Shown: piece after piece, positions 1-40,484 of the stretch
Numbering within the stretch: position 1 is the stretch's first letter
Layout: every line of letters begins with the position of its first letter
Source of the DNA: a virus
Direction: 5' to 3' (one strand)
IMG/VR virus record: IMGVR_UViG_3300009551_000077
Coordinates: 1 to 40,484 of that record
Length of the DNA stretch: 40,484 nucleotides
Program-made: the position numbers and the translations under genes
Notes under the pieces: model-generated
What the model was told of the DNA's origin: nothing
Seen by the model: only the letters and a program-made list of their open reading frames with translations
The model's database searches: none

Positions 1-69
1 TCTCTGACCGCATGGATTGTGGAAGTCACCGCCACGCTGACCGGCCTCGGCCTGTGGAAGGGCGCTTAA
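1..69 (+). CDS. 3' fragment of small virion-module protein (full copy at 40194-40430)
   Basis: Reading from base 1 (TCT CTG ACC GCA) gives the last 22 residues of the 78-aa protein complete at 40194-40430, ending at TAA 67-69. It is partial only because the circular genome was opened here. It is the same gene, not a second one. Confidence 0.9.
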   Translation, partial: SLTAWIVEVTATLTGLGLWKGA

Positions 70-81
70 CAGCATCAATCG

Positions 82-107
82 CGGGGCTGCTTTGGTGGCC
101 CCGTTTT
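82..107 (+). terminator. Rho-independent terminator behind the coat/small-protein unit
   Basis: The 6-bp GC stem CGGGGC (82-87) / GCCCCG (98-103) with a 10-nt loop is followed by TTTT (104-107). It sits 13 nt after the stop codon of the small gene and just before the glycosyltransferase gene. It probably reduces transcription into the sugar cassette. The same element recurs at 40443-40468. Confidence 0.75.
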
Positions 108-132
108 CCCTTCAACAATCAAACAGGGTCAC

Positions 133-912
133 ATGACATTCAAAGTCGTATTCTGCATTCCCACACGCAAGAAACCTCACCCTGCCTTTCTCAAGGCTCT
201 TGAGGACAGTCTGCCGCTCATTGAAGCCGCAGGATACGAACATGCCATGTGCGCCGAGACGGGCAATCCCTATATCAGTGCTGCCCGCGCCACATGCCTG
301 AAGGCTGCGCTCAAGGCCAACGCTGACATCATTGTGTTTCTCGATGACGATGTGAGCTGGGAACCGTCAGCCCTCGTCAAGCTCATCCAGACTCCGGGTG
401 ATGTGGTGGCGGGAACCTACCGCTGCAAGCAGCCTGAGACCGAGATCAACTACATGGGCAAGGTTCTGCAAGACGAGCAGGGCAGGCCCACAGTGATGCG
501 CGAGGATGGCTGTCTCGAAGCCTCACAGGTGCCAGCCGGCTTCCTGAAGGTCACACGCAACTGCATCGACGTGTTCATGCGCGGACGTCCTGACCTGTGC
601 TACGGCCCGATCTGGGACTTGTCTGTCGATCTGTTCAATCACGGAGCCTACAAGGGCCTGTGGTGGGGCGAGGATTATGCCTTCTGCCGCAACTGGCGCG
701 ATCTGGGCGGCAAGATTTGGCTCATCCCCAACATCAACGTTGACCATAACGAGTGGGATCCAGACAAGCAGCCGCAAGTCTACAAGGGCAACTTCCACGA
801 ATACCTGCTGAAGCAGCCTGGTGGTGTCAACGGCCCTCCGATGGAGGATGAGAGCAAGGACATCCTGCCCAAGGCAGACAACCTCGCTGTGTTTTCGAGG
901 TCTGCGGCATGA
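133..912 (+). CDS. GT-A fold glycosyltransferase (phage family)
   Basis: A 259-aa protein likely to transfer a sugar from a nucleotide-sugar donor in the cytoplasm. The N-terminus (VVFCIPTRKKPHPAFL) is the first beta strand of a GT-A fold. The acidic DDD motif at residues 71-73 (VFLDDDVSW) is the expected metal/nucleotide-binding signature. A later WWGEDYAFCRNWRDLGG segment followed by a VDHN histidine matches the acceptor-side region of many phage-borne glycosyltransferases. The start is ATG 133 with a weak AGGG-type ribosome site. It overlaps the methyltransferase by ATGA and opens a three-gene sugar cassette. The acceptor (capsid, tail or host surface glycan) cannot be read from sequence. 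Confidence 0.85.
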   Translation: MTFKVVFCIPTRKKPHPAFLKALEDSLPLIEAAGYEHAMCAETGNPYISAARATCLKAALKANADIIVFLDDDVSWEPSALVKLIQTPGDVVAGTYRCKQPETEINYMGKVLQDEQGRPTVMREDGCLEASQVPAGFLKVTRNCIDVFMRGRPDLCYGPIWDLSVDLFNHGAYKGLWWGEDYAFCRNWRDLGGKIWLIPNINVDHNEWDPDKQPQVYKGNFHEYLLKQPGGVNGPPMEDESKDILPKADNLAVFSRSAA

Positions 913-1508
913 TCATCGAATACAACGCACCCTCGGCATGGATTGGCCTCGAACACTTCATGGACTGGCTGATCTTTACCAAGAAGCCGGAACAATTCGT
1001 TGAAATCGGCGTGCATCACGGCTTCAGCTATTTCGCTGCCTGCCAGTCTATCAAGGCTCACAGCCTCAACACCAAATGTACCGCAGTTGATACATGGAAG
1101 GGCGACGTTCACGCCAACTACGAGGACGGCGACGACATATTCAAGACCGTGACGGCTTACAACGCCGAGCATTACAGCCACTTCTCGAGCCTCTGCCGCA
1201 TGACCTCTCTGGAAGCCGCCGCTGCCACGCCTGACCGCTCAATCGACCTCCTGCACATTGATGCGGGCCATCGGTATCAGGACATCCACAGTGATTTCTT
1301 CGCATGGCTGCCCAAAATGAAGAAGGGCGGCGTAGTTCTGGTCCACGATGTATGCCTCACCAACGAGCATATCGATGACGAAAACGGCGTCGGCGTGAAC
1401 CGCTTCTGGAACGAAGTCATGCACTTCTTCCCGGCCTTCCACATTCCCTATTCGTGTGGGCTGGGCGTTCTCACCATCGACAAGTATCCAGAGGACAAGC
1501 AGCCTTGA
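909..1508 (+). CDS. Class I SAM-dependent methyltransferase (Methyltransf_24-like)
   Basis: A 199-aa protein. Residues 31-40 (VEIGVHHGFS) are a class I motif I, the S-adenosylmethionine-binding loop after the first strand. Residues 112-121 (IDLLHIDAGH) followed by a KKGGVVLVHDV strand are typical of the small-molecule/sugar methyltransferase group Methyltransf_24, which usually acts on carbohydrates. It starts in the ATGA overlap with the glycosyltransferase and ends in a TTGA overlap with the dehydratase, so the three are translationally coupled. Methylation of the sugar made or attached by its neighbours is the natural inference. Substrate unknown. Confidence 0.8.
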   Translation: MIIEYNAPSAWIGLEHFMDWLIFTKKPEQFVEIGVHHGFSYFAACQSIKAHSLNTKCTAVDTWKGDVHANYEDGDDIFKTVTAYNAEHYSHFSSLCRMTSLEAAAATPDRSIDLLHIDAGHRYQDIHSDFFAWLPKMKKGGVVLVHDVCLTNEHIDDENGVGVNRFWNEVMHFFPAFHIPYSCGLGVLTIDKYPEDKQP

Positions 1509-2482
1509 AATCAATCCTTGTCACTGGAGGCGCAGGCTTCATCGGCCATGTGCTGGTCGAGCGTATCCTGCGGGATACAGACTGGACCGTTACCATAATC
1601 GACCGGCTGGATGCCTCGGGCAATCTCAACCGCCTTGCTGAAATCGGCGCAGTCAACAATCCGCGCGTAAGGTTTGTCTATCACGACCTCCGCGCACCGA
1701 TGAACGATCAGGTCATGCAGCAAGTTGGCCGGCATGACTATATCGCCCATCTCGCGGCCGGAACCCATGTGGACAGGTCCATCGCTGATCCGATGGCCTT
1801 CGTTCTCGATAACGTGGTGGCGACCTGCAACATCCTGGAATTTGCCCGCAAGATGCCATGCGAGAAGTTCCTGCAATTCTCGACAGACGAGGTTTTCGGT
1901 CCCGCTCCTGACGGCGTCTCCTACAAGGAAAACGACCGCTACAATTCCGGTAACCCTTACGCCGCGACTAAGGCAGGTTCTGAAGAACTAGCCGTAAGTT
2001 ACGAGAATACCTACAAAGTTCCCGTCATCATCACCCACACGATGAATGTGATCGGGCCTCGGCAGAACCCGGAAAAGTTCGTGCCGATGACCATCGCCAA
2101 GGTGCTGAAGGGTGAGACAGTCTTTGTGCATTCGAACAAGGACAAGACACGCGCCGGTTCGCGCTACTACATCACGGCAAGCGATGTGGCGCGGGGTGTG
2201 CTGCTGCTTCTCGACAAAGGCCAGCCCGGTCAGAAATACAACCTGGCTGGGGCTGAAGAAATCGACAATCTCGATCTGGCCCAGCGCATCGCCACAGCGG
2301 CAGGCCAAACCCTGAACTATCAAATGCTGGACTTCCATTCATCGCGTCCGGGGCATGACCTTCGCTACGCGTTTGACGGCTCCAAGATGGCCGCAATAGG
2401 CTTCATCCCCAATCCCATCGACATGCAGTCGATTGTGGATTGGTACCTCGCGAACGCCGGCAAGTGGCTGCCTCACTCCTGA
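1505..2482 (+). CDS. NAD-dependent nucleotide-sugar dehydratase, RmlB-like extended SDR
   Basis: A 325-aa extended short-chain dehydrogenase. The NAD-binding glycine motif TGGAGFIG is at residues 7-14. The THVDRSI segment, the T127-D128-E129 triad in FSTDEVFG, and Y152-xxx-K156 in NPYAATK are the signature of dTDP-glucose 4,6-dehydratases and close relatives, which turn an NDP-hexose into the 4-keto-6-deoxy intermediate. I chose TTG 1505 because it overlaps the preceding stop as TTGA and places the Rossmann strand at the N-terminus. Upstream in-frame GTG 1454 would add a non-homologous leader. It likely supplies the deoxysugar used by the adjacent transferase. The exact nucleotide sugar is uncertain. 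Confidence 0.85.
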   Translation: MKSILVTGGAGFIGHVLVERILRDTDWTVTIIDRLDASGNLNRLAEIGAVNNPRVRFVYHDLRAPMNDQVMQQVGRHDYIAHLAAGTHVDRSIADPMAFVLDNVVATCNILEFARKMPCEKFLQFSTDEVFGPAPDGVSYKENDRYNSGNPYAATKAGSEELAVSYENTYKVPVIITHTMNVIGPRQNPEKFVPMTIAKVLKGETVFVHSNKDKTRAGSRYYITASDVARGVLLLLDKGQPGQKYNLAGAEEIDNLDLAQRIATAAGQTLNYQMLDFHSSRPGHDLRYAFDGSKMAAIGFIPNPIDMQSIVDWYLANAGKWLPHS

Positions 2483-2499
2483 TTCAGACTGGATAAAAC

Positions 2500-3165
2500 A
2501 TGGCCGGTACGTATATCGACATGATCACGCGCATTCAGGACGAGATGACAAACTCATCCCTGTCTGTCGCGCAGATCAAGAACGCCATTCTCACGTCCAT
2601 TGCTGACTATGAGAATACCGGCTTTTTCTTCAACCGCACCACCAGCACGATGACGACGGTGGCAGGGCAGGAATATTACGCCGCTGCCGATCTCAGCGAC
2701 ATTCCGAACATCGTGTCGTTCGACAGCTTCCAGATCGCGGTGAACGGCTACAAGCGCCCGGTTGGCCCCATCGACTTTCCGCAGATGGACACCGAGCAGA
2801 ACGGCAACATCAGCAGCGTTCCCTACTGGTACGCCTATTACAAGCAGAAGATACGGCTCTATCCGAACCCCGATCAGGCCTACACCTGCTATCTGGCCTA
2901 TCAGTACAAGTTCGCTGCGCTGTCGGCTGACTCGGACACCAACGCCTGGATGACCGATGGCGAGGAACTGATCCGGCAGGCTGCCAAGCGCCGCCTCAAT
3001 GCCGATCTCCTGTTCGATGACATGGCTGCTGCCCGCTGTGAGCGGCTGGAAGATATGGCCTTCGAAACCCTGCAGGAAGAAACCGCCCGCAGGATGCCGG
3101 ACAAGAAGCTGCATGTGCCGGCTATGACCGGCTTGCAGACCTTCAACATCTACCGGGGCTATTGA
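2500..3165 (+). CDS. Head-to-tail adaptor protein (P22 gp4 / podovirus adaptor type)
   Basis: A 221-aa protein expected to form the ring below the portal. It begins with a helical segment (YIDMITRIQDEM...IKNAILTSIADYEN) followed by a beta-rich middle (EYYAAADLSDIPNI, PYWYAYYKQKIRLYPNPDQAY) and a helical C-terminus (EELIRQAAKRRLNADLL). This pattern of YPxPD plus AKRRL is typical of podovirus adaptors. Its position directly before the gp10-like gene, with overlapping stop/start, matches P22 gene order. Start ATG 2500, 17 nt after the sugar cassette. Confidence 0.75.
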   Translation: MAGTYIDMITRIQDEMTNSSLSVAQIKNAILTSIADYENTGFFFNRTTSTMTTVAGQEYYAAADLSDIPNIVSFDSFQIAVNGYKRPVGPIDFPQMDTEQNGNISSVPYWYAYYKQKIRLYPNPDQAYTCYLAYQYKFAALSADSDTNAWMTDGEELIRQAAKRRLNADLLFDDMAAARCERLEDMAFETLQEETARRMPDKKLHVPAMTGLQTFNIYRGY

Positions 3166-4625
3166 TGATCCCGTTCGCGCCATTCCTACCCGATCTGGCC
3201 GCGCTGAATGCCAATGCTTCCTTCACGGCGACGAATGTTGCACCGTCAGGGGCTGGCTTCCTGCCGGTCAGTGGGTTTGCAAGCGTCTCCAATACGCTCA
3301 CGGCCCGCGCGCAGGGTGCCATCTCGGTGCGTGGCCTGTCTGGCACCATCCACAACTTCTGTGGCGATGCGACGAAGCTCTACAAGCTCGATAGCACGGG
3401 CACCACGTGGAGTGATGTCACCCGCGCATCTGGCGGCGCTTATGCCACGGCCTCGGATGGCTGGTGGGATTTTACGCTATTCGGCGACCGTGTGGTGGCA
3501 ACGAATGGCGTTGATGCCGTGCAGGTGTTCCAGCTTGACGTGGACAGCAAGTTCTCGGCTTTGGCCGGCTCACCTCCGGTCAGTTCATTCACCGGCAACG
3601 TGCGCGACTTCGCCATTCTGGCACGTGGTTCGGCCAACTGGAACCGCATCCGCTGGAGCGCCATCAACAACGTTGCTGATTGGGTGGCTTCGTCCACTAC
3701 CATGAGCGACTATCAGGACTTCCCTGATGGCGGCACTGTCATGGGATTTGTCGGCGGTGAGTTTGGCATCGTGCTACTCGAGCGCGCCATCTACCGCATG
3801 GCCTTTGAAGGCCCTCCGACCGTATTCCGCTTCGACCGCATTGCAAACACCCTTGGCTGCCGCGTCGAGCGTTCTATCGCTGCCTACAATGACCTGATGT
3901 TCTTCCTGTCCAACGACGGGTTTTACATGATCCAAGGCGGCTCGCAGATCACGCCGATTGGTATCGACAAGGTGGACCGCACGTTTGAAGCCGAGTTCCA
4001 GGCTTCATTGCCTTACCTGTGCAGCGCCGCGATTGACCCGATCAAGAAGCTCTACCTGTTCGCCTATCCGGGCAATGGTGCATCGACCGCCGCGAATACC
4101 ATCCTCTGCTATCACTGGCCGACCGGGCAATGGTCGAAGATTTCAGCCGATGTCGAGATTATCTATGCTGCTGCCACGCAGTCAGGCACCACGTTCGACA
4201 ACTTCGCCAACCTCGATACGCTGCCTTATGCGATTGACAGCCGTGTCTATACCGGCTCCGGGCACTTGCTTCTGGCCGCGTTCGATACCACGAAGGCGCT
4301 GGGATATTTCAGTGGGCCAAACCTCGCTGCCACGATTGAGACGGGCGACACGCAGTTGACACCGGGGCGAAAATCCCTGCTGCGCTCACTGCGTCCGATG
4401 ATCGACGGAAATACCGTCAATACGACTAACACCGTCCGCAGCCGTGACAATCTGGACGACACTTACACTGATGCCATGCCGGTGACAGTCAATTCGATTG
4501 GCACATGCCCGGTTCGCGTCAATGCCCGCTATCACCGTGCGCGCCTCACCATTCCGGCTGCTGCCAACTGGAACTTTGCCATGGGTCTTGATGACCCCGA
4601 TTTCACCGCGACAGGGACACGATGA
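3165..4625 (+). CDS. Packaged-DNA stabilisation / tail hub protein (P22 gp10-like)
   Basis: A 486-aa, beta-rich protein. Repeated short strands with aromatic turns (TATASDGWWDFTLFGDRVVATNG, WNRIRWSAINNVADW, ILCYHWPTGQWSK) suggest the beta-propeller of gp10-type stabilisation proteins that plug the portal-adaptor channel after packaging. It follows the adaptor gene with a one-base overlap (TGATG at 3163-3167). TTG 3162 is also in frame, but ATG 3165 follows a purine-rich GGGG site. Family assignment rests on context and repeat style rather than a catalytic motif. Confidence 0.7.
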   Translation: MIPFAPFLPDLAALNANASFTATNVAPSGAGFLPVSGFASVSNTLTARAQGAISVRGLSGTIHNFCGDATKLYKLDSTGTTWSDVTRASGGAYATASDGWWDFTLFGDRVVATNGVDAVQVFQLDVDSKFSALAGSPPVSSFTGNVRDFAILARGSANWNRIRWSAINNVADWVASSTTMSDYQDFPDGGTVMGFVGGEFGIVLLERAIYRMAFEGPPTVFRFDRIANTLGCRVERSIAAYNDLMFFLSNDGFYMIQGGSQITPIGIDKVDRTFEAEFQASLPYLCSAAIDPIKKLYLFAYPGNGASTAANTILCYHWPTGQWSKISADVEIIYAAATQSGTTFDNFANLDTLPYAIDSRVYTGSGHLLLAAFDTTKALGYFSGPNLAATIETGDTQLTPGRKSLLRSLRPMIDGNTVNTTNTVRSRDNLDDTYTDAMPVTVNSIGTCPVRVNARYHRARLTIPAAANWNFAMGLDDPDFTATGTR

Positions 4626-6487
4626 CCAGATTTGCACCCAAAAAGGGCGGCGGAACCGTCACCCTTCCCAAAAGCGTCACGCCCATCCAGAACGGCAAGA
4701 AACTGCCGGTAGAACACCCGCGCCTGATCAATGCCCATGAAGAACACATGCTGAAGCTGCTGGGCGGGGCAGGGGCAAAGACCAAGTTTGGCGTCAAGTC
4801 CTACTATGAGCCTGATGGCAAAGGCGGCATCACTGCCGGCTGGTCTGGCGGCTCTAACACCAACACCGGAAATGGCGGCTCTTACAGCGACAGCGCGGGC
4901 GACCATCGCGTGAATGGGTATAATGGTGGTGGCGATACGCGCAGCCAGCCCAGCAGCGGGGCCAGCCACGGCTATAACGCCGGCAACAATGCAGGCGGAG
5001 GCAACTCCAATACGCAGAGCCACGGCATCAACAGCCTTGGCGGCATGATGGCGGGTAATACCGACATGGCGGGGCTGCGTGGCACGTTGGCCTCACTAAC
5101 AGGGCTTGGGCCGGCCTTCAATGGGCTGGGCAACCTGTCGTCTGCACCCAAGCTGGGCCGCATGAGCGTCAATGACGTACCGGGCATTCCGGGCGGCTCG
5201 CCTGACTCAAATTCATCGCAGGCCAATTCGCCGCCTCCGGGCGCTGTGTCTCCGGCTGGCCTGTTCGGTGCGCCAAACTACACCCCTCCGGGCTATGTGG
5301 CTCCGACAGCCGGCTGGACGCAGAACAACGGCCTCGTGGGCCAATCGCTGACAGGTGCTGATCCGCGCTCGGGCTACTACGACAAAAACGGCGTGACCCC
5401 GACGACGCAGTTTGCGGATCGCTTGCGGGAAGAATTGCAGTTGAATGGCCTTCAGCCCAACGACAAAAGCGTCGCGGCAATGATGGGCAGCTTGCAGCGT
5501 GAAAATCTAGCCCCCTATATGAAGTCGGGCAGCGATTCTTGGAATCTCGATAGTGCCGCGTCCAATGGCAGTTTCCCAAAGATTGATCCAAATGTTGACA
5601 CGCGCAACCCTGATGGGTCGCCCAAAACCTATTCGTGGGGTGCGGCTCAGTGGAACAGTGGTCCGGGACGCATGCAGCAGTTGGGCAATTTCTTTTCCCA
5701 GAATGGCCTAAATCCAAACGATCCCAACTCGCAGGCCGCAGCCCTCGCCGCCAATATTGCTGGCGCTTTTCCGGGCCAGACGGGTGATTTCAAAGACACC
5801 TACGCGAGCCTTGGCGATATGTCGCAAAACCAGGCAACGCAAACGTGGATGCGGAAATTTGAAAATCCGGCAGGCAACTCATCCTTGCCCGGTCGGCAGG
5901 CTTCAGCCAATCAATTTGCTAGGAATTTCCCTGCTGCCCCGCAATCTCCCTCGCTGCTCGGCAATAGCGGCTATCAGACCGCAGGCGACCCGACGCAGGC
6001 CCAGCCTGTGCCGTCACCGATGGCTCCGGCTGCTCCTGTCTCACCCGGCGTTCTTCCTGCCTCCTATACGCCGCCGGTTTCACCGCCGCCCACCTTCACG
6101 CCGCCCCAGCCCATTCCTTCGCCTGTTGCTCCAAACACGCCCGATCCGTCGCAGGATGCAGGGATTGATCCGAGTCTCATTCCGACGAACGTCAATCCAA
6201 TCTCTCCTGCCACCGCTGGCACTGGCAATGGCATGTCGCTGGGGCAGAACCTCGCTGCGGCTCTTGCCAATGGCAATCCCGCAACGACGGCACAGACGAT
6301 GGCCGACCTCATGCCGCAAACCAGTCATAACCAGACGGTTACGGTGACGGTCACTGATCCGAATACCGGAAAGCCGACACAGGTCACGGTCCCCAAGGCC
6401 AAGCTGCCCTGGTACTACCCGCAATATTCACAATCCTATTGGGACAAGAACCTCCCATCGGGCCAGTTGGGCGGCTACATCGGATGA
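4622..6487 (+). CDS. Tail-associated protein with internal lysozyme domain
   Basis: A 621-aa protein with three zones. Residues 1-260 are Gly/Asn/Ser-rich and probably disordered. Residues about 262-430 resemble the phage tail lysozyme fold (Phage_lysozyme2): a helical start (FADRLREELQLNG), a SLQRENL segment in which Glu294 is the likely catalytic acid, then YSWGAAQWN and a closing WMRKFENPAG. Residues about 440-560 are a Pro-rich linker with PSPMAP and PPPTFTPP runs. The role would be local peptidoglycan degradation during DNA entry. It starts in an ATGA overlap with the gp10-like gene. The long low-complexity flanks are unusual compared with compact tail lysozymes. Confidence 0.7.
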   Translation: MTRFAPKKGGGTVTLPKSVTPIQNGKKLPVEHPRLINAHEEHMLKLLGGAGAKTKFGVKSYYEPDGKGGITAGWSGGSNTNTGNGGSYSDSAGDHRVNGYNGGGDTRSQPSSGASHGYNAGNNAGGGNSNTQSHGINSLGGMMAGNTDMAGLRGTLASLTGLGPAFNGLGNLSSAPKLGRMSVNDVPGIPGGSPDSNSSQANSPPPGAVSPAGLFGAPNYTPPGYVAPTAGWTQNNGLVGQSLTGADPRSGYYDKNGVTPTTQFADRLREELQLNGLQPNDKSVAAMMGSLQRENLAPYMKSGSDSWNLDSAASNGSFPKIDPNVDTRNPDGSPKTYSWGAAQWNSGPGRMQQLGNFFSQNGLNPNDPNSQAAALAANIAGAFPGQTGDFKDTYASLGDMSQNQATQTWMRKFENPAGNSSLPGRQASANQFARNFPAAPQSPSLLGNSGYQTAGDPTQAQPVPSPMAPAAPVSPGVLPASYTPPVSPPPTFTPPQPIPSPVAPNTPDPSQDAGIDPSLIPTNVNPISPATAGTGNGMSLGQNLAAALANGNPATTAQTMADLMPQTSHNQTVTVTVTDPNTGKPTQVTVPKAKLPWYYPQYSQSYWDKNLPSGQLGGYIG

Positions 6488-6840
6488 ACATTGACCGCAC
6501 CGACATAGCGCCGCTGCTCGTGCCGTATTTCCCGACCATGGAGCAGGCCTCGTCTGACGACTGGCAAGCCTTCCTGAACGCGCAGACGGGGCTTGACGTA
6601 GCAGTCGATGAGCCGAACGCCTCGGCATTCGACAAGTGGCGTCAAGCCCTCGCAACACAGGGCTATCCTGTTTGGGATGTGACTGAAGCACAAGCCGCTG
6701 CGATGAAGAAGCGTGGCGAGGATCTGAAGGCTGCCGAGGACAAGCGCCGTGCTGATGAAGCTACCCGCTTGGCCGAGCTTGCCAAGGAAGCCCCGAACGT
6801 GACAGCGCAAGACCTTCTCGACAAGGCCGCGCAGCCGTGA
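6484..6840 (+). CDS. Small acidic virion-module protein, function unknown
   Basis: 118 aa, with no family recognised. The N-terminal half (IAPLLVPYFPTMEQASSDDWQAFLNA) looks globular. Residues about 80-105 are a charged helix rich in Ala/Glu/Lys/Arg (AAAMKKRGEDLKAAEDKRRADEATRLAEL) that could form a coiled coil. It starts in an ATGA overlap and ends in a GTGA overlap, so it is coupled to both neighbours. The location between tail lysozyme and tail-domain genes suggests a minor tail or assembly role. Confidence 0.7.
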   Translation: MNIDRTDIAPLLVPYFPTMEQASSDDWQAFLNAQTGLDVAVDEPNASAFDKWRQALATQGYPVWDVTEAQAAAMKKRGEDLKAAEDKRRADEATRLAELAKEAPNVTAQDLLDKAAQP

Positions 6841-7193
6841 CGATCCAGAAGTTCAATCACCTCCAGCCGCCACCTTCCTTCGGCAGTCTGGTTGATGTGC
6901 AAGTGTATGCCCGCAAGCTGTTTGATGCGCTGTTTCGTGTGATGCAGGGCAAGACGCAGAACGTGGGTGAAGTCACGCTGCGTACCGGGCAGACCACGAC
7001 CGTTGTCAGTGACATTAGAGCTTCCATCCAGTCGTGCATCATATTTGATCCGCGCACGGCCAATGCGGCGACTGAGTATCACGGCGGTACGATGTACATC
7101 CTCGATGCGAACAGGGGCAAGGGCACGTTTACGATCACGCACGCCAACAATGCGAACGCAGATCGCACGTTCTGGTACGCGGTGATCGGCTGA
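6837..7193 (+). CDS. Small beta-rich tail-domain protein
   Basis: 118 aa with a GTG start in a GTGA overlap. The C-terminal part (TTTVVSDIRASIQSCIIFDPRTANAA ... GKGTFTITHANNANADRTFWYAVIG) matches a short beta-sandwich module that recurs at the ends of many phage tail and fibre proteins and ends in an RTFxYAVxG signature. The first 40 residues are an alpha segment (VDVQVYARKLFDALFRVMQGK). A minor tail component is likely. Reading may not stop here: coding-like sequence continues in the -1 frame (see the next gene). Confidence 0.7.
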   Translation: MTIQKFNHLQPPPSFGSLVDVQVYARKLFDALFRVMQGKTQNVGEVTLRTGQTTTVVSDIRASIQSCIIFDPRTANAATEYHGGTMYILDANRGKGTFTITHANNANADRTFWYAVIG

Positions 7194-7321
7194 TCTGGTG
7201 GGATGGGTTTCCCGCTGAAAAGGCTGACCTGATCTGGAAGCTGGCTCTGCCGCTGCTGAGGCAAGGCTTCGAGAACCCGCAACAGGCAGACGATTCATAT
7301 TCCAAGGTCAAGAACGGCACC

Positions 7322-7588
7322 ATGCAGCTTTGGGGTCTTTTTGACGGCGACCGCCTCATTGCTTCTTTTCTCACAGAACTGGTGAACATCGGCTCGCGCA
7401 AGTTTTGCAATGTCGCCACCTGTGGCGGCACGCGAATGAACGAATGGATTCACTTTCTCGGCGGCCTTGAAGATTGGGCGCGTGAAAACGGATGCGATGC
7501 AATGCGATTTCCTGAATGCCGAAAAGGCTGGGCGCGCGTCCTCAAGAATTACCAAACAACCCGAATAACATTAGAAAAGGCGCTCTAA
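7322..7588 (+). CDS. GNAT-like small phage protein, start uncertain
   Basis: From ATG 7322 the frame gives 88 aa (MQLWGLFDGDRLIASF ... EWIHFLGGLEDWARENGCDAMRFPECRKGWARVL), which resembles the phage-encoded GNAT/acetyltransferase-like proteins found in podovirus tail modules. Protein-like sequence (WWDGFPAEKADLIWKLALPLL) continues upstream in the same frame to about 7190, giving a domain of about 130 aa. There is no ATG, GTG or TTG upstream, only CTG 7190, which overlaps the TGA of the preceding gene. A CTG start, a -1 frameshift from that gene, or a lost start are all possible. No acetyl-CoA P-loop motif is obvious. Confidence 0.6.
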   Translation: MQLWGLFDGDRLIASFLTELVNIGSRKFCNVATCGGTRMNEWIHFLGGLEDWARENGCDAMRFPECRKGWARVLKNYQTTRITLEKAL

Positions 7589-7589
7589 C

Positions 7590-8303
7590 ATGGGTTCCAG
7601 CACAACCAACGCAACCTCCACCTCGTCTTCTTCACCGTGGACGGCGCAACAGCCCTACTTGAAAGACCAGTTCAAGGCAGCTCAGGACATCTACAAGAAC
7701 AGCAACCCGCAATACTATCCGGGCAGCACTGTAGCGCCGATGAGCGCGGGCCAGAACTCGGCCATCTCAGGCACCAATGACTTTGCCGGGCAGGGCTTCG
7801 GGCTGAAAAATGCCATGAGCCAGAATGACCAGATCGCCTCCGGTAATTTCGGCACTGTTGGCAGCGGCGTTCTGGGCAACATCATGAGCCAGGTTCTACC
7901 GCAGGTAAATTCGCAGTTTGAAGGTGCAGGCCGCTACGGCTCAGACAGCCACGCAGGCGCTTTGGGAACCGCTGTCACGAATGCTTGGGCACCATACGCC
8001 AGTTCTATGATGAACAGTGCCTTGGATCGCTCCGGCACACTGTCGAACGACTACCAGCAGGGCCTGAGCAATCAGTTCCAGATGGGCGCGAACCAGCAGA
8101 CGCAGGCGCAACAGGAAACGAATGACGCGGTGAACCGCTACAACTACGCGCAGAACTTGCCGGCGCAAAAGCTCGCTCAGTATGCCGGGTTTACGGGCGG
8201 CAATTACGGTAACACCACAAGCACGTCCACGCCTGTCTCGCAGCCGGGATTGTTCAGTCAGCTTGCAGGCGGCCTGCTTGGCCTCGGCGGCTTGATTAAG
8301 TGA
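7590..8303 (+). CDS. Ejection-type internal virion protein, short (candidate)
   Basis: 237 aa, rich in Ser/Gln/Asn/Gly, without a catalytic motif. It begins SSTTNATSTSSSSPWTAQQPYLKDQF, has a helical Gln-rich zone near residues 155-185, and ends in a glycine/leucine hydrophobic tail (LFSQLAGGLLGLGGLIK) that could insert in membrane. Such proteins in short-tailed phages are carried in the head and ejected ahead of the DNA. It is the first of three consecutive genes of this character (7590-11679), the same number as P22 ejection genes. The gene starts one base after the preceding stop. Function inferred from position and composition. Confidence 0.6.
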   Translation: MGSSTTNATSTSSSSPWTAQQPYLKDQFKAAQDIYKNSNPQYYPGSTVAPMSAGQNSAISGTNDFAGQGFGLKNAMSQNDQIASGNFGTVGSGVLGNIMSQVLPQVNSQFEGAGRYGSDSHAGALGTAVTNAWAPYASSMMNSALDRSGTLSNDYQQGLSNQFQMGANQQTQAQQETNDAVNRYNYAQNLPAQKLAQYAGFTGGNYGNTTSTSTPVSQPGLFSQLAGGLLGLGGLIK

Positions 8304-8311
8304 GGTGACAG

Positions 8312-9718
8312 ATGGGCCTTCTTGATTCACTATCCGGTTATCTCCCTCAGGGCGGCTTGCTCGGCATGGGCGGGGCAGGAGGCTTTTCGTCTCCGGCCAA
8401 CAGCCTGCTTGCGCCGCTTGGCATTGATCAGGCGGCGATGCGAAACTATGAACTGAAGCGCGGCTTGCTCAATGCAGGTGTTGCGCTGCTGTCTCAGAAG
8501 CCGCAGGCGGTCCCGTTCACCTTCGGGCAGCAGCTCGGCACAGCGCTCGGTGGAGGCTTGCAAGGCGCGCAGGATGCGCAGGATAGCTACATCAACAACG
8601 CCATGACCGCGCAGCAGGTTGCTGGCATGGGCCAGCAGCGTCAGTTGACTCAGTTGCAGATTGAGCAGGCTCAACGCGATGCGGGCAACAAGGATGCTTT
8701 CGACAAGTTTGTCACCACACTTTCGCCCGAAGAACAGAACCTCGCGCGCGTGGACCCCACGGGCTATGCCGGGTACTATTTCGGCCTGAAGAAGCAGGCA
8801 GCGCAGGGTAAGATGGTTGGCGACATGATGCAGGGCTTGGGTGGCGCTGGCCCGCAAGCGCAAGCCGCTCCATCTCCGCAGATGGGACAGGCTCCCGCTG
8901 CGCCTCCAATGCAGCCCGGTGCCACAATGGCTCCTCCGCAGATGGGCGCTCAGCTCGGCATGCCTCAGCAGCAAGGCGCTCCGGTAAATCCCGGCTATGC
9001 AGGCCCCGACGCTAACTGGAACTCCATCCCCGTGCCTGACACCGTGATGCAGGCGGCGATTACAGCTGGCATGACCAACCCGGCTGATGGGGCCAAGCTC
9101 ATCATGGACTACAAGAAACAGCAGTCCGATCAGTCGCGCCAGGATTATTACCAGTCCCCGGCCTATCTGACCCAGAAAGGTGTTGCTGAAGGGCAGGCCA
9201 AGCGCACGCTCGACGCCCCCGCAACGATTGTGCAAACCCAGAACAAGATGATGGCTCTGGATGACATGAAGCGGTCGGTTAATGACGTGCTGAATGATCC
9301 GGGCCTTGATGGCATCGCTGGCCTTTATGGAAAGTTGCCAATTATTCCGGGAACCGCGCGCGCCAATGCGGCAGCAAAACTAGACGCGCTCAAGACCAAG
9401 ACGGCATTCAGCGCTCTGCAGGCCTTGCGTGAAGGCTCACCCACTGGTGGTGCACTAGGCCAGATTTCCGACAAGGAAGAAACGATGCTGCAAAACAGCA
9501 TTTCGTCTCTGGACAAGGCGCAAAGTCCGCAGCAGCTCCGCCAGAGCCTGAACCAAATCCTCGATTTCGTTGATCGACACCAAGCTTCGATCAAGGGCGA
9601 GTTCAAGGCGACCTATGGCACCGATGTGCCACCGTTGGACGTTCCGGCAAAGTCTCAAAATACTTCAAGCGCTCCTCCCAGCATTGATGATCTACTGAAG
9701 AAATACGGCGGTCGATAA
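8312..9718 (+). CDS. Ejection-type internal virion protein, medium (candidate)
   Basis: 468 aa. The N-terminus is glycine/leucine-rich (LLDSLSGYLPQGGLLGMGGAGGF), followed by a Gln-rich helix (QQVAGMGQQRQLTQLQIEQAQRD, residues about 100-130), a Pro/Gln/Met-rich linker (about 180-235) and a helical C-terminus. Start ATG 8312 follows a GAGGTG ribosome site. The stop overlaps the next start as TAATG. Composition and position fit a podovirus DNA-ejection protein, but no family signature is decisive. Confidence 0.6.
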   Translation: MGLLDSLSGYLPQGGLLGMGGAGGFSSPANSLLAPLGIDQAAMRNYELKRGLLNAGVALLSQKPQAVPFTFGQQLGTALGGGLQGAQDAQDSYINNAMTAQQVAGMGQQRQLTQLQIEQAQRDAGNKDAFDKFVTTLSPEEQNLARVDPTGYAGYYFGLKKQAAQGKMVGDMMQGLGGAGPQAQAAPSPQMGQAPAAPPMQPGATMAPPQMGAQLGMPQQQGAPVNPGYAGPDANWNSIPVPDTVMQAAITAGMTNPADGAKLIMDYKKQQSDQSRQDYYQSPAYLTQKGVAEGQAKRTLDAPATIVQTQNKMMALDDMKRSVNDVLNDPGLDGIAGLYGKLPIIPGTARANAAAKLDALKTKTAFSALQALREGSPTGGALGQISDKEETMLQNSISSLDKAQSPQQLRQSLNQILDFVDRHQASIKGEFKATYGTDVPPLDVPAKSQNTSSAPPSIDDLLKKYGGR

Positions 9719-11679
9719 TGGCTGATCTGGCGACAATCGAACAAGCTCTCAGGAATGCAGATGCGGCGGGGGATGCCCAAGCCGCGACAGCACTTGCTGG
9801 CGAGTACAATCGCGTCAAGGCCAGCAGTCCAGCGGCTGGGCTTCCGCCAATGTATGACGACGCCACGAAGAAATTCATGGCCTCGCAATATGGTATGGGC
9901 GACAAGCTCACAACGGCGCTTGGCTTGGGCGACGTAGGCCAGAAGCTCCAATCGGGCGCAATGGGCTTGCTTCAGGGCGGCTTGATTGATCCTGTCATGG
10001 GTCGCGGCTTGCACATTGGCGACCGCTACAACGAAGATCTAGGCGTTCACCGTGACGTTGCTAATCAGTATGCGCAGGCCAATCCTGTTAAGTCAGCCAT
10101 TGGTACAGCTGCCGGCACTGTTCTGGCGCTTCCAATGCTGCCCACTGTAGGCAGCGGCGTGACTGGCGCTATGGCTTCTGGCGCTGGGTACGGTGCGCTG
10201 TCCGGGGCTTTCAGTGATGCTGATACCTTACAGGGTAGGGCGGTCAACACTCTCGTAGACGGCGGCATCGGCGGCCTTCTCGGCCTCGGGTTGGGCGCTG
10301 GCGTAAAGTATGGCCCACGCGCTGTGAAGGCCTTGGGCGCTCCGATCATGGCCCGTATTAATCCAGAAGGCGTGGCAAATAGCGTTCTGGCCAATGCTGC
10401 GGACAAAGCAGGCCAGTCGGCTTCTGATCTTCAAAACGCGGTTACGCAAGCTGCTGCTGAAGGGCAGCCTATGTTCACCACGGCAGATGCGCTTGGCTCG
10501 ACAGGCCAAAGCCTGCTGTCCACTGTGGCTCGCTCACCCAATGACATGCAGGCCGTAATTGCCGACAAAATGCTGGGCCGACAAGTCGATCAGTCGGGGC
10601 GCGTCGGTGGCTTTGTCAAAGACGCGTTGAATGCCAACCAGACCGCAGATCAAGCTGTTACCAGCCTCACCAACATGCGCGGGCGTGTCGCAAATGTGAA
10701 CTATGACATGGCGCGCAATGCAGGTGGTCCGGTCGATCTGTCTGACACGATCAACACCATCGACAGCTTGGTAGGCCCGCAGGCAAAATATAACGTAGGC
10801 ATCAACCCGGATTCCACCGAAGGCGCACTGTTGAATATCCGCGCGCGGCTTGCCACTGGTGGTGCCAAAGGACAGACTTCCCGCACTGATTTCCAGGATG
10901 TCCTGCGCCAGAAAAGCGATCTGAAGGATACGATTGACGCCTTGTACCGCGCTGGCAAGAACAACCAAGCCAATGCGCTGAAGGCGGTCTATGACAAGCT
11001 TGACTCCGCCTTAGAGGCCGCTTCGCCAGCTTACCGCGCAGCTAATGACACGTTTGCCAAGATGTCGCGCCCGATTGATGCTGTGCCGGCTGGTTCTGAA
11101 GCTGCTCGCCCTAGCGCTAGGGCCGCCGACACGATTGATGCATTTAACCAGCTGGATCCGCATTCGCAAAGTGCATTCAAGGTCGGATATGCCGATCCGT
11201 TGTTGGGCCGCATCGAGAACGCTCCCTATTCTGCAAACGTCGCACGCCCCTTGCTTGGGCAGAAGAATACTGCGGAATTTGGCGCAATGGCGAAAGATCC
11301 CGCGCTGCTCAATCGGCAGCTGACCCGTGAAAACACCATGAACGCTACAATGCAACGTGCCTTGGGTGGTTCAAAGACTGCTGACAATATCTTGAACGAA
11401 GCTGAGTTGTCGAACGTCTCGCCGGGTGAGCTGTTCAAGGCCATGCGGGGCGGCGTGACGGGTTTGCTGGGTTTGGCGCTGTCAAAAGGTGCTGATACCT
11501 TGACTGGTCGTACCCCTCAGGTCCGCGCCTTGTTGGGCGAACGTCTTCTGAGCAATGACCCCGCTTCCTATCTGACCAAGCTTCAGGCCCAACGTCTCGC
11601 GGGCTTGGCGCGTCAGAAGCTCGCTCTGAAGGCTATTGGCCCGATCAGTGGCCTACTAGGCGGAAACTACTTACACTAA
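9718..11679 (+). CDS. Ejection-type internal virion protein, large, with glycine-zipper membrane region (candidate)
   Basis: 653 aa. Residues about 120-210 contain successive glycine-zipper hydrophobic segments (SAIGTAAGTVLALPMLPTVG, GAMASGAGYGALSGAF, GGIGGLLGLGLGAG) suited to a membrane-spanning channel. The remainder is helical and Ala/Asp-rich, and a further hydrophobic patch lies near the C-terminus (GVTGLLGLALSKGADTL). No lytic motif is visible. As the largest of three adjacent ejection-like genes it may line the trans-envelope conduit for DNA entry. Translation is coupled through TAATG at 9716-9720. The 3' end overlaps the stop of a convergent minus-strand gene. Confidence 0.6.
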   Translation: MADLATIEQALRNADAAGDAQAATALAGEYNRVKASSPAAGLPPMYDDATKKFMASQYGMGDKLTTALGLGDVGQKLQSGAMGLLQGGLIDPVMGRGLHIGDRYNEDLGVHRDVANQYAQANPVKSAIGTAAGTVLALPMLPTVGSGVTGAMASGAGYGALSGAFSDADTLQGRAVNTLVDGGIGGLLGLGLGAGVKYGPRAVKALGAPIMARINPEGVANSVLANAADKAGQSASDLQNAVTQAAAEGQPMFTTADALGSTGQSLLSTVARSPNDMQAVIADKMLGRQVDQSGRVGGFVKDALNANQTADQAVTSLTNMRGRVANVNYDMARNAGGPVDLSDTINTIDSLVGPQAKYNVGINPDSTEGALLNIRARLATGGAKGQTSRTDFQDVLRQKSDLKDTIDALYRAGKNNQANALKAVYDKLDSALEAASPAYRAANDTFAKMSRPIDAVPAGSEAARPSARAADTIDAFNQLDPHSQSAFKVGYADPLLGRIENAPYSANVARPLLGQKNTAEFGAMAKDPALLNRQLTRENTMNATMQRALGGSKTADNILNEAELSNVSPGELFKAMRGGVTGLLGLALSKGADTLTGRTPQVRALLGERLLSNDPASYLTKLQAQRLAGLARQKLALKAIGPISGLLGGNYLH

Positions 11680-11822
11680 TTGACATGAAGCCAATGTGCG
11701 AGGGGCCAGAACACATACTGGCTCACGAAATACACCATCAACCCCGCAGCTAAAGCCGTGATGAGCCGTCTCACCCAATTGGGCTGAAAGAACGGTTCGC
11801 GGGGTCTGTGGTCAATTTCCAT
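11676..11822 (-). CDS. Small single-pass membrane protein on the antisense strand (moron-like)
   Basis: 48 aa reading leftward inside an otherwise plus-strand late operon. A charged N-terminus (MEIDHRPREPFFQPNWVRR) is followed by one hydrophobic helix (LITALAAGLMVYFVSQYVFW, about 20 residues) and a short PLAHWLHVN tail. The positive RR pair before the helix predicts a cytoplasmic N-terminus. A GAGG ribosome site lies about 5 nt before the ATG. It fills the only gap between the ejection genes and the fibre gene, and no competing plus-strand reading exceeds 22 codons. Its stop overlaps the TAA of the convergent ejection gene. Function unknown. Orientation suggests prophage-stage expression, for example exclusion or surface modification. 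Confidence 0.55.
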   Translation of the reverse strand: MEIDHRPREPFFQPNWVRRLITALAAGLMVYFVSQYVFWPLAHWLHVN

Positions 11823-11850
11823 CCAATCCTCAATCTCAAAGGTCTAAGCC

Positions 11851-13134
11851 ATGCCCCCAGATTTCGGGAACGCGACCGTATTCTCTCAAACCGACTCCAG
11901 CAATACGACCGCCACAGATCCAGGCTTTCCTGACGGGCTTGCTGGTTCCCGCGCAAAAACTGCCATGCGAGCCTTGCAGGGTGCAGCCAAGCGCTTTCGT
12001 GACCATCGGTCTTATACTGTAACCTCCGCTGGTACTTCAAGCGTCCAGACGCTGACCTACTCGGTTACGCCTGATCTCCAGACCAATGACATATTCTGCT
12101 TCATTGCTGGCTTCGCTTGTCCGGGCGCTCATACGCTGAACGTCAATGCTATCGGCGCAAAATCTGTCAAGAAAATGGTGTCGGGTGCTTCGGCAGACCC
12201 CGCTTCGGGCGATTGGGCGTCTGGCGACCACCTAATGTGTCGATATGATGGCACCAATATTGTGGTGCTTCAGGTCGGCGCGATCACTGCCGGTGCCACG
12301 GTCGGTTCCTCCACCATCAATATGACCTCCAAGGCCATCAATGAGGCCAAGGGCGCATCGGTGGCATCGGCTTCCACGGCTGACATCTGGACGCCGGCTG
12401 ATGGTAATTTCGTCCACATCACCGGTACCACGACCATCACCAGCCTTGGCACAGCACCACAGGCCGGCGCTGAACGCACGGTGGTTTTCGATGGTGCGCT
12501 GACGCTCACCTATAACGCAACAACCCTGATCCTGCCCAGCGCTGCCAACATCACCACGGCTGCCGGCGACACGATGGTTGTCCGGGCTGATACGACTGCC
12601 AATATGAAAGTCATCAGCTACACCAAGGCAGATGGCACATCGATTGTTGGCGCGGGCCCGGCCAAATCGCTCACGAATGCCACCACGTCCGGCACTACTG
12701 TCGATGTGACGCTTTCCGGCACTCCGAGCCGCATCATCGTGGCGCTCAACGGCGTGTCCGGGTCCAGCACGGGTGATCTATTCATCAGGCTTGGCACTGG
12801 TGGTGGCATCATATCCACGGGCTATGCCTCGTCGGCCCAGAGAACCACGACTGCCGCCACAACTGGTGTGGCTACCGTCACTACGGGCTTCCAGCTTACC
12901 AACGTTACGGTGGCTGCTGGCCTCTACTCCGGAACGATTATACTCCAGCACATCGGGGGAAACGTCTGGACTCAATCTGGTACGATTGGCTATCCGGCAG
13001 GCTCCATTGCTACCGTCGAGTTCCATCCGTCGTTCGGCAACGTCTCTCTCGGCGCTCAGGTCACGACCGTCCGCCTTGCCATCGGCTCAGGCAACTTCGA
13101 CGCAGGCTCGTTCTCAGTCACATGGGATCAGTAA
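11851..13134 (+). CDS. Tail fibre / receptor-binding protein
   Basis: 427 aa, beta-rich and dominated by Thr, Ser, Gly, Ala and Val. The N-terminus (FGNATVFSQTDSSNTTATDPGFPDGLAGSRAKTAMRALQGAAKRF) is the type of virion-attachment segment seen in short fibres. The rest consists of repeated strands (TITSLGTAP, AERTVVFDGALTLTYN, TVDVTLSGTPSRIIVALNGVSG, VATVTTGFQLTNVTV) that can build a trimeric beta fold. The position after ejection genes and before lysis genes is classic for a fibre. No enzymatic motif and no reverse transcriptase or variable repeat were seen. Confidence 0.7.
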   Translation: MPPDFGNATVFSQTDSSNTTATDPGFPDGLAGSRAKTAMRALQGAAKRFRDHRSYTVTSAGTSSVQTLTYSVTPDLQTNDIFCFIAGFACPGAHTLNVNAIGAKSVKKMVSGASADPASGDWASGDHLMCRYDGTNIVVLQVGAITAGATVGSSTINMTSKAINEAKGASVASASTADIWTPADGNFVHITGTTTITSLGTAPQAGAERTVVFDGALTLTYNATTLILPSAANITTAAGDTMVVRADTTANMKVISYTKADGTSIVGAGPAKSLTNATTSGTTVDVTLSGTPSRIIVALNGVSGSSTGDLFIRLGTGGGIISTGYASSAQRTTTAATTGVATVTTGFQLTNVTVAAGLYSGTIILQHIGGNVWTQSGTIGYPAGSIATVEFHPSFGNVSLGAQVTTVRLAIGSGNFDAGSFSVTWDQ

Positions 13135-13137
13135 GCC

Positions 13138-13398
13138 ATGAGCAACACTCCTGCTTGGACTGATCTCATTCAAGCCCTTTGGCCCATCTTTGCCGTGATG
13201 GCTGGCTGGATAGCTTGGACAATCTGGTGGGCCGCTACGGCTCAGTCAGACATTAGCGCCCTCAAGGAATCGGCAAAGAACACCGCCAATCATTCCGGCG
13301 AAATCATGCTCATCAAACAGACACTCGAGAACCTGACCGAGAAGGTCGGGGAACTGATTGATGAGCTTCGTTCCCCTCGTAACCGTCCCCGCAAATAG
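13138..13398 (+). CDS. Small membrane protein with coiled coil, holin candidate
   Basis: 86 aa. One Trp-rich membrane segment near residues 12-34 (ALWPIFAVMAGWIAWTIWWAA) is followed by a charged heptad-like helix (DISALKESAKNTANHSGEIMLIKQTLENLTEKVGELIDEL) and a basic tail. This build is common in phage lysis cassettes, either as a one-TM holin or an accessory. It is placed between the fibre and the endolysin, with only 3 nt after the fibre stop. Which of the membrane proteins here is the holin cannot be settled from sequence. Confidence 0.65.
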   Translation: MSNTPAWTDLIQALWPIFAVMAGWIAWTIWWAATAQSDISALKESAKNTANHSGEIMLIKQTLENLTEKVGELIDELRSPRNRPRK

Positions 13399-13408
13399 GA
13401 GCTACCAC

Positions 13409-13717
13409 ATGAAGGCTATTCACTGGCTTCTGCCAGCCCTTGTGCTTGCGTTTGTCTCACCTGCACATGCCGATTTCGTTCCGAAAGTGGGGCAGATGTT
13501 CTGCGCCTCCGATGAGGAAATGAACTCGTTTCTGAACACCAATGCCATGCGTAAGGCCTTCGAGGCCACTTCCGGTTCTGAAGGGCAGAACCTTGGCGAG
13601 CTTTGGATCAATCTCGACACGCATCTGTGGCTGATGGTCCAGCGTATCACGGCTGAGAAAATCTCATGCGTGGTGGTTGGCGGGACCCAGTACACATCGA
13701 CGGGGCTTGCCATCTGA
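13409..13717 (+). CDS. Exported protein with signal peptide, lysis-region
   Basis: 102 aa. A clear Sec signal (MKAIHWLLPALVLAFVSPAHA, likely cleavage after AHA at residue 21) is followed by a soluble domain of about 80 aa with two cysteines (MFCAS, ISCVVV) that could form a disulfide in the periplasm. I chose ATG 13409 because AGGAG lies 8 nt upstream and the signal begins there; in-frame starts further up lie inside the preceding gene. The stop overlaps the endolysin start (TGATG). No lipobox, so it is not a typical outer-membrane spanin. Function unknown. Confidence 0.7.
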   Translation: MKAIHWLLPALVLAFVSPAHADFVPKVGQMFCASDEEMNSFLNTNAMRKAFEATSGSEGQNLGELWINLDTHLWLMVQRITAEKISCVVVGGTQYTSTGLAI

Positions 13718-14562
13718 TGCTCTGGCCTCTCCAATCTCAATGCGATGCCTTCTATGGCAACCCGCGCGGCTCCAACGGGCAGGCTTCCACGCTCTGGAAG
13801 CTTCGCAACCTCACCACGGTCAAAGCCCCCTTTGTGATGCGCTACGCGGGCCAGCCCATCAAGGGCGTTACCATCCATCGCAAATGCGCTGCCAGCCTTG
13901 CGCGCGTGTTCCAGGCGATCTGGATTGCATCCGGCAAGTCTCAGGCGGTCATTGACAAGTGGGGCGTCTCGACCTTCGGCGGCTCGTTCAACTTCCGCCC
14001 GATGCGCGGTTCCACGCACCTGTCCATGCACAGCTACGGCTGTGCCATCGACCTCGACCCAACCCATCACCAGATGACACATGGCTCGGCGCTGTTCGAC
14101 CCCCGCGTCATCAAGGCCTTTGCGGACGAAGGCTGGGTGAACCTCCCCAACGACCGCATGCACTTTCAGGCAGCCCGGCTTTCGGGCGCGCCTGTTTCAC
14201 TGACTGCCAAACCTCAACCCATCATCGGAGAACCTGCAATGGCTACTGCCACCAACAAAGTTGTGAACGTCAACACCCTGAATATCGGCTCTATCGGCGC
14301 AATCGCCGCGGCTCTGGGCTACATCCTGCCGAAAGCCGTTGAACTCTACGGAACCAACGGCCTCGTCGCTGCTGGCGTCCTTGTCGTCGGCTGCCTCATC
14401 CAGTTCTTCATGCCCCCGGCGACCGCCAAGGCCATAGAAAACGCTGTGATTGCGGCTATCCCGGTCGCTGAAGCTCTTGCGCCGGCCTACAAGGCTGATC
14501 TCGAAGCTGCAAAGACTGGCCTGCAGACGGCTGAAACCGTCGTCATTCCCCCGAGCGCCTAA
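13717..14562 (+). CDS. M15-type peptidase endolysin fused to a two-helix membrane domain
   Basis: 281 aa. Residues 1-165 are a zinc peptidase of the VanY/M15 group: SMHSYGCAIDLD (103-114) supplies the S-x-H-x(2)-G-x-A-x-D motif with zinc ligands H105 and D112, and the third histidine is in DRMHFQ (H149). This cleaves peptide stems of peptidoglycan. Residues 175-281 are unlike an endolysin: a short polar lead, hydrophobic helices at about 190-208 (NIGSIGAIAAALGYILPKA) and 216-233 (GLVAAGVLVVGCLIQFFM), then an Ala-rich amphipathic tail. Residue 175 is a Met with its own GGAG site, so the membrane part may also be made alone (see 14239-14562). ATG 13717 overlaps the previous stop. Confidence 0.8.
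   Translation: MLWPLQSQCDAFYGNPRGSNGQASTLWKLRNLTTVKAPFVMRYAGQPIKGVTIHRKCAASLARVFQAIWIASGKSQAVIDKWGVSTFGGSFNFRPMRGSTHLSMHSYGCAIDLDPTHHQMTHGSALFDPRVIKAFADEGWVNLPNDRMHFQAARLSGAPVSLTAKPQPIIGEPAMATATNKVVNVNTLNIGSIGAIAAALGYILPKAVELYGTNGLVAAGVLVVGCLIQFFMPPATAKAIENAVIAAIPVAEALAPAYKADLEAAKTGLQTAETVVIPPSA
14239..14562 (+). CDS. Nested in-frame holin-like protein (internal start of the endolysin gene)
   Basis: An internal ATG at 14239, in the same frame as the endolysin, is preceded by GGAG (14227-14230) with 8 nt spacing. It would give a 107-aa protein (MATATNKVVNVNTLNIGSIG...) with two membrane helices and a helical C-terminus, the usual architecture of a class II holin or a membrane anchor. The upstream peptidase ends about 10 residues before this Met. 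Either the gene makes two products, or the lysin is membrane-tethered by a fused anchor. Dual translation is inferred from the ribosome site only. Confidence 0.5.
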   Translation: MATATNKVVNVNTLNIGSIGAIAAALGYILPKAVELYGTNGLVAAGVLVVGCLIQFFMPPATAKAIENAVIAAIPVAEALAPAYKADLEAAKTGLQTAETVVIPPSA

Positions 14563-14564
14563 CC

Positions 14565-14831
14565 ATGAGCGCCGGCATTGGGGCAATCATCATCGTTCTG
14601 GTGGTGGTTGCCCTTGGCATCGTGCTGTACCGCATGACCACGCCCAGCTTTGTGGTTGGGCTGGTTGCGGCTGCATTCAAGGCTGTTATTCCCGCTCTGC
14701 TCAAGTCGTCGCCACATTCGAAAGAGTATTGGGACACCTTGCACGAGCGCGACATGGCAACCAGCCGTACCGCGCGCCAAAACCTTGATGACAAGCTGAA
14801 GGAAATCGAAGCGAAAGAGCGCTCTCGGTGA
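14565..14831 (+). CDS. Small inner-membrane protein, spanin or holin candidate
   Basis: 88 aa. N-terminal membrane helix (IGAIIIVLVVVALGIVLY, residues about 5-22), a second weakly hydrophobic stretch (FVVGLVAAAFKAVIPALL, 29-46), then a charged helix to the C-terminus (EYWDTLHERDMATSRTARQNLDDKLKEIEAKERSR). An N-terminal anchor with a charged periplasmic helix fits an i-spanin; two helices would fit a holin. It begins 2 nt after the endolysin stop. No overlapping o-spanin lipoprotein was found. Confidence 0.6.
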   Translation: MSAGIGAIIIVLVVVALGIVLYRMTTPSFVVGLVAAAFKAVIPALLKSSPHSKEYWDTLHERDMATSRTARQNLDDKLKEIEAKERSR

Positions 14832-15004
14832 CCACAGCGCCAGCATCCGAACTCGACAGCGCCATGCTGACCGACATTGAGGCTCTCGTGCGCAAGTTCA
14901 TAGACTTCCATGAGAGCTACGGTGCTGACAATGCCGAGGGCGTGATTGCTGGCCTGATTAACCTGTGCGCCCAGCTAGAGGGCAAAGGCGAGACGGTTCA
15001 GTGA
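14828..15004 (+). CDS. Small acidic protein, function unknown
   Basis: 58 aa from a GTG start that overlaps the preceding stop as GTGA; the stop overlaps the next GTG in the same way. The sequence is largely helical (SAMLTDIEALVRKFIDFHESYGADNAEGVIAGLINLCAQLEGKGE). The chain of GTGA overlaps and the lack of any other open frame here support it as real. No family recognised. Confidence 0.65.
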   Translation: MTTAPASELDSAMLTDIEALVRKFIDFHESYGADNAEGVIAGLINLCAQLEGKGETVQ

Positions 15005-15252
15005 AGCGGAAACGCAAGATCAAGATCGTCCTGAAGCCTCTCACCCAGGCGTGGGGATACGCCTACGACAAGGACCGCGAGATCGAACTCGACAACCGCA
15101 TGGACGACAGAACCATGCTGTCCACGGCCTCGCATGAAGTCCTGCACATCATTTTCCCATGGCTTGAAGAATTTGCCGTTGATGAAGCTGGCGAGGAAAT
15201 CGCTGACGTTCTTCACCGGCTTGGCTTCCGGCGCGAACCCGACGAGGAATAA
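15001..15252 (+). CDS. Mini zinc-metalloprotease-like protein (HExxH)
   Basis: 83 aa from GTG 15001, overlapping the previous stop as GTGA. An in-frame ATG at 14965 lies inside the previous gene and is less likely. A basic start (VKRKRKIKIVLKPL) is followed by a strand and then SHEVLH at residues 44-49, an HExxH zinc-binding helix. Acidic residues downstream (LEEFAVDEAGEEIADVL) could give the third ligand. Its size and layout resemble minimal SprT/gluzincin-like domains. The next gene begins at the last base of its stop (TAATG). Protease activity is inferred from the motif alone. Confidence 0.6.
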   Translation: MKRKRKIKIVLKPLTQAWGYAYDKDREIELDNRMDDRTMLSTASHEVLHIIFPWLEEFAVDEAGEEIADVLHRLGFRREPDEE

Positions 15253-16421
15253 TGACAGTCATTGACGAGTCACTGAAGCAATGGGCCACGCCACGCCAAG
15301 CCGAAATCGTGGATGCCGTGAACCGGGAAGGCTCCCAGCGTCAGGCTGCTGTCGCTCTGGGCGTCCACCCCAGCAACGTTGACCACGCTCTGGCGGCGCT
15401 CCGGCGCAAGGCTGCCATAGCTGGCTATGCTCCAGAGAACGACATGACGAAGCCTGTTCCTTCTCCCTACGTCGTCAAGGGCACAAGCACCCTCTATGAC
15501 AAGGAAGGCAACCAGGCCCTGCAATGGGTCAAAACCAGCCTCGACAAGGAACGGTTCGAGGAGGTTCTGAAGGAATATATCTCGTGGCTGACACAAGACG
15601 CCCGCGGCGTTGCCAAGGTCACGCCACAGCCCAAATTCAGCGATACCGACACGCTGGCCGTCTATGGCATTGGTGATCCCCATCTGGGCATGCACTCATG
15701 GGGGAAGGAAACCGGGGCGGATTTTGACCTTGCTGAAGCCGAACGCCTCAACTGTGCTGCCTTTGACCGCCTCCTGACCTCAGCGCCAGCCAGCGAGACG
15801 GCCCTGATCTGTGAAGTTGGCGATCTGCTTCATGCCGACAACAACAGCAACCGAACGCCAGCCAGCGGCAATACCCTCGATGTGGACAGCCGGCACTCCA
15901 AGGTGATGATGGTTGCGGTTCGCATGATCCGGCACATGATCGGCAAAGCCCTCACCAAGCACCAAAAGGTGATCTTCTGGGGCATCAGCGGCAACCATGA
16001 TCCGCACTCATCCTTCGCGGTAAATCTCGTTCTGGCAGCCTTCTATGAGAACGAGCCGCGTGTTGAAATCAATCTCTCCCCCAGCCCTTACAAGATGCTG
16101 GTATTCGGCAAGGTGTTCATCGGATCCGTTCATGGCGATGGGGCAAAGATGGCAGACCTGCCCGGTGTATTCTCACGAGACTTCCGCAAGGAATGGGGCG
16201 AGACGATCTACAGCTATATCTATACAGGCCACATTCATCACGACAGCCGGAAAGAGTTCGGCGGATGCATTGTGGAAAGCCTCAGAACAATGGCGCCGGC
16301 CGATGCCTGGCATCATCGAGCAGGCTACAGGGCAGGGCGAGATATGAGGGTTGTGGTGCATCACCGCAATTTTGGCGAGATTGAACGGCATACTGCAAAC
16401 GTTGCGATGGTGAACCAGTGA
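15252..16421 (+). CDS. Metallophosphoesterase with N-terminal helix-turn-helix
   Basis: 389 aa. Residues about 12-58 form a helix-turn-helix (ATPRQAEIVDAVNREGSQRQAAVALGVHPSNVDHALAALRR). Residues from 135 are a calcineurin-like phosphoesterase with every metal-binding motif: GDPHLG (D142, H144), GDLLHAD (D191), GNHD (248-250), GSVHGD (H294) and GHIHH (H327, H329). The dimetal site cleaves phosphodiesters, so with the DNA-binding head a nuclease acting on DNA is plausible. It sits near the end of the late operon and overlaps the next gene by GTGA. Substrate unknown. Confidence 0.8.
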   Translation: MTVIDESLKQWATPRQAEIVDAVNREGSQRQAAVALGVHPSNVDHALAALRRKAAIAGYAPENDMTKPVPSPYVVKGTSTLYDKEGNQALQWVKTSLDKERFEEVLKEYISWLTQDARGVAKVTPQPKFSDTDTLAVYGIGDPHLGMHSWGKETGADFDLAEAERLNCAAFDRLLTSAPASETALICEVGDLLHADNNSNRTPASGNTLDVDSRHSKVMMVAVRMIRHMIGKALTKHQKVIFWGISGNHDPHSSFAVNLVLAAFYENEPRVEINLSPSPYKMLVFGKVFIGSVHGDGAKMADLPGVFSRDFRKEWGETIYSYIYTGHIHHDSRKEFGGCIVESLRTMAPADAWHHRAGYRAGRDMRVVVHHRNFGEIERHTANVAMVNQ

Positions 16422-16660
16422 AGTCTGCGCTTATCTCTGAACGCTCCAAAACCCACGGCGAGTTTCGTGACAATGCCCGCATCAGTCAGCAGATCATGGA
16501 AACTTTGCGGTCAGGCCCAAGCTGGAAATTCATGTCATCCGAACAGCGTCAGGCTCTGGATTTCATCTCTTGCAAGATGGCCCGCATAGTTTGCGGAGAT
16601 CCATCCTTCCCCGACCATTGGATAGACATAGCGGGGTATGCTACGCTTGCGGTGAAGTAG
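16418..16660 (+). CDS. DUF6378-like small phage protein
   Basis: 80 aa from GTG 16418 (GTGA overlap). The pattern THGEFRDNARISQQIMETLRSG ... QRQALDFISCKMARIVCGDPSFPDHWIDIAGYATL matches a small all-helical family (DUF6378) common in phages, with conserved HGxFxDNA and DHWxDIAGYA blocks. The molecular function of the family is unknown to me. It is the last gene of the rightward arm, and its 3' end overlaps a convergent minus-strand gene by 20 bp. Confidence 0.75.
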   Translation: MKSALISERSKTHGEFRDNARISQQIMETLRSGPSWKFMSSEQRQALDFISCKMARIVCGDPSFPDHWIDIAGYATLAVK

Positions 16661-16856
16661 GTGAGGGCTGCCAGAAACGCAGGCTTTGAGGCGGGTAGAT
16701 TGCGCCCGTAATGATGCAATGCCAAGCATCTTCATTGCCCATAGCGGTCTTGTCTGCCGGACCGTATTTAACAGAGAAGGGCGTTTTGTAGCCCTCGTGC
16801 CACGCAAGAATTGTGGTGCCATCAAGCGGCGCCGAATCAAGTGTCTGCCAATCCAT
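16641..16856 (-). CDS. DUF551-like small protein
   Basis: 71 aa. The start MDWQTLDSAPLDGTTILAWHEG and the ending SLRFWQPSP carry the W-x-x-x-x-x-AP-x-DGT-x-ILAW and F-W-x-P hallmarks of the DUF551 family, small proteins found widely in phages and prophages without a known activity. An AAGGA ribosome site precedes ATG 16856. It is the last gene of the leftward arm and overlaps the end of the late operon tail to tail, so the two arms transcribe across each other here. Confidence 0.75.
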   Translation of the reverse strand: MDWQTLDSAPLDGTTILAWHEGYKTPFSVKYGPADKTAMGNEDAWHCIITGAIYPPQSLRFWQPSPTSPQA

Positions 16857-16869
16857 CCATCATCCTTTC

Positions 16870-16891
16870 AGCCTCCTACGGGAGGCTTTTT
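16870..16891 (+). terminator. Rho-independent terminator closing the rightward arm
   Basis: A 7-bp stem AGCCTCC (16870-16876) / GGAGGCT (16881-16887) with a TACG tetraloop is followed by T's to 16891. It lies 210 nt after the last plus-strand stop, so late transcripts would run antisense through the DUF551-like gene before ending. On the minus strand the same hairpin sits just upstream of that gene's ribosome site. Confidence 0.8.
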
Positions 16892-16916
16892 GCGTTCTAG
16901 GCCACTAATCGCTACC

Positions 16917-16939
16917 GCGTATATTTCCGAGTTATACGC
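16917..16939. promoter_or_regulatory. 23-bp interrupted palindrome (operator or recombination-core candidate)
   Basis: GCGTATA (16917-16923), 9 bp, TATACGC (16933-16939): a perfect 7-9-7 inverted repeat in the non-coding strip between the exonuclease stop and the arm-end terminator. It may bind a dimeric regulator such as the HTH protein encoded at 17529-17756, or form a tyrosine-recombinase core. Neither is proven. Confidence 0.4.
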
Positions 16940-16950
16940 TATTCCATCCC

Positions 16951-17532
16951 TCACGCTCCCTTGATTGCGGCGATGGCGCGGGCATCTTCCAGCGCATTGT
17001 GCGGTACTTTGCTAGTATAGGCGATTGTCGGGTCCAGAACTGTGGTAAAAGACAGTGCAAGTGTTTCTGAGTGGTCCGCACCCATCATTTCTCTGAACAG
17101 GTGTTCGAGATCGGAAGGCCAATCTGCAACGATGCGGTCAGGTTTCTGGGCAGACAAGAAAGTGTGCAACGAGAATTTGAACATCTCTGCCCCGATAGGC
17201 TCTTTCCCTAAAACAGGGATGACGTTCTCGGAGACCCATGGATCAAGCTTTTCTGGTATTACCTTGACCTGATAGAACTCAACACCATCCATGACAATCG
17301 CCATCGAAATAAGCTCGCCGCCAAAGCCGTTAAACTCGGTGTCGATATAGGCCGTCCTACTCGCCACCTGTTCCACATCAGCCACAGGTGCGGGGATGAG
17401 ATCGGTGCTGGCAACATATATTTGCCGCCCGCTTTCTACGAAACACATGACGAAGCCATTGTTGGCTATATTAACCTTCATCGGCTTCGTCACCACCATC
17501 ATTCCCGGTGCAATATCCTTCGGTGTGGTCAT
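16951..17532 (-). CDS. DEDDh 3'-5' exonuclease (Rv2179c-like) with N-terminal extension
   Basis: 193 aa. Residues 62-72 (YIDTEFNGFGG) give the first acidic motif (D64, E66), followed by ELISMAIV. The C-terminus (HNALEDARAIAAIKGA) gives H178 and D183 of the DEDDh group. The middle DWPSDLEHLF carries the second Asp. These enzymes remove nucleotides from RNA or DNA 3' ends using two metal ions. The first 55 residues (KDIAPGMMVVTKPMKVNI...) are an extra beta-rich segment not needed for catalysis. ATG 17532 lies in an ATGA overlap with the HTH gene, with AAGGA upstream. Confidence 0.8.
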   Translation of the reverse strand: MTTPKDIAPGMMVVTKPMKVNIANNGFVMCFVESGRQIYVASTDLIPAPVADVEQVASRTAYIDTEFNGFGGELISMAIVMDGVEFYQVKVIPEKLDPWVSENVIPVLGKEPIGAEMFKFSLHTFLSAQKPDRIVADWPSDLEHLFREMMGADHSETLALSFTTVLDPTIAYTSKVPHNALEDARAIAAIKGA

Positions 17533-17756
17533 TGGGTTGTCCTTTCGTAAAGTTCGGTGAACTTGAACCCCAGCGCCTTGAGCAGGGTTGCACCGGGCGC
17601 GCGATGGCCTTGCAGCACATCGTTCACATAGGATGGTGAAACGCCGTGTGCCTTGGCCCATTCTTTTTGTGTGGTGGTTGAAGCCTGTTTCCTAAGCGCC
17701 TCGACGACATCGGCGCGCAAATAGAAAGTCGGCTTGAGGTACTTTGGATCGCTCAT
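17529..17756 (-). CDS. Small helix-turn-helix protein
   Basis: 75 aa. KEWAKAHGVSPSYVNDVLQGHRAPGATLLKALGF (residues about 30-65) is an XRE-type helix-turn-helix. The first 28 residues (DPKYLKPTFYLRADVVEALRKQ) are a helical lead. It is linked by 4-bp overlaps to its neighbours on both sides and has an AGGGGA ribosome site. A local regulator of the accessory leftward genes is plausible. Its operator could be the palindrome at 16917-16939. Confidence 0.7.
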   Translation of the reverse strand: MSDPKYLKPTFYLRADVVEALRKQASTTTQKEWAKAHGVSPSYVNDVLQGHRAPGATLLKALGFKFTELYERTTQ

Positions 17757-18052
17757 TCCCCTGTTTCCTTCTGTGCAGTCGGGCGGGTGAGGGCTTCGGC
17801 TACATAGCGATACTCTGGGAAACTCTTGTCAGCTTCATCTTTTCCAAATTGTTTCACTGCTATGTAATATCTATCTGCAAACGGCTTCGAAGCTTTTACC
17901 ATCGCATCCCTCTCAGCCTGTAGCTGGATGATCTTGGCGGCGGCTTCGGGGCCATCGGGGTTGAGCAGCACCCCCTGAATAAAAATCATCCCCGTCCACA
18001 CTCTACTACGTGCTTCCAGCCTAGCCAGCAGTTCTGGTGTTTTGTCAGTCAT
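17753..18052 (-). CDS. ELLARLE/NPDGPEAA family small protein, copy 1
   Basis: 99 aa. It begins MTDKTPELLARLEARSR, has a central NPDGPEAAAKIIQLQAERDAMVKA block and ends in a charged helix. The same layout occurs in the 92-aa protein at 20896-21174, so they are paralogues. A truncated version of its 5' end is at 18396-18464. The family is common in phages of alphaproteobacteria; I know no function. Overlaps of 4-8 bp link it to its neighbours. Confidence 0.7.
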   Translation of the reverse strand: MTDKTPELLARLEARSRVWTGMIFIQGVLLNPDGPEAAAKIIQLQAERDAMVKASKPFADRYYIAVKQFGKDEADKSFPEYRYVAEALTRPTAQKETGE

Positions 18053-18227
18053 TTTCTATATCCCACCGTCCAGGGTTAGCCGCAAAAAGCGCATCCATCC
18101 GATTGCTAAGTTCTTCTGAGGTCAGTTCGACATAATGCGGCAAAACTTCACGGACCTGAGTGCTGTCGAAATAGACATTCTCCTTCGGGTCGTAGTATTG
18201 CTTAACCTTCGTAGTCGCAAAGCTCAT
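18045..18227 (-). CDS. Small protein, function unknown
   Basis: 60 aa (MSFATTKVKQYYDPKENVYFDSTQVREVLPHYVELTSEELSNRMDAL...). A strong GGAGAGGA ribosome site precedes ATG 18227, inside the end of the upstream gene (26-bp overlap). Mixed alpha/beta, acidic C-terminus. No family recognised. Confidence 0.65.
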   Translation of the reverse strand: MSFATTKVKQYYDPKENVYFDSTQVREVLPHYVELTSEELSNRMDALFAANPGRWDIEND

Positions 18228-18399
18228 GGTTTCCTCTCCTGTATTCGAGCGATTTCTTGACCTTCACCGCCTGACGCATGAAGTGCTTGCGCTGCTCATT
18301 GAATGTCCCAAGGTAGGAACCGGGCGGTGCGTATTGTGAGACTTCATCATGCCAGTTCTCGTAGAGGCGAGAAGCGATGGCGCGGGTCTTGTGGTTCAT
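18202..18399 (-). CDS. Small basic protein, function unknown
   Basis: 65 aa (MNHKTRAIASRLYENWHDEVSQYAPPGSYLGTFNEQRKHFMRQAVKVKKSL...). Its start overlaps the stop of the 22-codon remnant as ATGA. It is basic and helical with His residues. No family recognised. Overlap with the next gene by 26 bp is more than usual here but both frames look coding. Confidence 0.6.
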   Translation of the reverse strand: MNHKTRAIASRLYENWHDEVSQYAPPGSYLGTFNEQRKHFMRQAVKVKKSLEYRRGNHELCDYEG

Positions 18400-18464
18400 G
18401 TCGCAGCCCCCAACAGCAGCGCCACTTTTCCCCCCGCCAGCAGTTCTGGTGTGTTATCTGTCAT
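18396..18464 (-). pseudogene. 22-codon remnant of an ELLARLE family gene
   Basis: ATG 18464 to TGA 18396 encodes MTDNTPELLAGGKVALLLGA plus two residues. The first ten residues match the start of the 99-aa gene at 18052 (MTDKTPELLA), and the underlying DNA (18436-18464 against 18023-18051) is nearly identical over 29 nt, then diverges completely. It keeps ATGA coupling to the next gene. It is probably a recombination remnant that survives as a coupling leader. Confidence 0.5.
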
Positions 18465-18690
18465 GGGGTGGTGCTTCTTCAGCCTTGTATTCTTCGACTT
18501 CCTCATCAGTCATAAAACGCCACCTGTCGCCCATTGCAGGGCGGTTAAATGAAGTCAGAAGCGTGGGGAGATCAACCTTGCTTGCGTCGATTGGCTTTTC
18601 TGGCGGCTTTGGAAGGGTGATGTTGATTTTACCGTTCAACCCTTCGTCATTGGTCATATAAATCCCGATTGTGTACTCGATGGCTTTCAT
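18454..18690 (-). CDS. Small protein, function unknown
   Basis: 78 aa. KAIEYTIGIYMTNDEGLNGKINITLPKPPEKPIDASKVDLPTLLTSFNRPAMGDRWRFMTDEEVEEY. Beta-rich N-terminus, Pro-rich middle, acidic helix at the end. ATG 18690 overlaps the upstream stop. No family recognised. Confidence 0.65.
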   Translation of the reverse strand: MKAIEYTIGIYMTNDEGLNGKINITLPKPPEKPIDASKVDLPTLLTSFNRPAMGDRWRFMTDEEVEEYKAEEAPPHDR

Positions 18691-18989
18691 ACTTCTTCCT
18701 TCCTCTCAATCAGGTTGTGGGGTGGGGTGCGCGCATCGCTCCTGGCTTGGATGTAATGCTGCTTGGTGAAACCGCCGTTGCTTACAAACCAATCCCATGA
18801 TCCGTGTTTCAAGAGATTTCGCTTTTCTAGCGCGCGCACCATTGTCCGCACTTCCATTCCGCACATATCGGCCAGATTGATTGCAATGCGCCGTGAGAAA
18901 ACGGGTTGCCCTTCCGTCATTTTGGCAAAGCTTTCCGATAGGAAGTCCCTCATGTTCTTGTCCTCTGATGTGGAGAGTGCTTTGGTCAT
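18687..18989 (-). CDS. Small helical protein with possible winged-helix segment
   Basis: 100 aa from ATG 18989 (TTG 18998 would add three residues). The middle (FSRRIAINLADMCGMEVRTMVRALEKRNLLKHGSWDWFVSNGGFTKQHYIQAR) resembles a winged helix in which two helices are followed by a beta hairpin, so DNA binding is possible. A different frame over the same bases is also open but has improbable composition. Overlaps the next gene by 4 bp. Confidence 0.65.
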   Translation of the reverse strand: MTKALSTSEDKNMRDFLSESFAKMTEGQPVFSRRIAINLADMCGMEVRTMVRALEKRNLLKHGSWDWFVSNGGFTKQHYIQARSDARTPPHNLIERKEEV

Positions 18990-19006
18990 GCGGCACAAAT
19001 GGTTTC

Positions 19007-19438
19007 TCAGTCTCTCTCCTTTGGGTTCAGCGCGGCCTTTGCAGCGCGACGATCAAGGCGTTCGATTTCAGCGAGGATAAGTGCGCCAGCCTTTTCGAGA
19101 TCGCGGCGCGTATTTGTGGGCTTCCACTCCCATTGATACGGCCACACTTGCAGAGGGACATTCAGGTTGATCTTGAATAGACCACCTCCCGCTGCGTAAG
19201 AGGCGGCGGCACGCGCCATCTCACCGCTTCGATGCGTATCATCATGCTCTGGCGTCCAGCCTTCTGCGGATTTCTGCCTTTCGCGCTCGGACAAGACCGA
19301 CCTAACGGCAGGCGTCATTGCATCGTCAATGATGGACGCGATGCGGTCGCGGCGCTCATCCGAACCGGGATCGAAACTCGGGCTCGTTGCGATACCCAGA
19401 TTAATCAGAATCGCATTTGCAACTTGGTCGCTTCTCAT
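19007..19438 (-). CDS. Conserved phage protein (RxRQxxxEGWTPEHDD family)
   Basis: 143 aa. The blocks VLSERERQKSAEGWTPEHDDTHRSGEMARAAASYA and WPYQWEWKPTNTRRDLEKAGALILAEIERLDR are the two conserved halves of a small family present in many phages and prophages, helical and of unknown activity. AAGGAG lies 8 nt before ATG 19438. The first 45 residues vary between members. It is the first gene after the integrase gap on the leftward transcript. Confidence 0.7.
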   Translation of the reverse strand: MRSDQVANAILINLGIATSPSFDPGSDERRDRIASIIDDAMTPAVRSVLSERERQKSAEGWTPEHDDTHRSGEMARAAASYAAGGGLFKINLNVPLQVWPYQWEWKPTNTRRDLEKAGALILAEIERLDRRAAKAALNPKERD

Positions 19439-19457
19439 CCTCTATTCTCCTTGGGGG

Positions 19458-19589
19458 TCATGCGGCTTGGTCCTTGGTGAGGGTGGACGGCATCACACTG
19501 CCTCGCTCAGTCTGTGGCGGGTGGGGGCTACCATGTGGCAAGTCCTGCACACGGAGTGCACGTTTTCTGCCGCACAAATCTGCAAGCAT
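19458..19589 (-). CDS. Possible 43-aa protein downstream of the integrase
   Basis: ATG 19589 to TGA 19458 reads MLADLCGRKRALRVQDLPHG followed by a Pro-rich stretch and PSTLTKDQAA. Its stop overlaps, as ATGA, an 8-codon frame (ATG 19461) that itself overlaps the start of the 19438 gene, giving a chain of coupled stops and starts. No good ribosome site precedes ATG 19589, so this is tentative. It is the best candidate in the 285-bp strip between integrase and the next gene. Confidence 0.35.
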   Translation of the reverse strand: MLADLCGRKRALRVQDLPHGSPHPPQTERGSVMPSTLTKDQAA

Positions 19590-19676
19590 GAGAACGGAAG
19601 CGCAACAATGTTCGCTTCTTGTTCGTGCTATGGCCCTGTTTTGTGGGCTTTAATTGTTTGTTTTGTCCGTAGACTT

Positions 19677-19708
19677 GGGCCGGTGGGTTTTCCATCGGCC
19701 CCTTTTTT
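19677..19708 (+). terminator. Strong plus-strand terminator hairpin behind the integrase
   Basis: A 10-bp stem (left arm 19677-19686, right arm 19692-19701, one G-T pair) with a GTTTT loop is followed by six T's (19703-19708). The T run lies on the plus strand although every gene nearby reads leftward, so it would end an antisense RNA entering from the left. On the minus strand the hairpin lacks a T tract. Confidence 0.65.
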
Positions 19709-19723
19709 ATCACGAAACAGCAA

Positions 19724-20719
19724 CTACTTGCTATCATTTTCGCTGTCCTCCGTGTTTTTCTGCACGCGCTGTGCACGCTTATTTTTGGACAGTTCCCGCA
19801 TCGTATCGTGCAGTCGGCTTTGCTCCAAGTGGCCGTATATCTCGTCCACCACCTTCAGCGTTTTCCAGCCACCCGCTTCCTTCAGGTCTTTCAGACTATG
19901 CCCGGCTCGGAGCCATCTGGCGGCAAAGGCGTGACGCCCAAGCTCATGTCCGTCACGATAGGGCAATCCGGCAGCTTTTGAAGCTCGTCTAAATGCGATG
20001 CCAACGCCCTGAGTTGTGCTGAACCCAAATCCTCCTGGCGGCCACTGAAACCCGTCAGGCGTAGGCACCATTCGCGCTTCCCCGTTTTTCGTTTTGCCAA
20101 CGTGTATATAGCCATCTTTGATGTCCTCTTCGGTAACGCGCAAGGCTTCCCCAGTTCGCAAGCCGGTATAGGTCATGAGCTGAAGCAGCGCCTGAAGGCC
20201 CAGAGAGCAATGGGGGAGGAGCTTCTCAATATGATCGTCGCTGGCGGGCGTGGCGGTCACTTTCGTTTCCTTGCGCCTCTTGATAGCGATTGGAGGGATG
20301 TGGGGCAGCGTGGCGCGGATGCCAGCTCGGACAACGCTAATGTAGGGGCTGATGACGTTACGGTTGACCGTCGTCGCCTTAGGTTCGCCGGCCGGGTATA
20401 GTTTCTTGATGAGCTTGTTCATCTCAACCTGGCTGATGTCGCGGATCGCGGTGACCTCGAACTCATCCATCAGAGGGTCGAGAAACCTCGGGTCGCCTCC
20501 GCCTTCCAAATAAACCGTCACGGCATCTCCGAATGTTGCTGGAGGCTGTTCATTGAGCTTCGCCGCGTTGTAGATTTCCGGGCTGCGTTTTCGGAGGCAC
20601 GCTTCAGCTTCATCTCGCTTAACAGTTTCCGTGCTTTCGAAGATCTTGACGCCGTTGATGGTGCCACGAATGACCCAGTACGGGGAGCGCTTGGGGTACT
20701 TTTTGAGCTTGAGCGCCAT
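19724..20719 (-). CDS. int: Tyrosine-family integrase
   Basis: 331 aa, a phage tyrosine recombinase joining attP and attB. N-terminal arm-binding part (LKLKKYPKRSPYWVIRGTINGVKIFESTET), core-binding part (ATFGDAVTVYLEGGGD...), catalytic part from about 160. Catalytic residues: R188 (TGLRTGEAL), a Lys in the GKTKNGEAR hairpin (about 209), H258 and R262 (HELGRHAFA), W285 (GGWKT) and nucleophile Y295 (EIYGHLE). The HELGRH form with one extra residue is usual in alphaproteobacterial phage integrases. The first 200 bp overlap the excisionase-like frame. No clear ribosome site, so coupling to that gene is likely. No tRNA-end sequence was seen next to it to mark attP. Confidence 0.92.
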   Translation of the reverse strand: MALKLKKYPKRSPYWVIRGTINGVKIFESTETVKRDEAEACLRKRSPEIYNAAKLNEQPPATFGDAVTVYLEGGGDPRFLDPLMDEFEVTAIRDISQVEMNKLIKKLYPAGEPKATTVNRNVISPYISVVRAGIRATLPHIPPIAIKRRKETKVTATPASDDHIEKLLPHCSLGLQALLQLMTYTGLRTGEALRVTEEDIKDGYIHVGKTKNGEARMVPTPDGFQWPPGGFGFSTTQGVGIAFRRASKAAGLPYRDGHELGRHAFAARWLRAGHSLKDLKEAGGWKTLKVVDEIYGHLEQSRLHDTMRELSKNKRAQRVQKNTEDSENDSK

Positions 20720-20892
20720 GTGATGAAGTCTCGAAGTGCCTTAATTTGATCTTCAGTAAAGACTATGCCCTTGCCCAATCGGCAGCAACAGCCAGCCTGC
20801 TTTGCGATGGCAACCAGGTTGCGCATGGACGGCCGATGGCCCTCGGGGAAGGTTTCACGGACCTCTTGCGGGCTGTAGTACCGTTCCAGCAT
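20518..20892 (-). CDS. Excisionase-like DNA-binding protein overlapping the integrase
   Basis: 124 aa. Residues 1-57 (YYSPQEVRETFPEGHRPSMRNLVAIAKQAGCCCRLGKGIVFTEDQIKALRDF) look like a small winged-helix/MerR-type excisionase, with a basic tip and a FTEDQIxxL end. The rest (TWRSSSKSTPSAPRTGSFVAPSTASRSSKARKLL...) is Ser/Arg-rich and is read from the first 200 bp of the integrase gene in another frame. AGGAG lies 8 nt before ATG 20892. It could control excision and leftward tail expression. The long out-of-frame tail is odd but open throughout. Confidence 0.7.
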   Translation of the reverse strand: MLERYYSPQEVRETFPEGHRPSMRNLVAIAKQAGCCCRLGKGIVFTEDQIKALRDFITWRSSSKSTPSAPRTGSFVAPSTASRSSKARKLLSEMKLKRASENAARKSTTRRSSMNSLQQHSEMP

Positions 20893-20895
20893 CTC

Positions 20896-21174
20896 TCACT
20901 CCTGTCCAATAGCTGCGCGGGAACGGTGGATGACGTCGGCTGTTTCTTGATCTCCCCATTCCGGGTCACTGTAGTTTTCATCAGAAATGACAGGGCACGC
21001 CAGTAACGCCCTCAACGCAGCCTTTGCATTGTCTAGGTCGAGGAGAAGCTGGGATATGGCCTTGGCGGCTTCGGGGCCATTGGGGTTGATAAGCTCCCAA
21101 ATCTCGCCTCCGTTAATTGACTTAAAGCCGCGCTTCTTTTCCAGCCTCGCCAGCAATTCCTTATAGTCGCTCAT
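20896..21174 (-). CDS. ELLARLE/NPDGPEAA family small protein, copy 2
   Basis: 92 aa, paralogous to the product of 17753-18052: MSDYKELLARLEKKRG at the start and NPNGPEAAKAISQLLLDLDNAKAALRALLA in the middle. The C-terminus (DPEWGDQETADVIHRSRAAIGQE) is different. Its stop lies 3 nt before the start of the excisionase-like gene, and that gene's ribosome site lies in its last codons. Function unknown. Confidence 0.7.
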   Translation of the reverse strand: MSDYKELLARLEKKRGFKSINGGEIWELINPNGPEAAKAISQLLLDLDNAKAALRALLACPVISDENYSDPEWGDQETADVIHRSRAAIGQE

Positions 21175-21204
21175 GCCAATCCTCGTTTCCTGTCCATAAC
21201 AGCG

Positions 21205-21540
21205 TCAGAATCTCACTGATGTTTGCTTTGCGTTCGACTCGCACTGACCAAATCCGCGCGACTGGATTTTCTTCTTCGGCTTCGTCACGCCCATTTCCTT
21301 CTCGCGGTTGCGCTTCGCCTTCTGAATCTTCGGAATGTCATGGCCGTGCGTCTTGATCTTGTGACATTTCGTGCAGGCAACTTGGCAGTTGTCCAACTCG
21401 TTGCCGCCCCCAAGACCTGCTGGAAGAATATGGTCGTACTGCGCGCCATATTGGATCTTCATCGAGCAAATTTCACAGCACCCGCCAGCGCGTTCCCACG
21501 CTGCCAGTTTCGTTTTTTTCGTGAATTCAAGCCGGGACAT
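21205..21540 (-). CDS. HNH endonuclease (small)
   Basis: 111 aa from ATG 21540, preceded by GGAGGG at 6 nt. LEFTKKTKLAAWERAGGCCEICSMKIQYGAQYDHILPAGLGGGNELDNCQVACTKCHKIKTHGHDI is an HNH core: a treble-clef zinc site from CEIC and CTKC, the D-H pair in YDHILP, the Asn in ELDNCQV and the final His in KCHKIKTHGHD. A basic tail (KAKRNREKEMGVTKPKKK) could bind DNA. It overlaps the second HNH gene by 14 bp. It may act in recombination, packaging or homing; location in the recombination block favours the first. Confidence 0.8.
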   Translation of the reverse strand: MSRLEFTKKTKLAAWERAGGCCEICSMKIQYGAQYDHILPAGLGGGNELDNCQVACTKCHKIKTHGHDIPKIQKAKRNREKEMGVTKPKKKIQSRGFGQCESNAKQTSVRF

Positions 21541-22147
21541 TGGACCCTCCGGTGCGGTTCTTGCCTTTGCCGCGTTCACGGCAGTCTCTGCCGTTGTCCA
21601 GTGGGGTGCCCTCGTAAAGATGCGCGGGGTTCACGCAGGGAGGGTTGTCGCATGTATGGCAGGCATACATGCCGGGGCGAATTGGCCTACCCAGCTTCAG
21701 CTCTAGTGATTTCCTATTGGCAAGCGGCGAACCTTGTTTTGCGGCAGGAGCGAAGCATCCATAGCCATGCTCATTGATTTGACCGGTCCAGAGCCAGCAG
21801 TCATCAGGCTCGCCTTTGCTTACGAAGCTCCAAAATCTGTCTGCCTCACGCGCCTTCGCCTGCTTTATGCCGTAAGCGGTCTTGCATTCTGGTTTACAAA
21901 ACACATGCTTTCTACGGCTTTTGGTGTAGGCGTAGCCCATATCGAAGGGGTTGCCGCAATTCGAACAGATGCAGTCTCTCGTGCGTGACCGCGCGGGCGC
22001 TTCAAAATCGCCATAGGTGCGCCAAAGCTGATAGTGGCGATTGCAAACGGTTTTGCCGCCCGCATTGATGATAGCGCCCCGTTCGCAACCGGAAACTTGG
22101 CAATCACCTTTAGGTTTGCGGCTCGACCCTGTAAAAGCTTTGCTCAC
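21527..22147 (-). CDS. HNH_3-type endonuclease with zinc ribbons
   Basis: 206 aa from GTG 22147 (GTGA overlap with the previous gene). Two cysteine pairs (CICSNCGNPF and FCKPECKTAY, residues about 60-95) make a zinc ribbon, and CQVSGCERGA plus CNRHYQLW near the N-terminus resemble a further one. From about 115, CWLWTGQINEHGYGCF ... YACHTCDNPPCVNPAHLYEGTPLDN is the HNH_3 catalytic region common in homing-type endonucleases. It may be a selfish insertion or part of the recombination set. Longer in-frame starts lie inside the neighbouring gene. Confidence 0.8.
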   Translation of the reverse strand: MSKAFTGSSRKPKGDCQVSGCERGAIINAGGKTVCNRHYQLWRTYGDFEAPARSRTRDCICSNCGNPFDMGYAYTKSRRKHVFCKPECKTAYGIKQAKAREADRFWSFVSKGEPDDCWLWTGQINEHGYGCFAPAAKQGSPLANRKSLELKLGRPIRPGMYACHTCDNPPCVNPAHLYEGTPLDNGRDCRERGKGKNRTGGSNVPA

Positions 22148-22485
22148 GCTGCAATCTTTCCCATTGCCCGGTAATTGGACTGAACGGTGCGCCAAGCCTC
22201 AATGATGGCTTCGCATTTGCTGCGTTCGTTGCGGTATTCCTCATCCGCCTCGACTGCCGCGTAATAGCGTTCGTTGGCCTGCTGATAGGCTTCGGACAGG
22301 ATGGACCTGGCATCGCGCTCGGCAACGCTCCCTGTGGCATCGAGAAAGGCTCTGGCCTTCGCTGCGCGGCGTTCATCCTCTCTACGCTCACGCATGGCGC
22401 GGGCTGCGGCGGCAGGCTGTGCGTGGTCCTGAAGGGCATGGAAAGCCGTCTGAACCGTCTCATCCCTGATGACGAATGTCCCCAT
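22144..22485 (-). CDS. Helical protein of the recombination block, function unknown
   Basis: 113 aa, almost wholly helical and charged (RAMRERREDERRAAKARAFLDATGSVAERDARSILSEAYQQANERYYAAVEADEEYRNERSKCEAIIEAW). It begins at the last base of the preceding stop (TGATG) and sits directly after the annealase unit, suggesting an accessory DNA-binding or structural role. No family recognised. Confidence 0.65.
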   Translation of the reverse strand: MGTFVIRDETVQTAFHALQDHAQPAAAARAMRERREDERRAAKARAFLDATGSVAERDARSILSEAYQQANERYYAAVEADEEYRNERSKCEAIIEAWRTVQSNYRAMGKIAA

Positions 22486-22763
22486 CAGCGGAACTCCATG
22501 ATGAATGGAATATCGTCGCCATCAAGAGTCTTGGAGACAGATGTACTGCCGAAGCCATCACGGGCTGGCCTCGCTGCCGTGCCGTCTTTGGCCTTGAAGC
22601 CGAGCTTCATGTAAGTCTTTCCATCCTTGGATTTGTTGATCCAGGCATTGACCCACATATCATGGCCGTCGATGCGACATTCCCCGCGATAATCCGCGTG
22701 AGTATCGCTTTCCTTGCGCTCGTTCTTGAATAGTGCGCCAGAGTTGTCTTTGGTGTCGCTCAT
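22485..22763 (-). CDS. Small protein adjacent to the annealase, possible ssDNA-binding accessory
   Basis: 92 aa: MSDTKDNSGALFKNERKESDTHADYRGECRIDGHDMWVNAWINKSKDGKTYMKLGFKAKDGTA. The motif of NSGALFKN followed by Y-x-G-x-x-x-x-x-G-x-x-x-W-x-x-A-W and K-x-G-K-x-Y-M is a small beta-barrel-like family often found near phage recombinases, and an OB-like role in binding single strands is possible. It starts in an ATGA overlap with the annealase gene. Function inferred from position. Confidence 0.65.
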   Translation of the reverse strand: MSDTKDNSGALFKNERKESDTHADYRGECRIDGHDMWVNAWINKSKDGKTYMKLGFKAKDGTAARPARDGFGSTSVSKTLDGDDIPFIMEFR

Positions 22764-23422
22764 GCTGCTTCCTTTTCCTTCGTCAAAAGTTCTTCGAGTT
22801 TCTCGTTGTAAGAGGTGTTCAGATTTGTCCTCAGATCAGCATTGAGCTTTCGCGCACGTTCCAAGCTGGCTTGCTTGAACGCCTTCAGTTCATCGGTTGA
22901 AGTGCAGTTGTTGATGAGCTTGCAGAGCAGCTGGAACTCCTCGAGAGTTTCCTTTTTCGTCGGCTCCTTGGTAAAACCGCCCTCGGCGCGCAACACTGCC
23001 TCCAGCTTTTTGTATTCGGATTCCGCAATGACCCATGAGCGACCCTGCTCACGGATTTCGACCCAAGGGCTTTTGAGGCCATAGAGGTATCGGCCCACGC
23101 CAAAACGCACCGCTGCGCGCTTCAAAGCATCGGAGAAAGCGCCCTTTTCGGCCTCCACGTCGGTATCGCCCGCGCCATCAGCCTTCCAGACCCATTCGCC
23201 ATCCACGCGCACCGCAAGATCGCAAACCGTCTTGCCATTGGCGTGGCTGTACTTGTTCTGCCAGTTGGCAGGGCCTACAACGCTATCGAGGCGTTCCATC
23301 ACGTCGCGGGCGTCGATATATGCCAGCGCCATAGCCTTGGTCTTTTCCTTGTTCGTGGACCCGACGCGCCATGAAATAGCTTCAGGCGGGAAGGGTGCGG
23401 CTAGATCGTCCCAGATGCTCAC
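22760..23422 (-). CDS. Rad52/22-family single-strand annealing protein
   Basis: 220 aa. PFPPEAISWRVGSTNKEKTKAMALAYIDARDVMERLDSVVGPANWQNKY followed by GEWVWKADGAGDTDVEAEKGAFSDALKRAAVRFGVGRYLYGL is the diagnostic Rad52-like annealase core (residues about 8-125): the WxxVGPxxW loop, the AGDTDxExxKGAxSDAxKRAAV block and GRYLY. The C-terminal half is a charged helix tail that probably mediates ring or partner contacts. These proteins anneal complementary single strands in phage recombination and genome circularisation. Overlaps of 4 bp link it to both neighbours. No exonuclease partner of the RecE/lambda-Exo type is visible. Confidence 0.9.
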   Translation of the reverse strand: MSIWDDLAAPFPPEAISWRVGSTNKEKTKAMALAYIDARDVMERLDSVVGPANWQNKYSHANGKTVCDLAVRVDGEWVWKADGAGDTDVEAEKGAFSDALKRAAVRFGVGRYLYGLKSPWVEIREQGRSWVIAESEYKKLEAVLRAEGGFTKEPTKKETLEEFQLLCKLINNCTSTDELKAFKQASLERARKLNADLRTNLNTSYNEKLEELLTKEKEAA

Positions 23423-23601
23423 TGCATTTTCTCCATAGCTTCGATGCGGCGCTTGATGTCCTGCAATGCGGCTTCAACTTCCGGCGTTGCACGGTAGCCA
23501 TCCAGCAGGGTGTTCCAGGCAAACTCCCTGTCCATTTCCTCTATGTCTTGTGAGGTGGCTTTGTATTCTTCGCTGTGAGCGTGTTCGCGGATGTGTTTCA
23601 T
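23419..23601 (-). CDS. Small acidic helical protein
   Basis: 60 aa (HIREHAHSEEYKATSQDIEEMDREFAWNTLLDGYRATPEVEAALQDIKRRIEAMEKMQ), helical and charged. It overlaps the annealase start as ATGA and the upstream gene by 4 bp. No family recognised. Confidence 0.65.
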   Translation of the reverse strand: MKHIREHAHSEEYKATSQDIEEMDREFAWNTLLDGYRATPEVEAALQDIKRRIEAMEKMQ

Positions 23602-23963
23602 GGGGTCACCTCCATGCCGGGCATCGTCGGCCCATCGAATGCCCTGATGCTTGTTTTGACCCGCGCATCATCGTCAGCCCAGTAAGCATCCCACCATGCG
23701 TCGCCACTGTCGGGCTTGTATGATACGGTTGCGTCGCCCTTGATCTCCGGCCACAATTTTTCCGCGATTTCTTGGCATGTAAGGTGACGCCAGCTCCACG
23801 GGACTATGGCGCAGGCCCAAAAGTCATCATCGCAATTGATGCAGACACCACCTTCGAGGTGCCAAATGTTTGTGCTCGGCGCGATGAGTTCACGGTTCAA
23901 GTCCATCGCATCGAACATGCGGTCTTTCCATTTGATCGCCCAGAATGGCTTACGGAGCTTCAT
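23598..23963 (-). CDS. AIKW-PSTNIW family protein, leftward copy
   Basis: 121 aa, paralogous to the product of 32017-32376 on the other arm. Shared blocks: AIKW near the start, MDLNRELIAPSTNIWHLEGGV, CDDDFW, an EIAEKLWPE helix, GD-x-WW and a C-terminal IRAFDGPTMPG. It is rich in Trp and acidic residues and has conserved cysteines around CINCDDD. The start follows 3 nt after the stop of the preceding gene. No known function. Two diverged copies in one genome suggest ancient duplication or independent acquisition. Confidence 0.7.
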   Translation of the reverse strand: MKLRKPFWAIKWKDRMFDAMDLNRELIAPSTNIWHLEGGVCINCDDDFWACAIVPWSWRHLTCQEIAEKLWPEIKGDATVSYKPDSGDAWWDAYWADDDARVKTSIRAFDGPTMPGMEVTP

Positions 23964-24113
23964 CTATCCCTCCACACATGGCACCTTGCCCTTGATGGGC
24001 AGGGGCTTCATTTCGACCTTGAACACGCGGGCTGTAAGCTGTTCGCTACGGGCCTTGCTCATGGCAAGCTTGCTGGCAATGGCTGCTACCTCTGGGTCAC
24101 GAGCATCATTCAT
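23964..24113 (-). CDS. Small protein, function unknown
   Basis: 49 aa: MNDARDPEVAAIASKLAMSK, then helical to MKPLPIKGKVPCVEG. ATG 24113 overlaps the stop of the small membrane peptide as ATGA, and TAG 23964-23966 is immediately followed by the next ATG at 23963. The tight packing and lack of a competing frame support it. Confidence 0.6.
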   Translation of the reverse strand: MNDARDPEVAAIASKLAMSKARSEQLTARVFKVEMKPLPIKGKVPCVEG

Positions 24114-24205
24114 TTCAACGGTCCTATTCCTTTGTCTGCCAGTATCAGCAGGACGATGAGAAAGAGGCCGAGCGGAACGGCGAAGATCAATAACAGTTCA
24201 AGCAT
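24110..24205 (-). CDS. 31-aa membrane peptide
   Basis: MLELLLIFAVPLGLFLIVLL, then ILADKGIGPLK: a single hydrophobic helix of about 20 residues with a short basic tail. ATG 24205 overlaps the end of the preceding gene and TGA 24110-24112 overlaps the next ATG. A similar 32-aa peptide lies on the rightward arm at 27533-27631. Function unknown. Confidence 0.6.
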   Translation of the reverse strand: MLELLLIFAVPLGLFLIVLLILADKGIGPLK

Positions 24206-24737
24206 GGGGGGTGTCCTTGACAAGGTAGCCGCGCCAATCTTTTAAGAGACGCCAGACATCTCCCATGTTTTCGAGACCTCCGGGCGTATCAACGTATCCA
24301 GACTTCTCCATCTGTTCGTCGTACACCTCCATTATGCGGGTTATCTCATCGCAAACGGGCGACATCTTTAGAGCCTTCGCCTCAGCCTCTTTCAGCTTTG
24401 ACTGCAGGCTGGTGATCTCTCTCGCAGAAGTTCCTAGATCATCCGCCATGACAGTTATTTCGGCGACAAGGGCTAGAACAGTTTTCGGATTTGCGGCGGC
24501 GATGAACCTAGCAAGATTTGCAGTTTGCTCAGCCTCCGGTGCCCACGTCATGCACACCAAGCATTGACGGTCGCCGCCCACAAAAACGGTTCCTGCCCAC
24601 GGCCTGCCGTGAGCGGTATCCGGGCCACCCACATACAAGGCTTCGTTTCCGTCCCTCCAAGTTTCGGTCTGCACCGCCTCAGCGAGAGCCACAAGCCTGT
24701 CAAGGTCTATGCCCGCTTCTTCGTGTTGCCCACTCAT
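24198..24737 (-). CDS. Ead/Ea22-like protein
   Basis: 179 aa. The stretch ANLARFIAAANPKTVLALVAEI (residues about 73-95) is the hallmark of the Ead/Ea22-like family from lambdoid phages. The first 70 residues form a mixed domain (YVGGPDTAHGRPWAGTVFVGGDRQCLVCMTW), and the C-terminus is a coiled-coil-like helix (ITSLQSKLKEAEAKAL) followed by a Pro/Gly region. Family members are early, non-essential genes of unknown activity. Overlaps of 4 and 8 bp with its neighbours. Confidence 0.75.
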   Translation of the reverse strand: MSGQHEEAGIDLDRLVALAEAVQTETWRDGNEALYVGGPDTAHGRPWAGTVFVGGDRQCLVCMTWAPEAEQTANLARFIAAANPKTVLALVAEITVMADDLGTSAREITSLQSKLKEAEAKALKMSPVCDEITRIMEVYDEQMEKSGYVDTPGGLENMGDVWRLLKDWRGYLVKDTPHA

Positions 24738-25042
24738 GCTATCTCTCCACGAAGGGCATCAAAGCGATTGGCTGCACGGCCAGCGCGTGTGCTGTTGAGA
24801 TAGCGGCGGTTGGATTCCTGCTCCTGTTCGCGCTCTGCATCCTTGCGGTAGTCGTAAGCGCCTTCGGAGAGAAGCTCGCTCACCACGTCATTCATTTCCT
24901 TGGCCCAGAAAATGTGGCCACCAGAAAACGCCTTGTCCTCGGCAAGAATGAGGGCAACGACCTTGGCCTTGAGGCGTGCGCAAAATTCATCGACCTCAGT
25001 TGGGTCTTTGTAGACGGAAGGCTTGGAGGGCTTGTCGTACAT
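24734..25042 (-). CDS. Small early protein, function unknown
   Basis: 102 aa from ATG 25042, which overlaps the upstream stop (TGATG); GTG 25045 is also possible. MYDKPSKPSVYKDPTEVDEFCARLKAKVVALILAEDKAF, then a helical region and a charged stretch (DAEREQEQESNRRYLNSTRAGRAANRFDALRGEI). No family recognised. Confidence 0.65.
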   Translation of the reverse strand: MYDKPSKPSVYKDPTEVDEFCARLKAKVVALILAEDKAFSGGHIFWAKEMNDVVSELLSEGAYDYRKDAEREQEQESNRRYLNSTRAGRAANRFDALRGEIA

Positions 25043-25251
25043 CACGCGGCCTCATCTGATTTAGCGTTGAGAGAGTGCAGGGCGGTTTCGATGGAGCCGA
25101 GCGCCTCAAGCAAGTTGCGCTTCGCTTCTTCGAGGCGGTGCTTGTCGAGAATGTCATCCTGCACAGAAAAAACGACGGTCAGCCTCTCGACCGCCGACAT
25201 TGCGCGCGTCTGGGCTTGGCAGGCTTTTGACTGAACGAATGAGAGGGCCAT
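25042..25251 (-). CDS. Small early helical protein
   Basis: 69 aa: ALSFVQSKACQAQTRAMSAVERLTVVFSVQDDILDKHRLEEAKRNLLEALGSIETALHSLNAKSDEAA. Two predicted helices. ATG 25251 overlaps the preceding TAA (TAATG). No family recognised. Confidence 0.65.
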   Translation of the reverse strand: MALSFVQSKACQAQTRAMSAVERLTVVFSVQDDILDKHRLEEAKRNLLEALGSIETALHSLNAKSDEAA

Positions 25252-25415
25252 TAGCGCACCCCCGCCTTCATCGCGTTGATTTCTGCATCAAGCGTGTCAA
25301 TCGACGCGCAGAGATCGGCCTTCTCGCTTTCCCATTCAGCCTTCTGAAGCTTACGGTACTGCTGGGCGCGTTGGGCCTGTAGGCGGTTCAGTGGGTTTTC
25401 GGAGGTGATTTGCAT
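25251..25415 (-). CDS. First gene of the leftward operon, small coiled-coil protein
   Basis: 54 aa from ATG 25415, with GGGAG 8 nt upstream. NPLNRLQAQRAQQYRKLQKAEWESEKADLCASIDTLDAEINAMKAG is one long charged helix. It is the first frame downstream of the leftward promoter and operators, so it should be expressed immediately on induction. An in-frame start at 25454 would lie inside operator A and is unlikely. Confidence 0.65.
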   Translation of the reverse strand: MQITSENPLNRLQAQRAQQYRKLQKAEWESEKADLCASIDTLDAEINAMKAGVR

Positions 25416-25443
25416 TGTCGGCTCCCGTTGTGTCTGGGACGTA

Positions 25444-25495
25444 GGTAAGCACAACTTACCTCATGCCGCAACAAAAATCGTAAGCCAAACTGTCG
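25444..25495. promoter_or_regulatory. Left operator pair for the CI-like repressor
   Basis: Two 17-bp sites of the form half-N5-half. Site A (25444-25460) is a perfect palindrome, GGTAAG-N5-CTTACC. Site B (25479-25495) is CGTAAG-N5-CTGTCG. Their starts are 35 bp apart. They lie just downstream of the leftward promoter and before the first leftward gene. The same half-site and nearly the same spacing occur on the other side of the repressor gene (26243-26295). Confidence 0.7.
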
Positions 25496-25507
25496 TTCCC
25501 GCTTACT

Positions 25508-25536
25508 ATTTTACAGTGCTTTGAATTTGCCTTGAA
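25508..25536 (-). promoter_or_regulatory. Leftward early promoter (PL-like)
   Basis: On the minus strand, TTCAAG (25536-25531) and TAAAAT (25513-25508) are separated by 17 bp. Transcription would start near 25500, directly beside operator B, so repressor binding there would block it. It drives the leftward genes beginning at 25415. Confidence 0.55.
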
Positions 25537-25547
25537 AAGTCAGAGGA

Positions 25548-26204
25548 TTAAACCCGGCCTTTGACCAGATAGCACTCGGGCCATTCTGTCTTCAGCATCG
25601 GGAAAGTCTTTTCCGGGTTGTACTGCAGCACGACCCATTCATTAGAAGTGACGCGCACGAGGCGCTTTATCAGACCGACCGTGGTTCCGTTGCCGTCTTG
25701 CTTGAACAATACAATGTCGTCGCCGGGGCGGGGGCGGACATGAGGGTTCACGAAAGCAACGTCGCCGGGTTCGAATCGCGGGACCATGCTTTCCCCCACC
25801 ACGTAGATAGCGTACGCACCCTTGACATTCATAAGGTGCGATGGCCGATGGATATAGTCTATTGGGTCCCAGGTGATGATCATGGCTCCAGCTCCCCCTT
25901 CAGCTGCAGCGTAAACGGGGAGATCCGGCTTGCCAGTAAAGAGTGTGCCGGGTTGCACGGCTAACTCTATAGGATGGGGCTGAATATCAACGTTTTTTTC
26001 TGCTTCAATCAGCTTTAGAAGCTTGTCACGATCAACCTTAAGTATCGAGGCCAATTGTGAAACGTGTTTAATGTCTGGGGCATTACTACCTGCTTCCCAG
26101 TTGGCTACCGCATTGCGGGATATACCCAGCGGCGCGCCAACCTTCGTCTGTGTCAGGTCCAGCGTTTCGCGCGCTTTGCGCAAGAAGTCTCCGAGTTCAC
26201 TCAT
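25548..26204 (-). CDS. CI-like prophage repressor (XRE helix-turn-helix + S24/LexA-like domain)
   Basis: 218 aa. Residues 1-60 are an XRE helix-turn-helix (LGDFLRKARETLDLTQTKVGAPLGISRNAVANWEAGSNAPDIKHVSQLASIL). From about 85 comes a LexA/S24-type C-terminal domain: VYAAAEGGAGAMII in the cleavage-site position, then VVGESMVPRFEPGDVAFVNPHVRPRPGDDIV with the catalytic Ser of GESM, and a Lys further on in LIKRLV. It should hold lytic promoters off in the lysogen and cleave itself under RecA. I chose ATG 26204, downstream of a TAAAAT box at 26260-26265. Longer in-frame starts (26276, 26297) would lie over the operators. Confidence 0.85.
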   Translation of the reverse strand: MSELGDFLRKARETLDLTQTKVGAPLGISRNAVANWEAGSNAPDIKHVSQLASILKVDRDKLLKLIEAEKNVDIQPHPIELAVQPGTLFTGKPDLPVYAAAEGGAGAMIITWDPIDYIHRPSHLMNVKGAYAIYVVGESMVPRFEPGDVAFVNPHVRPRPGDDIVLFKQDGNGTTVGLIKRLVRVTSNEWVVLQYNPEKTFPMLKTEWPECYLVKGRV

Positions 26205-26242
26205 GGTTTCGGCACCATGCGGGCTTACATGGTAAGTGTCAC

Positions 26243-26295
26243 CGTAAGTTTGGCTGACGATTTTATTTGACGACATGGGGTAAGCCGTGCTTAAC
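26243..26295. promoter_or_regulatory. Right operator pair and Cro/CI divergent control region
   Basis: Two 17-bp sites: CGTAAG-N5-CTGACG (26243-26259) and GGTAAG-N5-CTTAAC (26279-26295), with starts 36 bp apart, mirroring the left pair. A lone GGTAAG half-site is at 26231-26236. The first site abuts a minus-strand TAAAAT box (26260-26265) that could serve the repressor's own promoter. The second lies between the -35 and -10 of the rightward promoter. Confidence 0.7.
26267..26295 (+). promoter_or_regulatory. Rightward early promoter (PR-like), apparently leaderless
   Basis: TTGACG (26267-26272), a 17-bp spacer and a weak CTTAAC box (26290-26295). The start of transcription would fall at about 26302, within a base or two of ATG 26303, so the Cro-like mRNA may have no leader. 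The repressor operator overlaps spacer and -10. Confidence 0.45.
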
Positions 26296-26302
26296 ATTGG
26301 GC

Positions 26303-26503
26303 ATGGTTATAAAACGCGACGTGAAGGCGGATGTAATTTCGGCGGCTGGGGGCGTCCCCAAGCTGGCAACTGCATTGGGCATTTCTCGTCATGCGATCTA
26401 CCAATGGGACCGCATCCCGATTGAGCGCGTCCCCGCCATTGTCAAAATCACTGGAATCTCCAAGGCCAAGCTGCGCCCGGACATTTTCGGCGGTGCGGCA
26501 TGA
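26303..26503 (+). CDS. Cro-like regulator (YdaS type)
   Basis: 66 aa. VKADVISAAGGVPKLATALGISRHAIYQWDRIPIERVPAIVKITGISKAKLRPDIF is a YdaS/Cro-type helix-turn-helix (AAGG-x-x-x-LA-x-x-LGIS-x-x-x-x-x-QW, then IP-x-ER). It is divergent from the repressor and is the first rightward gene, the position of Cro. It would compete for the same operators and turn off the repressor. ATG 26303 has no Shine-Dalgarno; the upstream in-frame TTG 26267 would put codons in the promoter and is rejected. Confidence 0.8.
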   Translation: MVIKRDVKADVISAAGGVPKLATALGISRHAIYQWDRIPIERVPAIVKITGISKAKLRPDIFGGAA

Positions 26504-26688
26504 GGGAAGACACCCAGATCAATTCCTTCAAGAGCGTGTCTCCAGCAATCAAGGCGCTTTGGTATTGCGAGCGTCATGTTCTCCCGATGATCCATTTGCA
26601 GCAGCAAATTCAAGCTCAGCAGACAGAAGCGGTGATTAGGCAGGCGGAGTTCTACAGGCGGTTCCAGCCGGAGCTTAAAGCTTCATGA
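26500..26688 (+). CDS. Small early protein, function unknown
   Basis: 62 aa (MREDTQINSFKSVSPAIKALWYCERHVLPMIHLQQQIQAQQTEAVIRQAEFYRRFQPEL). Mostly helical and Gln-rich. ATGA overlap with the Cro-like gene and with the next frame. No family recognised. Confidence 0.65.
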   Translation: MREDTQINSFKSVSPAIKALWYCERHVLPMIHLQQQIQAQQTEAVIRQAEFYRRFQPELKAS

Positions 26689-27014
26689 CCCCATTCCAAG
26701 CAAAAGCCGACCGCCTCGGGCAAGGCAGCCGGCACACGCGCAGGGGAGGGGGCAACTTAGCGCCCGCGCGCAATCTCGCTCATCAGCAGTTGAACAACGC
26801 TCCCGATATCCCTGAATCCGGCATTGGCGCTTTGTGGTTTCGTGTGCGCCTCATCGTGTCGGACACCTTGGCGGCGGGTTTGCGCCCGTCGCCGCTTTTC
26901 ATTCGCAAAATCCACAACGCACATTCCGCAATCTCCGTTTCGTCAATCTCTGCAACTCGCAATTCAGAGAATGACGGAGATCGAATTGCAAAACTGCAAA
27001 AAGAATTTGAGTGA
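26685..27014 (+). CDS. Putative early protein of low-complexity composition
   Basis: 109 aa beginning in an ATGA overlap and ending 4 nt before the next ATG. MTPFQAKADRLGQGSRHTRRGGGNLAPARNLAHQQLNNAPDIPESG..., Arg/Ala/Ser-rich with no clear domain. It fits the operon packing, but composition is less convincing than that of its neighbours and an alternative frame is also open from 26824. Confidence 0.45.
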   Translation: MTPFQAKADRLGQGSRHTRRGGGNLAPARNLAHQQLNNAPDIPESGIGALWFRVRLIVSDTLAAGLRPSPLFIRKIHNAHSAISVSSISATRNSENDGDRIAKLQKEFE

Positions 27015-27018
27015 GACC

Positions 27019-27357
27019 ATGACTGATATTTCGAGTGAGTACCGCGCCTTGCTTGCCCGCGAAATGCGCGGATCGGTAGACACTGAAAGCGCCATGCACC
27101 GCATCCAAACCAAGTACGGCTTGGACTACTGGCAGCAATGGTCACTGAAATATCGGCAACCGAAGAAACTTGCGGGCGAACTGATAGCGCGTGTTCACGC
27201 GGCTTATGTCTCGACCGTTGAGCAGTCTGTGAGGAGAGACGTTGAGTACCTGAAAACCGAGATTGCGAGGGGGAGAGCAGATGCTGGCATTAAGAGCCTT
27301 ATGGCTGAGGCTGAAAGTTTATTGGCGAAGATTCAAGAGGCGAGGGCAGTGAAATGA
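27019..27357 (+). CDS. Small helical early protein
   Basis: 112 aa from ATG 27019 (an in-frame start at 26824 would add an unlikely Arg/Cys-rich leader). ISSEYRALLAREMRGSVDTESAMHRIQTKYGLDYWQQWSLKYRQPKKLAGELIARVHAAYVSTVEQSVRRDVEYLKTEIARGRADAGIKSLMAEAESLLAKI is almost entirely helical. The stop overlaps the next ATG. No family recognised. Confidence 0.65.
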   Translation: MTDISSEYRALLAREMRGSVDTESAMHRIQTKYGLDYWQQWSLKYRQPKKLAGELIARVHAAYVSTVEQSVRRDVEYLKTEIARGRADAGIKSLMAEAESLLAKIQEARAVK

Positions 27358-27536
27358 GCACGTGGACTTTGATACTGTGGTTGTACGGCACCGGGTATTC
27401 ATATTCCCCAGCCGTGGACCATATCGACGGGTTTACAAGCGCTGCATCGTGCAAAGCCGCTGGTGATGCATTCGTGCAGCTGGAAGGCTCTGACCATACT
27501 TGGCACTACGCGGTTTGCGTGGAGAAGCGTCCATGA
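27354..27536 (+). CDS. Small protein with N-terminal hydrophobic segment
   Basis: 60 aa: MSTWTLILWLYGTGYSYSPAVDHIDGFTSAASCKAAGDAFVQLEGSDHTWHYAVCVEKRP. The first 12 residues are hydrophobic, possibly an export signal or anchor; the two cysteines (SCKAAG, AVCVEK) recall small exported phage proteins in which they pair. ATGA overlaps on both sides. Confidence 0.6.
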   Translation: MSTWTLILWLYGTGYSYSPAVDHIDGFTSAASCKAAGDAFVQLEGSDHTWHYAVCVEKRP

Positions 27537-27631
27537 CCCTCGCCATAGGCATCATCCCCACTCTCTGGATTGCTGTCCCCCTTGTAGTGGCAGCCATTGT
27601 GTTCGCCGTTGAAATGGGAGGCGAGGAATGA
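27533..27631 (+). CDS. 32-aa membrane peptide
   Basis: MTLAIGIIPTLWIAVPLVVA, then AIVFAVEMGGEE: one hydrophobic helix of about 22 residues with an acidic tail. ATG 27533 and TGA 27629-27631 overlap both neighbouring genes as ATGA. It resembles the 31-aa peptide at 24110-24205 in build, not sequence. Confidence 0.6.
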   Translation: MTLAIGIIPTLWIAVPLVVAAIVFAVEMGGEE

Positions 27632-27969
27632 TCACCCCAATCCCGGCCAAGCTTACAGGCCGTGACGCGCCAGAGGGGAGCCATCCGCCGATGTCCTTCT
27701 CTGGCGCACAAATCCCTGTTCCGGTTCCTCCCCTGTGCCTGGAACAGGTCGCGGAGGCTGAGAATGACACTCAGGCCACGCCAGCGGGGGAGGCTACCCT
27801 CCCGGCCTTCCCCGCACCCATTCCCGGCGATACCGCACGGGATACGGAGACAGTTGGCTTGCGTCCCTCGGAAGAACCAAGCGCCTCTGTCTCCGTCAAC
27901 AATTCTGCGCTTTGCTCTGTTTGGCAGAACAGACATTCAGCAACGCACTGCCTAGATGGTGCTGCATGA
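27628..27969 (+). CDS. Pro/Ala-rich protein, function unknown
   Basis: 113 aa beginning in an ATGA overlap and ending in another. It is rich in Pro, Ala, Glu and Ser (SFSGAQIPVPVPPLCLEQVAEAENDTQATPAGEATLPAFPAPIPG) and is likely disordered. A second frame (27662-27955) is open over the same bases but starts without a ribosome site. Confidence 0.5.
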   Translation: MITPIPAKLTGRDAPEGSHPPMSFSGAQIPVPVPPLCLEQVAEAENDTQATPAGEATLPAFPAPIPGDTARDTETVGLRPSEEPSASVSVNNSALCSVWQNRHSATHCLDGAA

Positions 27970-28244
27970 GCCTTCGCCGCTATGCCAACAAGCGTGACAA
28001 GTCTGAGCCGGCAATTTTTGCGGCGCTCAGATCAATGGGCTGCCTGATCTATCCGACTGACAAGCCTACTGACGCCCTGTGCCTGCTGCGCGGGCGCATT
28101 CACCTGATCGAATGCAAGACGGGCAAAGGCAAGCTTACTGAGGATCAGAAGGATTTTGTGAAGTTCTGGCCAGTGTGGGTTTTGCGGTCGGTAGATGATG
28201 CTGCTGCATTCGTCACGGCAAATTGTTCGAGAGAGGCGGCATGA
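27966..28244 (+). CDS. VRR-NUC / PD-(D/E)XK nuclease-like protein
   Basis: 92 aa from ATG 27966 (ATGA overlap). The layout is that of a minimal PD-(D/E)XK resolvase-type nuclease: E14 in a helix (KSEPAIFAALRSMG), D36 in PTDALCLLRG, the IECK motif (E49-x-K51), and a LTEDQKDF helix with Q61, then VLRSVDDAAAFV. Proteins of this type cut DNA at junctions or mismatches with metal. It lies upstream of the helicase in the replication block, so a role in recombination or repair intermediate processing is likely. Confidence 0.75.
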   Translation: MSLRRYANKRDKSEPAIFAALRSMGCLIYPTDKPTDALCLLRGRIHLIECKTGKGKLTEDQKDFVKFWPVWVLRSVDDAAAFVTANCSREAA

Positions 28245-28585
28245 GCGAAACAACGGAAGCTTACATTGCGGCGAAGCTAAACGGCACGTTCCTCCGTTAT
28301 AATATGGCGAAGGATATTTTCATCCAAGATCGGGTGAAGCATGACTTCATCCCGCGCCACGCTAGCCAGGCGTCAACTTTGCAGGGCAATCGCGCAATCA
28401 TGCCAAAAGAATGCCGGGTTGCAATTCGGAAACGACTTGCCCGAGGCGAAACTATTCGTCTGATTTCGGAGACGTTAAGCAAAGAATTCAATCTCAGCTT
28501 CAATCGCATTCGTGACGAAGTGGCGCTGATCCGCCGTACAGACGGAATCCGCACGAAGGGTTCTATCGACAAGGAATGCGCTTGA
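28241..28585 (+). CDS. Small basic protein with possible helix-turn-helix
   Basis: 114 aa from ATG 28241 (ATGA overlap; GAGAGG just upstream). The C-terminal half (ECRVAIRKRLARGETIRLISETLSKEFNLSFNRIRDEVALIRRTDG) reads as a helix-turn-helix (ARGETIRLISETLSKEFNLSFNRI). The N-terminus (TEAYIAAKLNGTFLRYNMAKD) is helical. It could recognise the origin or regulate replication. Location before the DnaB-like gene is suggestive only. Confidence 0.6.
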   Translation: MSETTEAYIAAKLNGTFLRYNMAKDIFIQDRVKHDFIPRHASQASTLQGNRAIMPKECRVAIRKRLARGETIRLISETLSKEFNLSFNRIRDEVALIRRTDGIRTKGSIDKECA

Positions 28586-30012
28586 GCTTCGCCCTCCAAA
28601 AGGAACTACCCCAGAACGTCGCCGGCAGCTTGGACGTGGAAATGTCCCTGCTTGCCACGCTGTTGTTCAATGATGGGAGGATTAGTTCCTGCGAGGGATT
28701 GACGGCTGAACATTTCGTTGAGCCGCTGTTCCAGCGCATCTTTGCCGCCATTGAGAAGCAGGCAGCGCTGGGTCGCATTGTACCGCTATCCATCGCCGCT
28801 CAATTCAAGGCAGACGAAGCCTTTGCCGAGCTTGGCATTCCTGCGAGCCAGTTCTTTGCCAATCTCGCTGCCAATGCCAACGTGCCGGCCTCCATTCCCC
28901 ACCTGTCACGGCAGATCAAGGATGACTTCTCGCTTCGTCAACTGGCCTCCCATGCCAATGACCTCTACAAGTCTGCCACTACGCCCAATGGCGAGACGGC
29001 AGAAGGCATTGCCAGGAATGCCATAGAAGCGATTTCAGGCGTTGTTGACAGGGCAGGTCTCAGTGCCAGCCGCCTGCATGAATTCTCACTGCATGACGCC
29101 GTGGACGCGCTCACGCTCGAATTGAACGATGTGGCGATGAACGGGGTGCTGCCGGATACTGGCGTCTATCCCGGATCCAAGGCTTTGGCCGAGGTGATCG
29201 GGACTTGGAAGCGCGGTCGCTACTATGTGCTGGGCGGTCGCCCGGGTATGGGAAAAAGCACTGTAGCAACCTCGTGGCTGATCAGAACGGCATTAAAGGG
29301 CGGCAATGTGCTGTTCTTCTCGCTGGAAATGACTGCCGGCGAGATCGGGGAACGGGTTGCTTCCGATGTGGCGCTGTCTGCCGGAAAGCGGGTTGAATAC
29401 ATGCGCCTCAGCCGCCGCGAGGTGAAGGACGACGAGCTTCAAGCGATAATTGCAGCCCAGCACAAGCTGGAGAAGCTGCCCTTCCTCATCAATGATCGGC
29501 CGGGCCTGACACTGGCCCAGATCAGGTCCTACTGTCTCAAGGCCAAGCAGCATCTTGAGGCGAACGGCAAGCAGCTTGACGTGGTGTGCATTGACCATAT
29601 CGGCCTCATGCGGGCCTCCGAACGCTATTCCGGCAACAAGGTTGCTGAGACAGAGGAAATCTCCATTGCCCTGAAGGCGATGGCGAAGGATCTGAATTGC
29701 GCCGTCATAGCACTGGCGCAGTTGAACCGTGGCAGTGAGCAACGCGAGGACAAGCGTCCATCGCTCTCTGATCTGCGCTGGTCCGGCTCCATCGAGCAAG
29801 ATGCTGACGTGGTGATGTTTACCTATCGTCCCGCCTACTACCTTGAGCGCAAGAAATGCGACGACATGAGCGACGAGATCGAGCGCAAGGATCAGTTGGC
29901 GAAGGTGAAGGATGACCTGGAGGTGATCTTTGCCAAGCACCGTGGCGGGCCGTGCCCAATCCTTGAATTGAATTGTGACATTGCCTGTTCGGCTGTGAGG
30001 GACAAGCAATGA
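28576..30012 (+). CDS. DnaB-family replicative helicase
   Basis: 478 aa. Residues 1-130 are a DnaB N-terminal helical domain (AGSLDVEMSLLATLLFNDGRI ... HFVEPLFQRIFAAI). The C-terminal RecA-like ATPase has Walker A GGRPGMGKST (220-229, K227), the SLEM motif of DnaB proteins (FFSLEMTAGEIGERV), Walker B VVCIDHIGLM (D340), then ALAQLNRGSEQREDKRPSLSDLRWSGSIEQDADVV, the classic DnaB motif. It unwinds the parental duplex at the phage fork. ATG 28576 or TTG 28582 (TTGA overlap with the previous stop, with AAGGA 7 nt before it) is the start. Confidence 0.9.
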   Translation: MRLSFALQKELPQNVAGSLDVEMSLLATLLFNDGRISSCEGLTAEHFVEPLFQRIFAAIEKQAALGRIVPLSIAAQFKADEAFAELGIPASQFFANLAANANVPASIPHLSRQIKDDFSLRQLASHANDLYKSATTPNGETAEGIARNAIEAISGVVDRAGLSASRLHEFSLHDAVDALTLELNDVAMNGVLPDTGVYPGSKALAEVIGTWKRGRYYVLGGRPGMGKSTVATSWLIRTALKGGNVLFFSLEMTAGEIGERVASDVALSAGKRVEYMRLSRREVKDDELQAIIAAQHKLEKLPFLINDRPGLTLAQIRSYCLKAKQHLEANGKQLDVVCIDHIGLMRASERYSGNKVAETEEISIALKAMAKDLNCAVIALAQLNRGSEQREDKRPSLSDLRWSGSIEQDADVVMFTYRPAYYLERKKCDDMSDEIERKDQLAKVKDDLEVIFAKHRGGPCPILELNCDIACSAVRDKQ

Positions 30013-30842
30013 ACTATTACGCCTTCCATATTGGCGATTACGCCGCTGCCACTGCTCATCTCAACTGGGAAGAGGACTTGGCCTACCGCCGATTACTGGA
30101 CCTGTATTACACCCGCGAAGAGTCGATTCCGCTCGACCAACGGGCCGTCTACAGGCTCACCCGTGCAGCCTCCCAAGAGCAACGTGCCGCCGTTGACGCT
30201 GTGCTAGGTGAATACTTCGCCAAAGGCGAACACGGCTGGGTGCACCAAAGGTGTGAAGATGAGATTGCCAAAGCCCGCGAAAAGAGCGTGAAGGCGAGGC
30301 AGTCAGCCGAACGCAGGTGGGAAAACGATGCGAACGCATCCAAGCCAACAAGCGAACGCATCCAGAGCCAGAGCGAAGGCAATGCTCCCAATCCCAATCC
30401 CAATCCCAATCCCAATCATCATCCTTCCAGCGCTGGAGAATTTGAAAAGATGGAGGTGGCTTTGCGTAGCATTTCCGGGATCGATAAACACCCTGTCGCA
30501 GCCAATCCGGACGTTTCACCAATATGGCAACTCGTTCAAAGCGGTCTTGACCTCAAGACAGTCATCATTCCGAAAATCAAGGCGATGCTCACTAAGGCAC
30601 GTCCTGGTTCGATCAAGGGATGGAATTATTTTGCAAAGGTGATTGTCGAAGATCGTCCTTCGCAGGGCCAATCGATCATCGACACCGCCGCGTGGCAGAA
30701 GCGCCTGCAAACCGCCCGGCTTCACAAGCAATGGGACGTTCAAAACTGGGGTCCAATGCCACAGCAACCAAATTGCAAGGTGCCGGCCAATCTGCTTGAG
30801 ACTAGCGATGGTTCCGAATGGAAAGAATGGAGGGCGGCTTAA
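30009..30842 (+). CDS. YdaU/DUF1376 replication protein with Asn-Pro repeat
   Basis: 277 aa. The N-terminus (YYAFHIGDYAAATAHLNWEEDLAYRRLLDLYYTREESIPLDQRAVYRLTRA, residues 2-55) is the YdaU/DUF1376 domain found in lambdoid replication regions. A linker at about 127-136 holds five Pro-Asn pairs, encoded by five CCCAAT units (30387-30416), which is likely a flexible, length-variable hinge. The C-terminus (SPIWQLVQSGLDLKTVIIPKIKAMLTKARPGSIKGWNYFAKVIVED) recalls phage replication initiators that load DnaB. ATGA overlap with the helicase gene. Confidence 0.8.
   Translation: MNYYAFHIGDYAAATAHLNWEEDLAYRRLLDLYYTREESIPLDQRAVYRLTRAASQEQRAAVDAVLGEYFAKGEHGWVHQRCEDEIAKAREKSVKARQSAERRWENDANASKPTSERIQSQSEGNAPNPNPNPNPNHHPSSAGEFEKMEVALRSISGIDKHPVAANPDVSPIWQLVQSGLDLKTVIIPKIKAMLTKARPGSIKGWNYFAKVIVEDRPSQGQSIIDTAAWQKRLQTARLHKQWDVQNWGPMPQQPNCKVPANLLETSDGSEWKEWRAA
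30387..30416 (+). repeat. Hexanucleotide repeat (CCCAAT)5 in coding sequence
   Basis: Five perfect CCCAAT units in frame (Pro-Asn), a slippage-prone tract in the linker of the replication protein. Gain or loss of units alters linker length by two residues without breaking the frame. Confidence 0.9.
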
Positions 30843-30873
30843 TGTTTAACCCAGGCAGGTCAGGCGAGGCTCA

Positions 30874-31335
30874 ATGACCGACAACGACGACCTCACGATC
30901 ACATTTGTTTATCTCATCGCGCCTTTTGTGGGTGGCGAATTTCAAGGACCATGCAAAATCGGCATTGCCGAGGATATTCCCCGCCGCGTCCAGCAACTCC
31001 AGACCGCATCGCCATATCGCCTTGGCGTGTACTACGCGCTTCGCTTCCCTTGGCGTTCGGTTGCCGAACACGTAGAGAAACTGCTCCACACATACCACAA
31101 AACCGAGCGGCTCGAAGGTGAGTGGTTTGATCTTCCTCCGGACGAATTGCGCGTGACCATGAATGCTATGGTTTTGGCGTGCCGCGCTGAGATCGGCAAA
31201 AATATGGACCCGGAAGATGCGTCGTTCATTTTCGATTACGCACTACCTGAGAACGGCGAACTCTCAGACTACGTTTTCAAGGGCAGGCGGATGGTAAAAA
31301 TCACGCCCACCCCACCACAAGGGAGGGAAGGATGA
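30874..31335 (+). CDS. GIY-YIG / T5orf172-family nuclease-like protein
   Basis: 153 aa. TFVYLIAPFVGGEFQGPCKIGIAEDIPRRVQQLQTASPYRLGVYYALRF ... AEHVEKLLHTYHKTERLEGEWFDLPPDEL is the T5orf172 form of the GIY-YIG fold: VYLI in place of GIY, KIG in place of YIG, an Arg in PRRVQQLQ, and a Glu in the helix (AEHVEK). The EGEWFDL end is typical. This group is assumed to cleave DNA, though activity is unproven for most. GAGG ribosome site. It precedes a short gene with ATGA overlap. Confidence 0.75.
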   Translation: MTDNDDLTITFVYLIAPFVGGEFQGPCKIGIAEDIPRRVQQLQTASPYRLGVYYALRFPWRSVAEHVEKLLHTYHKTERLEGEWFDLPPDELRVTMNAMVLACRAEIGKNMDPEDASFIFDYALPENGELSDYVFKGRRMVKITPTPPQGREG

Positions 31336-31529
31336 GCGATTGGGCTGATGAGATTGTTGATGAATGGGCAGACAGCGACGGCATTTGTTGTGTGAAAAAG
31401 CAATACGTGCTCGCCGCCCTCGGCAAGGCCAAGGCAGATGGGGTGCGTTGGGCTGCTCAATACGTCGAGCGCGATGAGACACAGCGTGAATTACGGGTTT
31501 TAGCCGACAAGATCGAGCGCGGCGAATAA
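31332..31529 (+). CDS. Small acidic protein, function unknown
   Basis: 65 aa: MSDWADEIVDEWADSDGICCVKKQYVLAALGKAKADGVRWAAQYVERDETQRELRVLADKIERGE, helical and acidic. The form MSDxADEIV, then a helix of LAxALGKAKADG is a common small phage protein of unknown role. ATGA overlap with the GIY-YIG gene. Confidence 0.65.
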   Translation: MSDWADEIVDEWADSDGICCVKKQYVLAALGKAKADGVRWAAQYVERDETQRELRVLADKIERGE

Positions 31530-31558
31530 CACAACTCAACGGGCAAAGCGGGCAAAAT

Positions 31559-32020
31559 ATGAACTCATCCACATGGACTGTACTTGGCTATGAAGCCGGG
31601 CGAGAACTCCCTGTCGGGCGCACGCTCAACAGGTTCAACCTGATTTACTTCCTTCCCATGGAGCTACGCCAGCGCAGGGCTTCCAAGCACGCCAAGCGCC
31701 GGGAAGCCTATGAGGTCCCACTGATCCCCGGCATCGTGTTCATCCGAGGTCAGGATACCTGGATGAAGGCGACCGAGGCCAAATACACCGAGGACAGCCC
31801 CTTGTCCGACACGTCCGGCAATCCTTGGCGGATTCCTGAGCCGCAAATGTCGGCCTTCCAAAGCGCCGTAGCAGAATGGAATGAAACTGTCCGCAAACGC
31901 ACGATGGCGAACAAGGATGCGCCAAAGCTCAAGAAGCGCACGGTGAAGTTCACGCCCGATGCACTGGCTGACATCAAGAGCGAATTGTTTGGCGCGGGAA
32001 CGATGGGGCAGGCGGCATGA
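31559..32020 (+). CDS. NusG-like protein, candidate late antiterminator
   Basis: 153 aa. LNRFNLIYFLPMELRQRRASKHAKRREAYEVPLIPGIVFIRGQDTWMKA (residues about 24-75) has the layout of the NusG N-terminal domain: Y-F-L-P strand, a basic loop, then PLIPGIVFIR matching PLxPGYvFv of NusG/RfaH. The rest is a Pro/Lys-rich tail and a helix. NusG-type phage proteins act on RNA polymerase, for example to suppress terminators. It is placed last among early genes, 500-1000 bp ahead of the structured island and packaging genes. Assignment is from motif and context; the aromatic core of NusG is only partly kept. Confidence 0.55.
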   Translation: MNSSTWTVLGYEAGRELPVGRTLNRFNLIYFLPMELRQRRASKHAKRREAYEVPLIPGIVFIRGQDTWMKATEAKYTEDSPLSDTSGNPWRIPEPQMSAFQSAVAEWNETVRKRTMANKDAPKLKKRTVKFTPDALADIKSELFGAGTMGQAA

Positions 32021-32376
32021 GATTTACAAAACCCCATTACGCCATAAAGTGGAGTAAGCGGCCATTTCACGATATGGACATTAATCGTGAGCTTGTTCCC
32101 CCGTCTACCAATATCTGGATGTTGGAAGGCGGGGTTGGTGTGCGATGTGACGATGATTTTTGGTCAATCGCATATTTACCGTGGGAGCCATATCACCGAA
32201 TGAGCATTGAAGAAATTGCTCACAAGATTTGGCCTGAGACGATTGGCGACGATACACTGATTTTCCGCCCTGACGCCGGAGATCCATGGTGGAATGAGCG
32301 TTGGGCCGAAGATACGGCAAGGATCAGGGCTTTTGATGGCCCAGCTATGCCCGGCGTGGACGATGCCGCTCAATGA
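32017..32376 (+). CDS. AIKW-PSTNIW family protein, rightward copy
   Basis: 119 aa, paralogue of the product of 23598-23963: KPHYAIKWSKRPFHDMDINRELVPPSTNIWMLEGGV, CDDDFW, EIAHKIWPE, GDPWWNERWAEDTARIRAFDGPAMPG. About half the positions match. It is coupled to the NusG-like gene and to the next small HTH gene by ATGA. Function unknown; the acidic and Trp-rich pattern is well kept in both copies, so it is under selection. Confidence 0.7.
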   Translation: MRFTKPHYAIKWSKRPFHDMDINRELVPPSTNIWMLEGGVGVRCDDDFWSIAYLPWEPYHRMSIEEIAHKIWPETIGDDTLIFRPDAGDPWWNERWAEDTARIRAFDGPAMPGVDDAAQ

Positions 32377-32564
32377 CCCACCTCACCAAGACAGAGGAAC
32401 GCATAGTGGCGATGCTCCTGGGCGAGCCCTGCATCCCCATCAAGCAACTCGCTCACAAGCTCGAGTCCACACCGGGATCAATCCGCGTCCTGATGTCCTC
32501 ACTGCGAGGCAAGGGGTACAAGTTCAAGCATGGGGTGGCACTTGATGTGCCACGTGAACCTTAA
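32373..32564 (+). CDS. Small winged-helix protein
   Basis: 63 aa. LTKTEERIVAMLLGEPCIPIKQLAHKLESTPGSIRVLMSSLRGKGYKFKHGVALDVP is a helix-turn-helix with a wing, in the style of transcriptional-regulator C-domains (helix, helix-turn-helix, beta hairpin GYKFKHGVAL). The last early frame before the non-coding island, so it could bind there. ATGA overlap. Confidence 0.7.
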   Translation: MTHLTKTEERIVAMLLGEPCIPIKQLAHKLESTPGSIRVLMSSLRGKGYKFKHGVALDVPREP

Positions 32565-32580
32565 CGCTTTAGCAATAGCG

Positions 32581-32641
32581 TAGCAGATTCAAGGCATGGT
32601 AAATGCAGGCCGTCCAGTCCGGTGAACCTGCATCACTGCTA
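32581..32641 (+). ncRNA. Nested hairpin in the intergenic island
   Basis: Outer stem TAGCAG (32581-32586) / CTGCTA (32636-32641), inner stem ATGCAGG (32603-32609) / CCTGCAT (32627-32633), then CCG/CGG capping a 7-nt loop. All pairs are Watson-Crick. The element starts 17 nt after the last early gene. It could be a cis-acting antitermination or processing RNA for the late transcript. No known family recognised. Confidence 0.4.
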
Positions 32642-32746
32642 AGACGTATGGCAACCCTTCGGGGTCGCGCCGACCACCTTGGACCTCGATATGGGGATTC
32701 CCATTTCGCGCATGTGAGAGATATTGCCGAAAGGCAGACGAGATGC

Positions 32747-32818
32747 AGTGGGATAGCACAAGATAGTGCACCGCCGTATTTGAGGCGGAGATGCCCGGTT
32801 CAAGTCCGGCTCCTGCGG
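32747..32818 (+). tRNA. tRNA-like element, glutamine-like, identity uncertain
   Basis: Folds as a cloverleaf: acceptor AGTGGGA / TCCTGCG (one mismatch, two wobbles), T8-A9, D stem GCAC/GTGC with a short 6-nt loop, anticodon stem CCGCC/GGCGG, and a T arm with loop TTCAAGT. The arrangement (TAGC..AAG, GCACCG.., TTTGA, ATGCCCGGTTC) resembles tRNA-Gln. The anticodon loop seems to be 8 nt (GTATTTGA), so TTG (Gln) is only the best guess. No encoded CCA. A GNRA hairpin (TGCC-GAAA-GGCA, 32725-32736) stands 10 nt upstream. Confidence 0.45.
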
Positions 32819-32933
32819 CTCCCCATTCCAACACCCGATCCCTCTCAGCCCCACGCTCACAGTCTCAGAGATTCCAGCGACACGAGGGCATGTGCAGGTG
32901 ATCGGGTACTAAATCAGGAACAGCCTGCAGCGA

Positions 32934-33045
32934 GGTTGAAGGTCAACACGAGCGGTGGACTTGTAATCCATGGACATGTGAGTTGTGCCACAAACGCCGT
33001 TCCAAAGTGCTGCAAACGGCGGTAGCTCAGAGACCCTTCCTGACC
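32934..33045 (+). tRNA. Candidate circularly permuted tRNA-Thr(TGT)
   Basis: The 3' half comes first: D-stem strand GAGC (32950-32953), G26, anticodon arm GTGGA-CTTGTAA-TCCAT (anticodon TGT), 22 nt for variable region and T arm, acceptor strand CGCCGT (32995-33000), T73 and CCA (33002-33004). After 11 nt the 5' half follows: ACGGCGG (33016-33022), T8-A9, D strand GCTC (33025-33028), A14. The acceptor halves pair over 6 bp and GAGC/GCTC over 4 bp. The flanks also pair (GAAGGTC 32938-32944 with GACCCTTC 33032-33039, one bulge), extending the D stem across an internal loop. The T arm is weak (TGTG/CACA, no TTC loop). Confidence 0.35.
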
Positions 33046-33064
33046 CTATTCAAAGGATGCTGTG

Positions 33065-33283
33065 ATGGGAATGTACAAACTAGCCGATGGCTCTTGGTGG
33101 TTCTCTGGCAGCGTTCAGATGCCGCAAGGTAGAAACGAACCTTTCATGCCCGTCGCGCATCTTAGCGATGACCAGATGGTTACGGTCGAGGGCGGCAAAC
33201 AGATGACATGGGGCGAGGCGAAAAACCGTCACAAGTCCACCTCCGGCTTCACTCCAAAGCATCTAGAGTTCACCAATGACTGA
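33065..33283 (+). CDS. Small protein with KHLEFTND tail
   Basis: 72 aa from ATG 33065, with AAGGA 8 nt upstream (GTG 33062 also possible). MGMYKLADGSWWFSGSVQMPQGRNEPFMPVAHLSDDQMVTVEGGKQMTWGEAKNRHKSTSGF, beta-rich. It ends PKHLEFTND, nearly the same as the end of the next protein (RKHLEFTNE). First frame after the non-coding island. No family recognised. Confidence 0.65.
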   Translation: MGMYKLADGSWWFSGSVQMPQGRNEPFMPVAHLSDDQMVTVEGGKQMTWGEAKNRHKSTSGFTPKHLEFTND

Positions 33284-33292
33284 GGCTCGGTA

Positions 33293-33499
33293 ATGCGTTT
33301 CTTCTGGCAAGAGGCTCCCCGACGTGAGCGCCTGGTTGATGATCTGAACAACGCTTCAGGCGGCAGCTTCAAGGCAGTCTATAACGGCGTCCATGCCACC
33401 AAGGCCATAAACGGAAAGCTTGACCGCAACGAATTGCTGGCAAACGTCCGCTTAGCCGCCGCTGCCGAACGCAAGCATCTAGAGTTCACAAACGAGTAG
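33293..33499 (+). CDS. Small protein with KHLEFTNE tail
   Basis: 68 aa: MRFFWQEAPRRERLVDDLNNASGGSFKAVYNGVHATKAINGKLDRNELLANVRLAAAAERKHLEFTNE. The end shares a 17-bp identical DNA stretch (AAGCATCTAGAGTTCAC) with the preceding gene. GAGG precedes ATG 33293. No family recognised. Confidence 0.65.
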   Translation: MRFFWQEAPRRERLVDDLNNASGGSFKAVYNGVHATKAINGKLDRNELLANVRLAAAAERKHLEFTNE

Positions 33500-33537
33500 A
33501 CACTCTACCCGCGCTTGGCCCGTCGCGGACATAAGTC

Positions 33538-33693
33538 GTGCGAATACTTTTCTTGGATCGCATGGGTAATATGCTCGGAATCCAAGCCGAGCGAGCTAAC
33601 GGGCTGCCAATTCCCACCCTTCCCATCACTGTACGGGACAGGACAATAACACCACCGAACGACCCCGTTTCATGCGGGAGTTCAAACCGATAG
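33538..33693 (+). CDS. Possible 51-aa protein before the terminase
   Basis: GTG 33538 to TAG 33691-33693: MRILFLDRMGNMLGIQAERA followed by NGLPIPTLPITVRDRTITPPNDP and a short Ser/Cys tail. The start is a strong beta strand, the rest Pro-rich. Ribosome site is poor. It occupies most of the 206-bp gap between small genes and the terminase. A minus-strand frame (33486-33701) is also open but has less natural composition. Confidence 0.45.
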   Translation: MRILFLDRMGNMLGIQAERANGLPIPTLPITVRDRTITPPNDPVSCGSSNR

Positions 33694-33705
33694 GCATTCA
33701 ACTCA

Positions 33706-34011
33706 ATGGCATTTCAACCGGGTGAATCTGGCAATCCAGGCGGCAGGGCAAAGGCAAAGCCATACAAGGAAGCTCTCCTTCGGGTGCTGATGCGCGAGGA
33801 AGGTGATATGCCCGCCGGCAAGACCTATCTCGACAAGATGGCAACAAAGCATGTGCAGACAGCCCTTGACGGCGACGTGCCAGCCATTCGTGACATTGCA
33901 GATCGCCTCGACGGCAAGCCAGCCCAGTCCATTGTCGGCGGCGACGAGGACGACAACCCGATCAACATGATCCACCGCATCGAGCGCGTGATTGTCAACG
34001 CTTCAAATTGA
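33706..34011 (+). CDS. terS: Terminase small subunit-like protein (DUF5681)
   Basis: 101 aa. FQPGESGNPGGRAKAKPYKEALLRVL at the start is the DUF5681 signature (F-x-PG-x-SGNP-x-GR). A central helix follows (TYLDKMATKHVQTALDGDVPAIRDIADRLDGKPAQSIVGG). Proteins of this family sit directly before the large terminase in many phages and are taken to bind the packaging site. Short for a small subunit. It overlaps the large terminase start by 20 bp. The pac site may lie within or near it. Confidence 0.75.
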   Translation: MAFQPGESGNPGGRAKAKPYKEALLRVLMREEGDMPAGKTYLDKMATKHVQTALDGDVPAIRDIADRLDGKPAQSIVGGDEDDNPINMIHRIERVIVNASN

Positions 34012-35293
34012 AACCGCTCCCGTCTTTGCCCCTCTGATTAAGCCATCCCGCTACAAGGGTGCATATGGCGGACGCGGTTCGGGCAAGTCACAGTTCTTCT
34101 CAGGCCTCCTGCCTGAATATGCCATGGCCCAACGGGGCTTTCGCGGCGTATGCATCCGTGAAGTCCAGAAATCCCTCAAGGAAAGCGCCAAGCGCCTCAT
34201 AGAGGACCAGCTGGCTAAATACGGTTTGGGCGAGGCAGACGGCTTCAAGGTATTCCGCGAGGTCATCCAGACGCCAGGTGACGGCCTGATCATCTTTCAG
34301 GGCATGGCCGATCACACGGCTGAATCCATCAAGTCGCTCGAAGGTATCGACGTGGCATGGGTGGAGGAGGCGCAAAGCCTGTCCGCCCGGTCGTTGCAGC
34401 TTCTGCGCCCCACAATCCGCAAGGATAACTCGGAAATCTGGTTCAGCTGGAACCCAAGGCGCAAGACAGACCCAGTCGATGTGATGCTCCGGGGCAGGGA
34501 AGTGCCGACCGACGCTGTAACGGTCAGGGCCAACTGGTCAGATAATCCGTGGTTCCCCAGTGTGCTTGAACAGGAGCGGCTCGACTGCCTGCGTTCGCAG
34601 CCTGATCAATACCCCCACACATGGGAAGGCGAATATGCCACCGTGCTGACCGGGGCCTACTACGCCAAACAATTGGCTGAAGCCAAGCTTCAGGGCCGCA
34701 TTGGCCGTGTTGCCGCTGACCCGCTGCTTCCTATTCGGCTTGTTGCTGATATTGGTGGCACTGGCCGTCTTTCAGACAGCTTCGTGTTCTGGGCAGTGCA
34801 GTTTGTAGGGCGTGAAATTCGCTGGCTCAATCATTACGAGGCGCAAGGTCAGGAAGTAGGCCATCACCTCAATTGGATGCGTGCCAACAAATACGAGCCA
34901 GACCGCGCCAAGGTCGTGCTGCCACATGACGGTTCAAAGCCCGGAGATGTCTACCGTATTTCATACAAATCGGCGTTCGAGGACGCTGGCTATGATGTTG
35001 ATGTGATCGAAAACCAAGGCGCTGGCGCTGCCATGCTCCGAGTGGAAGCTCTAAGGCGCGTGTTCCCGCTCTGCTGGTTCAACGCCGATACAACTCAGGG
35101 CGGCCTTGATGCTTTGGGCTGGTATCATGAGAAAGTGGACGAGACGCGGAACATCGGCCTCGGCCCTGACCATGACTGGTCAAGCCATTCGTCGGATGCA
35201 GCCGGCCTTGTCGCAGTTGTTTACGAAGCGCCCGAGATAGCACGCAAGGTAGTTCACCGCACCTATCACGGTGCAGGAAGCTGGATGGCATAA
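33992..35293 (+). CDS. terL: Terminase large subunit
   Basis: 433 aa, the packaging motor ATPase and headful nuclease. Walker A GGRGSGKS (26-33, K32) and Walker B VAWVEEA (121-127, E125 or E126) are in the N-terminal ATPase. The RNase H-like nuclease starts at LVADIGGTGRLSD (D253, D262) and ends near HSSDAAG. The circular permutation of the genome agrees with headful packaging. TTG 33992 is the only plausible start in frame with the homologous N-terminus (STLQIETAPVFAPL); it overlaps the small subunit gene. Confidence 0.92.
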   Translation: MSTLQIETAPVFAPLIKPSRYKGAYGGRGSGKSQFFSGLLPEYAMAQRGFRGVCIREVQKSLKESAKRLIEDQLAKYGLGEADGFKVFREVIQTPGDGLIIFQGMADHTAESIKSLEGIDVAWVEEAQSLSARSLQLLRPTIRKDNSEIWFSWNPRRKTDPVDVMLRGREVPTDAVTVRANWSDNPWFPSVLEQERLDCLRSQPDQYPHTWEGEYATVLTGAYYAKQLAEAKLQGRIGRVAADPLLPIRLVADIGGTGRLSDSFVFWAVQFVGREIRWLNHYEAQGQEVGHHLNWMRANKYEPDRAKVVLPHDGSKPGDVYRISYKSAFEDAGYDVDVIENQGAGAAMLRVEALRRVFPLCWFNADTTQGGLDALGWYHEKVDETRNIGLGPDHDWSSHSSDAAGLVAVVYEAPEIARKVVHRTYHGAGSWMA

Positions 35294-37493
35294 TCCCACC
35301 ACCATTCATCGCTGTGAAGCGATTAAGGACCACAAATTGGCCGATAAAGACATTCTCGAAGATGAAGTCGAAGCCTTTGAAGCTGCCGTAGAAGCGGAAA
35401 CCGAAAACCGCAACCGGGCGCTGGAGTCTTTGCGCTTCAATCGCCTCGGCGACCAGTGGCCTGAGAAGATCAAGCAGGACCGCATTCTGGCACAGCGTCC
35501 TGTGTTGACGCTCAACCATGCGCCGGCCTTCATTCGCCAGGTTGTCAATGACAGCCGCATGAACCGTCCGCAAATCACAGTCAAACCCGTGGATAGCGGA
35601 GCCGATATTGCCACGGCCAATGTCTACAAGGGCCTGATCAAGACTATCGAGACGCAGTCCAAGGCTGACATTGCCTATGACACGGCGGTTGATTTCGCTG
35701 CCTCCATGGGCTTTGGCTATTTGCAGGTTGCCATCGAATACGAGTTTGATGACTCGTTCGACAAGGGCCTGCGCATCAAGGCCGTGGAGAATCCCTTCAG
35801 CGTCTATGGCGATCCGTTTGCCAAGGGTGCTGACAGCTCGGAATGGAACAAGGCTTTCGTCACCGACCTGATGACGATTGACGACTTCAACGGCAAGTAC
35901 AAGGGCGCAGAGCAGGTTGATTGGACCTCCAGCGGCTATGACTCGCTCAAGATGCCGTGGCGCGAGGAGAACCAGATCCTCATTGCCGAAAGCTGGTCCC
36001 GCGAGGAAGTGCCACGCACCATCCTGCTGCTCAGTAATGGGCAGGTGGTAGGCGAAGATCAGTACAAGGCCGGCATGGATTATTTCATGCAGATGGGCAT
36101 CACGGTCCAAAGCTCCCGCTTGTCCAAGTCTCATAAGGTCACGCAGCGTATCATGACCGGCGCTGAAGTTCTGGAGGAGAACGACTGGGCAGGCCGCTAT
36201 ATCCCGATCATTCCCGTCTATGGCGAGGAAGTGAACGTTGAGGGCAAGCGCCATTTCTTCTCGCTGACCCATCACGCCATGGATGCCATGCGGATGCACA
36301 ACTACTGGCGCACCACGGCAACCGAGGTTGTCGCCTTGGCCCCGCGCATGCCTTTCATTGGTGAAGAAGGCGCTTTCGACGTTGATACCGAGAAGTGGCA
36401 GACCGCCAACACTGAGAACTGGTCCTATGTCCAGTACAAGAAGGGCAAGCAGCCCCCCATGCGTCAGCCGATTGACTCGACAGGCGCTGCCGGTTCGATG
36501 CAGCAAGCCATGGCTGCCGTAGATGACATGAAGGCCATCATTGGCATGTACGATGCCAGCCTTGGCAATCGCTCCAATGAGACCTCCGGCGTTGCCATCA
36601 ACAGCCGCAAGCATGAAGGCGATGTATCGACCTATCACATTCAGGACAACCTCTCGCGCGCCATCCGGCATGTGGGCGTTGTCCTCACCGATCTTATTCC
36701 GCTGGTCTATTCCAACCGCCAAGTGATCCGCATCCTGGGCGACGATGGCACGGAAACCACTGTGAAGCAGGGGCCGCGCCCCGAAGGCCAGCCGGCACAG
36801 CCTCCCATGCCCACGCCACAGCAGAAAATGCACGGTGCCAATGCCCAGCCACTCGTCCATCCAAATGGACAGGAACACATCTACGATCTTGGCGTGGGCA
36901 AGTATGACATTGTGGTCGATACCGGTCCTAGCTTCACCACCCGCCGCGAGCAGATCGCGCAGGAAATGATGGCGTTCCTGAAGGCTTTCCCGCAGGCAGC
37001 GCCTGTCGTGGGCGACATCTTCGTCAAGGAACTCGACTGGCCACAGGGCGAGGAAATTGCCGACCGCCTCAAGGCCATGCTGCCCCCGCAAGCTGCCGGA
37101 GGCTTGCCGCCTGAAGTCCAGAGCATGATGCAGGACGGCCAGAAGATGATCGGCATGCTCCAGCAGAAGGTCCAGCAGGCCACGCAGGAGAACTCGGTCC
37201 TGAAGGCCCAGAGCCAGATCAAGGACCAGGTCCACGCCCTCGAACTGGAAAAGAAAGACGTTGAACTCAAGAAAGTCACCGCCGTGCACGCCGTCCAGAA
37301 CGCGATGCCGGAACCGCAGGTCGCTGATCCCGGCTTCGGACCAGACCAATATTCAGAAGCCCTCCAAAACGCGGGCGCTCTCCAGATCGACGCTTACGAC
37401 GCCGAAACCAAACGCATCGTGGGACTGGCGCAAGCCCACTCTCTGATGAACCCGCAGCCCAAGCCTGTGCCTTCCACACCCAAAGGAGCCTGA
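35271..37493 (+). CDS. P22-type portal protein
   Basis: 740 aa. N-terminal DNLSR-type body: EAFEAAVEAETENRNRALESLRFNRLGDQWPEKIKQDRILAQRPVLTLNHAPAFIRQVVNDSRMNRPQITVKP is diagnostic for P22-like portals, as is the later SNETSGVAINSRKHEGDVSTYHIQDNLSRAIRHVG. The C-terminal 170 residues form a long coiled barrel (QSMMQDGQKMIGMLQQKVQQATQENSVLKAQSQIKDQVHALELEKKDVEL). The dodecameric portal is the channel for DNA and senses head fullness. GTG 35271 overlaps the terminase end by 23 bp. Confidence 0.9.
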   Translation: MQEAGWHNPTTIHRCEAIKDHKLADKDILEDEVEAFEAAVEAETENRNRALESLRFNRLGDQWPEKIKQDRILAQRPVLTLNHAPAFIRQVVNDSRMNRPQITVKPVDSGADIATANVYKGLIKTIETQSKADIAYDTAVDFAASMGFGYLQVAIEYEFDDSFDKGLRIKAVENPFSVYGDPFAKGADSSEWNKAFVTDLMTIDDFNGKYKGAEQVDWTSSGYDSLKMPWREENQILIAESWSREEVPRTILLLSNGQVVGEDQYKAGMDYFMQMGITVQSSRLSKSHKVTQRIMTGAEVLEENDWAGRYIPIIPVYGEEVNVEGKRHFFSLTHHAMDAMRMHNYWRTTATEVVALAPRMPFIGEEGAFDVDTEKWQTANTENWSYVQYKKGKQPPMRQPIDSTGAAGSMQQAMAAVDDMKAIIGMYDASLGNRSNETSGVAINSRKHEGDVSTYHIQDNLSRAIRHVGVVLTDLIPLVYSNRQVIRILGDDGTETTVKQGPRPEGQPAQPPMPTPQQKMHGANAQPLVHPNGQEHIYDLGVGKYDIVVDTGPSFTTRREQIAQEMMAFLKAFPQAAPVVGDIFVKELDWPQGEEIADRLKAMLPPQAAGGLPPEVQSMMQDGQKMIGMLQQKVQQATQENSVLKAQSQIKDQVHALELEKKDVELKKVTAVHAVQNAMPEPQVADPGFGPDQYSEALQNAGALQIDAYDAETKRIVGLAQAHSLMNPQPKPVPSTPKGA

Positions 37494-37496
37494 TCC

Positions 37497-37889
37497 ATGG
37501 CTTATTATGATGATTTCCTAGACGGCACAGCCGTTGAGAGCGCCTCCAGCGGCAACGTGGCTGCCGGTACGTGTTCGGCGAGCTTTGCGGCTGATCCCAA
37601 TGTGATGAATTTCATTTCAGGCTTCACGCTCACCGGTTCAGGTGCCACTGCTGCATCTGTGGTGCAATTGACCGTTGCGGGCGTTCTGGGCGGCACGCAG
37701 ACCTATATCGTGCCTGTTCCTGCCGGCGTGACTGTCTCGATCCAGCCGCTGGTCGTGCAGTTCCCGGAACCCATTCAGGCAGCGGCCAAGAACACAGCCA
37801 TTACGGTATCTGTCCCGACCTTCGGTTCGGGCAATACCAACGTCGCCATCAGCATGTACGGCTATCGCCGCCGTCTCGGTGTCGCCTAA
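37497..37889 (+). CDS. Small beta-rich head protein, candidate decoration protein
   Basis: 130 aa, strongly beta (GFTLTGSGATAASVVQLTVAGVLGGTQTYIVPVPAGVTVSIQPLVVQFPEPIQAAAKNTAITVSVPTFGSGNTNVAISMYGYRRR). GGAG lies 9 nt before ATG 37497. The position between portal and scaffold suggests a capsid decoration or head-closure protein. No family recognised with confidence. Confidence 0.65.
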   Translation: MAYYDDFLDGTAVESASSGNVAAGTCSASFAADPNVMNFISGFTLTGSGATAASVVQLTVAGVLGGTQTYIVPVPAGVTVSIQPLVVQFPEPIQAAAKNTAITVSVPTFGSGNTNVAISMYGYRRRLGVA

Positions 37890-37895
37890 CAAATT

Positions 37896-37935
37896 CTGGC
37901 ATCCCGCCAGTTTGATCCAAGCGTCGTGATGACGC
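37896..37935 (+). other. Two short hairpins before the scaffold gene
   Basis: CTGGC-N5-GCCAG (37896-37910) followed by TTT, and GCGTC-GTGAT-GACGC (37921-37935). The core CGTCGTGATGACG recurs at 38887-38899 before the coat gene. They may set mRNA processing or relative protein levels; the first could be a weak terminator. Confidence 0.45.
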
Positions 37936-37971
37936 TCGGCATCCAATCACCACCCCGCAAGGACGTGATAC

Positions 37972-38871
37972 ATGGAAGAACTACCCGGAACTACCCCTGA
38001 GCCAACCATCGCGCAGGAGGTTCCCCAAACGCCCCCGAATGAAGCCCCCGAAGCCGATGAGCCTGACAGTCTTGAACCCCAAGACGACGCTGGCGAATCC
38101 CCGGAGCCTGAGTTTGAGGAAGTGGACTTCAGCGGCAAGAAGTATTCGATCCCGAAGGAACTTGCCCCGATCATTGCGAAGGCTGAAAACCTTGAAGCAG
38201 GCGTTACCAAACGCTTCCAGGAGGCAGCCGAGGTTCGCAAGACCTATGAAGCCCAGTTGCAGACGTTCCAGCGTGAACAGCAGGTCAATTTCGAACTCAG
38301 CAAGGAAATGGCCCAGCTTACGGGCGTGGAACAGCGTCTCGCCCAGCTCCAGCAAGTAGACTGGCAGGCTTGGCAGGCGCAGAACCCGCAGGCGGCTAAC
38401 GCCGCCATGGCGGAACTCGTGCAGCTGCAAAGCGCACACCAGAATCTTCGCGGACACGTTGAGAGCCGCAAAGCCGAGATTGGAGCTATTCAGGAGCAGC
38501 GTGCTGCGACCCAGATTAGCCAAGCCATCGAAGCACTCAGCAAGCCCGATCCTGAAAAAGGATGGGCAGGTAAATTCGACGCAGCAACGCGCGAAGGTCT
38601 AACCAAGTTTGGCAAAGAGATCGGGTACTCGGACGAAGAACTCCGAAACACCACGCATCCTCTGATGATCAAGACGTTGAACCTCGCCCGCATTGGCCTG
38701 GAGTCACTCAAAAAGCAGAAAGCAGCGGCCACCGCACCAAAGGTGAGCGCCGAACCCGTTCCCACAATCCAGTCAGGCAAGTCGAAGGCGACCGTCAAGG
38801 ATCCCAATCGCATGAGCATGGCCGAATTTACGAAATGGCGTGAGGAGTCGATCCGCAAACGCGGTCGCTAA
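37972..38871 (+). CDS. Scaffolding protein
   Basis: 299 aa. A Pro/Glu-rich acidic N-terminus (PGTTPEPTIAQEVPQTPPNEAPEADEPDSLEPQDDAGE) leads into EEVDFSGKKYSIPKELAPIIAKAENLEAGVTKRFQEAAEVRKTYEAQLQTF, a long coiled-coil middle and a basic C-terminus (EFTKWREESIRKRGR) that probably binds the coat protein, as P22 scaffold does through its helix-loop-helix end. It lies directly before the coat gene. Confidence 0.85.
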   Translation: MEELPGTTPEPTIAQEVPQTPPNEAPEADEPDSLEPQDDAGESPEPEFEEVDFSGKKYSIPKELAPIIAKAENLEAGVTKRFQEAAEVRKTYEAQLQTFQREQQVNFELSKEMAQLTGVEQRLAQLQQVDWQAWQAQNPQAANAAMAELVQLQSAHQNLRGHVESRKAEIGAIQEQRAATQISQAIEALSKPDPEKGWAGKFDAATREGLTKFGKEIGYSDEELRNTTHPLMIKTLNLARIGLESLKKQKAAATAPKVSAEPVPTIQSGKSKATVKDPNRMSMAEFTKWREESIRKRGR

Positions 38872-38886
38872 ACCCAACCACGGACC

Positions 38887-38899
38887 CGTCGTGATGACG
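38887..38899 (+). other. Repeated hairpin before the coat gene
   Basis: CGTC-GTGAT-GACG, identical in 13 bases to 37922-37934, sits 29 nt before the coat ATG. The repeat at two head-gene leaders suggests a shared role such as mRNA stabilisation or processing. Confidence 0.4.
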
Positions 38900-38927
38900 A
38901 GGGCCTATCCCTTGAGGACATGCCAAA

Positions 38928-40130
38928 ATGGCAAATACCCTTCTTACTCCCACCATTATCACGAAGGAGACCTTGCGCGTTCTTCACGCCAGCCTCCCCT
39001 TCATCAAGTCGATCAACACCGAATACGATTCCTCGTTCGCCAAGACCGGCGCGAAGATCGGTTCGACCCTCACCATCCGCAAGCCGAACCAGTACACGGT
39101 TCGTAACGGCGCGGTGATGAACGTGCAGGATACGACCGAACCCTCGACCACGCTGACCGTCAACACCCAGAAGGGTGTCGACATGAACTTCACCTCGCAG
39201 GACTTGACGCTGACCATCGACCAGTTCAGCCAGCGTTACATCCAGCCGGCCATGAAGGTTCTCGCCGCCGCCATCGAAAACGACGCGTTCTCGATGATCA
39301 AGGACATCTACCAGACCGCCGCGCAGTCCACCATCACGTCCTCGCTGACCTTCGCGACCGTGCTGAATGGCCGCAAGAAGCTGGTGGACTCTCTGGTGCC
39401 TCCGGGTGACCTGACCGCCGTGATGCCGACGCAGAACAACGTCGATCTCGTGGACGTTCTGAAAGCTCTCTTCCAGTCTGGTCCTCAGTTGAAGGAACAG
39501 TATGAAGAAGGCCTGATGGGCTACGCCGCCGGCTTCGGCTTCAAGGAATCGACCATCATTCCGAAGTTCACCTCCGGCACGGAAACCGCCTCGGGCACCA
39601 TTACGGTGAACCAGTCGGGTGCAACCGGCTCCTCGGTGACCGTCACCAACGGTTCCTCCAAGACCCTGAAGGCTGGTGACATCATCACCTTCGTGGGTTG
39701 CAACCGCTGCCACCCGGAAACCAAGGCCGACACTGGCGTTCTGCAACAGTTCGTTGTGACCGCTGACGTTGCCACCTCGGGCACCACGATCAACATCTCT
39801 CCGTCGATCGTGACCTCTGGCGCAAGCCAGAACGTGACGGCTTCTCCGACCAACTCGCAGGCCATCACCAAGGTGGGCGGCGCGTCGGGCATCCGTGACG
39901 AAATGCTCCTGTTCCATCGTGACGCCTTCACGCTCGCCACGGCTGACTTGATCATGCCGAACGGGCTGCACTTCTCGGGCCGCGATAACCAGGACGGCAT
40001 CTCGATCCGTATGCTCCAGCAGTACGACATCAACAACGACCGCATGCCGACCCGTATCGACGTCTTGTATGGCTACAAGACGCTGCGCCCGGAACTGGCT
40101 TGCCGCGTTGCCTCGAACTCCACCGCGTAG
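38928..40130 (+). CDS. Major capsid protein (P22 gp5-like, HK97 fold)
   Basis: 400 aa. MANTLLTPTIITKETLRVLHASLPFIKSINTEYDSSFAKTGAKIGSTLTIRKPNQYTVRNGA and RYIQPAMKVLAAAIENDAFSMIKDIYQ are typical of the P22 coat family. The stretch from about 215 to 300 (SGTITVNQSGATGSSVTVTNGSSKTLKAGDIITFVGCNRCHPETKADTGVLQQFVVTADV) is a beta insertion in the position of the P22 I-domain. It builds the icosahedral shell on the scaffold. Codon use shows a strong bias to C/G-ending codons, fitting high expression. GAGG about 11 nt before ATG 38928. Confidence 0.92.
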   Translation: MANTLLTPTIITKETLRVLHASLPFIKSINTEYDSSFAKTGAKIGSTLTIRKPNQYTVRNGAVMNVQDTTEPSTTLTVNTQKGVDMNFTSQDLTLTIDQFSQRYIQPAMKVLAAAIENDAFSMIKDIYQTAAQSTITSSLTFATVLNGRKKLVDSLVPPGDLTAVMPTQNNVDLVDVLKALFQSGPQLKEQYEEGLMGYAAGFGFKESTIIPKFTSGTETASGTITVNQSGATGSSVTVTNGSSKTLKAGDIITFVGCNRCHPETKADTGVLQQFVVTADVATSGTTINISPSIVTSGASQNVTASPTNSQAITKVGGASGIRDEMLLFHRDAFTLATADLIMPNGLHFSGRDNQDGISIRMLQQYDINNDRMPTRIDVLYGYKTLRPELACRVASNSTA

Positions 40131-40138
40131 TCGTGAGC

Positions 40139-40156
40139 GGGGAGCTTCGGCTCCCC
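40139..40156 (+). terminator. Hairpin after the coat gene
   Basis: Perfect stem GGGGAGC (40139-40145) / GCTCCCC (40150-40156) with a TTCG tetraloop, 8 nt after the coat stop. A following T tract is poor, so it may protect the coat mRNA 3' end or give partial termination rather than full. Confidence 0.65.
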
Positions 40157-40193
40157 CTCCCTCCGTTTCAACCTTCATCCAAGGATAACCCCA

Positions 40194-40430
40194 ATGGCTA
40201 TTGGTAAATTTCTCTCTGACTTGAATCCCGGCGGAACGTCCGTCGGCCAGACTACCGCAGACCTTATTGCGATGTATGGCGGCACGCCGGTTTCCCAGCG
40301 TTCCAACTCCATCCAGGCCGCTTCGGTCGTGTCTGTTTCTTCCAACATCACCATCGCGGCCTCTCTGACCGCATGGATTGTGGAAGTCACCGCCACGCTG
40401 ACCGGCCTCGGCCTGTGGAAGGGCGCTTAA
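40194..40430 (+). CDS. Small beta-rich protein after the coat gene
   Basis: 78 aa: AIGKFLSDLNPGGTSVGQTTADLIAMYGGTPVSQRSNSIQAASVVSVSSNITIAASLTAWIVEVTATLTGLGLWKGA. AAGGAT lies before ATG 40194. The hydrophobic, Ser/Thr-rich C-terminal half could be beta or membrane-associated. Likely a minor head protein. Its last 22 residues are also at 1-69 because the circle is opened there. Confidence 0.65.
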   Translation: MAIGKFLSDLNPGGTSVGQTTADLIAMYGGTPVSQRSNSIQAASVVSVSSNITIAASLTAWIVEVTATLTGLGLWKGA

Positions 40431-40484
40431 CAGCATCAATCGCGGGGCTGCTTTGGTGGCCCCGTTTTCCCTTCAACAATCAAA
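40362..40484. repeat. Terminal direct repeat, right copy
   Basis: Identical to 1-123; evidence for circular closure (see the left copy). Confidence 0.93.
40443..40468 (+). terminator. Terminator, right-end copy
   Basis: The same hairpin as 82-107 (CGGGGC / GCCCCG, then TTTT), located in the repeated end. Confidence 0.75.

Follow-up and report, generated by a model that had tools for sequence, protein, structure and literature searches.

We identified a phage gene in which an M15-type endolysin continues, without a stop codon, into a domain with two hydrophobic segments, and in which an exceptional in-frame start signal lies at the beginning of the membrane domain (Table 1). The gene is found in a stretch of 40,484 nucleotides (IMG/VR virus record IMGVR_UViG_3300009551_000077, positions 1 to 40,484; called the window here), and its counterpart is present in a second phage, L006. 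Host lysis usually is a hand-over between two proteins: a holin opens the membrane and an endolysin passes through. We propose, at a probability of about 0.58, that both a tethered lysin and a free holin-like protein, the latter predicted to act like a class II holin, are made from this one gene.

Table 1. Positions of the fused gene, its parts and its immediate surroundings in the window
Feature	Position	Strand	Evidence
Upstream-gene stop overlapping the full-length start (TGATG)	13715..13719	+	Sequence; SD at full-length start -5.0
Fused gene, M15 endolysin and two-segment membrane domain, 281 aa and stop	13717..14562	+	Open frame; same fusion in L006
M15 peptidase domain, aa 1-154	13717..14178	+	Pfam PF13539, PHROG 17001, profile match to 2vo9
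SMHSYGCAID, SxHxxGxAxD zinc-site motif, aa 103-112	14023..14052	+	Residues invariant in 13 aligned rows
DRMH, DxxH motif, aa 146-149	14152..14163	+	D146 and H149 the same in all 13 aligned rows
Linker of 20 codons containing Pro; overlaps the region of internal initiation	14179..14238	+	Third-position GC 0.40; L006 linker of 25 codons
GGAG, Shine-Dalgarno-like (SD) site of internal start	14227..14230	+	SD energy -6.6, best in-frame start of gene
Holin-like two-segment domain; putative free 107-aa product from ATG 14239	14239..14562	+	Hydropathy, joint start test, slot in relatives
First hydrophobic segment (limits approximate)	14278..14331	+	Hydropathy
Second hydrophobic segment (limits approximate)	14359..14412	+	Hydropathy
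Following gene (88 aa, one membrane segment), a cassette neighbour marking the slot	14565..14831	+	Resembles L026 and L124 genes

The two domains of the fused protein

The preliminary description had read this gene as an M15 peptidase running stop-free into a two-helix membrane domain, which agrees with the 281 open codons, the matches to PF13539 and PHROG 17001 and the two hydrophobic segments; its coordinates (open reading frame, motifs, GGAG site and internal ATG) are all correct. The N-terminal part is predicted to be an endolysin of the M15 (VanX/VanY, LAS) peptidase type: PF13539 scores 28.1 bits over aa 98-151 (cut-off 25), PHROG 17001 ('endolysin') matches aa 3-155 with an E-value of 5.6e-23, and among known structures the family profile matches those of the endolysins Ply500 (2vo9, E 3.6e-6) and LysB4 (6akv, E 1.2e-4). 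S103, H105, G108, A110, D112, D146 and H149 are invariant in 13 aligned rows, and the motif aligns with that of 2vo9; SxHxxGxAxD and DxxH together are what we take to be the M15 zinc/catalytic motif, ligand roles included (the MHFQ string is aa 148-151). A structure model has block-mean pLDDT values of 68-97 over residues 1-160. Among its VIA rows, Hedgehog, LdcB, VanX and VanY have Z values of 6-8 and 2vo9 has 5.7, too low to be decisive alone, and its top Foldseek row is VanX (E 0.073).

Residues 175-281 contain the two hydrophobic segments and, after them, a tail for which a helix is predicted at low confidence, and both structure models give the membrane part low confidence. By hydropathy the predicted 107-aa product is a small protein with two membrane segments, as class II holins are. 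Charges on the N side, loop and C side of the segments (+1, 0, 0 in the window; 0, 0, -2 in L006) do not fix a topology. Pfam and PHROG searches with the membrane domain gave no match to a holin family, and its assignment to a described holin was dropped.

The internal start

Met175 had been singled out before for its GGAG site, and this is borne out by the sequence: the site lies 8 nt from the ATG at 14239, which is codon 175. SD energies, computed with one scheme throughout (spacing 4-12 nt), are -6.6 at the internal site vs -5.0 at the full-length start in the window, and -8.2 vs -3.0 in L006, so that in both genes the internal ATG is the top-scoring in-frame start. By SD alone the site is moderate among all plus-strand ATGs of the window (31 out of 749 equal or beat it), and only one of 144 internal in-frame ATGs in 16 other long window ORFs has an energy at least as good. 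The local mRNA is open at both internal starts (-10.4 in the window, where the background averages -19.0, and -3.1 vs -17.9 in L006). When SD strength and open mRNA are required jointly, two out of 749 plus-strand ATGs remain in the window (14239 itself and 30874, a predicted gene start) and one out of 142 in L006 (3535 itself); these are ranks and not independent probabilities, because the thresholds were taken from the sites themselves. Third-position GC drops from 0.81 in the M15 part to 0.40 in the linker (from 0.71 to 0.48 in L006), which fits an initiation region. We conclude that 14239, like the internal ATG of L006, carries the features expected where translation is initiated, and a second start signal of this strength suggests that the same gene may also make the membrane piece alone.

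The same fusion in a second phage

L006 (IMG/VR contig 3300015076_000006, 42 kb) encodes a fused protein of 282 aa that is 53% identical to that of the window across its whole length. Its internal Met179 has AAAAGGAG upstream of the ATG at 3535, a stronger signal than in the window. Three window genes have relatives around the L006 fusion: the one at 11851 (local score 760 vs a shuffle maximum of 149), the one starting at 14828 (72 vs 41) and the one starting at 14965 (318 vs 49); the window gene at 13138 has no comparable similarity to the L006 gene with which it was compared (score 25 vs a shuffle maximum of 45). An Rz1-like spanin is encoded just downstream of the L006 fusion (PHROG 1275, E 2.4e-4), which places the fusion in a lysis cassette.

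L006 is the only fused relative found besides the window. With the full-length query 165 phage records matched, and in none of them did the match reach 80% of the query. Searches with the membrane domain alone gave no fused relative or L006 only, phage records gave none, and the L006 protein retrieved itself and one short partial match. Among bacterial genomes a first scan found no fusion, and a second turned up 16 loci with M15, all of them lacking the fused two-helix form. In the M15 tree, the window and L006 form one supported group (99/97) with L123, L124 and L125, in which the two fused genes are not paired; forcing them into a pair costs 4.75 log units (AU p 0.06). A single fusion event, a fusion followed by loss, and two separate events are all possible origins.

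Separate peptidase and membrane genes in relatives

As the preliminary description had proposed, we compared relatives for separate and fused forms: the M15 peptidase mostly stands alone, and the fused form is shared with L006. The comparison covers 53 distinct M15 proteins, taken by a sequence pattern from 122 records (several of which are one contig at different flank lengths, and truncated copies drop out). Of 396 confirmed loci, 80 were kept. 40 out of 53 stop 2-4 residues after the match to the MHFQ region, one has a C-terminal extension without a hydrophobic segment, and 12 have an extension with such a segment (the two-helix proteins of the window and L006, and 10 with other insertions). 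An anchor at the C-terminus of an M15 peptidase had been called unusual; it is less so than that, given these 12 proteins and the published, unrelated endolysins with C-terminal transmembrane (TM) segments.

M15 lysins in which a region is inserted and one membrane segment lies at the C-terminus (L001, L071, L086-L091, L093, L096 and L126-L130) recur across alphaproteobacterial phages and prophages. In several of them basic residues follow the segment (by eye), hinting at an N-out, C-in orientation. The M15 gene of L096 has an internal ATG at codon 192 (SD -9.2), within the C-terminal extension rather than at its start.

Where the M15 gene is separate, a small two-segment ORF directly follows it in 33 out of 47 cases, vs 8 out of 188 control positions, at which other long ORFs of these loci end. 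Counted were ORFs of 45-120 aa with two hydrophobic segments and an SD, within 260 nt of an M15 gene; at least 400 nt of downstream sequence was required, which left 47 distinct genes, and thresholds for hydrophobicity and SD were applied. It is because of these thresholds that L123, with a 59-aa two-segment ORF visible by eye, is scored as a miss. The count of 33 is inflated by near-copies: after clustering at 70% identity, 14 out of 20 clusters have at least one such member, and in 11 out of 20 all members do. In most of the L007-L022 group the two-segment ORF is in frame with the peptidase and is set off from it by hardly more than a TAA-TAG pair. Next to the fusion lies gene 14565-14831, and it resembles the gene 3' of the separate two-segment gene in L026 and in L124 (p 0.0005 each; 2000 shuffles). 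Together, the slot counts and this likeness support the view that the fused domain stands where relatives have a separate holin-like gene with two segments, an equivalence by position only: hhalign of the fused domain against the separate two-segment proteins gave a probability of 0.5%, which does not demonstrate homology, and shuffle tests gave p values of 0.009 to 0.78 in 16 comparisons and 0.056 to 0.33 in six more.

Neighbouring genes and other features

The gene immediately upstream of the window fusion (13409-13717) has a product of 102 aa that seems, by eye, to carry a signal peptide and that has no match in phage records at E 0.01. Its stop overlaps the start of the fused gene, and this overlap likely couples the translation of the two genes. 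In L006 an ORF for a secreted serine protease of the trypsin type (L006:1956-2714; TAAHC and GSSGGG by eye) lies immediately upstream of the fused lysis gene, and no counterpart was seen in the window. A search for a spanin within 12900-15700 of the window gave no convincing lipobox ORF. Further downstream, a 95-aa ORF (14965-15252) has the sequence HEVLH (HExxH), is conserved at L006 4477 and is weakly similar to metallopeptidase families. Two long open frames on the minus strand (35079-37349, 756 aa; 38868-40439, 523 aa) run antisense to the genes for the portal and the major head protein and are probably a by-product of codon composition.

Possible products of the fused gene

By inference, the gene likely yields both products, with the shorter likely being a holin. 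Ribosomes finishing the upstream gene, whose TGA (13715-13717) overlaps the ATG at 13717, would start the 281-aa form, consisting of M15 endolysin, linker and a two-helix membrane hairpin, and other ribosomes would start independently at 14239 from the GGAG site and give the 107-aa hairpin protein on its own, which would act in the manner of a class II holin. Both forms would reside in the inner membrane with N- and C-termini in the cytoplasm, and the free form would outnumber the lysin-bearing form and dilute it in shared oligomers. Once these oligomers open, the tethered peptidase would reach the periplasm, delivered in cis, and cut the peptide part of peptidoglycan. More tentatively, and at somewhat less than even odds, we suggest that a phage of a Gram-negative (probably alphaproteobacterial) host encodes lysin and holin in a single gene whose in-frame starts are nested, which would make the lysin part of the membrane assembly that opens for it and let the ratio of starts set the lysis clock; a gene with two products would then be a compact means of timing host lysis. 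What remains of the interpretation first given for this gene is that the fusion is real and recurs in L006, that the internal start is marked and that the slot matches; the supposed rarity of the anchor is not supported, with 12 out of 53 relatives having one.

The best surviving alternative, which we consider unlikely, is that only the full-length protein matters: a membrane-anchored endolysin with the architecture of those of Siskin, Enc34 and M4Lys and a different catalytic domain, whose internal start is weak or unused, the holin being encoded by 13138-13398 or 14565-14831. Other small membrane genes do flank the fusion, C-terminal TM extensions recur in the M15 family, and the C-terminal TM is described as required for lysis in both M4Lys of phage BSPM4 (PMC7143992) and LysAP of Acidovorax phage AP1 (PMC8879335). 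The Siskin endolysin, with two such helices, is encoded by a gene whose best internal site scores only -3.3, with no start comparable to 14239, and therefore such an anchor works without one. However, the internal start of the fused gene is top-scoring in both phages and rare by the joint test, and the two-segment domain occupies the slot of a separate gene.

Less probable again is that the fusion arose when a stop codon was lost and the loss was tolerated; in that case the peptidase and the free two-segment protein from 14239 would do the work, with the tail on the peptidase neutral or clipped off. An open linker is unremarkable, being likely by chance (probability 0.54 in the window and 0.41 in L006), and changes in the linker by codon position (22, 9 and 22 of 28) have no third-position excess and no coding pattern. 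In most of the L007-L022 group the junction is a TAA stop, TAG, GAG, two codons and an ATG: the membrane gene shares the frame of the peptidase, and little beyond the TAA-TAG pair separates such a junction from a fusion. But the fusion has been kept in two phages at just 53% identity, whose linkers differ in length (20 and 25 codons) yet share one frame, and all 40 short-tailed relatives stop 2-4 codons past the motif. The remaining case is an assembly error, a sequencing error (near 14230, named at the outset as one that would overturn the finding) or a chimeric contig that removed a stop; although the window is an IMG/VR-type virus record and not an isolate, we set this aside as very unlikely because L006 has the same architecture at 53% identity.

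Comparison with known systems

The endolysin of Salmonella phage Siskin was announced as having two C-terminal TM helices with an N-in, C-in topology (PMC6498227), and a two-TM C-terminal endolysin has been studied in Hafnia phage Enc34 (PMC8943055). As described there, and for M4Lys, the catalytic domain is N-terminal, the membrane domain is C-terminal and an N-terminal signal is lacking, as in the fused gene; the two C-terminal TM segments of Siskin and Enc34 are also shared (by hydropathy in our case). Differences are that their catalytic domain is PHA02564 (named in PMC8943055), whereas that of the fused protein is M15, which places it outside the Siskin/Enc34 type, and that a separate holin gene precedes theirs in the descriptions cited. 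PMC8943055 leaves the tethered delivery of Enc34-type enzymes as a question in the part cited; if both products are made, a natural gene giving the holin-like part alone and fused would be a ready-made test of such delivery. LysAP resembles the fused gene in its C-terminal TM, needed for localisation as well as lysis, but it has an unrelated catalytic domain, one TM and a separate HolAP gene, and the cited portion of PMC8879335 mentions no internal start.

Endolysins with a homologous M15 domain and a C-terminal membrane segment (L071, L088, L090 and L126-L129) differ from the fused gene in having a further domain in between (PG_binding_1, by Pfam in L071 and by eye in the others), one TM segment and no equivalent start at the domain boundary.

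In-frame internal starts that give two-polypeptide endolysins are described for phages of Gram-positive bacteria (PMC9430671); examples are CTP1L, whose short product is the C-terminal part (PMC4777826), and the mycobacteriophage case of Ms6 lysA (PMC3111421). These share with the fused gene the layout of one gene, two in-frame start sites and a common stop, but their short product, as described, is a wall-binding or lysin part and not a membrane protein. The same strategy was judged unlikely in phages of Gram-negative hosts, because most of their lysins are single-domain (PMC9430671, as far as cited here); if the two-product explanation is true, the strategy extends to such phages. A natural translational fusion of holin and endolysin is reported for the TpeE family of Clostridium sporogenes (PMC9527704); there the holin comes first, the host is Gram-positive, and a free holin from an internal start is not mentioned in the cited part. 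Our literature searches brought up no endolysin gene from which a free membrane protein, or holin, is additionally made by starting internally. C-terminal anchors on endolysins are known, as are internal starts in endolysin genes of Gram-positive phages; what is new here is their combination.

What the first reader, a model, noticed from the sequence alone, without database searches (positions are those of the whole stretch)
32934..33045. Candidate circularly permuted tRNA-Thr(UGU) in a phage
Read in order, the 3' half of a tRNA (D-stem strand GAGC, anticodon loop CTTGTAA, acceptor strand CGCCGT, discriminator T and an encoded CCA) stands upstream of the matching 5' half (acceptor ACGGCGG, T8-A9, D strand GCTC, A14), separated by 11 nt. 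Acceptor halves pair over 6 bp and the D stem over 4 bp; the region between anticodon stem and acceptor has the standard 22 nt. The outer flanks pair with each other (GAAGGTC with GACCCTTC, one bulge), so the D stem becomes an internal helix flanked by an internal loop, as expected for a permuted precursor cut in the D loop. Permuted tRNAs are known from algae and some archaea. The weak T arm (no TTC loop) is the main objection.
Basis: partly seen in the sequence, partly recalled or inferred. Interest (0 to 1): 0.85.

Follow-up and report, generated by a model that had tools for sequence, protein, structure and literature searches.

The report
Rearranged tRNA-Thr piece in a phage
A phage carries a stretch that is clearly derived from a transfer-RNA gene with its back half placed before its front half; the arrangement is not chance, but one arm of the tRNA is missing, so it is more likely a scrambled remnant or a tRNA look-alike than a working tRNA.

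Summary
A covariance model of D-loop-opened, permuted tRNAs, built from 42 real tRNAs, finds window 32950-33029 at 37.8 bits, E 1.8e-9. My log-odds scan gives 47.3 bits with the T arm ignored, as high as real permuted tRNAs; 100 shuffles reach at most 21.3. The 5' half is the best partner of the 3' half among all plus-strand positions.

The working-tRNA reading is only partly supported. The T arm is absent (1 of 5 pairs; conserved bases 4/11 against 17/18 elsewhere). G18G19 and a strict bulge-helix-bulge are missing. The fold is no better than shuffles. The outer helix is not significant (P 0.20). Tandem ordinary tRNA pairs give similar scores. No relative carries the element, so covariation is untested.

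It is not a Y RNA, the permuted tRNA mimic common in phages: no YrlA match, no Ro60 gene.

Best account: a tRNA-Thr(UGU) gene was duplicated and its outer halves lost, in a tRNA-bearing spacer between an antiterminator gene and the terminase genes. The product is probably not a decoding tRNA; a two-piece tRNA-like RNA remains possible.

The parts
32950..32953 (+). D-stem 3' strand GAGC (tRNA positions 22-25)
   Evidence: pairs 4/4 with 33025-33028; model positions 1-4 of the permuted-tRNA CM
32955..32971 (+). Anticodon arm, loop CTTGTAA, anticodon TGT (Thr)
   Evidence: 5/5 pairs; conserved C32 T33 A37 A38 kept
32972..32993 (+). 22-nt variable loop plus T-arm region: standard length, but T arm destroyed (1/5 pairs in standard register, no TTC)
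   Evidence: conserved T-arm bases 4/11 against 17/18 elsewhere; alternative 4-bp hairpin not significant
32994..33000 (+). Acceptor 3' strand ACGCCGT (66-72)
   Evidence: 6/7 pairs with 33016-33022
33001..33004 (+). Discriminator T73 and encoded CCA
   Evidence: sequence
33005..33015 (+). 11-nt linker between the mature 3' and 5' ends; A33015 can pair with T33001
33016..33029 (+). 5' half: acceptor ACGGCGG, T8 A9, D-stem 5' strand GCTC, A14
   Evidence: best partner for the 3' half among all plus-strand positions of the window, 24.2 bits against 9.1 for the next
32938..32944 (+). Left arm of the claimed outer helix GAAGGTC
   Evidence: pairs with 33032-33039 with one bulge; not significant, P 0.20
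33032..33039 (+). Right arm of the claimed outer helix GACCCTTC
   Evidence: as above
32747..32818 (+). Separate, normal-order, degenerate tRNA-like sequence in the same spacer (8-nt anticodon loop, no CCA)
   Evidence: Rfam tRNA 34.5 bits, cut-off 29; ARAGORN negative

Best explanation
The element is a tRNA-Thr(UGU)-derived sequence in circularly permuted order. It most likely arose by tandem duplication of one tRNA gene followed by loss of the two outer halves, leaving the 3' half of copy 1 directly before the 5' half of copy 2. It lies in a spacer between an antiterminator (NusG-like) gene and the terminase genes, a place where at least one related prophage keeps an ordinary tRNA gene. With no T arm and an open D loop it cannot form the tRNA elbow, so it most likely no longer makes a decoding tRNA and is a rearranged remnant. 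Shown: sequence, order, statistical reality, loss of the T arm, synteny. Inferred: the duplication route and the absence of function.
For: Permuted-tRNA CM 37.8 bits, E 1.8e-9; own scan 47.3 bits against a shuffle maximum of 21.3. Acceptor 6/7 and D stem 4/4 point to one parent tRNA: at least 6/7 acceptor pairs arise for 4.6% of different-isotype and 14.5% of same-isotype pairs, D 4/4 for 31%. Tandem tRNA arrays reach 35-46 bits by the same scan, which shows how such an order arises. T arm lost. The neighbouring tRNA-like sequence is degenerate too. Fold z -0.32; D-stem pairing probability about 0.22, cloverleaf with outer helix -26.3 against MFE -32.3 kcal/mol. Normal tRNA-Gly in the corresponding spacer of L260, with NusG-like and terminase genes around it.
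Against: Decay is very uneven: 17/18 conserved bases kept outside the T arm, 4/11 inside (Fisher P 0.0014). The spacing between anticodon stem and acceptor is still exactly standard. Both halves stop at the D-stem borders. This is what one would expect if the acceptor, D and anticodon parts were under selection.
Confidence: 0.5

Rival explanations
1. A functional, non-decoding permuted tRNA-like RNA. RNase P would cut before 33016 and tRNase Z or an exonuclease would trim to the CCA at 33004, leaving two pieces held by the acceptor and D stems, as the two-piece tmRNA of alphaproteobacteria is held without ligation. With an intact Thr anticodon arm and CCA it could act as a decoy or ligand for a tRNA-binding protein.
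For: Uneven conservation; exact spacing and CCA; TerL relatives sit mostly in Alphaproteobacteria, where some lineages process a permuted tmRNA gene into two pieces, probably by RNase P and tRNase Z (PMC3985003). D loop and T loop, the two halves of the elbow, are missing together.
Against: No relative carries it; fold no better than shuffles; outer helix at chance level; no expression data; host not known.
Confidence: 0.32
2. A working circularly permuted tRNA-Thr(UGU) gene that is ligated or used as a nicked tRNA in translation.
For: Order, acceptor and D pairing, anticodon arm, CCA; D-loop junction and an 11-nt intervening sequence fall in the range of known permuted tRNAs (1-74 nt; D-loop type I and V; PMC3978253).
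Against: No T arm, no G18G19, no strict bulge-helix-bulge. Known permuted tRNAs of C. merolae keep these bases and are joined by the splicing endonuclease (PMC3978253). No RNA ligase found among 30 Pfam-scanned proteins of the phage.
Confidence: 0.08
3. A Y-RNA (YrlA-like) permuted tRNA mimic of the Ro60 system, which phages commonly carry.
For: Y RNAs superpose on tRNA by circular permutation (PMC11472068). 15 phage contigs picked for a permuted tRNA-like pattern match RF02553 weakly, all below its cut-off, and 9 of the 15 encode a TROVE protein.
Against: No RF02553 match in the window even at E 10; no TROVE gene; no T arm and no closed D hairpin; the opening point is the D loop, not the anticodon.
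Confidence: 0.05
4. Halves of two unrelated tRNAs left side by side by deletion in a tRNA array.
For: Tandem arrays give high permuted scores.
Against: Needs at least 6/7 acceptor complementarity by chance (4.6% for different isotypes, 14.5% for the same) and 4/4 D pairs (31%).
Confidence: 0.04
5. Chance resemblance.
For: The T arm, outer helix and fold energy are at background.
Against: CM E 1.8e-9; P about 8e-8 per strand; 1.45 Mb of TerL relatives peak at 22.9 bits.
Confidence: 0.01

Closest known systems
Circularly permuted tRNA genes (Cyanidioschyzon merolae, green algae, nucleomorph, Thermofilum pendens)
   Same: 3' half before 5' half, short intervening sequence, paired acceptor halves; D-loop junction as in type I (20/21) and V (15/16) (PMC3978253)
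   Different: In a phage; no T arm, no G18G19, no strict bulge-helix-bulge; CCA is encoded, whereas C. merolae does not encode it
Two-piece tmRNA from permuted ssrA genes (alpha-, betaproteobacteria, cyanobacteria)
   Same: Permuted tRNA-like gene in bacteria; the pieces stay paired without ligation; probably cut by RNase P and tRNase Z (PMC3985003)
   Different: No tag reading frame or pseudoknots seen, no Rfam tmRNA match in the spacer; has an anticodon arm
YrlA / bacterial Y RNA tRNA-like domain (RF02553)
   Same: Circularly permuted tRNA-like module found in many phages
   Different: Y RNAs keep the T arm and D hairpin and open at the anticodon position; the candidate is the reverse, and the phage record lacks Ro60
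Phage tRNA genes and tRNA pseudogenes
   Same: Lies beside another tRNA-like sequence in a spacer before the late genes
   Different: Order of the halves is swapped with the acceptor match preserved

Membership tests
Circularly permuted tRNA gene | 3' half upstream of 5' half | tested here: met
Circularly permuted tRNA gene | acceptor strands pair across a 1-74-nt intervening sequence | tested here: met
   6/7 pairs, 11 nt after CCA; range from PMC3978253
Circularly permuted tRNA gene | ordinary tRNA exon bases: U8, R15-Y48, G18G19, U33, U54U55C56 | tested here: not met
   U8 and U33 present; 48 is A, positions 54-56 are GTT, no G18G19
Circularly permuted tRNA gene | bulge-helix-bulge at the junction | tested here: not met
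   5/3 internal loop, 4-bp helix, then a 1-nt bulge; helix not significant
Circularly permuted tRNA gene | circular intermediate and mature, charged tRNA | not testable with these tools
   needs RNA from infected or induced cells
Bacterial tRNA gene (normal order) | tRNA model score in the order found | tested here: not met
   ARAGORN 0; Rfam reports only 32747-32818
YrlA / Y RNA (RF02553) | match to the family model | tested here: not met
   none at E up to 10
YrlA / Y RNA (RF02553) | Ro60/TROVE gene nearby | tested here: not met
   (40,484-base record, may be incomplete)
YrlA / Y RNA (RF02553) | T arm and closed D hairpin | tested here: not met
Two-piece tmRNA | match to a tmRNA family of Rfam | tested here: not met
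   no match in 32560-33065

The most novel reading that the evidence does not exclude
A phage-encoded, circularly permuted, T-armless tRNA-Thr-like RNA that matures without ligation into two base-paired pieces by cuts at 33004 and 33016. It would be a permuted tRNA-type gene in a bacterial system outside tmRNA and Y RNA.
Probability: 0.28. Interest if true: 0.85.

Novelty: new variant of a known kind. Interest (0 to 1): 0.5.

Why it matters
In the literature read here, permuted tRNA genes are reported from algae and one archaeon, where a splicing endonuclease joins the ends. A permuted tRNA-derived gene in a phage, probably of a bacterium without that enzyme, would show that the order can arise, and perhaps persist, without splicing. 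Even as a relic it would document a possible intermediate between tandem tRNA genes and the permuted tRNA mimics (Y RNAs) that phages use.

Tried and rejected
Relatives by DNA: none in phages or in TerL relatives. Exact patterns for a permuted Thr in viral contigs and in 84,980 species genomes: none. Relatives by the flanking proteins: none. The 15-base 5'-half pattern hit 53 contigs, almost all in coding-like sequence; one (L125) is YrlA-like. A general T-arm-then-5'-half pattern found tandem tRNA arrays and Y RNAs. Terminator and sigma-70 promoter scans: none. The 140-aa ORF over the element (32603-33025) has no PHROG or phage match and is taken as spurious. An attachment-site origin was considered: the integrase lies about 12 kb away, the T arm is missing and a 5' half is present, so it was set aside. 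E-values from the CM use a short calibration and are rough; its linker length was set to the candidate's 11 nt, and the T-arm-ignored P is after the fact, both of which favour the candidate somewhat.

Full report
What is there. The window is a whole viral record of 40,484 bases. Its integrase and S24-type repressor and its terminase, portal and head genes suggest a temperate phage with a P22-like portal. Its TerL relatives in bacterial genomes are mostly in Alphaproteobacteria, so the host is probably one too (inference). The candidate lies in a spacer of about 500 bases (32565-33061) downstream of a NusG-like gene and two small genes, and upstream of two small ORFs, a DUF5681 gene (33706-34011) and TerL (33992). 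No ORF over the spacer has a known relative. The same spacer holds a separate normal-order tRNA-like sequence, 32747-32818, 34.5 bits against a cut-off of 29, with an 8-nt anticodon loop and no CCA; ARAGORN does not call it. In the related Brevundimonas contig L260 the stretch between a NusG-like gene and the terminase genes holds an ordinary tRNA-Gly(UCC), 62.6 bits (the NusG-like gene there was read by eye).

Noticed in passing
window 32747-32818 (+): Degenerate normal-order tRNA-like sequence (Rfam 34.5 bits) with an 8-nt anticodon loop and no CCA; ARAGORN misses it.
   Followed up: partly
L260:5388-5461 (+): Ordinary tRNA-Gly(UCC) between a NusG-like gene and the terminase genes of a related prophage-like contig (Brevundimonas MAG), matching the spacer of the window.
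   Followed up: partly
L163, L164, L166, L179, L180, L203, L204, L208, L222, L225, L227, L231, L256: Phage contigs with YrlA-like permuted tRNA modules that score well below the RF02553 cut-off (69 bits); with L125 and L183 that makes 15, of which 9 encode TROVE. The Rfam model seems to miss phage Y RNAs.
   Followed up: partly
L125:12900-12977 (+): YrlA-like module whose acceptor stem is closed by a GAAA tetraloop, lying inside a 204-aa open frame; no TROVE on the 14.5-kb contig.
   Followed up: partly
L183:5600-5720 (-): Y-RNA-like module preceded by a D-arm-like and Ile(GAT)-like anticodon hairpin; could be a fused tRNA or a coincidence.
   Followed up: no
window 32017-32376 (+) and 23598-23963 (-): Two similar small genes of unknown function (paralogues by eye) on opposite strands of the same phage.
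   Followed up: no
L135 (G029:C1:13392-13462, -): Weak tRNA match (26.1 bits) with a good 3' half and poor 5' half in a TerL relative; may be a phage attachment site.
   Followed up: no
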